NCBI RefSeq assembly: GCF_001028665.1
Contig: NZ_CP011503.1
Coordinates: 1,612,001 to 1,676,000 of the forward strand
DNA length: 64,000 nt
Reading direction: 5' to 3'
Origin: Burkholderia pyrrocinia
GTDB lineage: Bacteria; Pseudomonadota; Gammaproteobacteria; Burkholderiales; Burkholderiaceae
Numbering within the stretch: position 1 is the first letter of the stretch; every line of letters starts with the position of its first letter. Positions 1-64,000 of this stretch are shown in pieces. Position numbers and translations under genes: made by a program. The notes beneath the pieces are model-generated. The model saw only the letters and a list, made by a program, of their open reading frames with translations. It was not told the DNA's origin and ran no database searches.

Positions 1-999
1 CAGCGCGAGGAAGGCATCGTGATGTGCGCGACGATCGCGTTCGGCATGGGCATCGACAAGCCCGACGTGCGCTTCGTCGCGCACCTGGACCTGCCGAAGA
101 GCGTCGAAGGCTATTACCAGGAAACGGGCCGCGCGGGCCGTGACGGGATGCCCGCGAATGCGTGGATGGCGTACGGCCTCGGCGATGTCGTCCAGCAGCG
201 CAAGATGATCGACGAGTCCGACGCGGACGACGCGCACAAGCGCGTGCAGACGTCGAAGCTCGACGCGCTGCTCGGGCTGTGCGAAACGATCTCGTGCCGC
301 CGCGTGCGGCTGCTGAACTACTTCGGCGAGGCGAGCCAGCCGTGCGGCAACTGCGACACATGCCTCGAGCCACCCGATTCGTGGGACGCGACGCGCGAGG
401 CGCAGATGGCGCTGTCGTGCGTGTTCCGCGCGCAGCGTGCGAGCGGCTTCAATTTCGGTTCGAGCCACCTGATCGAGATCCTGCGCGGCGGGCGTACCGA
501 GAAAGTGTTGCAACGCGGCCACGACCAGCTCACGACGTTCGGGATCGGCGCGTCGCTGTCGGAACCCGAGTGGCGCGCGATTTTCCGACAGCTCGTCGCG
601 TACGGCTACCTGGCGGTCGACCATGGCGGCTTCGGCGCGCTCATGCTGACCGAGGCCGCGAAGCCCGTGCTGAAGAACGAGGAGAAGGTCACGCTGCGCC
701 GCTACGTGAAGCCGCAGCGCACGCGCCAGTCGTCGAGCCGCAGCGGCACGCGCGTCGATCCGACGGCCGGCATGGGCACGCGTGAGCGCGCACGGTGGGA
801 TGCGCTGCGCGCGTGGCGCGCGGAAACCGCGAAGACGGACGGCGTGCCTGCCTACGTGATCTTCCACGACGCGACGCTCGCGGAAATCGCGCGCAACGCA
901 CCGGAGTCGATCGACGACCTGCGCCATATCCCCGGCATGGGCGTGCGCAAGCTCGAGCGTTTCGGCGACGAGATCATCGACGTCGTCGAATCGGCCTGA
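1..999 (+). CDS. recQ: ATP-dependent DNA helicase RecQ, C-terminal part (5' end outside window)
   Basis: 3'-to-5' superfamily 2 DNA helicase of recombination and replication-fork repair. The window opens inside the second helicase lobe, so about 330 C-terminal residues are visible. Motif V ([17 protein letters not shown], fragment residues 10-26) and motif VI ([10 protein letters not shown], 40-49) are intact. The RQC zinc site follows as C99, C115, C118 and C121, then a winged-helix region and an HRDC domain from about residue 255 to the end. The reading frame is open from base 1 to a TGA, so this is truncated by the window rather than a pseudogene. It is separated from rpsL by that operon's own promoter. 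Confidence 0.95.
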
Positions 1000-1058
1000 C
1001 ACAGGTGTTCAGACCCTTCCTGTAAACCACGCGGCCCGCCGGCAAATCACGCAAGCCG

Positions 1059-1088
1059 TTGACTTAGTTGGCATTTCCGGAATATTAT
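1059..1088 (+). promoter_or_regulatory. Promoter of the str operon (rpsL)
   Basis: TTGACT at 1059-1064 and TATTAT at 1083-1088 are separated by 18 bp, a good sigma-70 match in an otherwise GC-rich gap. Transcription would start near 1096 and give a leader of about 130 nt before rpsL. Confidence 0.7.
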
Positions 1089-1160
1089 GTTGGGTTCCGG
1101 TATTCGGTGGGCCGAGTCGCGTACGAAGGTTCGCGTCCGTTTCGCCGGTTCGGAAGTCAA

Positions 1161-1200
1161 CTGTGCGCCGATTCTCGCTTTGCCCGAAATCGGTGTGCAG
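1161..1200 (+). promoter_or_regulatory. Stem-loop in the rpsL leader
   Basis: CCGATT (1168-1173) pairs with AATCGG (1188-1193), and the arms extend outwards to CTG/CAG at 1161-1163 and 1198-1200 with a few mismatches. It lies about 25 nt before the rpsL start. It could be an autoregulatory or mRNA-stability element; no known family was recognised. Confidence 0.4.
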
Positions 1201-1226
1201 ATTTTGTTCAATTTCAGGAATAAACA

Positions 1227-1607
1227 ATGCCAACCATCAACCAACTGGTTCGCAAAGGCCGTCAGTCGGAAACGACGAAGAGCAAGAGCCCGGCCCTGCA
1301 GGACTGCCCCCAGCGTCGCGGCGTGTGCACCCGTGTGTACACGACGACGCCGAAGAAGCCGAACTCGGCACTCCGTAAGGTCGCCAAGGTTCGTCTGACG
1401 AACGGCTTCGAAGTGATTTCGTACATCGGCGGTGAAGGCCACAACCTGCAGGAACACTCGGTTGTGCTGATCCGCGGCGGCCGTGTGAAGGACTTGCCGG
1501 GTGTGCGTTACCACATGGTTCGCGGCTCGCTGGATACCCAGGGCGTCAAGGACCGTAAGCAAGCGCGCTCGAAGTACGGCGCGAAGCGTGCAAAGGCTGC
1601 CAAGTAA
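1227..1607 (+). CDS. rpsL: 30S ribosomal protein S12
   Basis: S12 of the small-subunit decoding centre, 126 residues, close to the usual length. The hallmark segments [15 protein letters not shown] and [13 protein letters not shown] are present. Residues K43 and K88, where streptomycin-resistance substitutions usually fall, are both wild type. D89 is the position commonly beta-methylthiolated. The start follows AGGAATAA. It is the first gene of the str operon and is followed by a 172-base gap before rpsG, the region where S7 regulates translation in enterobacteria. I saw no clear S7-site match in that gap. Confidence 0.98.
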
Positions 1608-1779
1608 GCAGTTTTTGATCAGGGATCGCCTCTGGGCGGTCAAGGCGGGAGTGCCGGATTGCCGGTGCTGTCGAGTAAGTGGTCACCCGGCCAAGCTGGT
1701 TAGTCGTGAAGATGTGATCGGGTTTGTTGGTGGCCGCGGGGCTGGATCCAGTTCCAACTGAACAAGTAAAGGAAGAATC

Positions 1780-2250
1780 ATGCCGCGTCGTCGCGAAGTC
1801 CCCAAGCGGGAAGTGTTGCCGGATCCGAAGTTCGGCAACGTTGATGTAGCCAAGTTCATGAACATGCTGATGCTGTCCGGCAAGAAGTCGGTCGCTGAAC
1901 GCATCGTTTATGGCGCATTCGAACAGATCCAGACCAAGGGTGGCAAGGACCCGCTGGAAGTGTTCACGGTTGCGCTCAACAACGTGAAGCCGGTGGTCGA
2001 AGTGAAGAGCCGTCGCGTTGGTGGTGCCAACTATCAAGTTCCGGTCGAAGTGCGCCCGTCGCGTCGTATGGCATTGGCGATGCGCTGGCTGCGTGAGGCT
2101 GCGAAGAAGCGCAGCGAGAAGTCGATGGCTCTGCGCCTGGCAGGTGAGCTCTCCGAAGCGGCCGAAGGCCGTGGCGGCGCGATGAAGAAGCGCGACGAAG
2201 TTCACCGCATGGCAGAAGCCAACCGCGCGTTCTCGCATTTCCGTTTCTAA
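1780..2250 (+). CDS. rpsG: 30S ribosomal protein S7
   Basis: S7 nucleates assembly of the 30S head and contacts the E-site tRNA. The protein is 156 residues and starts [19 protein letters not shown], with the conserved [15 protein letters not shown] segment near the middle. The start has a GGAAGAA ribosome site. It is the second gene of the str operon. In E. coli S7 represses its own operon; whether that holds here cannot be told from sequence alone. Confidence 0.98.
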
Positions 2251-2283
2251 GCGCCTGGCTGGGCTGTTAGCGGAAATAAATTC

Positions 2284-2318
2284 CGGGCGGGTGCGCTTTT
2301 CAGGCGCCTCGCCCGTTT
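2284..2318 (+). promoter_or_regulatory. Terminator-like hairpin between rpsG and fusA
   Basis: CGGGCG (2284-2289) pairs with CGCCCG (2310-2315). A further imperfect G/C stem closes a TTTTCA loop, and TTTGT follows. It is weaker than a full intrinsic terminator and probably attenuates or stabilises message between rpsG and fusA. Confidence 0.4.
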
Positions 2319-2373
2319 GTGTTGAAGCGCGATGCAGCAAGGCTGCGTCGCGTCATCCCAGTAGAGGATCAAA

Positions 2374-4476
<2,103 letters not shown>

Positions 4477-4515
4477 TTCGCTATCACAATCGATTATTTT
4501 TGAAAGAAGAGAATC

Positions 4516-5706
4516 ATGGCAAAAGGTAAATTCGAGCGGACCAAGCCGCACGTGAACGTTGGTACGATTGGTCACGTTGACCACGGCAAGACGACGCTGA
4601 CGGCAGCGATCACGACGGTTCTGACGAAGAAGTTCGGCGGCGAAGCGAAGGCATACGACCAGATCGACGCGGCACCGGAAGAAAAGGCGCGCGGCATCAC
4701 GATCAACACGGCACACGTCGAGTACGAAACGGCTAACCGCCACTACGCACACGTCGACTGCCCGGGCCACGCTGACTACGTGAAGAACATGATCACGGGC
4801 GCGGCACAGATGGACGGCGCGATCCTGGTTTGCTCGGCAGCAGACGGCCCGATGCCGCAAACGCGTGAGCACATCCTGCTGGCGCGTCAGGTTGGCGTTC
4901 CGTACATCATCGTGTTCCTGAACAAGTGCGACATGGTGGACGACGCTGAACTGCTCGAGCTGGTCGAGATGGAAGTTCGCGAACTCCTGTCGAAGTACGA
5001 CTTCCCGGGCGACGACACGCCGATCGTGAAGGGTTCGGCGAAGCTGGCGCTGGAAGGCGACACGGGCGAGCTGGGCGAAGTGGCGATCATGAACCTGGCC
5101 GACGCGCTGGACACGTACATCCCGACGCCGGAGCGTGCAGTTGACGGCGCGTTCCTGATGCCGGTGGAAGACGTGTTCTCGATCTCGGGCCGTGGTACGG
5201 TGGTGACGGGTCGTGTCGAGCGCGGCATCGTGAAGGTCGGCGAAGAAATCGAAATCGTCGGTATCAAGCCGACGGTGAAGACGACCTGCACCGGCGTTGA
5301 AATGTTCCGCAAGCTGCTGGACCAAGGTCAGGCAGGCGACAACGTTGGTATCCTGCTGCGCGGCACGAAGCGTGAAGACGTGGAGCGTGGCCAGGTTCTG
5401 GCGAAGCCGGGTTCGATCACGCCGCACACGCACTTCACGGCTGAAGTGTACGTGCTGAGCAAGGACGAAGGCGGCCGTCACACGCCGTTCTTCAACAACT
5501 ACCGTCCGCAGTTCTACTTCCGTACGACGGACGTGACGGGCTCGATCGAGCTGCCGAAGGACAAGGAAATGGTGATGCCGGGCGACAACGTGTCGATCAC
5601 GGTGAAGCTGATCGCTCCGATCGCGATGGAAGAAGGTCTGCGCTTCGCAATCCGCGAAGGTGGCCGTACCGTCGGCGCCGGCGTCGTCGCCAAGATCATC
5701 GAGTAA
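4516..5706 (+). CDS. tuf: Elongation factor Tu
   Basis: GTPase that delivers aminoacyl-tRNA, 396 residues as in most betaproteobacteria. [33 protein letters not shown] and NKCDMVD are all present. It closes the str operon and is followed by a strong terminator. Codon choice is highly biased, as expected for one of the most abundant proteins. Burkholderia normally carries a second, near-identical tuf elsewhere; none is in this window. Confidence 0.98.
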
Positions 5707-5718
5707 TATCGACGATCC

Positions 5719-5808
5719 GCGGATCCCGACGGGGTCCGCGATTCCGCGGTATGCAGTTGTACCGTCGAAACCGGGTGTCCAGCCTGCGCTGGCACCCGGT
5801 TTTGTTTT
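5719..5808 (+). terminator. Tandem hairpins ending the str operon
   Basis: The first hairpin is GCGGATCCC (5719-5727), loop GAC, then GGGGTCCGC (5731-5739), with one G-T pair. The second runs from 5770 to 5800, with ACCGGGTG pairing CACCCGGT and an inner CCAGC/GCTGG stem, followed by TTTGTTTTT. The second is a convincing Rho-independent terminator after tuf. Confidence 0.8.
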
Positions 5809-5864
5809 TCCGGTGCTCCGTTGCATGGGTCGAGAAACCCGCACCACCGCTCCACAATTTCGTG

Positions 5865-5992
5865 TAGAATCGCGGGCTTAGCAGTGGAAGTACTGTCCGG
5901 AACCTGATGTCTCGCTCTCCGCAGGCGTCATGTTTCACGTTCTTTTAGTGTCCGGCGATGCAACATCGCCTCGCTCTTTTCAAGGAATCGTC
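5865..5992 (+). promoter_or_regulatory. rpsJ leader with -10-like element and hairpin
   Basis: TAGAAT at 5865-5870 is a possible -10, but no convincing -35 lies upstream. Within the leader, GGCGATG (5954-5960), loop CAA and CATCGCC (5964-5970) form a perfect 7-bp stem followed by TCGCTCTTTT, about 12 nt before the rpsJ ribosome site. The arrangement recalls attenuated S10 leaders in gammaproteobacteria, but a link to L4 control is not shown. Confidence 0.45.
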
Positions 5993-6304
5993 ATGCAGCA
6001 ACAGAAAATCCGCATTCGCCTGAAGGCTTTCGACTATCGTCTGATCGATCAATCGGCTGCCGAGATCGTCGATACCGCGAAGCGGACTGGCGCAATCGTC
6101 CGTGGCCCGGTGCCGCTGCCGACGCGCATTCAGCGTTTTGACATCCTGCGTTCGCCGCACGTCAACAAGACGTCGCGCGATCAGCTCGAAATCCGCACCC
6201 ACCAGCGCCTGATGGACATCGTCGATCCGACCGACAAGACGGTTGACGCGCTGATGAAGCTCGATCTGCCGGCTGGCGTCGACGTGGAAATCAAGCTGCA
6301 GTAA
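5993..6304 (+). CDS. rpsJ: 30S ribosomal protein S10
   Basis: S10, also known as NusE, is a 30S head protein and transcription antitermination partner of NusB. The start [19 protein letters not shown] gives the usual 103 residues, and AAGGAA sits just upstream. An in-frame earlier codon at 5930 would add an unrelated leader and is rejected. It is separated from rplC by 177 bases holding a promoter, so it may be made separately from the rest of the S10 operon. Confidence 0.98.
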
Positions 6305-6312
6305 GGCTTCCA

Positions 6313-6337
6313 GCGCCGACCGGCTTGTCGGGCGGCG
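6313..6337 (+). terminator. Terminator-like hairpin after rpsJ
   Basis: GCGCCG (6313-6318) pairs with CGGCGC (6332-6337) around a partly complementary 13-base centre. Only a short T-rich stretch (AGTCTTTGATT) follows. It is a weak or partial terminator between rpsJ and the rplC promoter. Confidence 0.4.
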
Positions 6338-6353
6338 CTAAGTCTTTGATTGC

Positions 6354-6382
6354 TTGCGGAAAACGAAGAATCGGGCTATACT
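6354..6382 (+). promoter_or_regulatory. Promoter upstream of rplC
   Basis: TTGCGG (6354-6359) and TATACT (6377-6382) are separated by exactly 17 bp. Transcription would start near 6390 and give a leader of about 90 nt before rplC. This puts an internal promoter between rpsJ and the rest of the S10 operon. Confidence 0.7.
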
Positions 6383-6448
6383 GCTTGGCTTTTCGCGTAT
6401 TCGCGTAAAAAAGTTGGGCCTTGCGTGCCCGGCATTTTGTAAATCAGC

Positions 6449-6468
6449 CCCGACCAATCGCAGTCGGG
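6449..6468 (+). promoter_or_regulatory. Hairpin next to the rplC ribosome site
   Basis: CCCGAC (6449-6454), loop CAATCGCA and GTCGGG (6463-6468) form a perfect 6-bp stem. It ends 4 bases before the GGAGAA ribosome site of rplC and is placed to influence initiation. A regulator, perhaps a ribosomal protein, is only inferred. Confidence 0.4.
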
Positions 6469-6481
6469 AATGGAGAAAATG

Positions 6482-7132
6482 ATGAGCCTTGGACTCGTAG
6501 GTCGCAAGGTTGGCATGACCCGTATCTTCACGGCTGAAGGGGATTCGATTCCCGTCACCGTGCTGGACGTGTCGGACAACCGCGTGACGCAGATCAAGAC
6601 TGTTGAAACCGACGGCTACACGGCCGTGCAGGTTGCATTCGGCTCCCGCCGCGCATCGCGCGTGACGAAGCCGCTGGCAGGTCATCTCGCCAAAGCCGGT
6701 GTCGAAGCCGGTGAAATCCTCAAGGAATTCCGCATTGACGCGGCCAAGGCAGCCGAGCTGTCGAATGGCGCCGTGGTCGGTGCAGATCTTTTCGAAGTGG
6801 GCCAGAAGGTCGACGTGCAAGGCGTGTCGATCGGTAAGGGCTACGCCGGTACGATCAAGCGTTACAACTTCTCCTCCGGCCGTGCCACGCACGGTAACTC
6901 GCGCTCGCACAACGTGCCGGGCTCGATCGGTATGGCGCAGGATCCGGGTCGCGTGTTCCCGGGTAAACGCATGACGGGTCACATGGGTGATGTGACGGTG
7001 ACGGTGCAGAACCTCGAAATCGCTCGTATCGATGCAGAGCGCAAGCTGCTGCTCGTCAAGGGTGCGATTCCGGGCGCGAAGGGTGGCAAGGTTTTTGTCA
7101 CGCCGGCCGTCAAGACCAAGGGGGCGAAATAA
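6482..7132 (+). CDS. rplC: 50S ribosomal protein L3
   Basis: L3 starts assembly of the 50S subunit and contacts the peptidyl-transferase centre. From the chosen ATG ([16 protein letters not shown]) it has 216 residues. In-frame ATGs at 6470 and 6479 exist, but the GGAGAA at 6472-6477 fits initiation at 6482 (or 6479). The conserved loop around [17 protein letters not shown] carries the glutamine commonly methylated in L3 families. It overlaps rplD by one base. Confidence 0.96.
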
Positions 7133-7752
7133 TGGAACTCAAGCTCCTGAACGAAAATGGTCAGGAAGGTGCAGTGGTCAACGCATCGGACGTCGTGTTC
7201 GGTCGTGACTACAACGAAGCGCTGATCCACCAGGTCGTCGTCGCTTACCAGGCGAATGCTCGCCAGGGTAACCGCGCGCAGAAGGACCGCGAGCAGGTCA
7301 AGCACACGACCAAGAAGCCGTGGCGCCAGAAGGGTACGGGCCGTGCTCGTGCCGGTATGTCGTCGAGCCCGCTGTGGCGTGGCGGTGGTCGTATCTTCCC
7401 GAACTCGCCGGAAGAAAACTTCTCGCACAAGGTCAACAAGAAGATGCATCGCGCAGGTCTCTGCTCGATCTTCTCGCAGCTGGCCCGTGAAGGCCGTCTG
7501 TCGGTTGTCGAGGACATCATCCTCGAAGCGCCGAAGACCAAGCTGCTGGCCGAAAAATTCAAGACCATGGGTCTCGACTCCGTGCTGATCATTACCGACA
7601 CGGTCGACGAAAACCTGTACCTGGCTTCGCGCAACCTGCCGCACGTGGCAATTGTCGAGCCGCGCTACGCTGACCCGCTGTCGCTGATCTACTTCAAGAA
7701 AGTCCTGGTCACGAAGGCTGCGGTCGCCCAGATCGAGGAGTTGCTGTCATGA
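7132..7752 (+). CDS. rplD: 50S ribosomal protein L4
   Basis: L4 lines the peptide exit tunnel. The protein is 206 residues. The tunnel loop [14 protein letters not shown] is intact. The start ATG shares its A with the TAA stop of rplC, so the two are translationally coupled. In enterobacteria L4 is also the repressor of the S10 operon; that role here is inference. It overlaps rplW by 4 bases. Confidence 0.98.
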
Positions 7753-8063
7753 GCGAGATTCGCAAGAACGATCATCGTTTGATGCAGGTCCTGCTCGCAC
7801 CGGTGATCTCGGAAAAGGCGACGCTGGTTGCCGACAAGAACGAGCAAGTCGTGTTCGAAGTCGCGCCGGATGCCACGAAGCAGGAAGTGAAGGCGGCTGT
7901 CGAGCTGCTGTTCAAGGTTGAGGTTGACTCCGTCAACGTGCTGGTTCAGAAGGGCAAGCAGAAGCGCTTTGGCCGTTCGATGGGCCGCCGCAAGGACGTG
8001 AAGAAGGCGTACGTTTGCCTGAAGCCCGGCCAGGAAATCAACTTTGAAGCGGAGGCCAAGTAA
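7749..8063 (+). CDS. rplW: 50S ribosomal protein L23
   Basis: L23, 104 residues, sits at the tunnel exit and docks trigger factor and SRP. The conserved start region [17 protein letters not shown] and the C-terminal basic loop [19 protein letters not shown] are present. The ATG overlaps the stop of rplD by 4 bases (ATGA) and rplB begins 3 bases after its stop. Confidence 0.97.
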
Positions 8064-8065
8064 TC

Positions 8066-8893
8066 ATGGCAATCGTTAAAGTTAAGCCGACTTCGCCGGG
8101 TCGCCGCGCGATGGTCAAGGTGGTCAACAAGAATCTGCACCAGGGCAAGCCGTTCGCGGCACTGCTCGACTCGCAGAGCTCGACCGCCGGCCGTAACAAC
8201 AACGGCCGCATCACCACGCGCCATAAGGGCGGTGGTCACAAGCAGCACTATCGTATCGTCGATTTCCGTCGCACGAAGGATGGCATCCCGGCAAAGGTCG
8301 AGCGTCTCGAGTACGACCCGAACCGTAGCGCGAACATCGCGCTGGTGCTCTACGCAGACGGCGAGCGTCGCTACATCATCGCCCCGAAGGGCCTGACCGT
8401 CGGCCAACAGCTGATGTCGGGTTCGGAAGCGCCGATCCGTGCAGGCAACACGCTGCCGATCCGCAACATTCCGGTCGGTACGACGATCCACTGCATCGAG
8501 ATGCTGCCGGGCAAGGGCGCGCAAATGGCGCGTTCGGCTGGCACGTCGGCCATGCTGCTGGCACGTGAAGGCGTCTACGCGCAGGTTCGTCTGCGTTCGG
8601 GCGAAATCCGTCGCGTGCACATCGAGTGCCGTGCAACGATCGGTGAAGTCGGCAACGAAGAGCATAGCCTGCGCCAGATCGGCAAGGCTGGCGCGAACCG
8701 CTGGCGCGGTATCCGCCCGACGGTGCGTGGCGTTGCGATGAACCCGGTTGATCACCCGCACGGTGGTGGTGAGGGCAAGACGGCTGCAGGTCGCGACCCG
8801 GTGAGCCCGTGGGGTACGCCGGCTAAGGGTTATCGCACCCGCAGCAACAAGCGCACGACGACGATGATCGTCCAGCGCCGTCACAAGCGTTAA
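8066..8893 (+). CDS. rplB: 50S ribosomal protein L2
   Basis: L2 is required for subunit association and peptidyl-transferase activity. The protein is 275 residues. The highly conserved C-terminal segment [15 protein letters not shown] contains the histidine linked to peptidyl transfer. The N-terminal RNA-binding domain has [15 protein letters not shown]. Standard position between rplW and rpsS in the S10 operon. Confidence 0.98.
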
Positions 8894-8903
8894 GGAGTAG
8901 GCA

Positions 8904-9179
8904 ATGGCACGTTCTGTTAAAAAAGGTCCGTTCTGCGACGCCCATTTGCTGAAGAAAGTTGAGGCGGCTGCAGCTTCGCGCGACAAAAAGCCGATCAAGA
9001 CCTGGTCGCGTCGCTCGACGATTCTGCCGGATTTCATCGGCCTGACGATCGCTGTTCACAACGGCCGTCAACACGTTCCGGTGTACATCTCGGAAAACAT
9101 GGTCGGCCACAAGCTTGGCGAGTTCGCACTGACCCGTACGTTCAAGGGTCACGCAGCCGACAAGAAGGCCAAGAAATAA
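8904..9179 (+). CDS. rpsS: 30S ribosomal protein S19
   Basis: S19 binds 16S rRNA in the 30S head together with S13. The protein is 91 residues beginning [18 protein letters not shown], with the typical [21 protein letters not shown] segment. AAGGAGT precedes the start. It lies 12 bases before rplV. Confidence 0.98.
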
Positions 9180-9191
9180 GGGGCAATCAAG

Positions 9192-9521
9192 ATGGAAGTG
9201 AAAGCAATTCATCGCGGTGCCCGCATCTCGGCGCAAAAAACGCGCCTTGTGGCTGACCAGATCCGCGGTTTGCCGGTCGACAAGGCGCTGAACGTTCTGA
9301 CGTTCTCGCCGAAGAAGGCGGCTGGCATCGTGAAGAAGGTTGTGCTGTCGGCAATCGCGAATGCGGAGCACAACGAAGGCGCCGATATCGACGAGCTCAA
9401 GATCAAGAGCATCTACGTCGATAAGGCTGCATCGCTCAAGCGTTTCACCGCGCGCGCCAAGGGCCGCGGTAACCGCATCGAGAAGCAATCCTGTCACATC
9501 ACTGTGACGGTCGGGAATTAA
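9192..9521 (+). CDS. rplV: 50S ribosomal protein L22
   Basis: L22 helps form the exit tunnel constriction and contacts all 23S domains. The protein is 109 residues. The beta-hairpin region near [19 protein letters not shown] is intact, with no insertion of the type linked to macrolide resistance. It follows rpsS by 12 bases. Confidence 0.98.
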
Positions 9522-9532
9522 GGAGCCATACG

Positions 9533-10333
9533 ATGGGACAGAAAATTCATCCGACTGGCTTCCGCCTGGCTGTCAGCCGCAATTGGGCTTCGCGTTGGTA
9601 CGCGAACAACAACAATTTCGCGGCGATGCTTCAGGAAGACATCGGTGTTCGTGAGTACCTGAAGAAGAAGCTGAAGAACGCTTCGGTCGGTCGGGTTGTC
9701 ATCGAGCGTCCGGCGAAGAACGCGCGCATCACGATTTACAGCTCGCGTCCGGGTGTGGTCATCGGCAAGAAGGGCGAGGATATCGAACAGCTGAAGACGG
9801 AACTGCAACGCCGCATGGGCGTGCCGGTTCACGTCAACATCGAAGAGATCCGCAAGCCGGAAACCGATGCTCAACTGATCGCTGACTCGATCACGCAACA
9901 GCTCGAGCGCCGGATCATGTTCCGCCGCGCGATGAAGCGTGCGATGCAGAACGCGATGCGTCTGGGTGCCCAGGGCATCAAGATCATGAGCGCAGGCCGT
10001 CTGAACGGTATCGAAATCGCACGTACGGAGTGGTATCGCGAAGGTCGCGTTCCGCTTCACACGCTGCGTGCCGACATCGACTACGCGACTTCGGAAGCGA
10101 AGACGACCTACGGGATCATCGGCGTCAAGGTGTGGGTGTACAAGGGCGACACGCTCGGCCGCAATGACGCACCGGTGGTGGAAGAAGTAGCCGAAGACAA
10201 GCGTCCGCGTCGCAATGCGCGTCCGGGCGACCGTCGTCCGCGCCGTGACGGCGAAGGCGGCGCTCCGGGTGCTCGCCGTGGCGCACCGCGCCGTGGCGCC
10301 GGCAAGCCCGAAGACGGCAAGACTGGAGAATAA
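9533..10333 (+). CDS. rpsC: 30S ribosomal protein S3
   Basis: S3 is part of the mRNA entry site. The protein is 266 residues, about 33 longer than in E. coli. The KH domain GXXG motif ([12 protein letters not shown]) is present. The last 45 or so residues are an Arg/Gly/Pro/Asp-rich tail ([18 protein letters not shown] and similar) that is probably disordered and could bind RNA. Similar extensions are familiar in Burkholderia S3. Stop and rplP start are 2 bases apart. Confidence 0.97.
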
Positions 10334-10335
10334 CG

Positions 10336-10752
10336 ATGCTGCAACCGAAACGCAGGAAGTATCGTAAAGAGCAGAAGGGTCGTAACACCGGCAAGGCGAC
10401 GCGCGGCAACGCAGTGTCGTTCGGTGAATTCGGCCTGAAGGCGATCGGTCGCGGTCGTCTGACCGCACGTCAAATTGAAGCGGCGCGTCGTGCAATGACG
10501 CGTCACATCAAGCGTGGCGGCCGCATCTGGATCCGGATCTTCCCGGACAAGCCGATTTCGCAGAAGCCGGCCGAAGTACGTATGGGTAACGGTAAGGGTA
10601 ACCCGGAGTACTACGTCGCCGAGATTCAGCCGGGCAAGATGCTCTATGAAATGGACGGCGTAACCGAAGAACTGGCACGCGAAGCGTTCCGTCTGGCTGC
10701 AGCCAAGCTGCCGCTGAAGACGGCATTCATCGTGCGCCAGCTCGGCGCCTAA
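10336..10752 (+). CDS. rplP: 50S ribosomal protein L16
   Basis: L16 organises the A-site region of the 50S subunit. The protein is 138 residues starting [17 protein letters not shown]. The segment [20 protein letters not shown] is typical. The Arg in [12 protein letters not shown] lies near the position hydroxylated in some bacteria. Tight spacing on both sides supports one transcript. Confidence 0.98.
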
Positions 10753-10761
10753 GGAGAAAAC

Positions 10762-10956
10762 ATGAAGGCTTCCGAACTTCTCCAGAAAGACCAGGCCGCG
10801 CTCAACAAGGAGCTGGCGGACCTGCTGAAGGCGCAATTCGGCCTGCGCATGCAACTCGCGACCCAGCAGCTCACGAACACGAGCCAGCTGAAGAAGGTTC
10901 GTCGCGACATCGCACGTGTGCGGACCGTCATGACTCAGAAGGCGAACCAGAAATGA
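10762..10956 (+). CDS. rpmC: 50S ribosomal protein L29
   Basis: L29 is a 64-residue two-helix protein at the tunnel exit beside L23. It begins [20 protein letters not shown] and has the common [20 protein letters not shown] pattern. The start follows AAGGAGAA. It overlaps rpsQ by 4 bases. Confidence 0.97.
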
Positions 10957-11225
10957 ACGATAGCGTGAAAACCTCGCTGAAGCGGACGCTGGTCGGTCGG
11001 GTCGTCAGCAACAAGATGGACAAGACCGTCACCGTGCTGATCGAGCACCGCGTCAAGCACCCGATCTACGGCAAGTATGTCGTGCGCTCGAAGAAGTACC
11101 ACGCGCATGATGAAGCGAACACCTGCAACGAAGGCGATCTCGTCGAAATCCAGGAAACTCGTCCTGTTTCGAAGACGAAGGCCTGGGCGGTGTCGCGCCT
11201 CGTCGAAGCAGCTCGCGTCATCTAA
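10953..11225 (+). CDS. rpsQ: 30S ribosomal protein S17
   Basis: S17 is an OB-fold protein that binds the 5' domain of 16S rRNA. The protein is 90 residues. [22 protein letters not shown] residues appear as [18 protein letters not shown] near the N-terminus. The ATGA overlap with rpmC implies coupling. It is the last gene of the S10 unit: a stable stem-loop and then a new promoter follow. Confidence 0.98.
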
Positions 11226-11248
11226 GCGGGCCGTGCAGTAGGCAGTAA

Positions 11249-11273
11249 CAAGCACTTCTCCACGAAGTGCTTG
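11249..11273 (+). terminator. Stem-loop at the 3' end of the S10 operon
   Basis: CAAGCACTTC (11249-11258), loop TCCAC and GAAGTGCTTG (11264-11273) form a perfect 10-bp stem. The T run comes only after about 11 bases (TTTTT at 11285-11289), so it could mark an mRNA 3' end or block exonucleases rather than act as a classic terminator. Confidence 0.5.
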
Positions 11274-11291
11274 AAATCGCAAAGTTTTTGC

Positions 11292-11319
11292 TTGCGTGAC
11301 CAGGGTTATTTGTTATAAT
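11292..11319 (+). promoter_or_regulatory. Promoter of the spc operon (rplN)
   Basis: TTGCGT (11292-11297) and a perfect TATAAT (11314-11319) are separated by 16 bp, and TGT just before the -10 makes it an extended -10. This is the best sigma-70 match in the window. Transcription would start near 11326. Confidence 0.8.
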
Positions 11320-11325
11320 CCTGGT

Positions 11326-11534
11326 CTTCCCTCTTTATGGGAGCCCCGTCGCGGGCGAAGTTGGTGGGGGAAGCGGACTGGCGCCAGCCTGTCCGAAAGA
11401 TTCACCGAATTGCGATGGCGGGTTTCGTTTGCCGTCGCTGCTGTTCCAACCCAAGCAGCCGATTGGCTGACGGGACCAAGACTGACCGAATGCATCATGG
11501 TGGTGCATCCGGATTAAGTTGGGAAAGACAAACC
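11326..11534 (+). promoter_or_regulatory. Long rplN leader with hairpin
   Basis: About 210 nt separate the inferred start from rplN. The leader holds a stem at 11374-11395 in which CGGAC pairs with GTCCG and an inner GGC pairs with GCC. No conserved start and ribosome-site pair suggests a gene here. Long leaders of ribosomal operons often bind a ribosomal protein; which one is not known. Confidence 0.45.
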
Positions 11535-11903
11535 ATGATCCAGACCGAATCTCGGCTCGAAGTAGCCGACAACACGGGTGCACGTGAAGTCCTGTGCATC
11601 AAGGTGCTCGGCGGCTCGAAGCGTCGTTATGCCGGCATTGGCGACATCATCAAGGTGAGCGTCAAAGAGGCAACGCCGCGCGGGCGCGTGAAGAAAGGCG
11701 AAATTTACAACGCCGTGGTGGTCCGCACCGCCAAGGGCGTGCGCCGTCAAGACGGCTCGCTGATCAAGTTCGACGGCAACGCCGCTGTGCTTTTGAATAA
11801 CAAGCTCGAGCCGATCGGCACCCGTATCTTCGGGCCGGTGACGCGTGAGCTGCGTAGCGAACGATTCATGAAGATCGTTTCGCTGGCGCCGGAAGTGCTG
11901 TAA
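11535..11903 (+). CDS. rplN: 50S ribosomal protein L14
   Basis: L14 forms an intersubunit bridge and is the docking site of the silencing factor RsfS. From [19 protein letters not shown] it has the usual 122 residues. Upstream in-frame codons at 11337 would add an unrelated extension through the leader and are rejected. First gene of the spc operon, just after a strong promoter and long leader. Confidence 0.98.
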
Positions 11904-11912
11904 GGAGTCGCG

Positions 11913-12221
11913 ATGAACAAGATTCGCAAGGGTGACGAGGTTATCGTCGTTACCGGCAAGGACAAGGGCAAGCGCGGCGTCGTGCTGGCTGTCGGTGCTG
12001 AGCATGTGACGGTTGAAGGTATCAACCTCGTCAAGAAGCATGTGAAGCCGAACCCGATGAAGGGTACGACGGGCGGCGTGGAAGCGAAGACGATGCCCCT
12101 GCATATTTCGAACGTCGCACTGGTCGACGCGAATGGCAAGGCGTCGCGTGTTGGCATCAAGGTCGAGGAAGGCAAGAAGGTTCGCTTCCTGAAGACGACC
12201 GGTGCCGTACTGAGCGCCTGA
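11913..12221 (+). CDS. rplX: 50S ribosomal protein L24
   Basis: L24 is an early 50S assembly initiator with a KOW domain. The protein is 102 residues. The KOW signature appears as [20 protein letters not shown] near the N-terminus. The start follows AAGGAGT. It lies between rplN and rplE as usual. Confidence 0.98.
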
Positions 12222-12237
12222 CGCAGCGGAGTAAAAA

Positions 12238-12777
12238 ATGGCTCGTTTTCAAGAGTTTTACAAAGAAAAGGTTGTGCCCGGCCTGATCGAGAAGTTCGGT
12301 TACAAGTCGGTCATGGAAGTGCCGCGCATCACCAAGATCACGCTGAACATGGGTCTTGGCGAAGCGATCGCTGACAAGAAGATCATCGAGAACGCCGTTG
12401 GCGACCTCACGAAGATCGCTGGTCAGAAGCCGGTCGTGACGAAGGCACGCAAGGCAATCGCAGGCTTCAAGATCCGCCAGGGTTATCCGATCGGCGCGAT
12501 GGTGACGCTGCGCGGCCAGGCGATGTACGAATTCCTCGACCGTTTCGTGACCGTCGCGCTGCCCCGCGTGCGCGACTTCCGCGGCGTGTCGGGTCGTGCT
12601 TTCGATGGCCGTGGCAACTACAACATCGGTGTGAAAGAGCAGATCATTTTCCCCGAAATCGATTACGACAAGATCGACGCACTGCGTGGGCTGAACATCA
12701 GCATCACGACGACTGCGAAGACCGACGACGAAGCAAAGGCTCTGCTCGCCAGCTTCAAGTTCCCGTTCAGAAACTGA
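12238..12777 (+). CDS. rplE: 50S ribosomal protein L5
   Basis: L5 binds 5S rRNA and contacts the P-site tRNA. The protein is 179 residues. The segments [15 protein letters not shown] and [19 protein letters not shown] are diagnostic. In E. coli the S8 repressor site of the spc operon lies just before this gene; I saw no obvious match in the 16-base gap here. Confidence 0.98.
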
Positions 12778-12784
12778 GGTTACC

Positions 12785-13090
12785 GTGGCTAAACTGGCAC
12801 TGATCGAACGTGAAAAGAAGCGCGCCCGCCTGGTCGCGAAGTTCGCAGCAAAGCGCGAAGCGCTGAAGGCGATCGTCGAAGACCAAAGCAAGTCGGAAGA
12901 AGAGCGCTACGAAGCACGCCTGGAGCTGCAGCAACTGCCCCGCAACGCAAACCCGACCCGCCAGCGTAATCGCTGCGCGATCACGGGCCGTCCGCGTGGC
13001 ACGTTCCGTAAATTCGGCCTCGCGCGTAACAAGATTCGTGAAATCGCATTCCGTGGCGAGATTCCTGGCCTGACCAAGGCGAGCTGGTAA
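12785..13090 (+). CDS. rpsN: 30S ribosomal protein S14
   Basis: S14 of the 30S head, 101 residues. It is the long, zinc-free form: no CXXC pairs are present, only an isolated Cys in [18 protein letters not shown]. The start is GTG, 7 bases after the rplE stop, giving [17 protein letters not shown]. An ATG in a matching position is absent. Confidence 0.97.
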
Positions 13091-13104
13091 TAGGAGAAAC
13101 GTAA

Positions 13105-13500
13105 ATGAGCATGAGTGATCCTATCGCCGATATGCTGACTCGCATCCGCAACGCGCAGATGGTCGAGAAGGTATCGGTCGCGATGCCCTCGTCGAAGGTC
13201 AAGGTTGCAATCGCGCAAGTCCTGAAGGACGAAGGTTATATCGACGATTTCGCGGTGAAGGCTGAAGGCGCGAAGGCAGAACTGAACATCGCGCTGAAGT
13301 ACTACGCTGGCCGTCCGGTCATCGAACGCCTCGAGCGCGTGTCGAAGCCTGGCCTGCGCGTCTACCGCGGCCGTAACGACATTCCGCAGGTCATGAATGG
13401 CCTCGGCGTGGCAATCGTGTCGACGCCGAAGGGCGTGATGACCGACCGCAAGGCGCGCGCTACCGGCGTCGGCGGCGAAGTCATCTGCTACGTCGCTTAA
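13105..13500 (+). CDS. rpsH: 30S ribosomal protein S8
   Basis: S8 binds the central domain of 16S rRNA and in enterobacteria represses the spc operon. The protein is 131 residues, starting [18 protein letters not shown]. The C-terminal motif [14 protein letters not shown] is typical. TAGGAGAAA precedes the start. Confidence 0.98.
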
Positions 13501-13518
13501 AGCCGAGGAGAGAGAAAC

Positions 13519-14049
13519 ATGTCTCGAGTAGGTAAGAGCCCGATCGCGCTGCAAGGCGCGGAAGTCAAGCTGGCCGACGGTGCAATCACCGTCAAGGGCC
13601 CGCTGGGCACCATCACGCAAGCGATCAATCCGCTCGTGAACGTGGCGAACAACGACGGCACGCTGAATCTGTCGCCGGTCGACGAAAGCCGCGAAGCAAA
13701 TGCACTGTCGGGCACGATGCGCGCGATCATCGCGAATGCCGTGCACGGCGTGACCAAGGGTTTCGAGCGCAAGCTGACGCTGGTTGGCGTCGGTTACCGT
13801 GCACAAGCGCAAGGCGACAAGCTGAACCTGTCGCTGGGTTTCTCGCACCCGGTGGTGCACCAGATGCCGGAAGGCATCAAGGCTGAAACCCCGACGCAAA
13901 CCGAAATCGTGATCAAGGGGATCAACAAGCAACAAGTCGGTCAAGTGGCTGCGGAAGTCCGCGGTTACCGTCCGCCGGAGCCCTACAAGGGCAAGGGCGT
14001 GCGCTATTCCGACGAGGTTGTGATCCTCAAAGAAACGAAGAAGAAGTAA
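13519..14049 (+). CDS. rplF: 50S ribosomal protein L6
   Basis: L6 lies at the base of the L7/L12 stalk near the factor-binding site. The protein is 176 residues, starting [18 protein letters not shown]. The C-terminal signature [13 protein letters not shown] is intact. GAGGAGAGA precedes the start. Confidence 0.98.
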
Positions 14050-14061
14050 GGGTGCGCAATC

Positions 14062-14427
14062 ATGGATAAGACTCAATCTCGCCTGCGCCGCGCTCGCCAG
14101 ACGCGTATCAAGATCGCTGAGCTGCAGGTCGCGCGTCTCGCCGTGCATCGCACGAACACGCACATCTACGCTCAAGTGTTCTCGCCCTGCGGCACCAAGG
14201 TGCTCGCCAGCGCGTCGACGCTCGAGGCAGAAGTGCGCGCCGAGCTCGCCGACAAGTCGGGCAAGGGCGGCAACGTTAACGCCGCGACGCTGATCGGCAA
14301 GCGTATTGCCGAGAAGGCAAAGGCCGCCGGCATCGAATCCGTCGCCTTCGACCGCTCGGGCTTCCGCTACCACGGCCGCGTGAAAGCGCTGGCTGAGGCA
14401 GCTCGCGAAGCTGGGCTCAAGTTCTAA
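14062..14427 (+). CDS. rplR: 50S ribosomal protein L18
   Basis: L18 binds 5S rRNA together with L5 and L25. The protein is 121 residues. The C-terminal half has [20 protein letters not shown], highly typical of L18. Twelve bases after rplF and 14 before rpsE. Confidence 0.98.
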
Positions 14428-14441
14428 GGAAGGAATTCGTC

Positions 14442-14960
14442 ATGGCAAAGATGCAAGCGAAAGTTCAGGCTGACGAGCGCGACGACGGCCTTCGTGAAAA
14501 GATGATTTCGGTCAATCGCGTGACCAAGGTCGTGAAGGGTGGCCGTATTCTCGGCTTCGCCGCACTGACCGTGGTTGGCGACGGTGATGGCCGCATCGGT
14601 ATGGGCAAGGGCAAGGCGAAGGAAGTGCCGGTCGCTGTCCAGAAGGCAATGGAACAAGCTCGCCGCAACATGTTCAAGGTGCCGCTCAAGAACGGCACGC
14701 TGCAGCACGAAGTGCACGGCAAGCACGGCGCCTCGGCCGTCCTCCTCGCTCCGGCGAAGGCAGGTACGGGCGTGATCGCCGGCGGCCCGATGCGCGCAGT
14801 GTTCGACGTGATGGGCGTTCAGAACGTTGTGGCGAAGAGCCACGGTTCGACGAACCCGTACAACCTCGTTCGCGCCACGCTGGACGGCCTGCGCAAGCAG
14901 TCCACCCCGGCAGACATCGCGGCGAAGCGCGGCAAGTCCGTCGAAGAAATTTTGGGCTAA
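14442..14960 (+). CDS. rpsE: 30S ribosomal protein S5
   Basis: S5 takes part in decoding accuracy and mRNA unwinding. The protein is 172 residues. The N-terminal loop [19 protein letters not shown], where spectinomycin-resistance changes occur, looks wild type. The glycine-rich [18 protein letters not shown] follows. Confidence 0.98.
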
Positions 14961-14975
14961 GCCCGGGTGGTCACC

Positions 14976-15158
14976 ATGTCTGAAAAAACTGTCAAGGTTC
15001 AGCTCGTTAAGAGCCTGATCGGGACCCGCGAATCGCACCGCGCGACCGTGCGTGGCCTGGGCCTGCGCCGACTCAACTCGGTCAGCGAGCTGCAGGACAC
15101 GCCGGCGGTCCGCGGCATGATCAACAAGGTCTCGTACCTCGTTAAGGTCATCGCGTAA
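14976..15158 (+). CDS. rpmD: 50S ribosomal protein L30
   Basis: L30 is a small 50S protein, here 60 residues from [16 protein letters not shown]. An in-frame GTG at 14967 would add three residues, but the ATG start matches family length. The motif [21 protein letters not shown] is diagnostic. Sixteen bases separate it from the rpsE stop. Confidence 0.96.
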
Positions 15159-15184
15159 GCGGCCCTACGGATCAAGGAGTTGAT

Positions 15185-15619
15185 ATGGAATTGAATAACC
15201 TGAAGCCGGCAGCTGGTGCCAAGCACGCCAAGCGTCGCGTCGGCCGTGGCATCGGTTCGGGCCTCGGCAAGACGGCTGGCCGTGGTCACAAGGGTCAGAA
15301 ATCGCGTTCGGGCGGCTTCCACAAAGTCGGTTTCGAAGGCGGTCAGATGCCGCTGCAACGTCGTCTGCCGAAGCGCGGCTTCACGTCGCTGACGAAGGAA
15401 TTCGTCGGTGAAGTGCGTCTGGGCGACCTCGAGAAGCTGCCGGTCGACGAGATCGATCTGCTCGCACTGAAGCAAGCCGGCCTGGTCGGCGAGCTGACGA
15501 AGAGCGCAAAGATCATCGCGACGGGCGAACTGAAGCGCAAGATCGTCGTGAAGGGTCTCGGTGCCACCAAGGGTGCGCGCGCTGCGATCGAAGCGGCTGG
15601 CGGTTCGTTCGCCGAGTGA
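15185..15619 (+). CDS. rplO: 50S ribosomal protein L15
   Basis: L15 is a late-assembly 50S protein, 144 residues. The glycine-rich N-terminal extension that threads into rRNA is clear ([20 protein letters not shown]). The start ATG follows AAGGAG. It precedes secY by 42 bases. Confidence 0.98.
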
Positions 15620-15661
15620 CACGCGTAGCGCGTCGTCACTTGCATTCATCGGAGAAGGTAC

Positions 15662-17011
15662 TTGGCTAACAGCCCGAGTCTTGCAAAACCCGGTCGAAGC
15701 ACGGCGAAATTCGGCGATCTGCGTCGGCGAGCGATGTTCCTGCTCCTGGCGCTGATCGTCTATCGCATCGGCGCGCACATTCCCGTGCCGGGCATCGATC
15801 CGGATCAACTGGCTAAGCTGTTCCAGAGCCAGGCGGGTGGCATCCTGGGCATGTTCAACATGTTCTCGGGTGGCGCACTTTCCCGCTTCACGATCTTTGC
15901 GCTGGGGATCATGCCGTACATTTCGGCGTCGATCATCATGCAGTTGCTGGCGATCGTATCGCCGCAACTCGAGGCGCTGAAGAAGGAAGGGCAGGCTGGG
16001 CAACGGAAGATCACGCAGTACACGCGGTATTTCACCGTGGTGCTCGCGACCTTCCAGGCGTTCGGTATCGCGGCTGCGCTGGAAAACCAGCCGGGCCTCG
16101 TCACCGATCCCGGCATGCTGTTCCGTCTGACGACGGTCGTGACGCTGGTTACCGGCACGATGTTCCTGATGTGGCTCGGCGAGCAGATTACCGAGCGTGG
16201 TCTGGGCAACGGTATCTCGATCATCATCTTCGGCGGGATCGCAGCAGGGTTCCCGAATGCCGTCGGTGGGCTGTTCGAGCTGGTGCGTACGGGTTCGATG
16301 AGCATCATTTCGGCGATCATCATCGTCGTTCTGATTGCCGCGGTGACTTACCTGGTCGTGTTCATCGAACGCGGTCAGCGCAAGATCCTCGTGAACTACG
16401 CGAAGCGCCAGGTCGGCAACAAGATCTACGGCGGGCAGTCGTCGCACTTGCCGCTGAAGTTGAACATGTCGGGCGTGATTCCGCCGATCTTCGCATCGTC
16501 GATCATCCTGTTCCCGGCAACGATTCTCGGCTGGTTCAGTACCGGTCAGCCGACGGGAAGCTGGATTTCCAATACGTTGCATAACGTTGCGGAAGCGCTG
16601 AAGCCGGGCCAGCCGGTCTATGTGCTGCTGTACACGCTGGCAATCGTGTTTTTCTGCTTCTTCTACACCGCACTGGTGTTCAACAGCAGGGAAACCGCGG
16701 ATAACCTGAAGAAGAGCGGCGCGTTTGTTCCGGGCATCCGTCCGGGCGATCAGACCGCACGATATATCGACCGCATCCTCACGCGTCTGACGCTGGCCGG
16801 TGCGATCTACATCGTCTTCGTGTGTCTGCTGCCGGAATTCCTGGTGCTGCGCTGGAACGTGCCGTTTTATTTTGGTGGAACGTCGCTGCTGATCATTGTC
16901 GTCGTCACGATGGACTTTATGGCGCAGGTGCAGTCGTACGTTATGTCGCAACAGTATGAGTCGCTGCTCAAGAAGGCTAACTTCAAGGGCGGCAACATCC
17001 CAATGCGTTAA
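15662..17011 (+). CDS. secY: Preprotein translocase channel subunit SecY
   Basis: Central pore of the Sec translocon in the inner membrane, 449 residues with about ten hydrophobic helices. The start is TTG, after GGAGAAGG, giving [20 protein letters not shown], the expected N-terminus; no ATG fits. The plug region [18 protein letters not shown] and the cytoplasmic loop [14 protein letters not shown] are conserved. Together with SecE and SecG (elsewhere) it exports unfolded proteins such as the OmpW and UgpB precursors encoded later in this window. Confidence 0.98.
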
Positions 17012-17019
17012 TAAGGACT

Positions 17020-17238
17020 ATGGCCAAAGACGATGTAATCCAGATGCAAGGTGAGGTGATCGAAAACCTCCCGAATGCGACCTTCCGTGTGAAGCTGGAA
17101 AACGGCCATGTCGTGTTGGGGCATATTTCCGGAAAGATGCGGATGCACTACATCCGCATTCTGCCCGGCGACAAGGTGACGGTTGAATTGACGCCTTACG
17201 ATCTGTCTCGTGCGCGGATCGTGTTCCGGGCGAAGTGA
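17020..17238 (+). CDS. infA: Translation initiation factor IF-1
   Basis: IF-1 occupies the ribosomal A site during initiation. The protein is 72 residues, a single OB fold, starting [19 protein letters not shown] with the conserved [19 protein letters not shown] stretch. It sits between secY and rpmJ, a common betaproteobacterial place. Burkholderia genomes often carry another infA; none is seen here. Confidence 0.97.
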
Positions 17239-17258
17239 TTTGAAAAAAGGGTATTATC

Positions 17259-17375
17259 ATGAAAGTGATGGCATCGGTTAAGCGCATTTGCCGCAATTGC
17301 AAGATCATCAAGCGCAAGGGCGTCGTTCGCGTGATCTGCAGCTCGGATCCGCGCCACAAGCAGCGCCAAGGCTGA
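17259..17375 (+). CDS. rpmJ: 50S ribosomal protein L36
   Basis: L36 is the smallest large-subunit protein, 38 residues, starting [16 protein letters not shown]. It is the zinc-binding form: the ligands are C11, C14, C27 and H32. Only 20 bases separate it from infA and 38 from rpsM, so it is co-transcribed. It sits at the spc/alpha boundary. Confidence 0.96.
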
Positions 17376-17413
17376 CCGCGCGTTTGTTTGCGCTTTTTGT
17401 TTGAGGAAAAACA

Positions 17414-17779
17414 ATGGCTCGTATCGCAGGGGTTAACATCCCGAATCACCAGCATACCGAGATTGGCCTGACGGCAATCTTCGGTGTCGGCCGCACGCGC
17501 TCGCGCAGCATCTGCGCGGCAGCTGGCGTGGAATTCTCGAAGAAGGTCAAGGACCTGACCGACGCAGATCTCGAAAAGCTGCGTGAAGAAGTGGGCAAGT
17601 TTGTCGTCGAAGGCGATCTGCGCCGTGAAGTGACGATGAACATCAAGCGCCTGATGGACCTCGGTTGCTACCGTGGCGTCCGTCATCGCAAGGGCCTGCC
17701 GATGCGCGGTCAGCGTACGCGTACGAACGCACGTACCCGCAAGGGTCCGCGTCGTGCAGCGCAAGCGCTGAAGAAGTAA
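17414..17779 (+). CDS. rpsM: 30S ribosomal protein S13
   Basis: S13 contacts the P-site tRNA and bridges the subunits. The protein is 121 residues, starting [19 protein letters not shown]. The basic C-terminal tail ([21 protein letters not shown] region) is present. First gene of the alpha unit. Confidence 0.98.
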
Positions 17780-17807
17780 GCGGAACTGACAGTTACAGGA
17801 AAACGTA

Positions 17808-18209
17808 ATGGCTAAGGCTTCGAACACCGCGGCGCAACGCGTTCGCAAGAAGGTTAAGAAGAACGTCGCTGAAGGTGTGGTTCACGTCCACGCGTCGTTC
17901 AACAACACGATCATCACGATCACCGATCGCCAAGGCAACGCACTGGCATGGGCGACGTCGGGCGGCCAGGGCTTCAAGGGCTCGCGCAAATCGACGCCGT
18001 TCGCTGCCCAGGTCGCAGCCGAGTCGGCTGGCCGCGTCGCGATGGAATACGGCGTGAAGAATCTGGAAGTGCGGATCAAGGGCCCGGGCCCGGGTCGTGA
18101 GTCGGCAGTGCGCGCACTGCACGGCCTCGGCATCAAGATCACCGCGATTTCGGACGTCACCCCGATTCCGCACAACGGCTGCCGCCCGCCGAAGCGTCGT
18201 CGTATCTAA
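17808..18209 (+). CDS. rpsK: 30S ribosomal protein S11
   Basis: S11 is a platform protein near the E site. The protein is 133 residues. [19 protein letters not shown] and the C-terminal [18 protein letters not shown] are diagnostic. Terminator-like hairpins follow before rpsD. Confidence 0.98.
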
Positions 18210-18210
18210 G

Positions 18211-18278
18211 AATGTGCTGGCACGTTCGTGCTGGCGCATTGCCTGTCGCCGCGTAGCGTCGACGGGCGTTGCTTTTTT
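18211..18278 (+). terminator. Two hairpins between rpsK and rpsD
   Basis: The first hairpin, 18211-18240, pairs AATGTGC with GCGCATT and an inner GCAC with GTGC around a TTCG-like loop. The second pairs GCCTGTCG (18241-18248) with CGACGGGC (18260-18267) and is followed by GTTGC and six T's (18273-18278). The second resembles a Rho-independent terminator lying inside the alpha operon, in the leader of the S4 gene. Confidence 0.6.
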
Positions 18279-18363
18279 GATTGACTAAGCCCACCGTTCG
18301 CCCCAAAGGGAGCGGACTAGCGCGGATTTCGATCCGCGTGACTGATTGATAAAGGAATGCAAA

Positions 18364-18987
18364 GTGGCACGTTATATCGGCCCCAAAGCCAAGCTGTCCC
18401 GCCGTGAAGGCACCGACCTGTTCCTGAAGAGCGCGCGCCGCTCGCTTGCTGACAAGTGCAAGCTCGACAGCAAGCCGGGTCAGCACGGTCGTACCTCGGG
18501 CGCACGTACGTCCGACTACGGTACGCAGCTGCGCGAAAAGCAGAAGGTCAAGCGTATCTACGGCGTGCTGGAGCGTCAGTTCCGCCGCTACTTCGCCGAA
18601 GCCGATCGCCGCAAGGGCAACACCGGTGAAAACCTGCTGCAACTGCTCGAGTCGCGCCTCGACAACGTCGTGTATCGCATGGGCTTCGGCTCGACCCGCG
18701 CTGAAGCGCGTCAGCTCGTGAGCCACAAGTCGATCACGGTGAACGGCGTCGTCGCGAACGTCCCGTCGCAGCAAGTGAAGGCGGGTGACGTCGTTGCGAT
18801 CCGCGAAAAGGCGAAGAAGCAGGCGCGTATCGTCGAAGCGCTGTCGCTGGCCGAGCAAGGCGGCATGCCGAGCTGGGTTGCAGTCGATGCGAAGAAGTTC
18901 GAAGGCACGTTCAAGCAAATGCCGGAACGCGTTGAGATCGCAGGCGACATCAACGAAAGCCTGATCGTCGAATTGTATTCGCGTTAA
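18364..18987 (+). CDS. rpsD: 30S ribosomal protein S4
   Basis: S4 is a primary 16S-binding protein and in many bacteria the repressor of the alpha operon. From the GTG start ([19 protein letters not shown]) it has 207 residues. An ATG at 18358 is out of family register. The S4 RNA-binding domain covers about residues 97-160 ([20 protein letters not shown]). It has no N-terminal zinc cysteine set. It is flanked on both sides by strong hairpins, fitting a role in local control. Confidence 0.97.
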
Positions 18988-18998
18988 TCCGATTGACG

Positions 18999-19050
18999 GC
19001 CGAGGTACCCCGATTGCGTTACGCAAGGAGGGGCCTCGGCTGTTTATTTT
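18999..19050 (+). terminator. Long three-part hairpin between rpsD and rpoA
   Basis: GCCGAGG (18999-19005) pairs with CCTCGGC (19034-19040), CCCC (19008-19011) with GGGG (19030-19033), and TTGCG (19014-19018) with CGCAA (19022-19026). TGTTTATTTT follows. It is a very stable terminator-like or attenuator structure. A second, weaker inverted repeat (GTTACCG with CGGTGTAAC) lies at about 19057-19084, just before the rpoA ribosome site. Confidence 0.6.
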
Positions 19051-19111
19051 CTGGTTGTTACCGGTCAGCCTTATCGGTGTAACGAGCCGAGGGTATTGAA
19101 AAGGAAAACCC

Positions 19112-20089
19112 ATGCAAACCAGTTTGCTGAAACCCAAGATCATCGCCGTGGAATCGCTGGGCGAGAACCACGCGCGGGTGGTCATGGAACCGTTCGAGCG
19201 CGGTTACGGCCATACCTTGGGCAATGCGCTTCGCCGCGTGCTGCTGTCGTCGATGGTTGGCTACGCGCCGACCGAAGTCACGATCGCGGGCGTGGTGCAC
19301 GAGTACTCGACGCTTGATGGCGTGCAGGAAGACGTCGTCAACCTGCTGCTGAACCTGAAGGGTGTGGTGTTCAAGCTGCATAACCGTGACGAAGTGACGG
19401 TTACGCTGCGTAAGGAAGGCGAAGGCGTCGTCACGGCCGGTGATATCGAGCTGGCTCACGATTGCGAAGTCATCAACCCGAATCACGTGATCGCGCACCT
19501 GTCGAAGGGCGGCAAGCTCGACGTTCAGATCAAGATCGAGAAGGGTCGCGGCTACGTGCCCGGTAACGTCCGTCGCTACGGCGAAGACACGGCCAAGATC
19601 ATCGGCCGCATCGTCCTCGACGCATCGTTCTCGCCGGTTCGCCGCGTGAGCTACGCGGTCGAAAGCGCACGTGTCGAGCAGCGTACCGACCTCGACAAGC
19701 TCGTGATGAACATCGAGACGAGCGGTGTGATCACGCCGGAAGAAGCGATCCGTCAATCGGCCCGCATCCTGGTCGACCAGTTGTCCGTGTTCGCGGCGCT
19801 GGAAGGCACGGAAACGGCTGCCGAGGCACCGTCGCGTGCGCCGCAGATCGATCCGATCCTGCTGCGTCCGGTGGACGATCTCGAGCTGACGGTTCGTTCG
19901 GCGAACTGCCTGAAGGCCGAGAACATCTACTACATCGGCGACCTGATTCAGCGCACGGAAAACGAGCTGCTGAAGACGCCGAACCTCGGTCGCAAGTCGC
20001 TCAACGAGATCAAGGAAGTGCTCGCTTCGCGCGGTCTCACGCTGGGCATGAAGCTCGAGAACTGGCCGCCGGCTGGTCTCGACAAGTAA
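19112..20089 (+). CDS. rpoA: DNA-directed RNA polymerase subunit alpha
   Basis: Alpha subunit of RNA polymerase, 325 residues. The N-terminal domain (about 1-230) dimerises and assembles the enzyme; [18 protein letters not shown] is the typical helix. The C-terminal domain (about 245-325) carries the UP-element and activator surface, with [20 protein letters not shown]. The start follows AAAAGGAAAA. It is followed by an unusually perfect terminator before rplQ. Confidence 0.98.
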
Positions 20090-20113
20090 GCCCGGTTGTT
20101 GCTGCAGTTGGCA

Positions 20114-20154
20114 AAGATGCGGATTTTCCTTTAAAATCCGCATCTTGCTTTTTT
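20114..20154 (+). terminator. Perfect 14-bp terminator between rpoA and rplQ
   Basis: AAGATGCGGATTTT (20114-20127), loop CCTTT and AAAATCCGCATCTT (20133-20146) form an uninterrupted 14-bp stem, followed by GC and six T's (20149-20154). It meets the usual criteria for an intrinsic terminator, although rplQ lies only 73 bases beyond. A small GCACC/GGTGC hairpin (20168-20183) follows. Confidence 0.8.
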
Positions 20155-20226
20155 CGCTACCGGCCCGTGCACCCTTCGAGGTGCGATAGAAGAGCTGGAT
20201 CAAAACTTTGAATCAAGGAAACTGAA

Positions 20227-20622
20227 ATGCGCCATCGTCATGGTCTGCGGAAACTGAACCGCACGAGCAGCCACCGTCTGGCTATGCTCCGTAACATGTC
20301 CAACTCGCTGATCGAGCACGAAGTCATCAAGACGACGCTGCCGAAGGCGAAGGAACTCCGTAAAGTCGTCGAGCCGCTGATCACGCTCGGCAAGAAGCCG
20401 TCGCTGGCAAACCGTCGCCTGGCGTTCAACCGCCTGCGCGATCGTGACTCGGTGGCGAAGCTGTTCGACGTGCTCGGTCCGCGTTTCGCGAACCGTCCGG
20501 GCGGCTACCTGCGCGTGCTGAAGTTCGGCTTCCGCGTTGGCGACAACGCGCCGATGGCACTGGTCGAGCTGCTCGACCGTCCGGAAGTCGACGAAACGGA
20601 AAACGTGCAAGAAGCTGAATAA
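20227..20622 (+). CDS. rplQ: 50S ribosomal protein L17
   Basis: L17, 131 residues, lies near the tunnel exit. It starts [20 protein letters not shown], the family signature. The C-terminus carries a short acidic extension after LLDRPEVDE. The ATG follows AAGGAAACTGAA. It is the last gene of the alpha operon. Because a strong terminator precedes it, expression should depend on read-through or an unseen promoter. Confidence 0.97.
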
Positions 20623-20650
20623 GCTTCCGGTACGCAGCAGTATCTGAAAG

Positions 20651-20677
20651 GGGCCGAGCGATAGCTTGGCCCTTTTT
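20651..20677 (+). terminator. Terminator of the alpha operon
   Basis: GGGCCGAGC (20651-20659), loop GATA and GCTTGGCCC (20664-20672) form a 9-bp stem with one G-T pair, followed by five T's. A standard Rho-independent terminator closing the ribosomal gene cluster. Confidence 0.85.
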
Positions 20678-20824
20678 GTTTTTGAGATGCCGGCTGCGAT
20701 CGATTGTCGCAGGCGGGCGCGGGCAGCGTTGCGCGGGCTGCGTTACGATATTAGCAATCCGGCGCGGGCCCTGGGGGGCAAAATGCACGTCGGCAGGAGC
20801 CGGTAGACCAGCCAGGAGGCGCAG

Positions 20825-21151
20825 ATGATCGTGGTGCTGATGCTGACGACGGTGCCCGATGCGGCGACGGCCACCGCGCTCGCCGACGGCGTGCTCGACG
20901 CGCGGCTTGCCGCGTGCGTGTCGGAGCTCGGTACGATCAGGTCGCGCTATCACTGGCAGGGCAAGGTCGAAACGGCCGACGAGATCCAGTTGCTGTTCAA
21001 GACGAGCCCCATGCGGGCGCTCGAACTGGAGCGATTTATTCTCGCGCATCATCCTTACGAGACGCCCGAAATCGTCTCGTGGCAGGCGACGGCGTCGGCC
21101 GCGTACGGTCAGTGGGTGACCAGCGAAACTCAACGTCTATTTCATGTTTAA
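20825..21151 (+). CDS. cutA: Divalent-cation tolerance protein CutA
   Basis: CutA family protein of 108 residues, a trimeric ferredoxin-like fold linked to copper and divalent-metal tolerance; the exact biochemical role in bacteria remains unclear. EIQLLFKTS and HHPYETPEIVSW are diagnostic. An AGGAGG ribosome site precedes the ATG. It overlaps dsbD by 8 bases, so the two are probably coupled, as in several proteobacteria (cutA1-dsbD). Confidence 0.93.
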   Translation: MIVVLMLTTVPDAATATALADGVLDARLAACVSELGTIRSRYHWQGKVETADEIQLLFKTSPMRALELERFILAHHPYETPEIVSWQATASAAYGQWVTSETQRLFHV

Positions 21152-22997
21152 CGGTATGGCGCTTCCCGTGCGCGTGCGCGCGCTGCGGTTTCTTGCAGTC
21201 TTGTTGTCGTTCGTGCTCGTGCTGGGCGGCCTGTCCGTCGCGCGCGCGGCCGACGATTTCCTCGATCCGTCGGTTGCGTTCAAGTTCAGCGCGAGCGAAT
21301 CGCCGGGGCAGGTGGACGTCCGCTTCAAGGTCGCCAATGGCTATTACCTGTATCGCGAGCGGTTCGCGTTCGCGGTGAAGAGCGGGCAGGCGACGCTCGG
21401 CGAGCCGCAATTGCCGGCCGGCCACGTGAAGTTCGACCAGACGTTCCAGAAGAACGTCGAGACCTATCGTGATGAAGTCGTGGTGCACGTGCCGGTCAAG
21501 CAGGCGTCGGGGCCGTTCGAGCTCGCAGTGACGTCGCAGGGGTGCGCGGACGAAGGGATCTGCTATCCGCCGGCGGAGCACGTCGTGAAAGTCGGCGGCG
21601 CCGCGCTCGGCGCTGCCGGATCGTCGTCCGGCCAAGCGGCTGCCGAGGGCAGTTGGTTCGACAAGGTCACGAGCGCCGATTTCGCGCAGTCGCTGCTCGA
21701 AGGGCACGGGTTCTTCACGATCGTCGCGTTGTACTTCGTCGCGGGCGTCGTGCTGAGCCTCCTGCCCTGTTCGTATCCGATGATTCCGATCGTGTCCGCG
21801 ATCATCATTGGCCAGGGCACGCGCGCGACGCATGCACGCGGCTTCGCGCTGTCGCTGACCTACGTGGTCGGCATGGCGCTGGTCTATACGGTGCTCGGCA
21901 TCGTCGCGGCGCTGGTCGGCCAGAGTCTCGGCGCGTGGCTGCAGAACCCATGGGTGCTCGGTGCGTTCGGCGTGCTGCTTACCGCATTCGCCGTATCGCT
22001 GATTTCGGGCAAGGACATTGCGCTTCCCGAGCGCTGGCAGAACGGCGCGGCCGAGCAATCGAGCGCGCGCCAGGGCGGCCACTTCATCGCGGTCGCGGCG
22101 ATGGGCGCATTGTCGGCGCTGGTCGTCGGCGCATGCATGACGGCGCCGCTGTTCGCGGTGCTCGCCTTCATCGCACATACCGGCAATGCGCTGCTCGGCG
22201 GTGCGGCGCTGTTCGCGATGGGGCTGGGGCTCGGCGTGCCGCTGCTCGTCGTCGGCGTCGGCGCCGGAACGGTGCTGCCGCGTGCGGGCGCATGGATGGA
22301 TGGCGTGAAGGTGTTCTTCGGCATCGTGCTGCTCGCGGCCGCGCTATGGATCGTGTGGCCGGTGCTCGCGGGCGGTCTGAAGATGGTGCTCGCCGCGTTG
22401 TGGCTGCTCATCGCGGCCGCGGCGCTCGGGTTGTTCACGCCGAACGCTGGCGCCGCGTCGATCTGGCGCCGCCTGGGCCGCGGTGTGGGCGCCGCGCTCG
22501 CAATCTGGGCGGCAACGCTGCTCGTCGGCCTGGCTGCGGGATCGAACGATCCCGTCAAGCCGCTGGCCGTGCTAGCGGCGCGCACGGTTGCGTCGGGCGG
22601 TGCCGCGGCGGCGGCCGGCACGGCTGCCGCGCAGGACGGGCCCGCGTTCGCATCGGTGCGCTCCAGTGCGGAACTCGACACGCTGCTGAAGACGTCGGGC
22701 CAGCCCGTGATGCTCGACTTCTATGCGGACTGGTGCGTGAGCTGCAAGGAGATGGAGCATCTGACGTTTACCGACCCGCGCGTGCAGGCGCGGCTCGCGC
22801 AGCTTCACCTCGTGCGCGCGGACGTCACCGCGAACAACCCGGACGACCAGGCGCTGCTCAAGCGCTTCAACCTGTTCGGGCCGCCGGGCATCATCTTCTT
22901 CGATCGAAGCGGCAACGAAATCGGGCGCGTGGTCGGTTATCAGTCGGCCGAGACGTTCCTGCGCAGCCTCGATCGGGCCGCTGTCCCGACGGTATGA
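21144..22997 (+). CDS. dsbD: Thiol:disulfide interchange protein DsbD
   Basis: Inner-membrane reductase that passes electrons from cytoplasmic thioredoxin to periplasmic DsbC, DsbG and cytochrome c assembly. Length is 617 residues. Order: signal peptide (about 10-36, cleavage near ARA/ADD), N-terminal alpha domain with the C134/C140 pair (QGCADEGIC), eight-helix beta domain with C209 (LLPCSYP) and C331 (GACMTAP), and a C-terminal thioredoxin-like gamma domain with C531-V-S-C534. All six catalytic cysteines are present. An alternative start at 21156 also leaves a complete signal peptide. System II cytochrome c genes lie 3 kb downstream. Confidence 0.96.
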   Translation: MFNGMALPVRVRALRFLAVLLSFVLVLGGLSVARAADDFLDPSVAFKFSASESPGQVDVRFKVANGYYLYRERFAFAVKSGQATLGEPQLPAGHVKFDQTFQKNVETYRDEVVVHVPVKQASGPFELAVTSQGCADEGICYPPAEHVVKVGGAALGAAGSSSGQAAAEGSWFDKVTSADFAQSLLEGHGFFTIVALYFVAGVVLSLLPCSYPMIPIVSAIIIGQGTRATHARGFALSLTYVVGMALVYTVLGIVAALVGQSLGAWLQNPWVLGAFGVLLTAFAVSLISGKDIALPERWQNGAAEQSSARQGGHFIAVAAMGALSALVVGACMTAPLFAVLAFIAHTGNALLGGAALFAMGLGLGVPLLVVGVGAGTVLPRAGAWMDGVKVFFGIVLLAAALWIVWPVLAGGLKMVLAALWLLIAAAALGLFTPNAGAASIWRRLGRGVGAALAIWAATLLVGLAAGSNDPVKPLAVLAARTVASGGAAAAAGTAAAQDGPAFASVRSSAELDTLLKTSGQPVMLDFYADWCVSCKEMEHLTFTDPRVQARLAQLHLVRADVTANNPDDQALLKRFNLFGPPGIIFFDRSGNEIGRVVGYQSAETFLRSLDRAAVPTV

Positions 22998-23091
22998 CGG
23001 TGTCTGCCGCGTGCGTGCCGGTGGCGTACCGGAGCGCTCGCGCGGCATGAACTGACGACTCGACGTCGATACGCGGCCTCGATCGGCGGCA

Positions 23092-23134
23092 AACAAAAAA
23101 CGGCGGAACACCGAGGTGTCCCGCCGTTTTTCTT
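23092..23134. terminator. Shared bidirectional terminator of dsbD and hemB
   Basis: The stem at 23101-23124 pairs CGGCGG with CCGCCG and ACACC with GGTGT, with one A/C mismatch. A run of A's lies on the left and a run of T's on the right. It can therefore stop convergent transcripts from dsbD (+) and hemB (-). Confidence 0.8.
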
Positions 23135-23153
23135 TTCGCCCGCCGGCGCGCGA

Positions 23154-24185
<1,032 letters not shown>

Positions 24186-24196
24186 TTACGGAACCC

Positions 24197-24228
24197 TTAG
24201 GTCATTTTCGGGAGCGTTGGTATATGAT
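24197..24228 (+). promoter_or_regulatory. Candidate promoter of the hemB-antipodal sRNA
   Basis: TATGAT at 24223-24228 is a good -10. The best upstream matches (TTAGGT at 24197-24202, or TCATTT at 24202-24207) have poor spacing or sequence, so the -35 is uncertain. Transcription would start at about 24235, where the first hairpin begins. The nearby palindrome GTAAGGACCTTAC (24177-24189) lies in the hemB leader and could be an operator. Confidence 0.4.
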
Positions 24229-24235
24229 AGCGATC

Positions 24236-24339
24236 GAGCGGCACGCGTCGCGTGCAGCTCCCCGCTTCTCCTCCCTGAGCGGGTGCCTGTCGTTTTTCGA
24301 TTAGGCTGTTTGACCCGCCGTTAAACGGCGGGTTTTTTT
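24236..24339 (+). ncRNA. Candidate small RNA divergent from hemB, with anti-Shine-Dalgarno loop
   Basis: About 104 nt with three hairpins. Hairpin 1 (24236-24260) pairs GAGC with GCTC and GCACGC with GCGTGC. Hairpin 2 pairs CCCGCT (24261-24266) with AGCGGG (24278-24283) and exposes an 11-base loop containing CTCCTCC, which is complementary to Shine-Dalgarno sequences. The third is a terminator: CCCGCCG (24314-24320) with CGGCGGG (24326-24332), then seven T's. There is no open reading frame of note. It matches my memory of a Burkholderia 'anti-hemB' structured-RNA candidate in placement and orientation, but I could not check the covariance model. Confidence 0.75.
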
Positions 24340-24405
24340 ATGAGCCGGCCGAATCCGCAGGCGCCGTCAGGTGCGCGCCGCCGATCCCGGCCGCGCGTTG
24401 CCCGA

Positions 24406-25065
24406 TCATTGTGCTACAGGCTCGCTTTTTTCGTCGGCGACGGACGGTCGCAACCAGCTCTCGATCAGCTCATGCGCGTCGTCGAGCCCCGTGCGCTTCA
24501 GCGCGGAGAACAACTGGACCGTCAGCTTGCCCTGGACGCCCTGGTCGCGATACGCATCCAGCCCCTTTTGCGTGGTCCGCAGCGCGTTGATGCTTTCCTG
24601 CCGCGTCAATTTGTCGCACTTCGTCAGCAGCGTGTGGATCGGCTTGCCGGTCGGCGTGAACCACTCGATCATGCGGCGATCGAGGTCGGTCAGCGGGCGG
24701 CGCGAATCCATCATCAGGATCAGGCCGCAGAGCTGCGAGCGGGTCGCGAGGTAGGACGACAGCAGCATTTCCCAGTGCGCCTTCGCGGCGCCCGGCACTT
24801 CCGCGTAGCCGTAGCCGGGCAGGTCGACGAGGTTCGCGACGGGCTCGGCGGCCGGGCCGACGGAGAAGTAGTTGATATGCTGCGTGCGGCCGGGCGTCTT
24901 CGATGCGAAGGCCAGCCGCTTCTGGTTGCACAGCACGTTGATCGCCGTCGACTTGCCGGCATTCGAGCGGCCCGCGAACGCGATTTCCGGCTGTACCGTC
25001 GGCGGCAGGTCGCGCAGATGGTTGACGGTCGTGTAGAAGCGGGCTTGATGGAGCAGAAAGGCCAT
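24406..25065 (-). CDS. engB: Ribosome biogenesis GTPase EngB (YsxC/YihA)
   Basis: Essential GTPase for late 50S assembly, 219 residues. The P-loop is AGRSNAGKS (31-39); G3 is [13 protein letters not shown]4 is TKCDK. The start ATG gives [20 protein letters not shown]; the ribosome site is weak. It is divergent from the cytochrome c4 gene across 214 bases. Its 3' end lies 66 bases past the candidate sRNA terminator, on the opposite strand. Confidence 0.95.
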
Positions 25066-25144
25066 GGGAACCGGAAGGACGGGCGGCGCGAGCCGCTTGG
25101 TGGAGGCGGGGTAGCCCCGATAGGCGCGGGAGCTTTCAACACGA

Positions 25145-25156
25145 TATTGTACAATA
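25145..25156. promoter_or_regulatory. Perfect 12-bp palindrome between engB and cytochrome c4
   Basis: TATTGTACAATA is its own reverse complement and contains TACAAT, a -10-like hexamer, on both strands. It could be a symmetrical divergent promoter core or a repressor operator. Matching -35 elements are weak on both sides. Confidence 0.35.
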
Positions 25157-25279
25157 CGACGGTTTTACCGAAGGCCACCGGGCGCCTGCCTCGCGCTTTT
25201 ATGTGGCTTCTGCGGTAGACTGGTCGCCGTCGTTTTTTGCAGAACCTCAAATTCCCACAAGACGAAACAGGGTGTGCGA

Positions 25280-25933
25280 ATGAATCGACTGTGCAAGTCT
25301 CTGATGGTGCTTCAGGTTGCAGCAGGGTTCGTAGGTTTCGTAGCGGAGGCAAACGCGGCGGATGCGGCAAAGCCGGATCTCGACCGCGGCAAGGCGATTG
25401 CCGGGCAAGTCTGCGCGTCGTGTCACGGTGCCGACGGCAATAGCGCGTCGGGCAGTTTCCCGAAGCTTGCCGGCCAGCATCCCGAATATCTGGTCAAGCA
25501 GTTGAACGACTTCAAGACGCAGCCGGGCGCGAAGGGGCCGGTGCGTACCAACGCGGTGATGGTCGGATTCGCGAGCGCGCTGAGCGCGGACGACATGCGC
25601 AACGTCGCCGCGTACTACGGGTCGCAGACGACGAAGCTCGGTACCGCACGCGATGCGGCGACCGTGCCGATCGGCCAGAAGATCTATCGCGGCGGCATCG
25701 CGGAGAAGGGCGTGCCCGCCTGCGCGAGCTGCCACGGGCCGACAGGCCAGGGGATCCCGGTCCAGTACCCGCGTCTGTCGGGGCAGTGGGCCGATTACAC
25801 GGTCGCGCAGTTGACCGCGTTCCAGCAGGGTGCCGGCGCGCGCAGCAACAACGAGGCGATGCAGCAGATCGCGACGCGCCTGTCGGACAACGAGATCAAG
25901 GCCGTCGCGGATTACATCGCGGGCCTGCGTTGA
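25280..25933 (+). CDS. Dihaem cytochrome c4
   Basis: Periplasmic dihaem c-type cytochrome that passes electrons to terminal oxidases. From MNRLCKSLMVLQ it has 217 residues; an in-frame GTG six bases earlier is possible. A signal peptide ends near EANA/ADA (residue 26). Two haem-binding sites are visible: C45-A-S-C48-H49 and a second CASCH near residue 145, dividing the protein into two similar halves. It precedes the system II assembly genes resB and ccsB, which would attach its haem. Confidence 0.92.
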   Translation: MNRLCKSLMVLQVAAGFVGFVAEANAADAAKPDLDRGKAIAGQVCASCHGADGNSASGSFPKLAGQHPEYLVKQLNDFKTQPGAKGPVRTNAVMVGFASALSADDMRNVAAYYGSQTTKLGTARDAATVPIGQKIYRGGIAEKGVPACASCHGPTGQGIPVQYPRLSGQWADYTVAQLTAFQQGAGARSNNEAMQQIATRLSDNEIKAVADYIAGLR

Positions 25934-25993
25934 GCGGCCAGTCGCGAATGGAATGACCGGGCGCCCGAAGGGCGGCCGGAGTCAGAACAAGAA

Positions 25994-26036
25994 AAGGGTG
26001 GGGCGCCGCGCCATTGCGGTTGCCTCGCCCTTTTTT
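25994..26036 (+). terminator. Terminator after cytochrome c4
   Basis: The 11-bp stem AAGGGTGGGGC (25994-26004) with GCCTCGCCCTT (26022-26032), allowing two G-T pairs, runs straight into a T run that ends at 26036. Convincing intrinsic terminator. Confidence 0.8.
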
Positions 26037-26112
26037 GTCAGCACTCGCCGGGCCGCCCCAAGAGTGCTGACCGCCCCCTTGGGGGGCAGCGAACATAGTG
26101 AGCGTGGGGGCT
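26037..26112. repeat. REP-like intergenic element of nested inverted repeats
   Basis: GTCAGCACTC (26037-26046) and GAGTGCTGAC (26062-26071) are perfect 10-bp inverted arms. They are followed by GCCCCC (26073-26078) with GGGGGC (26082-26087) and a further GGGGGC near 26106-26111. The GC-rich layout resembles short intergenic repeats I recall from Burkholderiaceae genomes. Only one copy is in this window, so repeat status is inferred. Confidence 0.45.
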
Positions 26113-26135
26113 GTTTCCCCTTAGTCGGAGTTTGA

Positions 26136-28352
26136 ATGAGCGTTACCACGTCGGGGTTGCAGTCGAAGTCGGGTCAGGGTGCGCCGAAGCGCGCGGTCGA
26201 GCTGCTGAGCTCGATGCGCTTCGCGATTGCGCTGCTGGTGGTGCTGTCGATCGCGAGCATCATCGGCACGGTCCTGACCCAGGACGATCCGTATCCGAAC
26301 TACGTGAACCAGTTCGGGCCGTTCTGGGCGGACATCTTCCGCTCGCTCGGCCTGTACAACGTGTACAGCGCGTGGTGGTTCATGCTGATCCTGATCTTCC
26401 TCGTCGTGTCGGTCTCGCTGTGCGTGATCCGCAACGCGCCGAAGATGCTCGCCGATGCGAAGAGCTGGAAGGACAAGGTCCGCGAAGGCAGCCTGCGCGC
26501 GTTCCACCACAAGGCCGAATACTCGGCTTCCGGCACGCGCGCGACCGTTGCGGCGACGCTCGCCACGTTCGTCACCAAGGCCGGCTACAAGCACGTCGTG
26601 CGTGAAACCGACGGCGCGACGCTGATCTCCGCGAAGCGCGGTGCGATGACCAAGTGGGGTTACATCTCCGCCCACCTCGCGATCGTCGTGATCTGTATCG
26701 GCGGCCTGCTCGACAGCAACCTGCCGATCAAATTCCAGATGTGGATGTTCGGCAAGAGCCCGGTCAACACGAGCGCGACGATCAGCGAGATCTCGCCCGA
26801 CCATCGCCTGTCCGCGTCGAACCCGACCTTCCGCGGCTATGCGTGGGTGCCCGAGGGCCAGTTCGTGTCGACCGCGATCCTGAACCAGCCGAGCGGCTCG
26901 CTGATCCAGGACCTGCCGTTCTCGATCCAGCTCAACAAGTTCATCGTCGACTACTACACGACGGGCATGCCGAAGCTGTTCGCGAGCGATATCGTCGTGA
27001 TCGATCGCGAGACCGGCCAGAAGATCCCGGCGCGCGTCGAGGTCAACAAGCCGTTCACGTACAAGGGCGTGTCGATCTACCAGTCGAGCTTCCAGGACGG
27101 CGGCTCGCAGATGCAGATGACGGCTTACCCGATGACGGGCGGCAACGCGAAGGCCTTCGCCGTGCAGGGCACGATCGGCAGTTCGGCGCCGCTGCAGATG
27201 CCGGGCGCCGACGGCGACACGATCGAGTTCGCCGATTTCCGCGCGATCAACGTCGAGAACATGGCCGACGCGAACGGCAAGCTGGACGTGCGCGGCGTCG
27301 CGAAGACGGCGTCGCTCAAAGAAGCGTTCGACGAACGGCTCGGCTCCGGCGCGAAGACGTCGAAGCCGATGCAGCTCCACAACATCGGCCCGTCCGTGCA
27401 GTACAAGATCCGCGGCAAGGACGGCCAGGCGCGCGAATTCAACAACTACATGCTGCCCGTCGACATGAACGGCGAGCGCGTGTTCCTCGCCGGCGTGCGC
27501 GCGAGCCCGAACGATCCGTTCCGCTACATGCGGATTCCGGCCGACAGCCAGGATTCGATCGGCGAATGGATGCACCTGCGCGCCGCGCTCGAGGATCCGG
27601 CCGTGCGCACCGAAGCCGCTGCGCGCTTCGCGCAGCGTTCGCTGCCGGGCGCCGACGCATCGCTGCGCGCCCGCCTGCAGGACAGCGCATCCAAGGTGCT
27701 GACCCTGTTTGCTGCGAGCGACGACAGTGGCGGCCGCGGCGCGGACGGCCAACCGATCGGCGGCTTCCAGGCCGTGGCGACGTTCATCGACCGCTCGGTG
27801 CCGAAGGCCGAGCAGGAGAAGGCTGCGAGCCTGCTGCTGCGGATGCTCGAGGGCTCGATGTGGGAGGTCTGGCAGATCTCGCGCGAGCGCGCCGGCCAGC
27901 CGGCCGCCCAGCAGGGCACCGACACGATCCGCTTCGTGCAGAACGCGATCAATGCGCTATCCGACAGCTTTCTGTATGGATCGCCCGTCTATCTGCAGCT
28001 TGACTCATTCAAGCAGGTGCAAGCTTCGGTATTTCAGTTGACGCGCGCACCTGGCAAGAATCTGGTGTATCTTGGCAGCCTGCTGCTGGTCGCCGGCATC
28101 TTCTCGATGTTCTACGTGCGCGAACGGCGCCTCTGGTTCTGGCTCAAGGATGCCGGTTCGGGTGTCGACGTGGTGATGGCGATGTCCACGGCCCGCAAGA
28201 CCTTCGATTTCGAGAAAGAATTCGTGCAGACGCGCGACGCGGCCGGCGCCGCCTTGCGCGCCGCACCTCGCGACGCCGCGCCCGCCGGTGCGGCATCGAC
28301 GGTCCGCCCGCCTGCCGGCGGCGGTTCCGATTCCGAGAATTCCACCCGGTAA
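26136..28352 (+). CDS. resB: Cytochrome c biogenesis protein ResB (Ccs1)
   Basis: One half of the system II haem-attachment complex; with CcsB/CcsA it exports haem and ligates it to CXXCH apoproteins in the periplasm. The protein is 738 residues. Membrane spans lie at about 29-47, 76-95 and 173-191, then a large periplasmic region, and a final span near 645-663. The Ala/Pro-rich C-terminal tail is cytoplasmic. ccsB starts 4 bases after its stop. DsbD, encoded 3 kb upstream, would keep the apocytochrome thiols reduced. Confidence 0.95.
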   Translation: MSVTTSGLQSKSGQGAPKRAVELLSSMRFAIALLVVLSIASIIGTVLTQDDPYPNYVNQFGPFWADIFRSLGLYNVYSAWWFMLILIFLVVSVSLCVIRNAPKMLADAKSWKDKVREGSLRAFHHKAEYSASGTRATVAATLATFVTKAGYKHVVRETDGATLISAKRGAMTKWGYISAHLAIVVICIGGLLDSNLPIKFQMWMFGKSPVNTSATISEISPDHRLSASNPTFRGYAWVPEGQFVSTAILNQPSGSLIQDLPFSIQLNKFIVDYYTTGMPKLFASDIVVIDRETGQKIPARVEVNKPFTYKGVSIYQSSFQDGGSQMQMTAYPMTGGNAKAFAVQGTIGSSAPLQMPGADGDTIEFADFRAINVENMADANGKLDVRGVAKTASLKEAFDERLGSGAKTSKPMQLHNIGPSVQYKIRGKDGQAREFNNYMLPVDMNGERVFLAGVRASPNDPFRYMRIPADSQDSIGEWMHLRAALEDPAVRTEAAARFAQRSLPGADASLRARLQDSASKVLTLFAASDDSGGRGADGQPIGGFQAVATFIDRSVPKAEQEKAASLLLRMLEGSMWEVWQISRERAGQPAAQQGTDTIRFVQNAINALSDSFLYGSPVYLQLDSFKQVQASVFQLTRAPGKNLVYLGSLLLVAGIFSMFYVRERRLWFWLKDAGSGVDVVMAMSTARKTFDFEKEFVQTRDAAGAALRAAPRDAAPAGAASTVRPPAGGGSDSENSTR

Positions 28353-28356
28353 CATC

Positions 28357-29547
28357 ATGGATCTCACGCAAGTTTCCTCTTCCCCCCGGGCGTCGGCCCA
28401 GGCCCCGGTTTCGGCGCCGCTGTTCGACGATCGTCCGTTCCTCGCGCGCCTGTCGCTGATCGACTGGCTGTTCGCACTGGCGCTCGTGGTGGGCGCGGGC
28501 TACGCGCTCGTGCACTACAACGCGCACATGGATTACTACGACAAGGCGGTGATGATCGGCACCGTGCCGGCGCTCATCGCGCTCGGCTGGCGCTGGAAGC
28601 CGGCGCGGCTGATGATGGCGTCGATCGCCGTGCTGTCGCTGCTGTCGATCCAGATCTACCAGGGCGATCTCGCGCGCGCCGATGCGGCGTTCTTCCTCAA
28701 GTACTTCCTGTCGAGCCAGTCGGCGATCCTGTGGATGAGCGCGCTGTTCGTGCTCGCGACGGTCTTCTACTGGATCGGCTTGCTCGCGCGCTCGGAAACC
28801 GGCGCCGCGATCGGCCAGAAGCTCACGTGGGTCGCCGTGCTGATGGGCTTCACGGGGCTGATGGTGCGCTGGTACGAGTCCTACCTGATCGGCGCCGACG
28901 TCGGGCATATCCCCGTATCGAACCTCTACGAGGTGTTCGTCCTGTTCAGCCTGATCACCGCGCTGCTCTATCTGTATTACGAGGGCCATTACGGCACGCG
29001 CTCGCTCGGCGCGTTCGTTCTGCTGGTCATCAGCGCGGCGGTCGGCTTCCTGATGTGGTACTCGGTCGCGCGCGATGCGCAGCAGATCCAGCCGCTCGTG
29101 CCTGCGCTGCAGAGCTGGTGGATGAAGATCCACGTGCCGGCGAACTTCATCGGCTACGGCAGCTTCGCGCTGTCGGCGATGGTGTCGCTCGCGTACCTGA
29201 TGAAGGAGCGCGGCGTGCTCGCCGATCGCCTGCCGACGCTGGAGGTGCTCGACGACGTGATGTACAAGTCGATCGCGGTCGGTTTCGCGTTCTTCACGAT
29301 CGCGACGATCCTCGGCGCGCTGTGGGCGGCCGAGGCATGGGGCGGCTACTGGAGCTGGGATCCGAAGGAAACCTGGGCGCTGATCGTGTGGCTGAACTAC
29401 GCGGCGTGGCTGCACATGCGGCTGATGAAGGGCCTGCGCGGCGCGGTTGCGGCCTGGTGGGCACTCACGGGCCTGCTCGTGACGACGTTCGCGTTCCTCG
29501 GCGTCAACATGTTCCTGTCCGGGCTGCACAGCTACGGCAAGCTGTAA
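28357..29547 (+). CDS. ccsB: Cytochrome c biogenesis protein CcsB/CcsA (haem handling)
   Basis: Partner of ResB in system II cytochrome c maturation, 396 residues with about eight membrane spans. The haem-binding WWD signature is WGGYWSWDPKETW near residue 328, with conserved histidines in flanking spans. The chosen ATG gives MDLTQVSSSPRASAQ; longer in-frame extensions would run back into resB and lack a better ribosome site. The gene is followed by a terminator. Confidence 0.95.
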   Translation: MDLTQVSSSPRASAQAPVSAPLFDDRPFLARLSLIDWLFALALVVGAGYALVHYNAHMDYYDKAVMIGTVPALIALGWRWKPARLMMASIAVLSLLSIQIYQGDLARADAAFFLKYFLSSQSAILWMSALFVLATVFYWIGLLARSETGAAIGQKLTWVAVLMGFTGLMVRWYESYLIGADVGHIPVSNLYEVFVLFSLITALLYLYYEGHYGTRSLGAFVLLVISAAVGFLMWYSVARDAQQIQPLVPALQSWWMKIHVPANFIGYGSFALSAMVSLAYLMKERGVLADRLPTLEVLDDVMYKSIAVGFAFFTIATILGALWAAEAWGGYWSWDPKETWALIVWLNYAAWLHMRLMKGLRGAVAAWWALTGLLVTTFAFLGVNMFLSGLHSYGKL

Positions 29548-29574
29548 GATTTCGGCCGCTCGTCCGACTATAAG

Positions 29575-29610
29575 ACCGCCGGCGCACTGCGTGCCCGGCG
29601 GTTTTCTTTT
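29575..29610 (+). terminator. Terminator after ccsB
   Basis: ACCGCCGG (29575-29582) pairs with CCGGCGGT (29595-29602) across a 12-base loop, followed by TTTTCTTTT. Standard intrinsic terminator. Confidence 0.8.
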
Positions 29611-29706
29611 GTAACGGGCGGGCGATCCGGGCGTCGAACGGCGCATGGCGGGTCGGGTCGAACGCTCATGAAGCGTGCGCGCGGCGCATGCAGGAGGACC
29701 AGCACG

Positions 29707-30702
29707 ATGTGGATCAAACGCCCTTTGCGGAACGTACTGACCGGCGGTGATATCGCGCACAGCGAGATCACGCCGCGCGCGGTGTTCGAGAACCGGCGGC
29801 GCGTCTTGCAGGCGGCCGGCCTCGCGGCGGCGGGCGGGCTGCTCGGCGGCAGCGGCGCGGCATTTGCCGCATATGCGTCGCCCGATGCGCGGGCGGCGAA
29901 GCTCGCGGCGAGAACGAACCCGAAGTTCGTCGCGGCCGACAAGGTGACGCCGTTCAAGGACATCACGTCCTACAACAACTTCTACGAATTCGGCACCGAC
30001 AAGAGCGACCCGGCGCAGAACGCCGGCACGCTGCGGCCGCGCCCGTGGCGCGTGAGCGTCGAGGGTGAGGTGCAGCACCCGAAGGTGTTCGATCTCGACG
30101 AACTGCTGAAGCTCGCACCGCTCGAGGAGCGCGTGTACCGGCTGCGCTGCGTCGAAGGGTGGTCGATGGTGATCCCGTGGATCGGCGTGCCGCTGTCCGA
30201 GCTGATCAAGCGCGTGCAGCCGACTGGCAACGCAAAATACGTGCAGTTCATCACGCTGGCCGATCCGTCGCAGATGCCGGGCCTCTCGACGCCCGTGCTC
30301 GACTGGCCATACTCGGAAGGGTTGCGGATGGACGAGGCGATGAATCCGCTGACGCTGCTGGCGATGGGCGTCTACGGGCAGGTGCTGCCGAACCAGAACG
30401 GCGCGCCGGTGCGCATCGTCGTGCCGTGGAAGTACGGCTTCAAGAGCGCGAAGTCGCTCGTGAAGATCCGCTTCGTCGACAAGCAGCCGAAGACGAGCTG
30501 GAACACGTACGCATCGAACGAATACGGCTTTTATTCGAACGTGAACCCGAACGTCGATCATCCGCGCTGGAGCCAGGCGACCGAGCGGCGCATCGGCGAG
30601 GACGGCTTCTTCACGCCGAAGCGCAAGACGCTGATGTTCAACGGCTACGGCGATCTGGTCGCGTCGATGTACCAGGGCATGGACCTGAAAAAGAACTTCT
30701 GA
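29707..30702 (+). CDS. msrP: Protein-methionine-sulfoxide reductase catalytic subunit MsrP
   Basis: Periplasmic molybdopterin enzyme that repairs oxidised methionines in envelope proteins. From [14 protein letters not shown] it has 331 residues, with AGGAGG 10 bases upstream, so an in-frame ATG at 29668 is rejected. A twin-arginine signal ([11 protein letters not shown], residues 28-38) marks Tat export. The molybdenum ligand is C148 ([10 protein letters not shown]). It is followed at 20 bases by msrQ, its membrane electron donor. Confidence 0.95.
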
Positions 30703-30722
30703 GCGCGACGGTGAGAAACGAT

Positions 30723-31409
30723 ATGCCTCCTTCGACGCTCACGCCCGCGCGCGCAGACGGCGCCGGGTCGACCGCACGCGCGACCCGCACCGGTGCTGTC
30801 CGTACCGGCGCGCCGCGCTGGCTCGTGCCGGCCAAGGTGCTGGTTTTTGCGGCCGGCCTCTATCCGCTTGCGCGTCTCGTGCTGTTCGGGCTGACCGATC
30901 GGCTCGGCGCGAACCCGATCGAATTCATCACGCGTTCGACCGGCCTGTGGACGCTCGTGCTGCTATGCATCACGCTTGCCGTCACGCCGCTCCGGCGCAT
31001 GACGGGCTTCGCGCAGCTGCTGCGCTTTCGCCGGATGATCGGGCTGTTCGCGTTCTTTTACGCGACGCTGCACTTCACGACCTACCTGTGGTTCGACAAG
31101 TGGTTCGACGTCGTCGCGATCCTGAAGGACGTCGGCAAGCGCCCGTTCATCACGGTCGGCTTTGCCGCGTTCGTGCTGCTGATCCCGCTCGCCGCGACGT
31201 CGCCGCGCGCGATGGTGCGCCGGCTCGGCCGCCACTGGGCGACGCTGCACAGCACGATCTACGCGATCGCGCTGTTCGGCGTGCTGCACTTCTGGTGGAT
31301 GAGGGCCGGCAAGCACAATCTCGCGCAGCCGAAGCTTTACGCGGCGATCGTCGCCGCGCTGCTCGGCTGGCGGCTGGTCGCATGGGGATGGCGGCGCGTG
31401 CGCGCGTAA
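30723..31409 (+). CDS. msrQ: Protein-methionine-sulfoxide reductase haem-binding subunit MsrQ
   Basis: Inner-membrane b-type cytochrome that feeds electrons to MsrP, 228 residues with about six membrane spans. Histidines suited to haem binding include those in FYATLHFTTYLW, HWATLHSTIYAIA and GVLHFWW. The ATG gives MPPSTLTPARADGAG; a GTG 12 bases earlier is an alternative. The N-terminal 35 residues are low-complexity and poorly conserved in appearance. Confidence 0.93.
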   Translation: MPPSTLTPARADGAGSTARATRTGAVRTGAPRWLVPAKVLVFAAGLYPLARLVLFGLTDRLGANPIEFITRSTGLWTLVLLCITLAVTPLRRMTGFAQLLRFRRMIGLFAFFYATLHFTTYLWFDKWFDVVAILKDVGKRPFITVGFAAFVLLIPLAATSPRAMVRRLGRHWATLHSTIYAIALFGVLHFWWMRAGKHNLAQPKLYAAIVAALLGWRLVAWGWRRVRA

Positions 31410-31426
31410 TGGCCGGGCCTGAAAAG

Positions 31427-31456
31427 ACAAAAGGCGATGACCGGGAAGTCATCGCC
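31427..31456 (-). terminator. Terminator of lptM (minus strand)
   Basis: GGCGATGAC (31433-31441), loop of six and GTCATCGCC (31448-31456) form a perfect 9-bp stem. On the minus strand it is followed by TTTTGTCTTTTC. It ends lptM and may also slow read-through from msrQ. Confidence 0.8.
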
Positions 31457-31490
31457 TCGTTTCGCGAGCCGCGCGGGTGGCGGCGCGTCG

Positions 31491-31769
31491 TTACTGCGCG
31501 ACGGCCGGGCCCGACGCCGGTGCGGGCATTTTCGATGCGTCGCTCGACAGCTCGGGCGACAGCGTGAGCGGCGTGCCGGACGAATCGGGCACACTGTCGG
31601 ATGACGCGTTTTCATCGGTCGGCTTCACGTCCGACGGCGGCGTGTCCTGTTGCTGGATCGGCTTGGGCAGCGGAGGCACGGTGGGCAGATAGAGCGCGCC
31701 GCTTTGACCGCAGCCGGCAAGAATCGCCAAAGCCGCTACAATCGCGCTCATCCGGAAAACGACTCGCAT
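31491..31769 (-). CDS. lptM: LPS translocon maturation chaperone LptM (small lipoprotein)
   Basis: Short outer-membrane lipoprotein that assists oxidative maturation of LptD. From MRVVFRMSAIVAALA it has 92 residues; a second ATG at 31751 is possible. The lipobox LAGC puts the acylated cysteine at residue 20. It is followed by GQSGALYLP, matching the family's G-x-x-G-x-L-Y-L-P pattern; the rest is a low-complexity Pro/Ser/Asp tail. It is divergent from cyaY across 36 bases, a usual arrangement. The customary neighbour lysA is not next to it. Confidence 0.88.
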   Translation of the reverse strand: MRVVFRMSAIVAALAILAGCGQSGALYLPTVPPLPKPIQQQDTPPSDVKPTDENASSDSVPDSSGTPLTLSPELSSDASKMPAPASGPAVAQ

Positions 31770-31781
31770 GATCGTCCCTGA

Positions 31782-32132
<351 letters not shown>

Positions 32133-32165
32133 CGGCCGGGGCGCCGGGCCCCGAACGTCGAACCA

Positions 32166-32195
32166 AAAGAAAAGCGCCCCGCGGGGCGCTTTTTT
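32166..32195. terminator. Bidirectional terminator of cyaY and mrcA
   Basis: AAGCGCCC (32172-32179), loop CGCG and GGGCGCTT (32184-32191) form a stem flanked by A's on the left and TTTTTT on the right. It can end both convergent transcripts. Confidence 0.85.
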
Positions 32196-32213
32196 CATGT
32201 CCGGGGCCGCGTG

Positions 32214-34607
32214 TCAGTGGCCGCGGAACAGGTTCATGATGTCCTGCTTTTCCTGCTCGTCGACATGGGGCACCGCCTCGTCGACGTTCTGCGCGGCCGG
32301 TGCCTGCGGCACGCCGACCGTCGACACGAAGCCGTGACCCGGCGTGAACTCGGTGAAGTACAGTTCGCTGCCGAGAGACTCGACGCCGTCCGGCACCGTC
32401 GGCTTGAACTCCGGCACGCCCTTCAGCGCGGCGCCCATGTAGTCGATCCAGACGGGCAGCGACAGGCCGCCACCGGTTTCGCGATCGCCGAGGCTGCGCG
32501 GATTGTCGTAGCCGATCCACGCGATCGCGGCGAGCGTGTGCTGGTAGCCGGCGAACCACGCGTCGTGCGAATCGTTCGTCGTGCCGGTCTTGCCCGCGAG
32601 GTCGGTGCGCTTCAGGATGTTGGTCCGGGCGCCCGTGCCGCGCTGCGCGACGCTCTGCAGCAGGCTGTTCATCACGTATGCGTTGCGCGCGTCGATCGCA
32701 CGCGGCGCGTTCTGCTCGGCGACGAGCGGCTGCGCGCGCGCGACGATCGCGCCGTTCGGATCGGTGACTTCAGCGATCAGGTACGGATTGACGCGGTAGC
32801 CGCCGTTCGCGAAGACCGAGTACGCGCCGGCCATCTGCAGCGGCGTGACCTGGCCCGCACCGAGCGCCATCGGCAGGTAGGCCGGATGGCGCTCGGCGTC
32901 GAAGCCGAAGCGCGTGATGTACTGCTGCGCGTACTTCGTGCCGATGTTGTTCAGGATCCGGATCGACACGAGGTTGCGCGAGCGCTGCAGCGCGGTGCGC
33001 ATCGACATCGGGCCTTCGAAGCCGCCGCCGTAGTTCTTCGGCTCCCACGGCTGGCCGCCCGTTTCGGCGGCGCTGAAATACAGCGGGCCGTCGTTGATCA
33101 CGGTTGCCGGCCCGAGGCCCTTGTCGAGCGACGCCGAGTAGATGAACGGCTTGAACGACGAACCCGGCTGCCGCCACGCCTGCGTGACGTGGTTGAACTT
33201 GTTCTTGTTGTAGTCGAAGCCGCCGACGAGCGAGCGGATCGCGCCGTCCTGCGGGATGATCGACAGGAACGCGCCTTCGACCTGCGGTAACTGCGTGATC
33301 GACCATTTGCCGGTGTCGTTCTTCACGACGCGGACGATCGCACCGGGGCGGATGCGGCGGTTCGGCTGTGCGTTGGTCGACAGCGCGCCCGACGCAAACC
33401 GCAGGTTGTCGCCTTCGACCGTCGCAGTGCCGCCGTCGATGAATGCAATCGTGATCTGGCGCGGGCTCGCGGCCGTGACGACCGCGGCAATCAGCTCGCC
33501 GTTGTCGGGGTGCTCGAGCAGCGCGTCGTCGATCGCCTGTTCGCGGTCATCCGCACCGGCCGGCAGCTCGATGAAGCCTTCCGGCCCTCGATACCCGTGC
33601 CGGCGCTCGTAATCCATGATGCCCTTGCGCAGCGCGGTGTACGCGACCTGCTGGTCCGCGGAATCGATCGTCGTGACGACGTTGAAGCCGCGCGTGTAGG
33701 TTTCCTCGCGGTACTGCGCGTACATCATCTGTCTGACCATTTCCGCGACGTACTCGGCGTGCACGCTGAAATCGCGGCCCGGGCCCTTGACGACGAGCGG
33801 TTGCGCGACGGCCTCGTCGTACTGCCCGCGCGTGATGAAGTTCAGCTCGAGCATCCGCTGCAGGATGTATTCCTGGCGCACCTTCGCGCGCTTCGGATTC
33901 ACGACCGGGTTATACGCGGACGGCGCCTTCGGCAGCCCCGCAAGCATCGCCGCTTCCGCGAGCGTGATGTCCTTCAGGTCCTTGCCGAAATAGACCCGCG
34001 CGGCGCTCGCGAAGCCGTATGCACGCTGGCCGAGATAGATCTGATTCATGTAGACCTCGAGAATCTGATCCTTCGTCAGCGCGCGCTCGATCCGGTACGC
34101 GAGCAGCATCTCGTAGATCTTGCGCGTGTAGGTCTTCTCGCTCGACAGGAAGAAGTTGCGCGCGACCTGCATCGTGATCGTGCTCGCGCCCTGCGATGCA
34201 TGGCCGTTCGTCAGCGCGACGAAGCCGGCGCGGACGATGCCGGTGAGGTCGACGCCGCCGTGATCGTAGAAGCGTGCGTCCTCGATCGCGAGAATCGCCT
34301 TCTTCAGCGAGTCGGGCACGTCCTTGAAATGGACGACGTCGCGGCGCTCCTCGCCGAATTCGCCGATCAGCACGTGATCGGACGTATAGATGCGCAGCGG
34401 CACCTTCGGGCGATAGTCGGTCAGCGCGTCGAGCGACGGCATGTTCGGCCAGGCGACGACGAGCGCGTAGCCGAGCACGAGGCCGCCGGCCACGACGAGG
34501 GCCACGCACATCGCGGCGAAGCCGAGCAGGACTTTTTGCCACCAGGGCCGCTTTTTCGGCTCCGGGGCGGGAGGCGGGGACGTAGGAGTCGTGGATTGCA
34601 TAGGCAT
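32214..34607 (-). CDS. mrcA: Penicillin-binding protein 1A
   Basis: Bifunctional peptidoglycan synthase, 797 residues. Order: short cytoplasmic Pro-rich tail, one membrane span (about 25-52), GT51 glycosyltransferase domain with the catalytic Glu in AILAIEDARFYDHGG (about 105-119) and QGASTITMQVARNFFL, an OB-like linker, and the transpeptidase domain with S483-S-F-K486, S542-R-N and K672-T-G. All catalytic residues are present. Divergent from pilM, the same layout as ponA-pilMNOPQ in Pseudomonas. Confidence 0.96.
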   Translation of the reverse strand: MPMQSTTPTSPPPAPEPKKRPWWQKVLLGFAAMCVALVVAGGLVLGYALVVAWPNMPSLDALTDYRPKVPLRIYTSDHVLIGEFGEERRDVVHFKDVPDSLKKAILAIEDARFYDHGGVDLTGIVRAGFVALTNGHASQGASTITMQVARNFFLSSEKTYTRKIYEMLLAYRIERALTKDQILEVYMNQIYLGQRAYGFASAARVYFGKDLKDITLAEAAMLAGLPKAPSAYNPVVNPKRAKVRQEYILQRMLELNFITRGQYDEAVAQPLVVKGPGRDFSVHAEYVAEMVRQMMYAQYREETYTRGFNVVTTIDSADQQVAYTALRKGIMDYERRHGYRGPEGFIELPAGADDREQAIDDALLEHPDNGELIAAVVTAASPRQITIAFIDGGTATVEGDNLRFASGALSTNAQPNRRIRPGAIVRVVKNDTGKWSITQLPQVEGAFLSIIPQDGAIRSLVGGFDYNKNKFNHVTQAWRQPGSSFKPFIYSASLDKGLGPATVINDGPLYFSAAETGGQPWEPKNYGGGFEGPMSMRTALQRSRNLVSIRILNNIGTKYAQQYITRFGFDAERHPAYLPMALGAGQVTPLQMAGAYSVFANGGYRVNPYLIAEVTDPNGAIVARAQPLVAEQNAPRAIDARNAYVMNSLLQSVAQRGTGARTNILKRTDLAGKTGTTNDSHDAWFAGYQHTLAAIAWIGYDNPRSLGDRETGGGLSLPVWIDYMGAALKGVPEFKPTVPDGVESLGSELYFTEFTPGHGFVSTVGVPQAPAAQNVDEAVPHVDEQEKQDIMNLFRGH

Positions 34608-34626
34608 ACCGGAAAACAGTCTCGCG

Positions 34627-34632
34627 ATTATA
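34627..34632 (-). promoter_or_regulatory. Possible -10 of mrcA
   Basis: On the minus strand this reads TATAAT, 20 bases before the mrcA ATG. No good -35 lies at 16-18 bp. Support is therefore limited to the -10. Confidence 0.35.
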
Positions 34633-34739
34633 GCTGCCCGGTAAGACCGGTCCTGACGCGGGGGCTGCCCGCCGGAAAGCCGCGGGTTGCCGTGTCTTCA
34701 GCATAGCCCGCGCGCGGCCGTTCCGAGCCGATGCTGGCC

Positions 34740-34762
34740 GTTCGGCCGACTGTCGGCCGAAC
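34740..34762. promoter_or_regulatory. 10-bp inverted repeat between mrcA and pilM
   Basis: GTTCGGCCGA (34740-34749) and TCGGCCGAAC (34753-34762) are perfect inverted arms with a 3-base spacer. No T run follows, so it is not a terminator; an operator or mRNA structure in the pilM leader is possible. Confidence 0.4.
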
Positions 34763-34827
34763 GCGCCGCTTTGCAGAATCGGGTCTCGGAAACGCGGCGT
34801 GGGCCGCGACGATCGCGGGAGGCCGGG

Positions 34828-35751
34828 ATGGCGGGACGATGGATGGCGCGGTTTGCGCAGGGCAGGCACGGGGCGACGGGAATCGACGTCGGGGCGGACG
34901 AGGTGAGGGTGGTCGTGCTGAGCCGGCGCGCCCGTGCTGCCGATGTGCGCGTCGAGGGGCTCGAGCGGGAGCCGGTCGGGTTGGCGGGCGGGCCGGAAGA
35001 CGCGCGCTGGGCGGCGGTCGCGCGCTCGCTGTCGGCGGCCGTGTCGCGGCTGTCGGCGGCCGGTGTGCGGTGCGAGGCGTGCGGCGTGATGGCGCTGAGC
35101 GACGACGAGATACGCACCGCGACGCTCGACCTCGCCGGGCGTGACGACGTCGAGGATGCGGCGCGGCAGGCGGCCGAGCGTATTTCGGGGCTGGCGCCGG
35201 ACAGCCTCGCGTTCGACTGGCGGCAGGAGGGCGGCGCGCAGTCTGGCGAGATCGAGGTCGCGGTGACCCCGCTGGCGCTGCTCGAACGGCGGATCGACGT
35301 AGCCGCCCAGGCCGGTGTCGACCTGACGGTGGTCGACGGCGAGTCGGCGGCCGCGCTGCGCGCGTTGCGTTATGCGGCGCAGTTCGAGCTCGACGCGCAC
35401 GGTCCCTATGCCGCGCTCTGGTTCAGCGAGTCGGGCGTGCGAGCGTGGCGTGTCGACGGTGCATTGGCCGCGCAGGTACTCGCGCTGTCAGGCGCGGTGC
35501 CGGAGGCGTTCTCCGATGCATTGCGCCAGCGCGCGCTCGGGGCCGTGCGTTGCGTACTCGTGGCCGGGGACGAGCGGTGCATCGCCCGCTTCGGAACGTC
35601 CGTCGCCGATATCGGCGACGTGCTCGGCGCGGTTGCGGTGCCGTTCGACTGCACGGGTTGGGACGGGCAGCCGTCCCCGCCCGCCGGCATGCCGGGCGGC
35701 CCGGCATTCGCCGTCGCGCTCGGGCTGGCGTTGCGCGGGGTGTGGGAATGA
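34828..35751 (+). CDS. pilM: Type IV pilus assembly protein PilM (divergent)
   Basis: Cytoplasmic actin-like protein that binds the PilN N-terminus in the pilus alignment complex. From MAGRWMARFAQGRHG it has 307 residues, shorter than the usual about 350. The phosphate-1-like strand reads ATGIDVGADEVRVVVL. A ribosome site (GGGAGG) precedes the ATG, while earlier in-frame codons lie in GC-rich spacer. Similarity to PilM is recognisable mainly from this strand, the domain layout and its place before pilN. It overlaps pilN by 4 bases. Confidence 0.78.
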   Translation: MAGRWMARFAQGRHGATGIDVGADEVRVVVLSRRARAADVRVEGLEREPVGLAGGPEDARWAAVARSLSAAVSRLSAAGVRCEACGVMALSDDEIRTATLDLAGRDDVEDAARQAAERISGLAPDSLAFDWRQEGGAQSGEIEVAVTPLALLERRIDVAAQAGVDLTVVDGESAAALRALRYAAQFELDAHGPYAALWFSESGVRAWRVDGALAAQVLALSGAVPEAFSDALRQRALGAVRCVLVAGDERCIARFGTSVADIGDVLGAVAVPFDCTGWDGQPSPPAGMPGGPAFAVALGLALRGVWE

Positions 35752-36395
35752 TGGGCGGTCGCATGCCGGCAAGCGTGTCCGGGCCTGCTCCGGTCGATCG
35801 TGCGTGGCTCGACGGCTTCAACCTGCTGCCGTACCGCGAGCGGCTGGCGCAGGCGTTGCGACGCCGCCGGGCCGCGCAGTGCGGGGCGGCAATCCTGCTC
35901 GGCGTCCTCGGCGTCGGCCTGTGGACGGGCGCTGCCACGTGGTTGCGGTGGCGTGCGGACGCCGAGCGCACAAGCGTGGAGGCGCGGCTGCGACAGTTGC
36001 AGCCGCAGGTGAGCGCCGCGACGCGCGCTGCCGGTGCAGCCGCCGCCGCCACTCAGCGCGGCGCGCGGGTAGCCGAGCTTGCCGCGCCTTACCGGCGTGT
36101 CGCCGCGCTGCTGGCGACACTGGCGCTGGTGCGCGGCGACACGGTCCGGCTCGACATGCTGCGCACGACGCCGACCGGCGCCGTGCTCGACGCGCACGCC
36201 GCGAGCTACCGGGCGGCCGCGCGATGGCTCGCCGGGATGGCACGCGAGCAGCGCGACTGGCGAATCGATATCGACGCGTTGAAGCCTGCTTCGGAGGCAC
36301 CGGTCGCCTCGGCGGGGACGCCGTTTCGGTTCTCGGTCCAACTGCGCTGGCACGATGCGATGCCATCGCGGAAAGCGTCGGGAGGTGACGCGTGA
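35748..36395 (+). CDS. pilN: Type IV pilus assembly protein PilN
   Basis: Bitopic inner-membrane protein of the pilus alignment complex, 215 residues. The N-terminal DGFNLLPYRE (about 22-31) corresponds to the conserved PilN segment that docks in PilM. One membrane span is at about 45-66, followed by a coiled-coil-like Ala/Arg region and a periplasmic domain. The ATG overlaps the pilM stop (ATGA), and the stop overlaps the next gene by 4 bases. Confidence 0.82.
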   Translation: MMGGRMPASVSGPAPVDRAWLDGFNLLPYRERLAQALRRRRAAQCGAAILLGVLGVGLWTGAATWLRWRADAERTSVEARLRQLQPQVSAATRAAGAAAAATQRGARVAELAAPYRRVAALLATLALVRGDTVRLDMLRTTPTGAVLDAHAASYRAAARWLAGMAREQRDWRIDIDALKPASEAPVASAGTPFRFSVQLRWHDAMPSRKASGGDA

Positions 36396-37258
36396 CGGCG
36401 ATCGTGCATCGACCTGCGCCGCGTGGCGAAGCGTGGCTGGGCGGCATGCGGCGCGTGTCGCCCGAGGCCGTACATGCCGCCGGCTGCGTGCTGGCGTTCG
36501 CGGCCGTGCTGGCGGGCGGCATTCATCTGGCGAATGCCGCCGACTGGAGCGGGCTTGCGCACAGTCGCACGTTGCTGGCAGCGGCACAGGTGCGTGAGGC
36601 CGACGCGCAGCGCGTGCTTGCAGCCGCGGGGCAACGGCGCGACGCACGTCCGGCACCCGCGCACGATGGCCGCGTGTTGCCTGCGCCCGAATGGGCCGCA
36701 CTGAAGCTGGAACTGGCCGATCTCGCGGCGTCGAGCGGGCTGCGTGGCGTATCGATCGAACCGCAGCACGCTGACGGTGCGGCGCCGAACGGCCGGCGCA
36801 CGGTGCGGATCGTCGCTGACGGCGACTTTCGCGCGTTGTTGCACATGGTCGGCGGACTGGCGGGCTACCCGGTACTGGCGGTGCCGTCGGCGCTGCGCGT
36901 CGAGCGGGGATCGCAGGCAGCGCGCGTGGAACTGTCCGTTGACGTGTTTCCGGGGTTGCCGGCTGCACCGGTCGCTGGCGGCACGGTGCCGGTTCCGGCA
37001 GCGGCGCTCGCCGATGATCTGTTCCGCGCGGCTGGCCCGTCTGTAGCGGAAGGACAGGCGGCGCGCCTGGCCGGCACGATTCGCGACGCGCGTGCTGGTC
37101 TCGCGCTGTTCGACGGCGGCGATGGCACGTTCATCGCCATGGCGCCCGGCGAGGCGCTCGGCGCCGCACGCGTGGTGCGTGTCGAGCCCGCGGCCGTGAC
37201 GCTCGCGACGGCGGACGGGGCGCACCGGCTTGTCCTTGACGACGGAGGTCGGCCATGA
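36392..37258 (+). CDS. PilO-PilP fusion-like pilus assembly protein
   Basis: A single 288-residue protein sits where pilO and pilP are normally two genes. The start is GTG, overlapping pilN by 4 bases. One membrane span is at about 28-48, followed by a PilO-like coiled region and ferredoxin-like domain. From about residue 205 the sequence changes to a beta-rich domain (ARLAGTIRDARAGLALFDGG and APGEALGAARVVRVEPAAV) that follows the PilP pattern of a repeated G-x-V/I with G-x-x-LG. No separate lipoprotein PilP is present. PilP normally links PilNO to PilQ. The fusion reading is inference from pattern. Confidence 0.65.
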   Translation: MTAIVHRPAPRGEAWLGGMRRVSPEAVHAAGCVLAFAAVLAGGIHLANAADWSGLAHSRTLLAAAQVREADAQRVLAAAGQRRDARPAPAHDGRVLPAPEWAALKLELADLAASSGLRGVSIEPQHADGAAPNGRRTVRIVADGDFRALLHMVGGLAGYPVLAVPSALRVERGSQAARVELSVDVFPGLPAAPVAGGTVPVPAAALADDLFRAAGPSVAEGQAARLAGTIRDARAGLALFDGGDGTFIAMAPGEALGAARVVRVEPAAVTLATADGAHRLVLDDGGRP

Positions 37259-38889
37259 CCAAGTACGGGCGTTGGGCACTCGTCATCGTCTGGGCTGGAT
37301 TGACGGCGGCCAGCGCGAGTGCGTCGTTGCCGCCGCTGCCGGCCGTCTGGCCGGCAACGTCGATGGATGCGCAGGTGCCGGGTCTGCCGTTGCCCGGAGG
37401 CCGGGCCGATGGTGTGGATGACGCCGTGTCGGCGGAGGTCGGCCCGCAGCCGTTCGATCCGGCGGTTCACGCGGCGCGTCAGGCGGAAACCGCCGCTCCG
37501 GCTCCCCGGCTGGAGGGGCCGCCGATCCCGTTGGCGCCGCCGGCCCGGATGAGCGACGGCGCGTCCCGGCAACCGGGCGGTGCCGACGACGCACGGCGGA
37601 TCTCGCTGAATCTGCAGGGCGTCGGTCTCGCGGCCGCGTTCGACGCGTTCGCGCGGTTCACGGGACTCAATATCGTCGTCGGCGAGCAGGTGCGCGGCAC
37701 CGTCACGTTACGTCTGAACAATGTCCGCTGGCGCGATGCATTCGACACGTTGCTCGATACGCACGGGCTCGTGATGTCGCGGCGCGGCAACGTGATATGG
37801 GTCACGCCGGCGGCAGAGCAGGCCGCGCGCGAACGCGAGCGCTTCGAGATGCACGCGCGGGCCGCGGATCTGGAGCCGCTCGCGAGCCGTACGTTCGCGC
37901 TGCACTACCCGCGCGCGCAGGACGTGCAACGGCTGCTGGCCGGCGCGACCGGCCAGCGCCTGCTGTCGAAGCGCGGCGCCGCGGCGGCCGATCCGCGCAC
38001 GAACCTGCTGTTCGTCACCGATCTCGAACCGCGCATCGCGCAGATCGCGGGCCTGATCGACGCGATCGACCGGCCGTCACGGCAGGTCCGGATCGAGGCG
38101 CGCATCGTCGAGGGCGAACAGGGTTTCTCGCGCAATCTCGGCGCACGCGTCGCGCTGCGTGCACAGGGGCGCCCGCCGTCGGGCGACGGCACCACGTTCA
38201 CGACGGACGCGCGCAACGCGCTCGACCTTGCCGCGCGGCCGCTCGGCGGCTTCGAGGCAGCAACCGCCGGCTTCACGCTGTTCGCCGCGCCGCTCAGCCG
38301 CGTACTCGACGTCGAACTGAGCGCGCTCGAGGCGCAGGGGCGGGGTCAGATCGTTTCGCGTCCGCGCGTGGTGACCGCCGATCGCGTCAAGGCCATCGTC
38401 GAACAGGGTTCGGAGCTGCCGTACCAGGCGAAGGTCGGCAACGGCGTGAGCGGCGTGCAGTTCCGCCGCGCGACGCTCAAGCTCGAGGTCGAGCCGCAGA
38501 TCACGCCCGACGGGCGCGTGGTGCTCGACCTGGACGTGACGAAGGACAGCGTCGGCGAGCCGACGGCGGCCGGGCCGGCGATCCATACGAAGCACGTGCA
38601 GACGCGCGTCGAGGTCGAGGATGGCGGGACGGTCGCGATCGGCGGGATCTACGAGCAACTGCGCCGGAACGATGTGACGCGCGTGCCGCTCTTGGGCAAA
38701 ATACCGTTTCTGGGCGCGCTTTTCCGGCACCGCGCGCAGCGCGACCAGCGTAACGAACTGGTCGTCTTCATCACGCCGACCGTCGTCGATGCGCGTTGCG
38801 ATGCGCGAGGCGCGGGCGACGCGGATCCCGTGAAAACGGGGCCGGAAGCCGCCGGCGCAGGCTCGACAAGGCAGCCGCTTTGCCAGTAA
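37255..38889 (+). CDS. pilQ: Type IV pilus secretin PilQ (short form)
   Basis: Outer-membrane secretin through which the pilus emerges, 544 residues versus about 700 in Pseudomonas or Neisseria. A signal peptide ends near SASA (residue 24). An STN-like domain (about 112-185: [20 protein letters not shown], then [17 protein letters not shown]) and one N-domain (about 200-270) precede the secretin core (about 280-525). [16 protein letters not shown] near residue 475 is the secretin signature. The peptidoglycan-binding AMIN repeats are absent. ATGA overlap with the gene before. Confidence 0.9.
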
Positions 38890-38929
38890 GCTGCGCCACA
38901 CACCAGCAAGATTGAAGCAGAGGAAGCCG

Positions 38930-39484
38930 TTGCAAGCGCGGGACCCACATGCAAACGTATTTTTCGTCGGCCTTATGGGAGCGGGTAAGACCACCGTGGG
39001 CCGTGCGGTCGCGCGTCGTCTCGACAGGACGTTCTTCGACTCCGACCACGAAATCGAGGCCCGCACGGGCGCGCGCATTCCGGTGATCTTCGAGCTGGAG
39101 GGCGAGGCCGGGTTTCGCGATCGCGAAACGCAGGTGATCGCCGATCTGACGCAGCGCGAGAACATCGTGCTCGCGACGGGCGGCGGCGCGGTGCTGCGCC
39201 CGGAAAATCGCGATTGCCTGAAAAGCAATGGCATCGTCGTTTATCTGCGTGCCAATCCGCACGATCTGTGGCTGCGCACGCGCAAGGACAAGAACCGCCC
39301 GCTGCTGCAGACCGAAGATCCGAAGGGGCGCCTCGAAGCGCTCTACGAAGTGCGCGACCCGCTGTACCGCGAATGCGCGGATTTCGTCATCGAGACCGGC
39401 CGCCCGTCGGTCAACGGCCTCGTCAACATGGTGCTGATGCAACTCGAACTGGCGGGCGTCATCGCCAAGCCGCTACAAGCATGA
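38930..39484 (+). CDS. aroK: Shikimate kinase
   Basis: Phosphorylates shikimate at the 3-hydroxyl in aromatic amino-acid synthesis. The TTG at 38930 follows AGAGGAAG and gives [20 protein letters not shown], 184 residues, the length usual in Burkholderia; another TTG 18 bases earlier is less likely. The P-loop GLMGAGKTT covers 14-22. Shikimate-binding residues lie in [22 protein letters not shown] and [13 protein letters not shown]. It overlaps aroB by 4 bases. Confidence 0.95.
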
Positions 39485-40560
39485 TTACTGTCAACGTCGA
39501 TCTGGGCGACCGCGCCTATCCGATTCACATTGGCGCCGGCCTGATCGGCCGCGCCGAGCTGTTCGCGCCTCACATCAAGGGTTCGTCCGTCACGATCGTC
39601 ACGAACACGACGGTCGATCCGCTTTACGGCGACACGCTGCGCGCGGCGCTCGCGCCGCTCGGCAAGCATGTGTCGACGGTCGTGCTGCCGGACGGCGAGG
39701 CGTACAAGAACTGGGAAACGCTGAACCTGATCTTCGACGGCCTGCTGACCGAGCGCGCGGACCGCAAGACGACGCTCGTCGCGCTCGGCGGCGGCGTGGT
39801 CGGCGACATGACGGGCTTTGCCGCCGCGTGCTACATGCGCGGCGTGCCGTTCATCCAGGTGCCGACGACGCTGCTGTCGCAGGTCGATTCGTCGGTCGGC
39901 GGCAAGACGGGCATCAACCACCCGCTCGGCAAGAACATGATCGGCGCGTTCTACCAGCCGCAGGCCGTGATTGCAGACATCGGCGCGCTGACGACGCTGC
40001 CCGAGCGCGAACTGGCGGCCGGCGTCGCCGAGGTCATCAAGACCGGCGCGATCGCCGATGCGGAATTCTTCGACTGGATCGAGGCGAACGTCGACGCACT
40101 GAACCGTCGCGAGCCGGCAGCGCTCGCGCACGCCGTGAAGCGCTCGTGCGAGATCAAGGCGAGCGTGGTCGCGGCCGACGAACGCGAAGGCGGCCTGCGC
40201 GCGATCCTGAACTTCGGTCACACGTTCGGTCATGCAATCGAGGCCGGGCTCGGCTACGGCGAGTGGCTGCACGGCGAGGCGGTCGGCTGCGGGATGGTGA
40301 TGGCGGGCGACCTGTCGGTGCGGCTCGGCCTGCTCGACGAAGCGTCGCGGCAGCGCCTCGACGCGGTGATCGCGGCCGCGCATCTGCCGACCCGCGGGCC
40401 CGCGCTCGGCGACGCGCGCTACATGGATTTGATGCGCGTCGACAAGAAGGCTGAAGCCGGCGCGATCAAGTTCATCCTGCTGAAGCGATTCGGCGATACG
40501 CTGATCACGCAGGCGCCGGACGAAGCCGTGTTCGCTACACTGGCGCAGACGACCCGGTAA
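39481..40560 (+). CDS. aroB: 3-dehydroquinate synthase
   Basis: Converts DAHP to 3-dehydroquinate with NAD and a divalent metal; second step of the shikimate pathway. The protein is 359 residues. The NAD-binding [14 protein letters not shown] and metal-ligand histidines in [24 protein letters not shown] segments are visible. The ATG overlaps the aroK stop (ATGA). The pilQ-aroK-aroB order is widespread in gamma- and betaproteobacteria. Confidence 0.96.
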
Positions 40561-40601
40561 CGGCGGTCCGGATGCCCCGGCGCCCCTGACATGGAGGAGA
40601 C

Positions 40602-41810
40602 GTGAGCGAGACATCCAGCAGCACACTGCCCGAAGCCGGCCGCGCATCCGTTGCGCCGTTGGCCGAGCCGCCGACGCTGGCGGCGCTGGAAGCCCATCTT
40701 GCTCCGTATGCCGCGCACGCGTTGCAGTCGCGCGGCCGCCGCCATCCGGAAACGCCGCCGGCGGCGCGCACCGAATTCCAGCGCGACCGCGATCGCATCG
40801 TCCATTCGACCGCGTTTCGCCGGCTCGAATACAAGACGCAGGTCTTCGTCAATCACGAAGGCGACCTGTTCCGCACGCGCCTCACGCACAGCCTCGAAGT
40901 CGCGCAGATCGCGCGCTCGGTCGCGCGCAACCTGCGCCTGAACGAGGATCTCGTCGAGGCGATCTCGCTCGCGCACGATCTCGGCCATACGCCGTTCGGC
41001 CATGCCGGCCAGGACGCGCTGAATGCGTGCATGCGTGACCACGGCGGCTTCGAGCACAACCTGCAGAGCCTCGCGGTCGTTGACGAGCTGGAGGAGCACT
41101 ACGGCGCGTTCAACGGGCTGAACCTGTGCTTCGAGACGCGCGAAGGCATTCTGAAGCATTGCTCGCGCGAGAATGCGCGCAAGCTCGGCGCGCTCGGCGA
41201 GCGCTTCCTGCAGGGCCGCCAGCCGTCGCTCGAAGCGCAGCTCGCGAACATCGCGGACGAAATTGCCTACAACAACCACGACGTCGACGACGGCCTGCGT
41301 TCCGGTCTGATCACGATCGAGCAGCTCGCGGAAGTCGAGCTGTGGCAGCGCCACTACGAGGCGGCGCTCGCCGAATTCCCGCACCTCGAAGGCCGCCGCC
41401 TCGTGCACGAGACGGTGCGCCGCATCATCAACACGCTGATCGTCGACCTGATCGACGAGACGACGCGCAATCTCGCGCGCGTCGCGCCCGCGTCGCTCGA
41501 CGACGTGCGTGCCGCGCCGCCGCTCGTGTCGCACAGCGCGACGGTCGCCGCGCAGGCGGCCGCCCTCAAGCGTTTCCTCTTCAAGAACCTGTATCGCCAC
41601 TACAAGGTGATGCGCATGGCGAGCAAGGCGCAGCGCGTCGTCACGGGGCTGTTCGACGCGTTCATCGACGATCCGCGCCTGCTGCCGCCGCCGTACCAGT
41701 CGGACGACGCAGCGCAGCAGCCGCGTCTCGTCGCGCACTACATCGCCGGAATGACCGACCGCTTCGCGCTGAAGGAATATCAGCGCCTGTTCGTCATCAA
41801 CGACAACTGA
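40602..41810 (+). CDS. dgt: Deoxyguanosinetriphosphate triphosphohydrolase-like protein (HD family)
   Basis: HD-domain dNTP triphosphohydrolase that cleaves dGTP-type nucleotides to nucleoside and tripolyphosphate, 402 residues. Metal ligands are H96 ([12 protein letters not shown]), H125-D126 ([16 protein letters not shown]) and a later Asp in [14 protein letters not shown]. The GTG start follows GGAGGAGA. It belongs to the shorter type-2 group, so substrate preference may be broader than dGTP. It lies 41 bases after aroB. Confidence 0.92.
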
Positions 41811-41827
41811 CTGTCACAAACGATCAC
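41811..41827 (+). promoter_or_regulatory. PHO-box-like sequence before ugpB
   Basis: CTGTCACAAACGATCAC starts with a perfect PHO half-site (CTGTCAC). The second half (CGATCAC) matches five of seven bases but at a 10-base rather than 11-base period. ugp operons are PhoB-regulated in enterobacteria, which makes the position suggestive. No well-placed -10 follows. Confidence 0.3.
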
Positions 41828-41900
41828 TAGACTTCGCCGGTTCAATGGCGACGGGAATGTTGCATACGCTGTTGGTAACGTTTTCATAGGAGAGAGGTCG

Positions 41901-43235
41901 ATGAAGAAGAAGCCTGCGGGGACCATGGTTCGTTCGATCGCGCTGGGCGGCGCGCTGATGTTCGGTGTGCAGCACGCGGCGTTGGCTGCGACGGAGATCC
42001 AGTTCTGGCATGCGATGGAGGCCGCGCTCGGCGAGCGGGTCAACGCGATTGCCGAGCAGTTCAACGCGTCGCAGAGCGACTACAAGATCGTGCCGGTCTT
42101 CAAGGGCACTTACGACCAGGCGCTCGCGGCCGGCATCGCCGCCTATCGTAGCGGCAACGCGCCGGCGATCCTCCAGGTCTATGAAGTCGGCACGGCCACG
42201 ATGATGCAGGCGAAGAAGGCCGTCGTGCCGGTCTACGACGTGTTCAAGCAGGCCGGCGTGCCGCTCGACGAAAAGGCGTTCGTGCCGACCATCTCGAGCT
42301 ACTACAGCGACGCGAAGACGGGCCATCTCGTGTCGATGCCGTTCAACAGCTCGACGCCGGTGCTGTACTACAACAAGGACGCGTTCAAGAAGGCCGGGCT
42401 CGACCCGAACCAGCCGCCGAAGACGTGGGCCGACGTGAAGGCCGATGCCGAGAAGCTGCGCAAGTCGGGGATGGCGTGCGGCTTCACGACCGGCTGGCAG
42501 GGCTGGATCCAGCTCGAAAACTACAGCGCATGGCACGGGCTGCCGTTCGCGAGTCGCAATAACGGCTTCGACGGCGCCGACGCCGTGCTCGATTTCAACA
42601 AGCCGCAGCAGATCGCGCACGTCTCGTTCCTGCAGCAGATGGCGAAGGACGGCACGTTCACGTACGCGGGCCGCAAGGATGAAGCGTCGGCGAAGTTCTA
42701 CAGCGGCGACTGCGGGATCATGACGACGTCGTCGGGCGCGCTCGCGAACGTGCAGAAGTTCGCGAAGTTCAGCTACGGCACGGGCATGATGCCGTACGAC
42801 GCGAACGTGAAGGGCGCGCCGCAGAACGCGATCATCGGCGGCGCGAGCCTGTGGGTGCTGGCCGGCAAGGATCCGGCGACCTACAAGGGCGTCGCGAAAT
42901 TCCTCGCGTACCTGGCATCGCCGCCCGTCGCCGCGAAGTGGCACCAGGACACGGGCTACCTGCCGGTGACGACCGCCGCGTACGACCTCACGCGCGAGCA
43001 GGGCTTCTACGCGAAGAACCCGAGCGCCGAAACCGCGATCAAGCAGATGCTGAACAAGCCGCCGCTGCCTTACACGAAGGGGCTGCGCCTCGGCAACATG
43101 CCGCAGATCCGCACGATCGTCGACGAAGAGTTCGAACAGGTGTGGGCGCAGAAGAAGTCGCCGAAGGACGCGCTCGACTCGGCGGCCTCGCGCGGCGACG
43201 AGTTGCTGCGCCGCTTCGAGAAGTCGGGCGGCTGA
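41901..43235 (+). CDS. ugpB: sn-glycerol-3-phosphate ABC transporter, substrate-binding protein UgpB
   Basis: Periplasmic binding protein for glycerol-3-phosphate and glycerophosphodiesters, 444 residues, family 1 solute-binding fold. A signal peptide ends near HAALA/ATE (residue about 31), and the mature part begins [17 protein letters not shown], a typical UgpB start. [15 protein letters not shown] and [11 protein letters not shown] are among the conserved stretches. AGGAGAGAGG precedes the ATG. First gene of ugpBAECQ. A stable hairpin follows, which often raises binding-protein yield over membrane subunits. Confidence 0.95.
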
Positions 43236-43251
43236 GCACGCATCGCTTCGT

Positions 43252-43291
43252 GCCGCCGGCCGCGCCGCGCATGCGCGCGCGGTCCGGCGGC
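43252..43291 (+). promoter_or_regulatory. GC-rich hairpin between ugpB and ugpA
   Basis: GCCGCCGG (43252-43259) pairs with CCGGCGGC (43284-43291), and CCGCGC (43260-43265) with GCGCGG (43277-43282), with one bulged T. It resembles the intra-operon stem-loops that protect upstream mRNA in ABC-transporter operons. Confidence 0.55.
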
Positions 43292-43329
43292 GCGGTTTCC
43301 TTTCCGTTTCGCCTGACCGGATATCCGCG

Positions 43330-44214
43330 ATGCAATCCCGTTCCCGCTTCGGTACGAGCCTGGTGCCGTACCTGCTGATCGCGCCGCAGCTCGCGATCAC
43401 CGCCGTGTTCTTCCTGTGGCCGGCCGGCGTCGCGCTGTGGCAGTCGACGCAGATGCAGGACGCGTTCGGCACGTCGAGCGAATTCGTCGGCTTCGCGAAC
43501 TTCACGCACCTGTTCGCCGATCCGCTGTATCTCGATTCGTTCCGCACGACGCTCGTGTTCAGCTCGCTCGTCACGGTGAGCGGGCTCGTCGTGTCGCTGC
43601 TGCTCGCCGCGTGCGCCGACCGCGTGACCCGCGGCGCGCGCGCGTACCGCACGCTGCTGATCTGGCCGTACGCGGTCGCACCGACGATCGCGGCCGTGCT
43701 GTGGGCGTTCCTGTTCAACCCGAGCATCGGCCTGATCACGTATGCGCTCGCGAAGGGCGGCATCGTGTGGAACCACGCGCTGAATGGCGGGCAGGCGATG
43801 TTTCTCGTCGTGCTCGCGTCGGTGTGGAAGCAGGTGAGCTACAACTTCCTGTTCTTCTACGCGGGCCTGCAGGCGATCCCGCGCTCGCTGATCGAGGCGG
43901 CGGCGATCGACGGCGCAGGGCCGGTACGGCGCTTCTTCAACATCGTGCTGCCGCTGCTGTCGCCGACGAGCTTCTTCCTGCTGGTCGTGAACCTCGTCTA
44001 CGCGTTCTTCGACACGTTCCCGGTGATCGATGCGGCCACCGGGGGCGGCCCGGCGCAGAGCACGAAGACGCTGATCTACAAGATCTTCGCGGAGGGCTTC
44101 CAGGGGCTCGATATCGGCAGCTCGGGCGCGCAGTCGGTCGTGCTGATGATCATTGTCGTCGGGCTCACGGTGATCCAGTTCCGCTTCGTCGAACGCAGGG
44201 TGCAATACGCATGA
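43330..44214 (+). CDS. ugpA: sn-glycerol-3-phosphate ABC transporter permease UgpA
   Basis: Inner-membrane permease, 294 residues with six spans. The EAA loop, which contacts the ATPase, reads [20 protein letters not shown]. Starts [20 protein letters not shown]. Overlaps ugpE by 4 bases. Confidence 0.95.
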
Positions 44215-45056
44215 TCGAAAATCGCAAGGGCTTCGACCTGTTCTGCCACGCGGTGCTGATCGCGGGCGTCGTGCTGATCGTGTTCCCCGTCTACGTCGCG
44301 TTCTGCGCGGCGACGATGAACGCGCAGGAAGTGTTCACGGTGCCGCTGTCGCTCGTGCCGAGCACGCACCTGTTCGAGAACATCGCGTACATCTGGGGGC
44401 ACGGCAGCGGCGGCACGACGGCGCCGTTCGGCCGCCTGCTCGTGAACAGCTTCGTGATGGCGCTCGGCATCGCGGTCGGCAAGATCGCGATGTCGATCCT
44501 GTCCGCGTACGCGATCGTCTACTTCCGCTTCCCGTTCCGCAACACGGCGTTCTGGCTGATCTTCGTCACGCTGATGCTGCCGGTCGAGGTGCGGATCTTC
44601 CCGACCGTGCAGGTCGTGTCGACGCTGCACCTGACGAACACGTATGCGGGGCTCACGCTGCCGCTGATCGCGTCGGCGACCGCGACGTTCCTGTTCCGCC
44701 AGTTCTTCATGACGCTGCCCGACGAGCTGATGGACGCCGCGCGCATCGACGGTGCGGGGGCGCTGCGCTTCTTCTGGGACGTCGTGCTGCCGCTGTCGAA
44801 GACGAGCATCGCGTCGCTGTTCGTGATCACGTTCATCTACGGCTGGAACCAGTATCTGTGGCCGATCCTGATCACGACGGAGGCGTCGTTGTCGACGGCG
44901 GTGGTGGGCATCAAGACGATGATCGCGAGCGGCGACGCCGCGACCGAATGGCAATACGTGATGGCGGCGACGTTGATGGCGATGATTCCGCCGCTCGTCG
45001 TCGTGCTGGCGATGCAGCGCTGGTTCGTGCGCGGCCTCGTCGATTCCGAGAAATAA
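44211..45056 (+). CDS. ugpE: sn-glycerol-3-phosphate ABC transporter permease UgpE
   Basis: Second permease of the transporter, 281 residues, six membrane spans. EAA loop: [20 protein letters not shown]. The ATG ([19 protein letters not shown]) overlaps the ugpA stop (ATGA), the expected coupling for a heterodimeric channel; an open frame further upstream is only the ugpA shadow. Confidence 0.95.
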
Positions 45057-45088
45057 ATGACTGACGGCAACCGGGAGAAAGACCAAGT

Positions 45089-46174
45089 ATGGCTGCGCTG
45101 AGCTTGAAGGGCGTCAGGAAATCCTATGACGGCAAGCAGCACGTGCTGCATGGTATCGACGTGGAGATCGCGGACGGCGAATTCATCGTGCTGGTCGGCC
45201 CGTCGGGCTGCGGCAAGTCGACGTTGCTGCGGATGATCGCGGGGCTCGAGAGCGTGACGGACGGCGAGATCGCGATCGGCGAGCGCGTCGTCAACACGCT
45301 GGAGCCGAAGGATCGCGACATCGCGATGGTGTTCCAGAACTATGCGCTGTACCCGCACATGACGGTCGCGCAGAACATGGGCTACGGGTTGAAGATCCGC
45401 GGGATCGAGCGTGCGACGATCGACTCGCGAGTGGCTGCGGCCGCGAAAATCCTCGAGCTCGAGCTGCTGCTCGCGCGGCGGCCGCGCGAACTGTCGGGCG
45501 GCCAGCGGCAGCGCGTCGCGATGGGGCGCGCGATCGTGCGCGAGCCGTCGGTGTTCCTGTTCGACGAACCGTTGTCGAACCTCGACGCGAAGCTGCGCGT
45601 GCAGATGCGGCTCGAGATCCAGCGGCTGCATGCGCGGCTCGCGACGACGAGCGTCTACGTGACGCACGACCAGATCGAGGCGATGACGCTCGCGCAGCGC
45701 GTGATCGTGATGAATCGCGGCTACGCGGAGCAGATCGGCGCGCCGGTCGACGTGTACGAGAAGCCGGCGACGGTGTTCGTCGCGGGCTTCATCGGCTCGC
45801 CCGCGATGAACCTGATGCACGGCCGGCTGTCGGACGACGGCGCGACTTTCACCGTCGCGGGCGGCGGCCCCGCGCTGCCGGTCGCCGGCGCGCCCGGTAT
45901 CGGCGCAGAGATCGCCACCGGGCGCGACTGGGTGCTCGGCGTGCGTCCCGAGCACATGACGCCGCAGCCGGGCGTCGCGCAGGCGACGCTGCCCGTCGAC
46001 TCGTGCGAGCTGCTCGGCGCAGACAATCTCGCGCACGGCCGCTGGGGCAATCACGATGTCGCAGTGCGCCTGCCGCACGCGGACCGTCCCGCGCGCGGCA
46101 CGGCGCTGGCGGCCGCGCTGCCCGCGCACCGGCTGCATTTCTTCGACCCCGAGACCGGCAAGCGTGCCGGCTGA
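45089..46174 (+). CDS. ugpC: sn-glycerol-3-phosphate ABC transporter ATPase UgpC
   Basis: ATPase of the importer, 361 residues, MalK/CUT1-like. Walker [10 protein letters not shown] (37-45), Q-loop in [12 protein letters not shown], signature LSGGQ (135-139), Walker B VFLFDEP (155-161), and a C-terminal OB-type regulatory domain from about residue 240. Starts [17 protein letters not shown]. Confidence 0.95.
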
Positions 46175-46202
46175 ACCGGCCGACCTTGCAGAGAGACCGA
46201 CG

Positions 46203-46967
46203 ATGATTTCCCGTACCGACTGGCCCTACCCGCGCGTCGTCGCCCATCGCGGCGGCGGCACGCTCGCGCCGGAGAACACGCTCGCCGCGCTCGACGAGGG
46301 CGCACGACGCGGTCACCGGATGGTCGAGTTCGACGCGAAGCTGTCGGCCGACGACGTGACGTTCCTGCTGCACGACGACACGGTCGACCGGACGTCGAAC
46401 GGCCAGGGGGCGGCGGCGGACATGCGTTATGCGGCGCTGGCCGCGCTCGACGCGGGTGCCTGGCTCGACGCGCGCTTCGCGGGCGAGCGGATGCCGACGC
46501 TCGAGGCGGCGGCGGCGCGCTGCATCGCCCACGGCCTGGCCGCGAATGTCGAGATCAAGCCGTGCCCGGGGCGCGAGCGCGAGACGGGGCAGCGCGTGGC
46601 GGCCGACGCGGCCGCGTACTGGCGCGATGCCGCGGTCCCGCCGCTGCTGTCGTCGTTCTCGTTCGATGCGCTGCAACAGGCGCGCGAGACCGTGCTGGCG
46701 CTGCCGCGCGGGATGCTCTACGAGGCCGTGCCGGACGACTGGCATGCGCAGGTCGTCGGCGCGCTCGGCTGCGTATCGTTGCATGCAGACCACAAACGGC
46801 TCGACGAGCCGCTCGTGCGGGCGATCAAGGCGGCCGGGCTGCGCATTCTGGCGTACACGGTGAACGACCTCGAACGGGCGCGCGAACTCGCGCGCTGGGG
46901 TGTCGACGCGGTCTGCACGGACCGCATCGACCTCATTGGCCCCGATGCGCTGGACGACATCGCGTAG
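46203..46967 (+). CDS. ugpQ: Glycerophosphodiester phosphodiesterase (UgpQ type)
   Basis: Hydrolyses glycerophosphodiesters to glycerol-3-phosphate plus an alcohol in the cytoplasm, 254 residues with no signal peptide. Catalytic HRGGG and PEN (VVAHRGGGTLAPENTL), the metal-site E-x-D (VEFDAKLSADDV), HDDTVDRTSNG and VEIKPCPG are all present. The ATG 28 bases after ugpC is preferred over an earlier frame extension. It completes uptake and use of phospholipid headgroup debris. Confidence 0.94.
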   Translation: MISRTDWPYPRVVAHRGGGTLAPENTLAALDEGARRGHRMVEFDAKLSADDVTFLLHDDTVDRTSNGQGAAADMRYAALAALDAGAWLDARFAGERMPTLEAAAARCIAHGLAANVEIKPCPGRERETGQRVAADAAAYWRDAAVPPLLSSFSFDALQQARETVLALPRGMLYEAVPDDWHAQVVGALGCVSLHADHKRLDEPLVRAIKAAGLRILAYTVNDLERARELARWGVDAVCTDRIDLIGPDALDDIA

Positions 46968-47020
46968 CGCCCGGTCCCGCGCGATGGCGGGCAAGGGAAG
47001 ACCCTGAGACAAAAAAACGA

Positions 47021-47050
47021 CGCCCCGGCGGGATTTCGCCGGGGCGTTTT
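47021..47050 (+). terminator. Terminator of the ugp operon
   Basis: CGCCCCGGCG (47021-47030), loop GGATTT and CGCCGGGGCG (47037-47046) form a perfect 10-bp stem, with TTTT after it and a run of A's before it. Confidence 0.85.
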
Positions 47051-47130
47051 GCATCGTGGAGACGTTACGTCACGAAAATTCCGCTACAAATTGCAGCAGG
47101 ATTAACCATTCCCCAAATATTCGACTACGC

Positions 47131-47862
47131 TTAGAAGCGGTAACCGACGTTCAGGTACGTGACGATCGGATTGAGCGAGATCTTCGCTTTCGACGTTTCG
47201 GTCAGGGTGCCGACCGGCGTCCGGCGGGCCGTCGTGAAGGTCGCGGTCACGCTGACCGGGATGTACGAGAGCGACAGGCCTGCGAACCAGTGTTTCGTGA
47301 AGTTGTACGTGAAGCCGGCGTTGAACACGGGCGCCCACTGGTTGCTGGTCGTCGCGCTGGTCGGACCGCCGAGCACGCCGTTCTCGAACGTGCCGTTCGT
47401 GATCTTTGCGCCGGTGAACCAGACATACGTCGCGCCGACGCCGACATACGGACGGAACTTCGCGTTGGCGTCGTTGAAGTGGTAGCGAAGCAATACGGCG
47501 GGGCTCCACTGGTACGCACGGCCGAGTACGCCGAACTTTTCGAACTGACCCTTGCCGGTAATGTCGAACTTCGGCGGTATCCCCATCACGAGCTCGGTGG
47601 AGATGTGGTCGGTGACGAAGTAGCCAGCGGCGAGCCCGAGCGTATCGGCGTCGTTGATGCCGGCGCCCGTGTTGGGAATCGATTGGTTGATGGGCGTGCC
47701 GCCGACGCGATACAGGAACAGCGGATCGCTGCTGTCTTGCGGCGACAGGTGCAGCCAGCCGGTGCTGACGTAGAAATCACCTGCGGATTGTGCATGTGCC
47801 GTACCGCCCGCGAACGTGAATGCGAGCGCTGCGGCCCCCGTAATGGCCAGTTTTCGTTTCAT
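47131..47862 (-). CDS. ompW: Outer-membrane protein OmpW family
   Basis: Eight-stranded outer-membrane barrel that forms a hydrophobic channel for small molecules. From MKRKLAITGAAALAFTF it has 243 residues; GAGGAGACAC precedes the ATG, and a longer frame to 47916 is rejected. A signal peptide ends at AHA/QSA (about residue 24). WLHLSPQDSSDPL near the mature start and FRPYVGVGATYVWF are typical. The C-terminus ends in NVGYRF, with the aromatic terminal residue needed for barrel assembly. Confidence 0.92.
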   Translation of the reverse strand: MKRKLAITGAAALAFTFAGGTAHAQSAGDFYVSTGWLHLSPQDSSDPLFLYRVGGTPINQSIPNTGAGINDADTLGLAAGYFVTDHISTELVMGIPPKFDITGKGQFEKFGVLGRAYQWSPAVLLRYHFNDANAKFRPYVGVGATYVWFTGAKITNGTFENGVLGGPTSATTSNQWAPVFNAGFTYNFTKHWFAGLSLSYIPVSVTATFTTARRTPVGTLTETSKAKISLNPIVTYLNVGYRF

Positions 47863-47890
47863 TGTGTCTCCTCCGATCAAAGGCGTGCTC

Positions 47891-47920
47891 ATTATGACGA
47901 CTGCGTTTAAAACCAAACAA
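47891..47920 (-). promoter_or_regulatory. Candidate promoter of ompW
   Basis: On the minus strand TTGTTT (47920-47915) and CATAAT (47896-47891) are 18 bp apart. The start would lie about 20 bases before the ompW ATG. Confidence 0.5.
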
Positions 47921-48055
47921 GCTCGTAAGTTAGAGTTTTCACCCTAGGATTAGTACGACCGTACGTATCCGCGCACCGACAGGACGGGCATTCTACGCAG
48001 GTGCGCACTTTCGGACCTCCGGGTATTTCCTAACGCGTTCAAACGGACATTCAGC

Positions 48056-48769
48056 ATGGCACGGTTAGCACGACTCTACGTTCCCGACCAGCCGCAGCAC
48101 GTGATACTGCGCGGCCTGGATCAGCAACCCGCGTTCGTCGACGACCAGGACTACGAACTCTTCATCGACTGCCTGAAGGCCGCCGCGCGCGATCACCACC
48201 TGTCGGTGCATGCCTATGTGCTGCTGCCGCGCCAGGTGCAACTCCTCGTGACCCCGAGCGACGAGGCGAGCCTGCCGAAGGCGATGCAGGCAGTCGGCCG
48301 TCGCTACGTCGCGCATTTCAACCGGCGCTATTCGCGGCGCGGCACCCTGTGGGAAGGCCGCTACCGCGCGACCGTGATCGAAGGCGAGCGCTATTTCCTG
48401 CTCGCGAGCCGCGTGGTCGAGATGAGCCCGGTGCGCGCGCAGCTCGTCGCGACGCCCGAAGCCTATCGCTGGTCGAGCTACCGGCATCACGTCGGGCTCA
48501 CCGTCGACAGCCTGATCACCGACCATCCGCTCTACTGGGCGCTCGGCAACACGCCGTTCGACCGCCAGCGTGCGTACAAGGAGCTGTGCGAGCAGCCGCT
48601 CGACGAGCGGCAGGCCGACCAGTTGCAGCAGGCGACGCTCAAGGGCTGGGTGCTCGGCGGCGAGAACTACCGCGAGTGGGCGGCGCGTACCGCGAACCGG
48701 CGCGTATCGCCGCTGCCGCGCGGACGCCCCAGAAAGGTGCGCGAGAACACGCCGCCGATCCAGCAATAA
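48056..48769 (+). CDS. REP-associated transposase-like (Y1/HUH family) protein with lost catalytic residues
   Basis: Protein of 237 residues whose fold pattern matches REP-associated tyrosine transposases: MARLARLYVPDQPQHVILRG start, GRRYVAHFNRRYSRRGTLWEGR (about 81-102) and PVRAQLVATPEAYRWSSY. The family HUH motif, normally in the context MPNHVHLL, here reads LPRQVQLL with Q60 and Q62. The usual catalytic Tyr in RYIELNPVRA reads RVVEMSPVRA, with V120. It is therefore unlikely to cut DNA. The C-terminus adds an Arg/Pro-rich tail. No terminal repeats flank it. It sits between ompW and gltB with its own terminator, which suggests a domesticated DNA- or RNA-binding role. Confidence 0.8.
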   Translation: MARLARLYVPDQPQHVILRGLDQQPAFVDDQDYELFIDCLKAAARDHHLSVHAYVLLPRQVQLLVTPSDEASLPKAMQAVGRRYVAHFNRRYSRRGTLWEGRYRATVIEGERYFLLASRVVEMSPVRAQLVATPEAYRWSSYRHHVGLTVDSLITDHPLYWALGNTPFDRQRAYKELCEQPLDERQADQLQQATLKGWVLGGENYREWAARTANRRVSPLPRGRPRKVRENTPPIQQ

Positions 48770-48790
48770 CGCGGGAACGGCAGCCGAGAG

Positions 48791-48817
48791 GCGGCGCTGC
48801 GGGCGCCGCTTCTTTTT
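48791..48817 (+). terminator. Terminator after the transposase-like gene
   Basis: GCGGCGC (48791-48797) pairs with GCGCCGC (48803-48809), followed by TTCTTTTT. Confidence 0.75.
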
Positions 48818-48897
48818 GCACCAAAACGATGCGGCCCCAATAAAACGGCACCAGATCGAAGCATTCATTTAATTGGGGTTCTATCAAGCGGTTTTTG

Positions 48898-48927
48898 TTG
48901 CTATTCCTTTGATTCGTCGCGTATATT
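48898..48927 (+). promoter_or_regulatory. Candidate promoter of gltB
   Basis: TTGCTA (48898-48903) and TATATT (48922-48927) are 18 bp apart in an AT-rich patch. The start would be near 48934, leaving a leader of about 124 nt before gltB. Confidence 0.6.
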
Positions 48928-49057
48928 CCGAATTCCGGTGGCCCGGGCGAAGCATGCCCGCCCACTGTCGGCCGTGCCGTCTCCCGTCGGGAGCGGGATC
49001 GACGGCAACAAAAAACGGTTCAACGGCCCTCCAGGCCCCCTTTACGACGGTGTCCCC

Positions 49058-52000
49058 ATGAACGACCACCAGCAGCCGCTCACCGCGGTGCCCGCCGCAC
49101 AAGGTCTGTACGACCCGCAAAACGAACACGACGCCTGCGGCGTCGGCTTCGTCGCTCACATCAAGGGCAAGAAGAGCCACGAGATCATCCAGCAGGGTCT
49201 GAAGATCCTCGAGAACCTCGATCACCGCGGCGCAGTCGGTGCCGATCCGCTGATGGGCGACGGCGCGGGCATCCTGATCCAGATTCCGGACGCGTTCTAT
49301 CGCGAGGAAATGTCGAAGCAGGGCGTGATGCTGCCGCCCGCCGGCGAATACGGGGTCGGGATGATCTTTCTGCCGAAGGAAAACGCATCGCGTCTCGCGT
49401 GCGAGCAGGAGCTCGAACGCACGGTGAAGGCCGAAGGCCAGGTCGTGCTCGGCTGGCGCGACGTGCCGGTCGATCATGCGATGCCGATTTCGCCGACCGT
49501 GAAGGCGAGCGAGCCGCTGATCCGCCAGATCTTCATCGGCCGCGGCAAGGACATCATGGTGACGGACGCGCTCGAGCGGAAGCTGTACGTGATCCGCAAG
49601 ACGGCGAGCCACCGCATCCAGGCGCTGAAGCTCAAGCACGGCAAGGAATACTTCGTGCCGTCGATGTCGGCGCGCACGGTCGTCTACAAGGGGCTGCTGC
49701 TCGCGGGCCAGGTCGGCGTGTATTACCGCGACCTGCAGGACGCGCGCGTCGTGTCGGCGCTCGCGCTCGTGCACCAGCGCTTCTCGACCAACACGTTCCC
49801 GGCGTGGGAACTGGCTCACCCGTACCGGATGATCGCGCACAACGGCGAGATCAACACCGTGAAGGGCAACGTGAACTGGCTGAACGCGCGTACCGGCGCG
49901 ATCGCGTCGCACGTGCTCGCCGACGACCTGCCGAAGCTGTGGCCGCTGATCTACCCGGGCCAGTCGGACACCGCATCGTTCGACAACTGTCTCGAGCTGC
50001 TGGTGATGGCCGGCTACCCGCTCGTGCACGCGGTGATGATGATGATCCCGGAAGCGTGGGAGCAGCACACGCTGATGGACGAGAACCGCCGCGCGTTCTA
50101 CGAATACCACGCCGCGATGATGGAGCCGTGGGACGGCCCCGCGGCAATCGCGTTCACCGACGGCCGCCAGATCGGCGCGACGCTCGACCGTAACGGCCTG
50201 CGCCCGGCGCGCTACATCGTCACGGACGACGACCTCGTCATCATGGCGTCGGAAGCCGGCACGCTGCCGATTCCCGAATCGAAGATCGTCAAGAAGTGGC
50301 GCCTGCAGCCGGGCAAGATGTTCCTGATCGACATGGAACACGGCCGCATCATCGACGACAAGGAACTGAAGGACAACCTCGCGAACGCGAAGCCGTACAA
50401 GAGCTGGATCGACGCGGTGCGCATCAAGCTCGACGAGATCGAGCCGAAGGCCGAGGACGTCGCGGCCGGCCGCACGCAGGGCGCCGCGCTGCTCGACCGC
50501 CAGCAGGCGTTCGGCTATACGCAGGAAGACCTGAAGTTCCTGATGGCGCCGATGGCGCAGCAGGGCGAAGAGGCCGTCGGTTCGATGGGCAACGACTCGC
50601 CGCTCGCGGTGATGTCGAACAAGAACAAGACGCTCTATCACTACTTCAAGCAGCTGTTCGCGCAGGTCACGAACCCGCCGATCGACCCGATCCGCGAGAA
50701 CATGGTCATGTCGCTCGTGTCGTTCATCGGCCCGAAGCCGAACCTGCTCGACACGAACAACATCAACCCGCCGATGCGTCTCGAAGTGTCGCAGCCGGTG
50801 CTCGACTTCAAGGACATCGCGAAGATCCGCGCGATCGACCAGTACACGGGCGGCAAGTTCAGCGCGTACGAACTGAACATCTGCTACCCGGTCGCGTGGG
50901 GCAAGGAAGGCATCGAGGCGCGCCTCGCGTCGCTGTGCGCGGAAGCCGTCGACGCGGTGAAGTCGGGCTACAACATGCTGATCGTGTCGGACCGCAAGAC
51001 GGATGCCGAGCACGTCGCGATTCCGGCGCTGCTCGCCACGTCGGCGATCCACACGCACCTCGTCCAGCAAGGGCTGCGCACGAGCACAGGCCTCGTCGTC
51101 GAGACGGGCTCCGCGCGTGAAACGCACCACTTCGCGCTGCTCGCGGGCTACGGCGCGGAAGCCGTGCACCCGTACCTCGCGATGGAAACGCTCGCGAAGA
51201 TGGCCGAAGGCCTGCCGGGCGACCTGTCGCCGGAGAAGGCCGTCTACAACTTCACGAAGGCGGTCGGCAAGGGCCTGCAGAAGGTGATGTCGAAGATGGG
51301 CATCTCGACGTACATGTCGTACACGGGTGCGCAGATCTTCGAAGCGCTCGGCCTGTCGAGCGACCTCGTCGAGAAGTACTTCAAGGGCACGGCGTCGAAG
51401 GTCGGCGGCATCGGCCTGTTCGAAGTCGCGGAAGAGGCGATCCGCCTGCACCGCGACGCGTTCGGCGACAGCCCGGTCCTGCGCGACATGCTCGACGCGG
51501 GCGGCGAGTACGCGTACCGCGTGCGCGGCGAAGACCACATGTGGACGCCGGATTCGATCGCGAAGCTGCAGCACGCGACGCGCAGCAACTCGTACCAGAC
51601 GTACAAGGAATACGCGCACCTGATCAACGACCAGACCAAGCGTCACATGACGTTCCGCGGCCTGTTCGAGTTCAAGGTCGAGCCGACCAAGGCGATCCCG
51701 ATCGACGACGTCGAATCGGCGAAGGACATCGTCAAGCGCTTCGCGACGGGCGCGATGTCGCTCGGTTCGATCAGCACCGAAGCGCACGCGACGCTCGCGA
51801 TCGCGATGAACCGGATCGGCGGCAAGTCGAACACCGGCGAAGGCGGCGAGGACGAAAAGCGCTATCGCAACGAGCTGCGCGGCATTCCGATCAAGGCCGG
51901 CGAGACGCTGAAGTCGGTGATCGGCGACGAAATCGTCAGCGACATTGCGCTGAAGGACGGCGATTCGCTGCGCTCGAAGATCAAGCAGGTCGCGTCGGGC

Positions 52001-53761
52001 CGCTTCGGCGTCACCGCCGAGTACCTCGCTTCGGCCGACCAGATCCAGATCAAGATGGCGCAGGGTGCGAAGCCGGGCGAAGGCGGCCAGTTGCCGGGCC
52101 ACAAGGTGTCCGAGTACATCGGCAAGCTGCGTTATTCGGTGCCGGGCGTCGGCCTGATCTCGCCGCCGCCGCACCACGACATCTACTCGATCGAGGATCT
52201 GGCGCAGCTGATCCACGACCTGAAGAACGTGAACCCGAGCTCGAGCATCTCGGTGAAGCTGGTGTCGGAAGTGGGCGTCGGCACGGTCGCGGCCGGTGTC
52301 GCGAAGGCGAAGGCCGATCACGTCGTGATCGCCGGCCATGACGGCGGCACGGGCGCATCGCCGCTGTCGTCGGTCAAGCACGCAGGCACGCCGTGGGAAC
52401 TCGGCCTTGCCGAAACGCAGCAGACGCTGGTGCTGAACCGCCTGCGCGGCCGTATCCGCGTGCAGGCCGACGGCCAGATGAAGACGGGCCGCGACGTCGT
52501 GATCGGCGCGCTGCTCGGCGCGGACGAATTCGGCTTCGCAACGGCGCCGCTCGTCGTCGAAGGCTGCATCATGATGCGCAAGTGCCACCTGAACACGTGC
52601 CCGGTCGGCGTCGCGACGCAGGATCCGGTGCTGCGTGCGAAGTTCCAGGGCCAGCCCGAGCACGTCGTGAACTACTTCTTCTTCGTCGCCGAGGAAGTGC
52701 GCGAGATCATGGCGCAGCTCGGCGTCGCGAAGTTCGACGACCTGATCGGCCGCGCCGACCTGCTCGATACGCGCAAGGGCATCGAGCACTGGAAGGCGAA
52801 GGGCCTCGACTTCTCGCGTGTGTTCTACCAGCCGGAAGAGTGCGAGGACGTCGCGCCGCGCCACGTCGACGTGCAGGATCACGGCCTCGAGCGCGCGCTC
52901 GACCACGTGCTGATCGAGAAGGCGAAGGCCGCGATCGAGAACGGCGAGCATGTGTCGTTCATCCAGCCGGTGCGCAACGTGAACCGTACGGTCGGCGCGA
53001 TGCTGTCGGGCGTGATCGCGAAGAAGCACGGCCATGACGGCCTGGCGGACGACGCGGTGCACATCCAGCTGAAGGGCACGGCCGGCCAGAGCTTCGGCGC
53101 GTTCCTCGCGAAGGGCGTGACGCTCGACCTCGTCGGCGACGGCAACGACTACGTCGGCAAGGGCCTGTCGGGCGGCCGGATCATCATCCGACCGACCAAC
53201 GACTTCCGCGGCAAGTCCGAGGAAAACATCATCTGCGGCAACACGGTGATGTACGGCGCGATCGAAGGCGAATCGTTCTTCCGCGGCGTCGCGGGCGAGC
53301 GCTTCTGCGTGCGCAACTCGGGCGCGACGGCGGTCGTCGAAGGCACGGGCGACCACGGCTGCGAATACATGACGGGCGGCACGGTCGTCGTGCTCGGCGA
53401 GACGGGGCGCAACTTCGCGGCCGGCATGTCGGGCGGCCTCGCGTACATCTACGATCCGGAAGGCACGTTCGCGGCGAAGTGCAACAAGTCGATGGTCGCG
53501 CTCGAGCCGGTGCTGCAGCAGGCCGAGCAGGAGCGCACGGTCGATCGCGCACTCTGGCACGCGAACACGACGGACGAAGCGCTGCTCAAGGGGCTCATTG
53601 AGCGTCATTTCCAGTTCACGGGTTCGCCGCGCGCGAAGTCGCTGCTGGAAAACTGGGACGCGGCGCGCCGCCAGTTCGTGAAGGTGTTCCCGCACGAATA
53701 CAAGCGCGCGCTGGGCGAGATCGGTGCGAAGAAGGCGGCGAAGGAAGTGCTGGCCGCCTGA
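49058..53761 (+). CDS. gltB: Glutamate synthase (NADPH) large subunit
   Basis: Transfers the glutamine amide to 2-oxoglutarate to make two glutamates; central to ammonium assimilation with GltD. The protein is 1567 residues. A 26-residue propeptide precedes C27 (HDACGVGF), the N-terminal glutaminase nucleophile. The glutaminase domain covers about 27-430, then a central domain, the FMN domain ([26 protein letters not shown]) and the 3Fe-4S ligands C1170, C1176 and C1181 ([12 protein letters not shown]). The C-terminal beta-helix domain ends the protein. The start chosen matches family N-termini although its ribosome site is weak. gltD follows at 85 bases. Confidence 0.97.
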
Positions 53762-53846
53762 GCGACGAACGACATAGCGAATGCCGCGCGCGCATGATTG
53801 CCGCGCGCGGCTCCCCCACCCGATACACGGAACAGAAGAGCACCTT

Positions 53847-55313
53847 ATGGGCAAGGCAACCGGTTTTCTGGAGTTCGAACGCCGCCACGAGGCGTACGAA
53901 GCACCGCTCACGCGCGTGAAGCACTACAAGGAATTCGTCGCGGCGCTGACCGACGCGGACGCGAAGGTCCAGGGCGCGCGCTGCATGGATTGCGGCATCC
54001 CGTTCTGCAACAACGGCTGCCCGGTCAACAACATCATCCCGGACTTCAACGATCTCGTTTACCGCCAGGACTGGCAGCAGGCGATCGAAGTCCTGCACTC
54101 GACCAACAACTTCCCGGAATTCACGGGCCGCATCTGCCCGGCGCCGTGCGAGGCCGCGTGCACGCTCGGGATCAACGACGACCCGGTCGGCATCAAGTCG
54201 ATCGAGCACGCGATCATCGACAAGGCCTGGGCGGAGGGCTGGGTGAAGCCGCTGCCGGCCGAGCACAAGACGGGCAAGAAGGTCGCGGTCGTCGGTTCGG
54301 GCCCCGCGGGCCTCGCCGCCGCGCAGCAGCTCGCGCGCGCGGGCCACGACGTGACGGTGTTCGAGAAGAACGACCGGGTCGGCGGCCTGCTGCGTTACGG
54401 GATCCCCGACTTCAAGCTCGAGAAGTGGCTGATCGACCGCCGCATGCGCCAGATGGAAGCGGAGGGCGTGACGTTCCGCACCAGCGTGTTCATCGGCAAG
54501 GATCCGCTGCCCGAGTCGATCGGCAGCCTCGCGAAGGAAATCATCTCGCCGGACACGCTGAAGGAAGAATTCGACGCGGTCGTGATCGCCGGTGGCTCGG
54601 AAACGCCGCGCGATTTGCCGGTGCCGGGCCGCGAGCTCGCGGGCGTCCATTTCGCGATGGACTTCCTGCCGCAGCAGAACCGCGTGAACGCGGGCGACAA
54701 GCTCGTCGACCAGTTGCTCGCGAAGGGCAAGCACGTGATCGTGATCGGCGGCGGCGATACGGGTTCGGACTGCGTCGGCACGTCGAACCGTCACGGCGCG
54801 AAGCAGGTCACGCAGTTCGAGCTGCTGCCGCAGCCGCCGGAAGAGGAACACAAGCCGCTCGTGTGGCCGTACTGGCCGATCAAGCTGCGCACGTCGTCGT
54901 CGCATGAGGAAGGTTGCGAGCGCGACTGGGCGGTCGCGACGAAGCGTCTCGAAGGCAAGAACGGCAAGGTCGAGAAGCTGATCGCGGTGCGCGTCGAGTG
55001 GAAGGACGGCAAGATGCAGGAAGTGCCGGGCTCCGAATTCGAGATGAAGGCCGATCTCGTGCTGCTCGCGATGGGCTTCACGCAGCCGGCAGCGCCCGTG
55101 CTCGACGCGTTCGGCGTCGCGAAGGATGCGCGCGGTAATGCGCGCGCGGCGACCGAAGGCGATCGTTCGTACTACACGTCGGTCGACAAGGTGTTTGCGG
55201 CGGGCGACATGCGCCGTGGCCAGTCGCTGGTGGTGTGGGCGATCCGCGAAGGCCGCCAGTGCGCACGCTCGGTCGATGCGTACCTGATGGGGCATACGGA
55301 ACTGCCGCGCTGA
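53847..55313 (+). CDS. gltD: Glutamate synthase (NADPH) small subunit
   Basis: Supplies electrons from NADPH through FAD and two 4Fe-4S clusters to GltB. The protein is 488 residues from [17 protein letters not shown]. Cluster cysteines are C46, C49, C54 and C58 ([13 protein letters not shown]) and C97, C101, C105 (CPAPCEAAC). FAD-binding [14 protein letters not shown] (about 150) and NADPH-binding [11 protein letters not shown] follow. The later FAD motif [16 protein letters not shown] lies near the C-terminus. Confidence 0.96.
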
Positions 55314-55344
55314 GCTGAATAGCGCGAGCGGGTTTCGGTGAGAG

Positions 55345-55376
55345 CCGGGCGTCCGAAAGGGCGCCCGGTTTTTTTT
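55345..55376 (+). terminator. Terminator of gltBD
   Basis: CCGGGCGTCC (55345-55354), tetraloop GAAA and GGGCGCCCGG (55359-55368) form a 10-bp stem with one G-T pair, followed by eight T's. Very strong. Confidence 0.9.
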
Positions 55377-55632
55377 GTGGCTGGCGCGCGCCGATGCCCT
55401 TCAGCCAGCCGGTACTGCGCGTTCCGCGACGCCGTCGATCCGGCCGCGTCGCTGCGCTGGCTCTCGCCATTTGCACGAAGCGTCGCCTAATCTGATCACA
55501 TTCGCCAGTGATTTTCCGTCATTTCGTTTCCTTTCGTTTTGTAATAATCGTTGAAAACTGTCATATCATGTCGCCCCTCGGGCCGCATTTGCGGTGGCTG
55601 CATGTGACCGACCCTATTTACAAGGACTCTGG
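55377..55632. other. Intergenic region upstream of the AGCS transporter
   Basis: The first 120 bases show nothing recognisable. From about 55500 the sequence becomes AT-rich, and TAATAAT (55542-55548) preceded by TG may be an extended -10. No -35 at good spacing was seen. No gene fits here. Confidence 0.4.
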
Positions 55633-57123
55633 ATGGAAGCACTCCTGCATGGGCTGATCGACACCGTCAACGGCGTGTTGTGGAACTACGTGCTGATTGC
55701 GCTGCTGCTCGGCGCCGGTGCGTGGTTCACGTTGCGGTTCCGGATGATCCAGTTGAAGGCGCTGTTCCTCAGCATGAAACTGGTCGGCAGCAAGGGCGAG
55801 CCGGGCAGCATCTCGTCGTTCCAGGCGTTCGCGACCGGGCTCGCGAGCCGTGTCGGCACCGGCAACATTGCGGGCGTCGCGGTCGCGCTGACGGTCGGCG
55901 GGCCGGGCGCGATCTTCTGGATGTGGATGACGGCGCTCGTCGGGATGTCGTCGGCGTTCGTCGAGGCGACACTCGCACAGATCTTCAAGGTCTCGCACCC
56001 GGACGGCAGCTATCGCGGCGGCCCCGCGTACTACATCCAGACGGGCCTGCGTTCGCGCGCCTTCGGCGTGCTGTTTTCGCTGTCGCTGATCCTCGCGTTC
56101 GGCTTCGTGTTCAACGCGGTGCAGGCCAACGCGATCGCCGACGCGTTCCATACGTCGTTCGGCTGGAGCCGCGAGACGGTCGGCCTCGGTCTCGTGCTGC
56201 TGAGCGCGCCGATCATCTTCGGCGGCATCCGCCGCATCGCGACGGTCGCGCAGGTGATCGTGCCGCTGATGGCGATCGGCTATCTCGCGCTCGCGGTCTA
56301 CGCAGTCGCGACGCACATCGCATTGGTGCCGGGCGTGATCGCACTGATCGTGAAGAGCGCGTTCGGCCTCGAGCAGGCGGCGGGCGGCCTGACGGGCTAT
56401 GCGGTCAGCCAGGCGATCGCGATCGGCGTGAAGCGCGGACTGTTCTCGAACGAGGCCGGGATGGGCAGCGCGCCGAACGCGGCCGCGACCGCGAGCACGC
56501 GGCATCCCGTCACGCAGGGGCTGATCCAGATGCTCGGCGTGTTCGTCGACACGATCGTGATCTGCAGCGCGACCGCGTTCGTGATCCTGCTGTCGGGCCA
56601 GTACGAACTCGGCACCGGCATGGAAGGCGCGGCGCTCACGCAGCGCGCGATCTCGAGCCATGTCGGCGACTGGGGCGGTATCTACATGGCCGTCGCGATC
56701 TTCTTCCTCGCGTTCTCGTCGGTGATCGGCAACTACGCATATGCGGAAGGCAACGTCGAATTCATCACGAAGCGGCGCGGCGTGCTGCCGCTGTTCCGCG
56801 TCGCGGTGCTCGGGATGGTGATGTTCGGCAGCGTCGGGCAACTGCCGCTCGTGTGGGCGATGGCCGATACGAGCATGGGGCTGATGGCGATCATCAACCT
56901 GATCGCGATCCTCGCGCTCGGCAAGTATGCGCACGCCGCATGGGCCGACTATCGCCGCCAGCGCGCGGCAGGCATCGCCGATCCGGTGTTCACGCGCAAC
57001 ACGATTCCGGAACTCGCGCGCGTGCTGCCGGCCGACGTGTGGGGCGAGCACGGCCCGCTGCCGCAGCGTCCCGCTTCGGCCGACACGGCGAGCGCGCCGC
57101 GTGCCGCGGTGAGCGGATCATGA
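55633..57123 (+). CDS. Alanine/glycine:cation symporter (AGCS family)
   Basis: Sodium- or proton-driven importer of alanine, D-alanine or glycine, 496 residues with about 10-11 membrane spans. Family features are GLASRVGTGNIAGVAVAL (about 75-92) and EAGMGSAPNAAATAS (about 275-289), in substrate- and cation-binding positions. The ATG (MEALLHGLIDTVNG) follows AAGGA. The stop overlaps thpR by 4 bases. The exact substrate cannot be told from sequence. Confidence 0.92.
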   Translation: MEALLHGLIDTVNGVLWNYVLIALLLGAGAWFTLRFRMIQLKALFLSMKLVGSKGEPGSISSFQAFATGLASRVGTGNIAGVAVALTVGGPGAIFWMWMTALVGMSSAFVEATLAQIFKVSHPDGSYRGGPAYYIQTGLRSRAFGVLFSLSLILAFGFVFNAVQANAIADAFHTSFGWSRETVGLGLVLLSAPIIFGGIRRIATVAQVIVPLMAIGYLALAVYAVATHIALVPGVIALIVKSAFGLEQAAGGLTGYAVSQAIAIGVKRGLFSNEAGMGSAPNAAATASTRHPVTQGLIQMLGVFVDTIVICSATAFVILLSGQYELGTGMEGAALTQRAISSHVGDWGGIYMAVAIFFLAFSSVIGNYAYAEGNVEFITKRRGVLPLFRVAVLGMVMFGSVGQLPLVWAMADTSMGLMAIINLIAILALGKYAHAAWADYRRQRAAGIADPVFTRNTIPELARVLPADVWGEHGPLPQRPASADTASAPRAAVSGS

Positions 57124-57686
57124 ACGGCGACCGGCTCCGTGCCTTCGTCGCGCTGGTGCCCGATGCGGCTTCGCGCGACGCGCTGCACGCGTTGCCGGTC
57201 ACCCGCGGTGCGCGGCGCACGCAGCCCGCGCACCTGCACATGACGCTCGCGTTCATCGGGGCGATCGAACGGGAGCGTTGCGACGCGCTGGCCGCGCACC
57301 TGCCCGCGCTCGCAGCCGCGCATGCGCTGCCGTTGCTGCCGGTCGAGCGGATCGCGTGGTGGCCGAGCCTGCCGCGCGCGAGGCTGATCGTCGCGGAACT
57401 CGAGGCAGATCCCGCCTGCGTCGCGCTGAATGCCGGGCTGGCAACGCTGCTGCGCGGACTCGGCGTGCCGATCGACCGGCGGCCGTTCCGGCCGCACGTG
57501 ACGCTCGCGCGGCTGCCGCGCGACGCGGTCGGACAGCCCGCGCACGGCGGCGCGCCCGGGCGGCCGGTCGTGCTGCGCATCGAGGCGCTGACGCTGTTCG
57601 AAAGCCGGCTGTCGCACGAGGGCGTGTCGCACCGACCGATCGTATCGGCGCCGATCGCATGGACGGAAGGCCGGGCGGCGCGGTGA
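57120..57686 (+). CDS. thpR: RNA 2',3'-cyclic phosphodiesterase (2H family)
   Basis: LigT-like protein that opens 2',3'-cyclic phosphate RNA ends, 188 residues. The two catalytic HXTL motifs are H40-M-T-L43 and H126-V-T-L129, with about 80 residues between them as expected. Starts MNGDRLRAFVALVPD. ATGA overlap with the symporter gene. Converges on the DadA-like gene, 88 bases away. Confidence 0.92.
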   Translation: MNGDRLRAFVALVPDAASRDALHALPVTRGARRTQPAHLHMTLAFIGAIERERCDALAAHLPALAAAHALPLLPVERIAWWPSLPRARLIVAELEADPACVALNAGLATLLRGLGVPIDRRPFRPHVTLARLPRDAVGQPAHGGAPGRPVVLRIEALTLFESRLSHEGVSHRPIVSAPIAWTEGRAAR

Positions 57687-57774
57687 GCGGCGCTCGCGAT
57701 GCATGGCGATGGCCGCGCGCTGCGCGTATCGCGCCAGCGCATCCCGTCGACGGTGTTGCCCGGCGGCGCCGAGC

Positions 57775-59058
57775 CTACCGGCCGTAGCGTGCGAGCGTCA
57801 GGCCCGACAGGTCGATCTCCGGCTCGCGTCCGGTAACGAGATCGGCGACCACCTTTCCCGAACCCATCGACATTGCCCAGCCGGTCGAGCCGTGGCCGAC
57901 GTTGAGCCAGAGCCCGTCGATCCCGCTCGCGCCGAGCAGCGGCGGCCCATCGGGCGTCATTGGCCGGCGGCCGATCCAGAAGCGTGCCGATGCGCGATCG
58001 GCCGCGTGCGGGAACCAGTCGTCGAGCACCTTCATCAGTGTATCGAGCGCCTGCTGCCGCAGCGCCGCGTGCCGGTTGCCGAGCTCCGCGGTGCCCGCGA
58101 CGCGCAGCGACGGGCCGAAGCGCGTGATCGCCGTCTTCAGCGATTCGTCCATCAGCGCGGCGCGCGGCGCCTTTTCATCGTCGACGACCGCGAGCGTCGC
58201 CGAGTAGCCTTTCACCGGATACAGCGGCACGTCGATGCCGTGCGGCCGCAGCAGGCCGGCGCTGTCGACGCCGAGCGCGACGACGATCGCGTCGGCGGCG
58301 AGCGGTGCGTCGCTTCGTGCGGCGGCGCCTTCTTCGACCGATTCGACCCGCACGCCGCGTACCTTGCCGCCCGCGACGTCGAGCGCGCGGATCGCGGTGC
58401 GAAAACGGAACGTCACGCCGTTCGCTTCGCACAGTGCACGCAGTTCGCGCGTGAAGCGTGCGCAGTCGCCGGCTTCGTCGTCGGGCAGGTAGATGCCGCC
58501 GACGGGCGCCTGCCGTGCCCAGCGCAGGCCCGGCTCGATCGCCGTGCAGCCGGCCGCATCGAGTTCGCGAAACGCGATGCCGGCGTCGCGCAGCACCTTC
58601 AGCGCGGGCTGCACCATCTCGACGTCGAATGTGCCGCGCAACAGTTGCAGGTAGCCGCGGCTCGCGCCGTAGTCGAACGGATAACGGTCGCGAAACGCAT
58701 GCAGGCACGCGCGGCTGTAATACGCGATGCGCTGCATCCGCTGCTTGTTCACGCGGAACCGCTCGAACTCGCATTCGCGCAGCCAGCGCGCGATCCAGCG
58801 CCACTGCGCGGCGTCGAGCGTCGGCCGGAAGATCAGCGGCGATGCGGGCTTGAACAGGTACTTGAGGATCTTGCCGGGCATCCCCGGCGCGGCCCACGGC
58901 GTCACGTAGCCGGGCGCGATCACGCCCGCGTTGCCGAGGCTCGTCGCCTGCGCGACATCGGCCTCGCGTTCGATCACGGTGACGTCGCAGCCTGCTTCGC
59001 GCAGGTGCCACGCGGTGGTGACGCCGATCACGCCGGCGCCGAGAACGATCACGTGCAT
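57775..59058 (-). CDS. D-amino-acid dehydrogenase-like FAD oxidoreductase (DadA paralogue)
   Basis: DAO/DadA-family flavoprotein, 427 residues. The FAD-binding VIVLGAGVIGVTTAWHL covers residues 3-19, and TSLGNAGVIAPGYVTPWAAPG matches the DadA signature. The C-terminal WIGRRPMTPDGPPLLG and NVGHGSTGWAMSMGSGKV are also typical. It differs enough from the usual Burkholderia DadA that I treat it as a paralogue. It probably oxidises D-amino acids and passes electrons to the quinone pool. It follows the MFS transporter by 25 bases, so the two are likely co-transcribed. Confidence 0.82.
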   Translation of the reverse strand: MHVIVLGAGVIGVTTAWHLREAGCDVTVIEREADVAQATSLGNAGVIAPGYVTPWAAPGMPGKILKYLFKPASPLIFRPTLDAAQWRWIARWLRECEFERFRVNKQRMQRIAYYSRACLHAFRDRYPFDYGASRGYLQLLRGTFDVEMVQPALKVLRDAGIAFRELDAAGCTAIEPGLRWARQAPVGGIYLPDDEAGDCARFTRELRALCEANGVTFRFRTAIRALDVAGGKVRGVRVESVEEGAAARSDAPLAADAIVVALGVDSAGLLRPHGIDVPLYPVKGYSATLAVVDDEKAPRAALMDESLKTAITRFGPSLRVAGTAELGNRHAALRQQALDTLMKVLDDWFPHAADRASARFWIGRRPMTPDGPPLLGASGIDGLWLNVGHGSTGWAMSMGSGKVVADLVTGREPEIDLSGLTLARYGR

Positions 59059-59083
59059 GCGGTGTCCGGAACGAAGAGGGCGC

Positions 59084-60346
59084 TCACGACGCGACGGCCG
59101 GATCGTCGACGAGCGACTTGCCGCGCGTTTCCGGCAGCACGAGCGCGGCGACGATCACGAGCAGGTAGCCGCCGCCCGCGACGAGGCCGATCGCCTTCAC
59201 GAGCGACATCGACTGCGACAGCGAGCCGACGAGTATCGGGAAGAACGATCCGATCCCGCGGCCGAGGTTGTAGCAGAAGCCCTGGCCCGAGCCGCGGATC
59301 GCGCCCGGATACAGCTCCGACAGATACGCGCCGACGCCCGCGAAGATCCCCTGCACGACGATGCCGAGCGGGAAGCCGAGCAGCAGCATCGCGGTATCGG
59401 TGATCGGCAGCATCGTGTATGCCATGCCGAGCGAGAACGAGCCGATCGCGAACAGGATGAACGACGCGCGGCGGCCGAGCCGGTCGGACAGGATCGCACC
59501 GACCACGTAGCCGACGAACGAGCCGACGATCAGCACGACGAGATAACCGCTCGTGTTGAACACGGACAGGTGGCGGACGGTTTTCAGGTAGGTGGGCAGC
59601 CACGTCGTGATCGCGTAGTAGCCGCCGAGCATCCCGGTGCACAGCGCGCTGCCGAACAGCGTCGCGCGCAGGTGCGGCGGCGAGAAGATCTCGAGGAAGT
59701 GGCCCGATATGCGGCCGTCGTCGCGCGCGCGGCGCGTGGCCGTGTAGATGTCGGGATCGCTGACGTTGCGGCGGATGTACAGGATCCACAGCGCGGGCAC
59801 GATGCCGATCCAGAAGCACGCGCGCCACGCGACCTGCTCGGGCAGCAGCGCGAAGAACGCCCAGTACAGGATCGCGGCCGCGGCCCAGCCGAACGACCAG
59901 CTGCTTTGCACGGTGCCGACGGCCTTCGCGCGATGCTCGGGCGAGCGGATCGTCTCGGCCATCATGATCGTCACGACCGACCATTCGCCGCCGAAACCGA
60001 AGCCCTGCAGCGTGCGCGTCGCGAGCAACTGCCAGAACGAATGCGTGAAACCGGACAGGCACGTGAACAGCGCGAACGTCGCGATCGTCCACTGCAGCAC
60101 GCGCACGCGGCCGTAGCGGTCGGCGAGGATGCCGGCGACCCAGCCGCCGACTGCCGACGAGATCAGCGAACTCGTCGCGATCATCCCGGCCTCGCTCTTC
60201 GTCATCCCCCACGTGGCGATCAGCGTCGGGATCAGGAACGAGTAGATCATGAAGTCGAACGCATCGACCGCGTAGCCGCCGAATCCGGCGTAGAGCGTCT
60301 TGCGCTCGCGCGACGACAATTCGTTGAACCACTGGAATGCCTGCAT
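59084..60346 (-). CDS. MFS transporter (sugar/carboxylate:proton symporter type)
   Basis: Major-facilitator protein of 420 residues with about 12 spans. Motif A reads GILADRYGRVRVLQ (loop 2-3) and its repeat AILSDRLGRRASFI (loop 8-9). The N-terminus MQAFQWFNELSSRERKT and FGGYAVDAFDFMIY fit the sialate/aromatic-acid symporter group. A GGGGGCGG ribosome site precedes the ATG. It probably brings in the substrate of the downstream oxidoreductase; the actual substrate is unknown. Confidence 0.88.
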   Translation of the reverse strand: MQAFQWFNELSSRERKTLYAGFGGYAVDAFDFMIYSFLIPTLIATWGMTKSEAGMIATSSLISSAVGGWVAGILADRYGRVRVLQWTIATFALFTCLSGFTHSFWQLLATRTLQGFGFGGEWSVVTIMMAETIRSPEHRAKAVGTVQSSWSFGWAAAAILYWAFFALLPEQVAWRACFWIGIVPALWILYIRRNVSDPDIYTATRRARDDGRISGHFLEIFSPPHLRATLFGSALCTGMLGGYYAITTWLPTYLKTVRHLSVFNTSGYLVVLIVGSFVGYVVGAILSDRLGRRASFILFAIGSFSLGMAYTMLPITDTAMLLLGFPLGIVVQGIFAGVGAYLSELYPGAIRGSGQGFCYNLGRGIGSFFPILVGSLSQSMSLVKAIGLVAGGGYLLVIVAALVLPETRGKSLVDDPAVAS

Positions 60347-60481
60347 GCGTGCCGCCCCCTGTTGTCTCGTATCGCGCTGCCGCGTGGCGGTTATTTTACG
60401 GTCGCGACGCGGCCGGCCAAAAAGGCCGATGCAGGTTCGTGCGGGAAAACGGGTACGCGGGAAGGAGCGGGCGATGCCGCG

Positions 60482-61258
60482 TCAGAGCGTCAGGCCGCCG
60501 TCGACATGGATGACCTGGCCGGTGATCTGCCGCGCCGCGTCCGACAGCAGGAAGGCGATCAATGCGGCGACGTCGTCGGGTTCGGCGATCCGGCCGAGCG
60601 GTGTCGCCTGTTCGGCCTGCGCCCATGCGGCGGCGTTGCCGGCGCTCGGCCCGTGATCCTTGCGCGTGAAGCCGGGCGCGACCGCGTTGACGGTGATGCC
60701 GCGCGCGGCGAATTCGGCGGCCGCGGTGCGCATCAACGATTCGAGCGCGGCTTTCGCGGCGGCGGTGGCCGCGAACGGCGCGTCGGCGCGGTAACGATGC
60801 GCGACGAACGAACTGACCGCGACGATCCGCGGCGCGGCCGACGCTTCGAGCAGTGGTCGCGCGCGGCCCGCGAGTGCGGAGAACGCGCCGGGCATCGCCG
60901 CGAAGGCGGACGCGAGCGCATCCGCGGAAAGGTCGGAAAAGGCCTGCCGCGCGGCGAAGCCGGCATTCGCGACGAGCTGGTCGAGCCCGCCGAAGCGCGT
61001 GGCGGTTGCATCGACGAGCGCGGCGGCGACGCCCGGCTCGGCGAGATCGCCGGTGAGCGTGATGCACTCCGCGCCGGCCGCCGCGCAGGCGTGCTCGACG
61101 TCGGCGAGCCGGGCCCGCGCCGCGTCGTCCGCGCCGCGCGCGTGCAGCGCCAGCGCGATGCCGGGCGCCGCGAGCCGCCGCGCGAGCGCCGCGCCGATCC
61201 CCGAGCCTGCGCCGGTGATCAGCGCGATCCGCACGATGTGCGCGGCGCGTGCGTTCAC
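60482..61258 (-). CDS. SDR-family oxidoreductase with atypical active site
   Basis: Rossmann-fold protein of 258 residues. The cofactor motif is TGAGSGIG (15-22), NAG is at 98-100, and the structural Ser pair S149-S150 is present. The canonical YXXXK is not: the segment reads PFAATAAAKAAL with F162, T165 and K169. The Phe-X6-Lys spacing recalls the Tyr-X6-Lys of FabI enoyl reductases, with Phe in place of Tyr. The C-terminus GQVIHVDGGLTL is typical. The GTG start overlaps the stop of the ABC gene by 4 bases. Substrate unknown. Confidence 0.83.
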   Translation of the reverse strand: MNARAAHIVRIALITGAGSGIGAALARRLAAPGIALALHARGADDAARARLADVEHACAAAGAECITLTGDLAEPGVAAALVDATATRFGGLDQLVANAGFAARQAFSDLSADALASAFAAMPGAFSALAGRARPLLEASAAPRIVAVSSFVAHRYRADAPFAATAAAKAALESLMRTAAAEFAARGITVNAVAPGFTRKDHGPSAGNAAAWAQAEQATPLGRIAEPDDVAALIAFLLSDAARQITGQVIHVDGGLTL

Positions 61259-63027
61259 GCGGCGACCTTGTCGCTGTCGTATACGCGCTCGACGTTGATC
61301 GTGCCGACGTGGAACGCGGCCAGCGACTCGCGGTGCGCGATGCTGACGATCGCGGCCTTCGGCAGCCGTTCGGCGAACAGGTGGTAGAGGCGTGCCTCGT
61401 TGTCGGTGTCGAGCGCGCTGGTGGCTTCGTCGAGGAACAGGAAGTCGGGCTTGTGCAGCAGCACGCGTGCGCCGGCCAGACGCTGCTGCTCGCCCGGCGA
61501 CAGCACGCGCGTCCAGTGCGCGGTTTCGCCGAGGCGCTCGACGTAATCCTCGAGGCGGCATGCGCGCAGCGCGTCGCGGCACGCGTCGTCGCTGAACGTG
61601 TCGGGCGTCGCCGGATAGGTGAGCGCGGCCTTCAGCGTGCCGATCGGCAAATAGCTCGTCTGCGGCACGAACATCATCCGCGCGCCGACCGGCGCGTCGA
61701 TCGCGCCGTCGCCGAACGGCCACAGCCCCGCGAGCGCACGCATGAACGTGCTCTTGCCGGAACCCGACTTGCCGATCACGAGCCAGCGCGAACCCGGCTC
61801 GATCGTGACGTTGCCGATGTTCGCGAGCGCATTGCCGTTCGGCAGCGCGAGCTTGAGCGACGACGTCGACAGCTTCGCCGCATCGACGTAGTGCAGGTTG
61901 ATGCCGCCGTGCTCGGTCGCGGGCGACAGGCTTTCCTTCAGGTGCGACGTGCCCATCACGCGCTTGAACTCGCGCAGACGGTTGACGGTGGCGCGCCATT
62001 CGACGAGGGTCGAGTAGCTGTTGATGAACCACGAGAACGAATCGCTGACGGTGCCGAACGCGGACGAGATCTGCATCAGCACGCCGAACGAGAACGCGCC
62101 CGCGAAATAGCGCGGCGCGGCGACGACGAGCGGGAAGATGATCGCGATCTGCCCGTAGAAGCTCAGCACGAACGTGAGCCGCTTCGTGTACTTCATCACG
62201 CGCCACCAGTTGTCGCGGATGCGCATGAAGAGGGTTTGCGCGTTGCCGGTCTCGGTTTTCTCGCCGTCGTAGAACGCGATCTGCTCGGCGTTCTCGCGCA
62301 CGCGGATCAGCCCGAAGCGGAAGTCGGCCTCGACGCGCTGCTGCTGGTAGTTGATCGACACGAGCGGATGGCCGACCTTCTGGATGATCAGCGAGCCGAT
62401 CACCGCGTACAGGGCGGCCGCCCACACCATGTAGCCGGGAATCGAGATCGGCGTGGCGCCGAGCGTGAACGTCAGCGCACCGGCGAGCGACCACAGGATC
62501 GTGATGAACGACACGAGCGTGACGACCGTCGACAGCAGGTCGAGCGACAGCGCGAGCGTCGTGGTCGCGAACGACTGGAGGTCGTCGGTGATCCGCTGGT
62601 CGGGGTTGTCCGCGAGGCGGTCACGTTCGATCCGGTAGAACGCGCGATCGCCGAGCCACTGGCCGAGAAAACGGTCGGTCAGCCACTGGCGCCAGCGGAA
62701 GCCGAGCATCTGCCGCAGGTAGCGGCCGTACACGGCGAGGATGATGAAGCCGAACGCGAGCGCGGAGAACTGCATCAGCAGGTTCGGGAAGTCGTGGACG
62801 TCCTTCGACTGCAGCGCGTTGTAGAACTCGGCGTTCCACTTGTTCAGCCGGACGTTGATCCAGACCACGCAGAGGTTGATCGCGATGATCGTGACCAGCA
62901 GGCCCCACGCGAATTTCCATTCGGACGATACCCAGTAGGGCTTGATGAGGCTCCATGCGGATACCGGGCGCTCGTCCTGCGGCGCGTCGGAGGCGGCGGA
63001 GCGGACGGGATCGATCGATTGGGTCAT
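61255..63027 (-). CDS. ABC transporter, fused permease/ATPase of the SbmA/BacA-YddA group
   Basis: Inner-membrane transporter of 590 residues that joins an SbmA/BacA-like membrane domain (about 25-360, six spans) to an ATPase domain. Walker A GKSGSGKST (419-427), signature LSPGEQQRLA (509-518), Walker B FLFLDEATSALD (529-540). WRQWLTDRFLGQWL and YQQQRVEADFRFGLIRVREN are typical of this group, known for peptide, vitamin B12 or very-long-chain acid transport. From MTQSIDPVRSAASD the start has AGGAAG upstream; a longer frame to 63156 is rejected. Coupled to the SDR gene. Confidence 0.92.
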   Translation of the reverse strand: MTQSIDPVRSAASDAPQDERPVSAWSLIKPYWVSSEWKFAWGLLVTIIAINLCVVWINVRLNKWNAEFYNALQSKDVHDFPNLLMQFSALAFGFIILAVYGRYLRQMLGFRWRQWLTDRFLGQWLGDRAFYRIERDRLADNPDQRITDDLQSFATTTLALSLDLLSTVVTLVSFITILWSLAGALTFTLGATPISIPGYMVWAAALYAVIGSLIIQKVGHPLVSINYQQQRVEADFRFGLIRVRENAEQIAFYDGEKTETGNAQTLFMRIRDNWWRVMKYTKRLTFVLSFYGQIAIIFPLVVAAPRYFAGAFSFGVLMQISSAFGTVSDSFSWFINSYSTLVEWRATVNRLREFKRVMGTSHLKESLSPATEHGGINLHYVDAAKLSTSSLKLALPNGNALANIGNVTIEPGSRWLVIGKSGSGKSTFMRALAGLWPFGDGAIDAPVGARMMFVPQTSYLPIGTLKAALTYPATPDTFSDDACRDALRACRLEDYVERLGETAHWTRVLSPGEQQRLAGARVLLHKPDFLFLDEATSALDTDNEARLYHLFAERLPKAAIVSIAHRESLAAFHVGTINVERVYDSDKVAA

Positions 63028-63262
63028 GTGCTTCCTGATGAGTAGCCGGCGCGCGGGCCGGGCGAAACCGGGCGCGCGCCGCGATACGGCATGCCGGGGC
63101 GCGGCGCCGACTGACGGCGGGTGTCCGGATGGTCGCCCGCGCGTCTTAAACGGCACTTAAGGGCCGGCGGTGACGCGGCAACCGGCCGCTCGTGCGGCCG
63201 GCCTGCGGGCATTGTGCCAGAGCGGCGCAGCGCGACGGCGAATTTGCCGCAAGGGGGACAGT
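63028..63262. other. Intergenic region with inverted repeats, no gene
   Basis: A perfect hairpin, CCGGCCGC (63182-63189), loop TCGT and GCGGCCGG (63194-63201), lacks a T run. CTTAA (63145-63149) and TTAAG (63157-63161) form a small inverted repeat that may belong to the ABC promoter. No coding region was seen. Confidence 0.4.
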
Positions 63263-63292
63263 TTGCGGCGCTTTCCGCTTTTATGGTCTAAT
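63263..63292 (+). promoter_or_regulatory. Promoter of the thiamine operon
   Basis: TTGCGG (63263-63268) and TCTAAT (63287-63292) are 18 bp apart. The start would be near 63299, exactly at the 5' end of the riboswitch. Confidence 0.6.
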
Positions 63293-63300
63293 GGCCGACG

Positions 63301-63410
63301 ACGAAACAGGGGTGCTTCGTGCGTGGCCGGCAGATGTTCCAGGCGGCGCGGCGAGGCTGAGAAAGACCCTTCGCACCCGATCCGGGTAATACCGGCGAGG
63401 GAAGTTTCTG
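63301..63410 (+). promoter_or_regulatory. TPP riboswitch (THI element)
   Basis: The thiamine pyrophosphate aptamer is visible stem by stem. P1 pairs GAAAC (63303-63307) with GTTTC (63404-63408). P2 pairs GGGTGC (63310-63315) with GCACCC (63373-63378). The conserved CTGAGA is at 63357-63362. P4/P5 contains CCGGGTAATACCGG (63382-63395), and GGGAAG closes the aptamer. It lies upstream of thiO, consistent with repression by TPP. The downstream CCGGC/GCCGG inverted repeat near 63473-63490 followed by a broken T run may be the expression platform. Confidence 0.93.
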
Positions 63411-63529
63411 ATCCCGCCGGGCCGCGCTGGCTGCCATCCCACATGGTCAGCGCCCGAGTCCCGCCCGGCCGGCCTTTGCTGCCGGTTTCGTCCTTTTGGG
63501 TACGCGCATTGCGCGTTACGGAAGGAATG

Positions 63530-63658
63530 ATGACCGCACAATCTTCAGTCTTTTGCATGGCCCCCGGCCCGAGGTCGCGTGCGTTCGCACGGGACGGCGG
63601 GTGCGCGTCGACGTTCGTCGTGCGCGCCCGCGCGGTTCGCGAGGAGGGTGCGCGATGA
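63530..63658 (+). CDS. Small ORF between riboswitch and thiO (possible leader peptide)
   Basis: A 42-codon frame beginning MTAQSSVFCMAPGPRSRAF, with a GGAAGGA ribosome site 5-10 bases upstream (an ATG three bases earlier also fits). Its TGA overlaps the thiO ATG by 4 bases, so translation would couple into thiO. No family was recognised. It could be a regulatory leader peptide placed between riboswitch and gene, or a chance frame. Confidence 0.45.
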   Translation: MTAQSSVFCMAPGPRSRAFARDGGCASTFVVRARAVREEGAR

Positions 63659-64000
63659 ACGTTCAGGATTCACGGCCGGATTTCGCGGTGCTCGGCGGCG
63701 GCCTCGTCGGCCGCCTGATCGCATGGCGGCTCGCGGGCGACGGGCATCGCGTCGCACTCTATGAGCGCGGCGGCCCGGACGGCGAGCAGTCGGCTGCGTG
63801 GGTGGCGGCCGCGATGCTCGCGCCGCTCGCGGAAGCGGCGAGCGCGGAGCTGCTGATCACCGAGCTCGGCGCCGCGTCGCTCGCGCGCTGGCCGCAATGG
63901 CTCGCCGAACTGCCCGAACCCGTGTTCTTCCAGCATCACGGCACGCTCGTCGTCTGGCATCACGCGGACCGTGCGGAGGCGCCGCTGTTCGAGCGGCGGG
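63655..64000 (+). CDS. thiO: Glycine oxidase ThiO, N-terminal part (3' end outside window)
   Basis: FAD-dependent oxidase that turns glycine into the iminoacetate used for the thiazole ring of thiamine. The visible 115 residues begin MNVQDSRPDFAVLGGGLVGR. The dinucleotide motif FAVLGGGLVGRLIAWRLA (10-27) and the acidic end of strand 2 (VALYERGG) are followed by SAAWVAAAMLAPLAEAAS, typical of ThiO. The frame stays open to the window's end. First annotated enzyme under the TPP riboswitch; thiSGE probably follow outside the window. Confidence 0.9.
   Translation, partial: MNVQDSRPDFAVLGGGLVGRLIAWRLAGDGHRVALYERGGPDGEQSAAWVAAAMLAPLAEAASAELLITELGAASLARWPQWLAELPEPVFFQHHGTLVVWHHADRAEAPLFERR

Follow-up and report, generated by a model that had tools for sequence, protein, structure and literature searches.

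The window analysed here is a stretch of 64,000 nucleotides from Burkholderia pyrrocinia (contig NZ_CP011503.1, positions 1,612,001 to 1,676,000). It contains a short RNA gene on the plus strand (24235..24339), flanked by two protein genes on the minus strand. On one side lies the divergent hemB gene (ALAD, PF00490; 23154..24152), and on the other a convergent GTPase gene (PF01926; 24406..25065), which we take to be of the engB/ysxC type. The initial annotation had proposed a small RNA (sRNA) lying head-to-head with hemB and recalling the anti-hemB motif, and both points hold. The Rfam covariance model of anti-hemB (RF02837), run with cmscan, matches positions 24259-24341 of the plus strand over model positions 1-81 with 85.1 bits (gathering cut-off 49.5, E-value 1.3e-18). 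The ends of the gene are inferred for this strain from the Rfam match, the fold and the published length of the transcript. With a start at 24235, the RNA would have 105 nt up to 24339, which equals that length. Elsewhere in the window, a TPP riboswitch (RF00059) is found at 63298-63420 on the plus strand with 65 bits.

The candidate is thus an already known and already detected sRNA, called anti-hemB (Burkholderia RNA 7) in Rfam and ncS04 in Burkholderia cenocepacia. The motif was reportedly first discovered by comparative genomics. The RNA in the window agrees with the known one in model score, length and orientation to the neighbouring genes. In B. cenocepacia J2315, ncS04 is given at 292949..293053 on the plus strand with 105 nt and the alternative name anti-hemB, its 3' end was mapped by RACE and dRNA-seq, a Northern panel is shown and Hfq binding is cited (PMC5688073). 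The same paper reports no significant change by qPCR in seven conditions, including low iron, low pH and osmotic stress. A second source lists "co-purification with Hfq" and the neighbours BCAL0264/BCAL0265 in the same orientation as in the window (PMC4603805), while anti-hemB of B. pseudomallei is listed as a computed trans-acting RNA (PMC3521395). The independent, Hfq-linked sRNA of about 105 nt that the initial annotation had predicted is therefore in print for J2315, by Northern blot, 3'RACE and Hfq co-purification, and the existence of a plus-strand transcript is settled for that strain. NcS25, NcS27 and NcS35 are the members of the J2315 sRNA set with further characterization according to a review (PMC10987360). 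No functional study of anti-hemB/ncS04 was found in the open-access literature, subscription papers and supplements lying outside this scope. The RNA itself is not new. New here, compared with RF02837 and ncS04 as published, are a covarying 5' hairpin, a wide host range, a sigma-E-like promoter in relatives and a complement of the RNA in the rpoE leader.

The region folds into four predicted hairpins. The folding energy of 24234-24338 is -54.5 kcal/mol, compared with -34.7 +/- 3.4 kcal/mol for 200 dinucleotide shuffles, none of which was equally stable (z -5.85). The complementary strand folds nearly as well (z -5.72), so that stability does not settle the strand, and the assignment to the plus strand rests on the Rfam model, the terminator and the published transcript. 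P1 (24236..24260), not covered by the Rfam model, which spans P2 to P4, is seen in the fold and in the pairs of the alignment described below (A1). P2 (24261..24283; Rfam alignment, fold and A1) carries the C-rich loop UUCUCCUCCCUGA (24266..24278) with the core CCUCCCUGA (24270-24278). P3 (24285..24306) is found by both the Rfam model and the fold. P4 (24312..24339; Rfam, terminator list and fold) is an intrinsic terminator with the hairpin at 24312-24334 and seven T at 24333-24339. Hairpins ending in a terminator had been described in the initial annotation; the terminator stands, but there are four hairpins rather than three. The 11-base loop with CTCCTCC that it had read as an exposed anti-Shine-Dalgarno sequence agrees with the Rfam model, which gives P2 an 11-nt loop containing CUCCUCC.

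The RNA is widespread. RF02837 exceeds its cut-off in 117 of 150 family genomes and 196 of 300 order genomes (the order in GTDB comprises the Betaproteobacteria), but in none of 14 control genomes. Our own model R1 finds the RNA in all 27 selected genomes and in 17 of 25 Burkholderiaceae picked by genus. An exact-match scan with CTTCTCCTCCCTGAGCG returns at least 120 stretches; among the matches listed, 103 have the stem, 90 of these have both hemB and the GTPase gene in place, and the hosts include Thiobacillus, Methylovorus, Paucimonas, Undibacterium and Pandoraea. At least two genomes hold several copies, six matches in G360 (loci L187, L215 and L216) and three in G180 (loci L286, L311 and L312). 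Some of these copies lie close together, and at the thresholds applied rpoE was not found as TIGR02939 in either genome.

Conservation was studied in alignment A1, which has 36 rows out of the 80 sequences remaining after 8 of 88 were removed. The columns CCTCCCTGAG of the P2 loop are invariant in all 36 rows and the preceding bases are variable; as sequences entered the alignment through a match to the Rfam model or to the motif and stayed if the core was present, this conservation is partly a product of selection. At other loci the core variants CCTCCCTGGG, CCTCCCTAAG and CACTCCCTGAG are seen. The initial annotation had named a lack of covariation in the stems among Burkholderia species as a refutation, and the answer differs between hairpins. 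In P1, all seven pairs show two-sided changes, here across the Betaproteobacteria and not just Burkholderia, each pair being broken or absent in 1 to 10 rows. P2 hardly varies, and A1 blurs P3 and P4, with RNAalifold giving no P3 and only three pairs of P4. Folded singly, 80 of 81 representatives adopt the four-hairpin fold. When stem arms are swapped between sequences, pairing is 0.47-0.49 for P1, P3 and P4 and 0.91 for P2; only these swapped values inform, since own pairing is 100% by construction, and 7 of 88 representatives were dropped beforehand. The P4 loop of many non-Burkholderia loci (for example L085 and L163) has a recurrent CU-rich sequence, CTCCCCTTT, that is not in the window copy.

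hemB is the divergent neighbour at 202 of 240 loci that bear the loop core. At 193 of them both usual neighbours are present and at 9 hemB alone, while 8 loci have the GTPase gene alone and 30 have neither; this set includes close relatives and certain genomes twice. The 30 is an upper figure, as L211 was mislocated and has both genes and the flank of L142 is too short. At L290, L296, L300, L310 and L210, the GTPase gene lies upstream on the same strand, and at Methylophilaceae-type loci groEL replaces the usual neighbour (L203, L223, L045, L050 and L100, by eye, among the matches listed). A cis regulator or antisense RNA of hemB is scarcely credible against this background. The linkage to hemB is not constant, as would be a feature of a cis regulator, for 38 of 240 loci (again an upper figure) are without hemB in its usual place. 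Furthermore, the inferred transcript has its start some 82 nt ahead of the hemB start codon and points in the opposite direction, so that the two transcripts diverge. As the form of the RNA is kept at loci without an adjacent hemB, the position opposite hemB carries little functional weight.

The promoter region of the window copy (24200..24234, plus strand) was read from the sequence, partly by eye. It contains TATGAT at 24223-24228 (by eye) within a Burkholderiaceae-type block, GGTATATGATAG. The -35 block is AGGTCATTTT in the window and its nearest kin, and GGAAACTTTT at the same place in Paraburkholderia-type relatives. At the window locus, no sigma-70 site passes a simple promoter scan, and there is no sigma-E-type promoter but AGGTCATTTT...TATGAT instead.

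In many other lineages, GGAACTT-N16/17-TCTNA is found upstream of the RNA. This is the form of the ECF02/sigma-E promoter consensus. The pattern [GT]GAAC-N16..21-TCNNW occurs at 94 of 148 unique loci of non-Burkholderia type, compared with 1.8 expected in shuffles and 18 of 4030 control windows; the pattern was written after the sequences had been read, and 68 loci with the block TATATSATA were set aside. The spacing is regular, with 18 or 19 nucleotides from GGAAC to TCTNA in 88 of 96 aligned motifs. Methylovorus mays (L055) and Thiobacillus denitrificans (L095) are among the named hosts whose loci carry the motif. A first version of the pattern, which also accepts the Paraburkholderia/Pandoraea form GAAAC-N-TCATA, occurs at 103 of 187 unique loci, where shuffles would give 1.4, and is met in 7 of 3485 control windows. 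The Burkholderiaceae-type block TATATSATA is found at 68 of 216 unique loci, of which 6 have the sigma-E-like motif. The motif is also missing in other lineages, for example in f5, f17 and f48 genomes, and the GAAAC form persists in Paraburkholderia and Pandoraea. The motif looks to have been mostly lost at Burkholderia-type loci. No paper tying anti-hemB to sigma-E was found among the open-access entries listed for sigma-E and sRNAs.

The rpoE genes were fetched as TIGR02939 from 28 of 30 and 29 of 30 genomes, with the initial aim of checking for a shared promoter. A strict promoter pattern occurs upstream of only 2 of 28 rpoE genes. A relaxed pattern, GAAC[TC]-N14..18-GTC[TA], devised after GAACTA-N-GTCT had been seen in the leaders, occurs within 420 nt of rpoE in 37 of 56 genomes and in 131 of 979 control windows. 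By genome, 34 have a motif at both the sRNA and rpoE, 8 at the sRNA alone, 3 at rpoE alone and 11 at neither.

Many rpoE starts were found to carry UCAGGGA, the complement of UCCCUGA in the P2 loop, and both CAGGGA and TCAGGGA are complementary to the loop core CCUCCCUGA. UCAGGGA can in addition act as a ribosome-binding site, though a weak one. Of 57 genomes, 22 have CAGGGA and 16 have TCAGGGA in the roughly 30 nt that precede rpoE, each compared with 1 of 314 background genes (3 and 2 of 314 when any start codon in the first 40 is allowed); the background start codons are crude and the background window is slightly unlike that of rpoE. In a census without a preset motif, CAGGGA ranks first among the 6-mers of the rpoE leaders (24 of 57 genomes, 18 of 39 families), as does TCAGGGA among the 7-mers (16 of 57 genomes, 14 of 39 families), the family counts handling the kinship of the genomes in part, while 313 background leaders from 15 genomes have them 4 and 2 times. 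TATACT, a -10-like box, ranks next.

The complement also goes with the promoter. CAGGGA is present at rpoE in 21 of the 42 genomes with a promoter motif at the sRNA, compared with 1 of 14 others; the remaining 21 of the 42 have an rpoE leader without it. One of the 42 (G011) is a Burkholderia with a probably false promoter match, and the sole CAGGGA genome of the 14 (G226) does carry GGAACTT upstream of the sRNA. In Burkholderiaceae, CAGGGA is found in none of 26 rpoE leaders (6 + 20), and many of these have UCAGGUGAG at the start. Outside Burkholderiaceae, these sequence data favour a single specific partner that recurs, the rpoE leader.

Duplex energies give a less distinct picture. In 47 genomes with GGAAC or TGAAC upstream, two of them Burkholderia genomes admitted by the loose pattern, a median of 4.8% of background genes pair with the loop as well as or better than rpoE, and the figure is 10.8% in 9 others. 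In 11 of the 47, rpoE ranks at 1% or better, and none of 60 loop shuffles, ranked against 150 background genes, placed rpoE at 4.8% as the real loop does. By this measure rpoE is a good, but not the best, partner. However, five of six Burkholderiaceae rpoE leaders that lack the site are also at 4.8%, so that duplex energy alone does not separate Burkholderiaceae from other genomes. Because of this failure, some of our confidence moved from feedback on rpoE to a general repressor and to a role as a protein-binding RNA or sponge, both discussed below.

A scan of six genomes met TCAGGGAR-N3..10-ATG at 119 places, compared with 25 for the reversed pattern. Of these places, 117 were examined (the two omitted being one beside the rpoE of G192 and one overlapping duplicate), and 55 have an ORF of at least 60 amino acids. 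The scan met rpoE in G183 (L334) and, by coordinates, in G192; the six genomes had been chosen for TCAGGGA at rpoE, so this recovery is not independent evidence. The only protein that recurs between genomes among the 55 ORFs is a family-2 glycosyltransferase, in two genomes. Its genes (L378 and L388) have TTCAGGGAA ahead of the start.

We suggest, tentatively and with slightly less than even confidence, that anti-hemB is a trans-acting sRNA suited to Hfq that ancestrally was induced by sigma-E and blocked translation of rpoE, and that this circuit was uncoupled in Burkholderia, where the RNA would have other targets. The RNA would be made from its own short gene, with four hairpins and a U-tail suited to Hfq, and the core of its P2 loop, CCUCCCUGA, would pair with ribosome-binding sites and so block translation. 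Most of the betaproteobacterial lineages sampled outside Burkholderiaceae have a sigma-E-type promoter at the gene, and roughly half of these have (U)CAGGGA, complementary to the loop core, in the rpoE leader. The most likely outcome there would be negative feedback, in which sigma-E drives synthesis of an sRNA that in turn curbs the production of further sigma-E. The -35 element is gone from Burkholderia, where the sRNA is retained and would be made from a sigma-70-like promoter and directed at other targets. From motif, spacing, complementarity and joint occurrence we infer the use of the promoter by RpoE, the pairing in cells, the repression and the feedback. A stronger version, in which the RNA is sigma-E-induced across the class, its loop was kept chiefly for the rpoE ribosome-binding site, and Burkholderia broke both sides and reused the RNA, perhaps on a hydrolase mRNA, is possible but doubtful.

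The proposed logic is shared with MicA and RybB of enterobacteria, in which a sigma-E promoter, Hfq and repression by pairing at mRNA leaders come together. However, the targets of those sRNAs are omp mRNAs (PMC1804206), while the target proposed here is rpoE, and the window copy has no sigma-E promoter. CT_532 of Bordetella pertussis, which is MicA-like, is betaproteobacterial and Hfq-dependent like anti-hemB, and its level is similar without RseA, so no link to sigma-E is seen for it (PMC12235514).

The main competitor to feedback on rpoE is a general anti-Shine-Dalgarno repressor, whose CU-rich loop would pair with many purine-rich ribosome-binding sites, rpoE being one of many without special feedback. 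We regard it as doubtful, though still a serious candidate. The initial annotation had suggested broad repression of this sort, by likeness to alphaproteobacterial sRNAs with C-rich loops. Pairing of this kind has been proposed for double-hairpin RNAs, and Burkholderia loops read UUCUCCUCCC. Many genes equal rpoE in pairing energy, the site-less rpoE of Burkholderiaceae ranks at the median of the others, and the excess of TCAGGGAR-ATG places over the reversed pattern is what such a repressor would give. Predicted interactions of the CU-rich sRNAs of J2315 also cluster at ribosome-binding sites (PMC5688073). However, the loop varies least in CCUCCCUGAG and more in the bases ahead of it, and it is the complement of CCUCCCUGAG that is enriched in rpoE leaders (CAGGGA in 24 of 57, against 4 of 313 in the background).

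The promoter motif could also be genuine but serve a different ECF sigma factor, the rpoE complement then being only a conserved weak ribosome-binding site. GGAAC-like -35 boxes are common to ECF promoters, which leaves room for this; we consider it unlikely, as the regions upstream of rpoE carry a similar motif and the motifs of sRNA and rpoE go together in the genomes compared above. That the RNA binds a protein or sponges other sRNAs instead of pairing with mRNAs is very unlikely. A loop that varies little over long times and belongs to the same class as that of RF02278 would fit such a role, but the Hfq co-purification printed for J2315 and the complementarity to the rpoE leader speak against it.

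If feedback on rpoE was the ancestral role, the Burkholderia copy should have another one, since neither the promoter motif nor the rpoE site is present. CAGGGAGG-N3..9-ATG occurs 13 times in the genome of the window, compared with 4 for the reversed pattern. The perfect complement of the 13-nt loop, TCAGGGAGGAGAA, is found at two places only in this genome: the sRNA gene itself and the start of a gene for a PF10118 metal-dependent hydrolase (L517; G000:C2:2320153-2321500), for which the duplex with the loop has -25.0 kcal/mol. The complement is exact in 7 of 14 hydrolase orthologues of the genus. By eye, the same nucleotides can also be taken for the 3' end of an ORF that precedes the gene, so this conservation may be coding, and the hydrolase mRNA is a lead only. 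In the CAGGGAGG scan, a porin gene (L507, L508) was met in two of five Burkholderia genomes.

Candidates for further copies in the genome of the window were rejected. Of 31 RF02837 matches, 30 are below the cut-off, and the seven weak ones examined elsewhere in the genome (L002-L008) are not anti-hemB: three are RF02278 RNAs, one overlaps ncS037 and three have no Rfam match there. RF02278, the Betaproteobacteria toxic sRNA, resembles anti-hemB in that a terminator follows a hairpin whose loop is of the UCUCCUCC type, but has two hairpins instead of four. Its three copies (L003, L006 and L007, near 1497-1564) have UCUCCUCC-type loops, and L006 also holds the RNase P RNA. Within the window, cmscan gave no RF02278 match. 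Such double-hairpin RNAs, ncS27 among them, have been likened in print to S17 of Bordetella.

The gain for the window is modest, as the RNA was already known. For the family, a named RNA without a known function, found across a bacterial class, gains a specific and testable role. If that role is true, sigma-E would drive an sRNA directed at its own mRNA, a simple way to build feedback into the envelope-stress response, and Burkholderia, having lost both halves, would illustrate the rewiring of a circuit of this kind.
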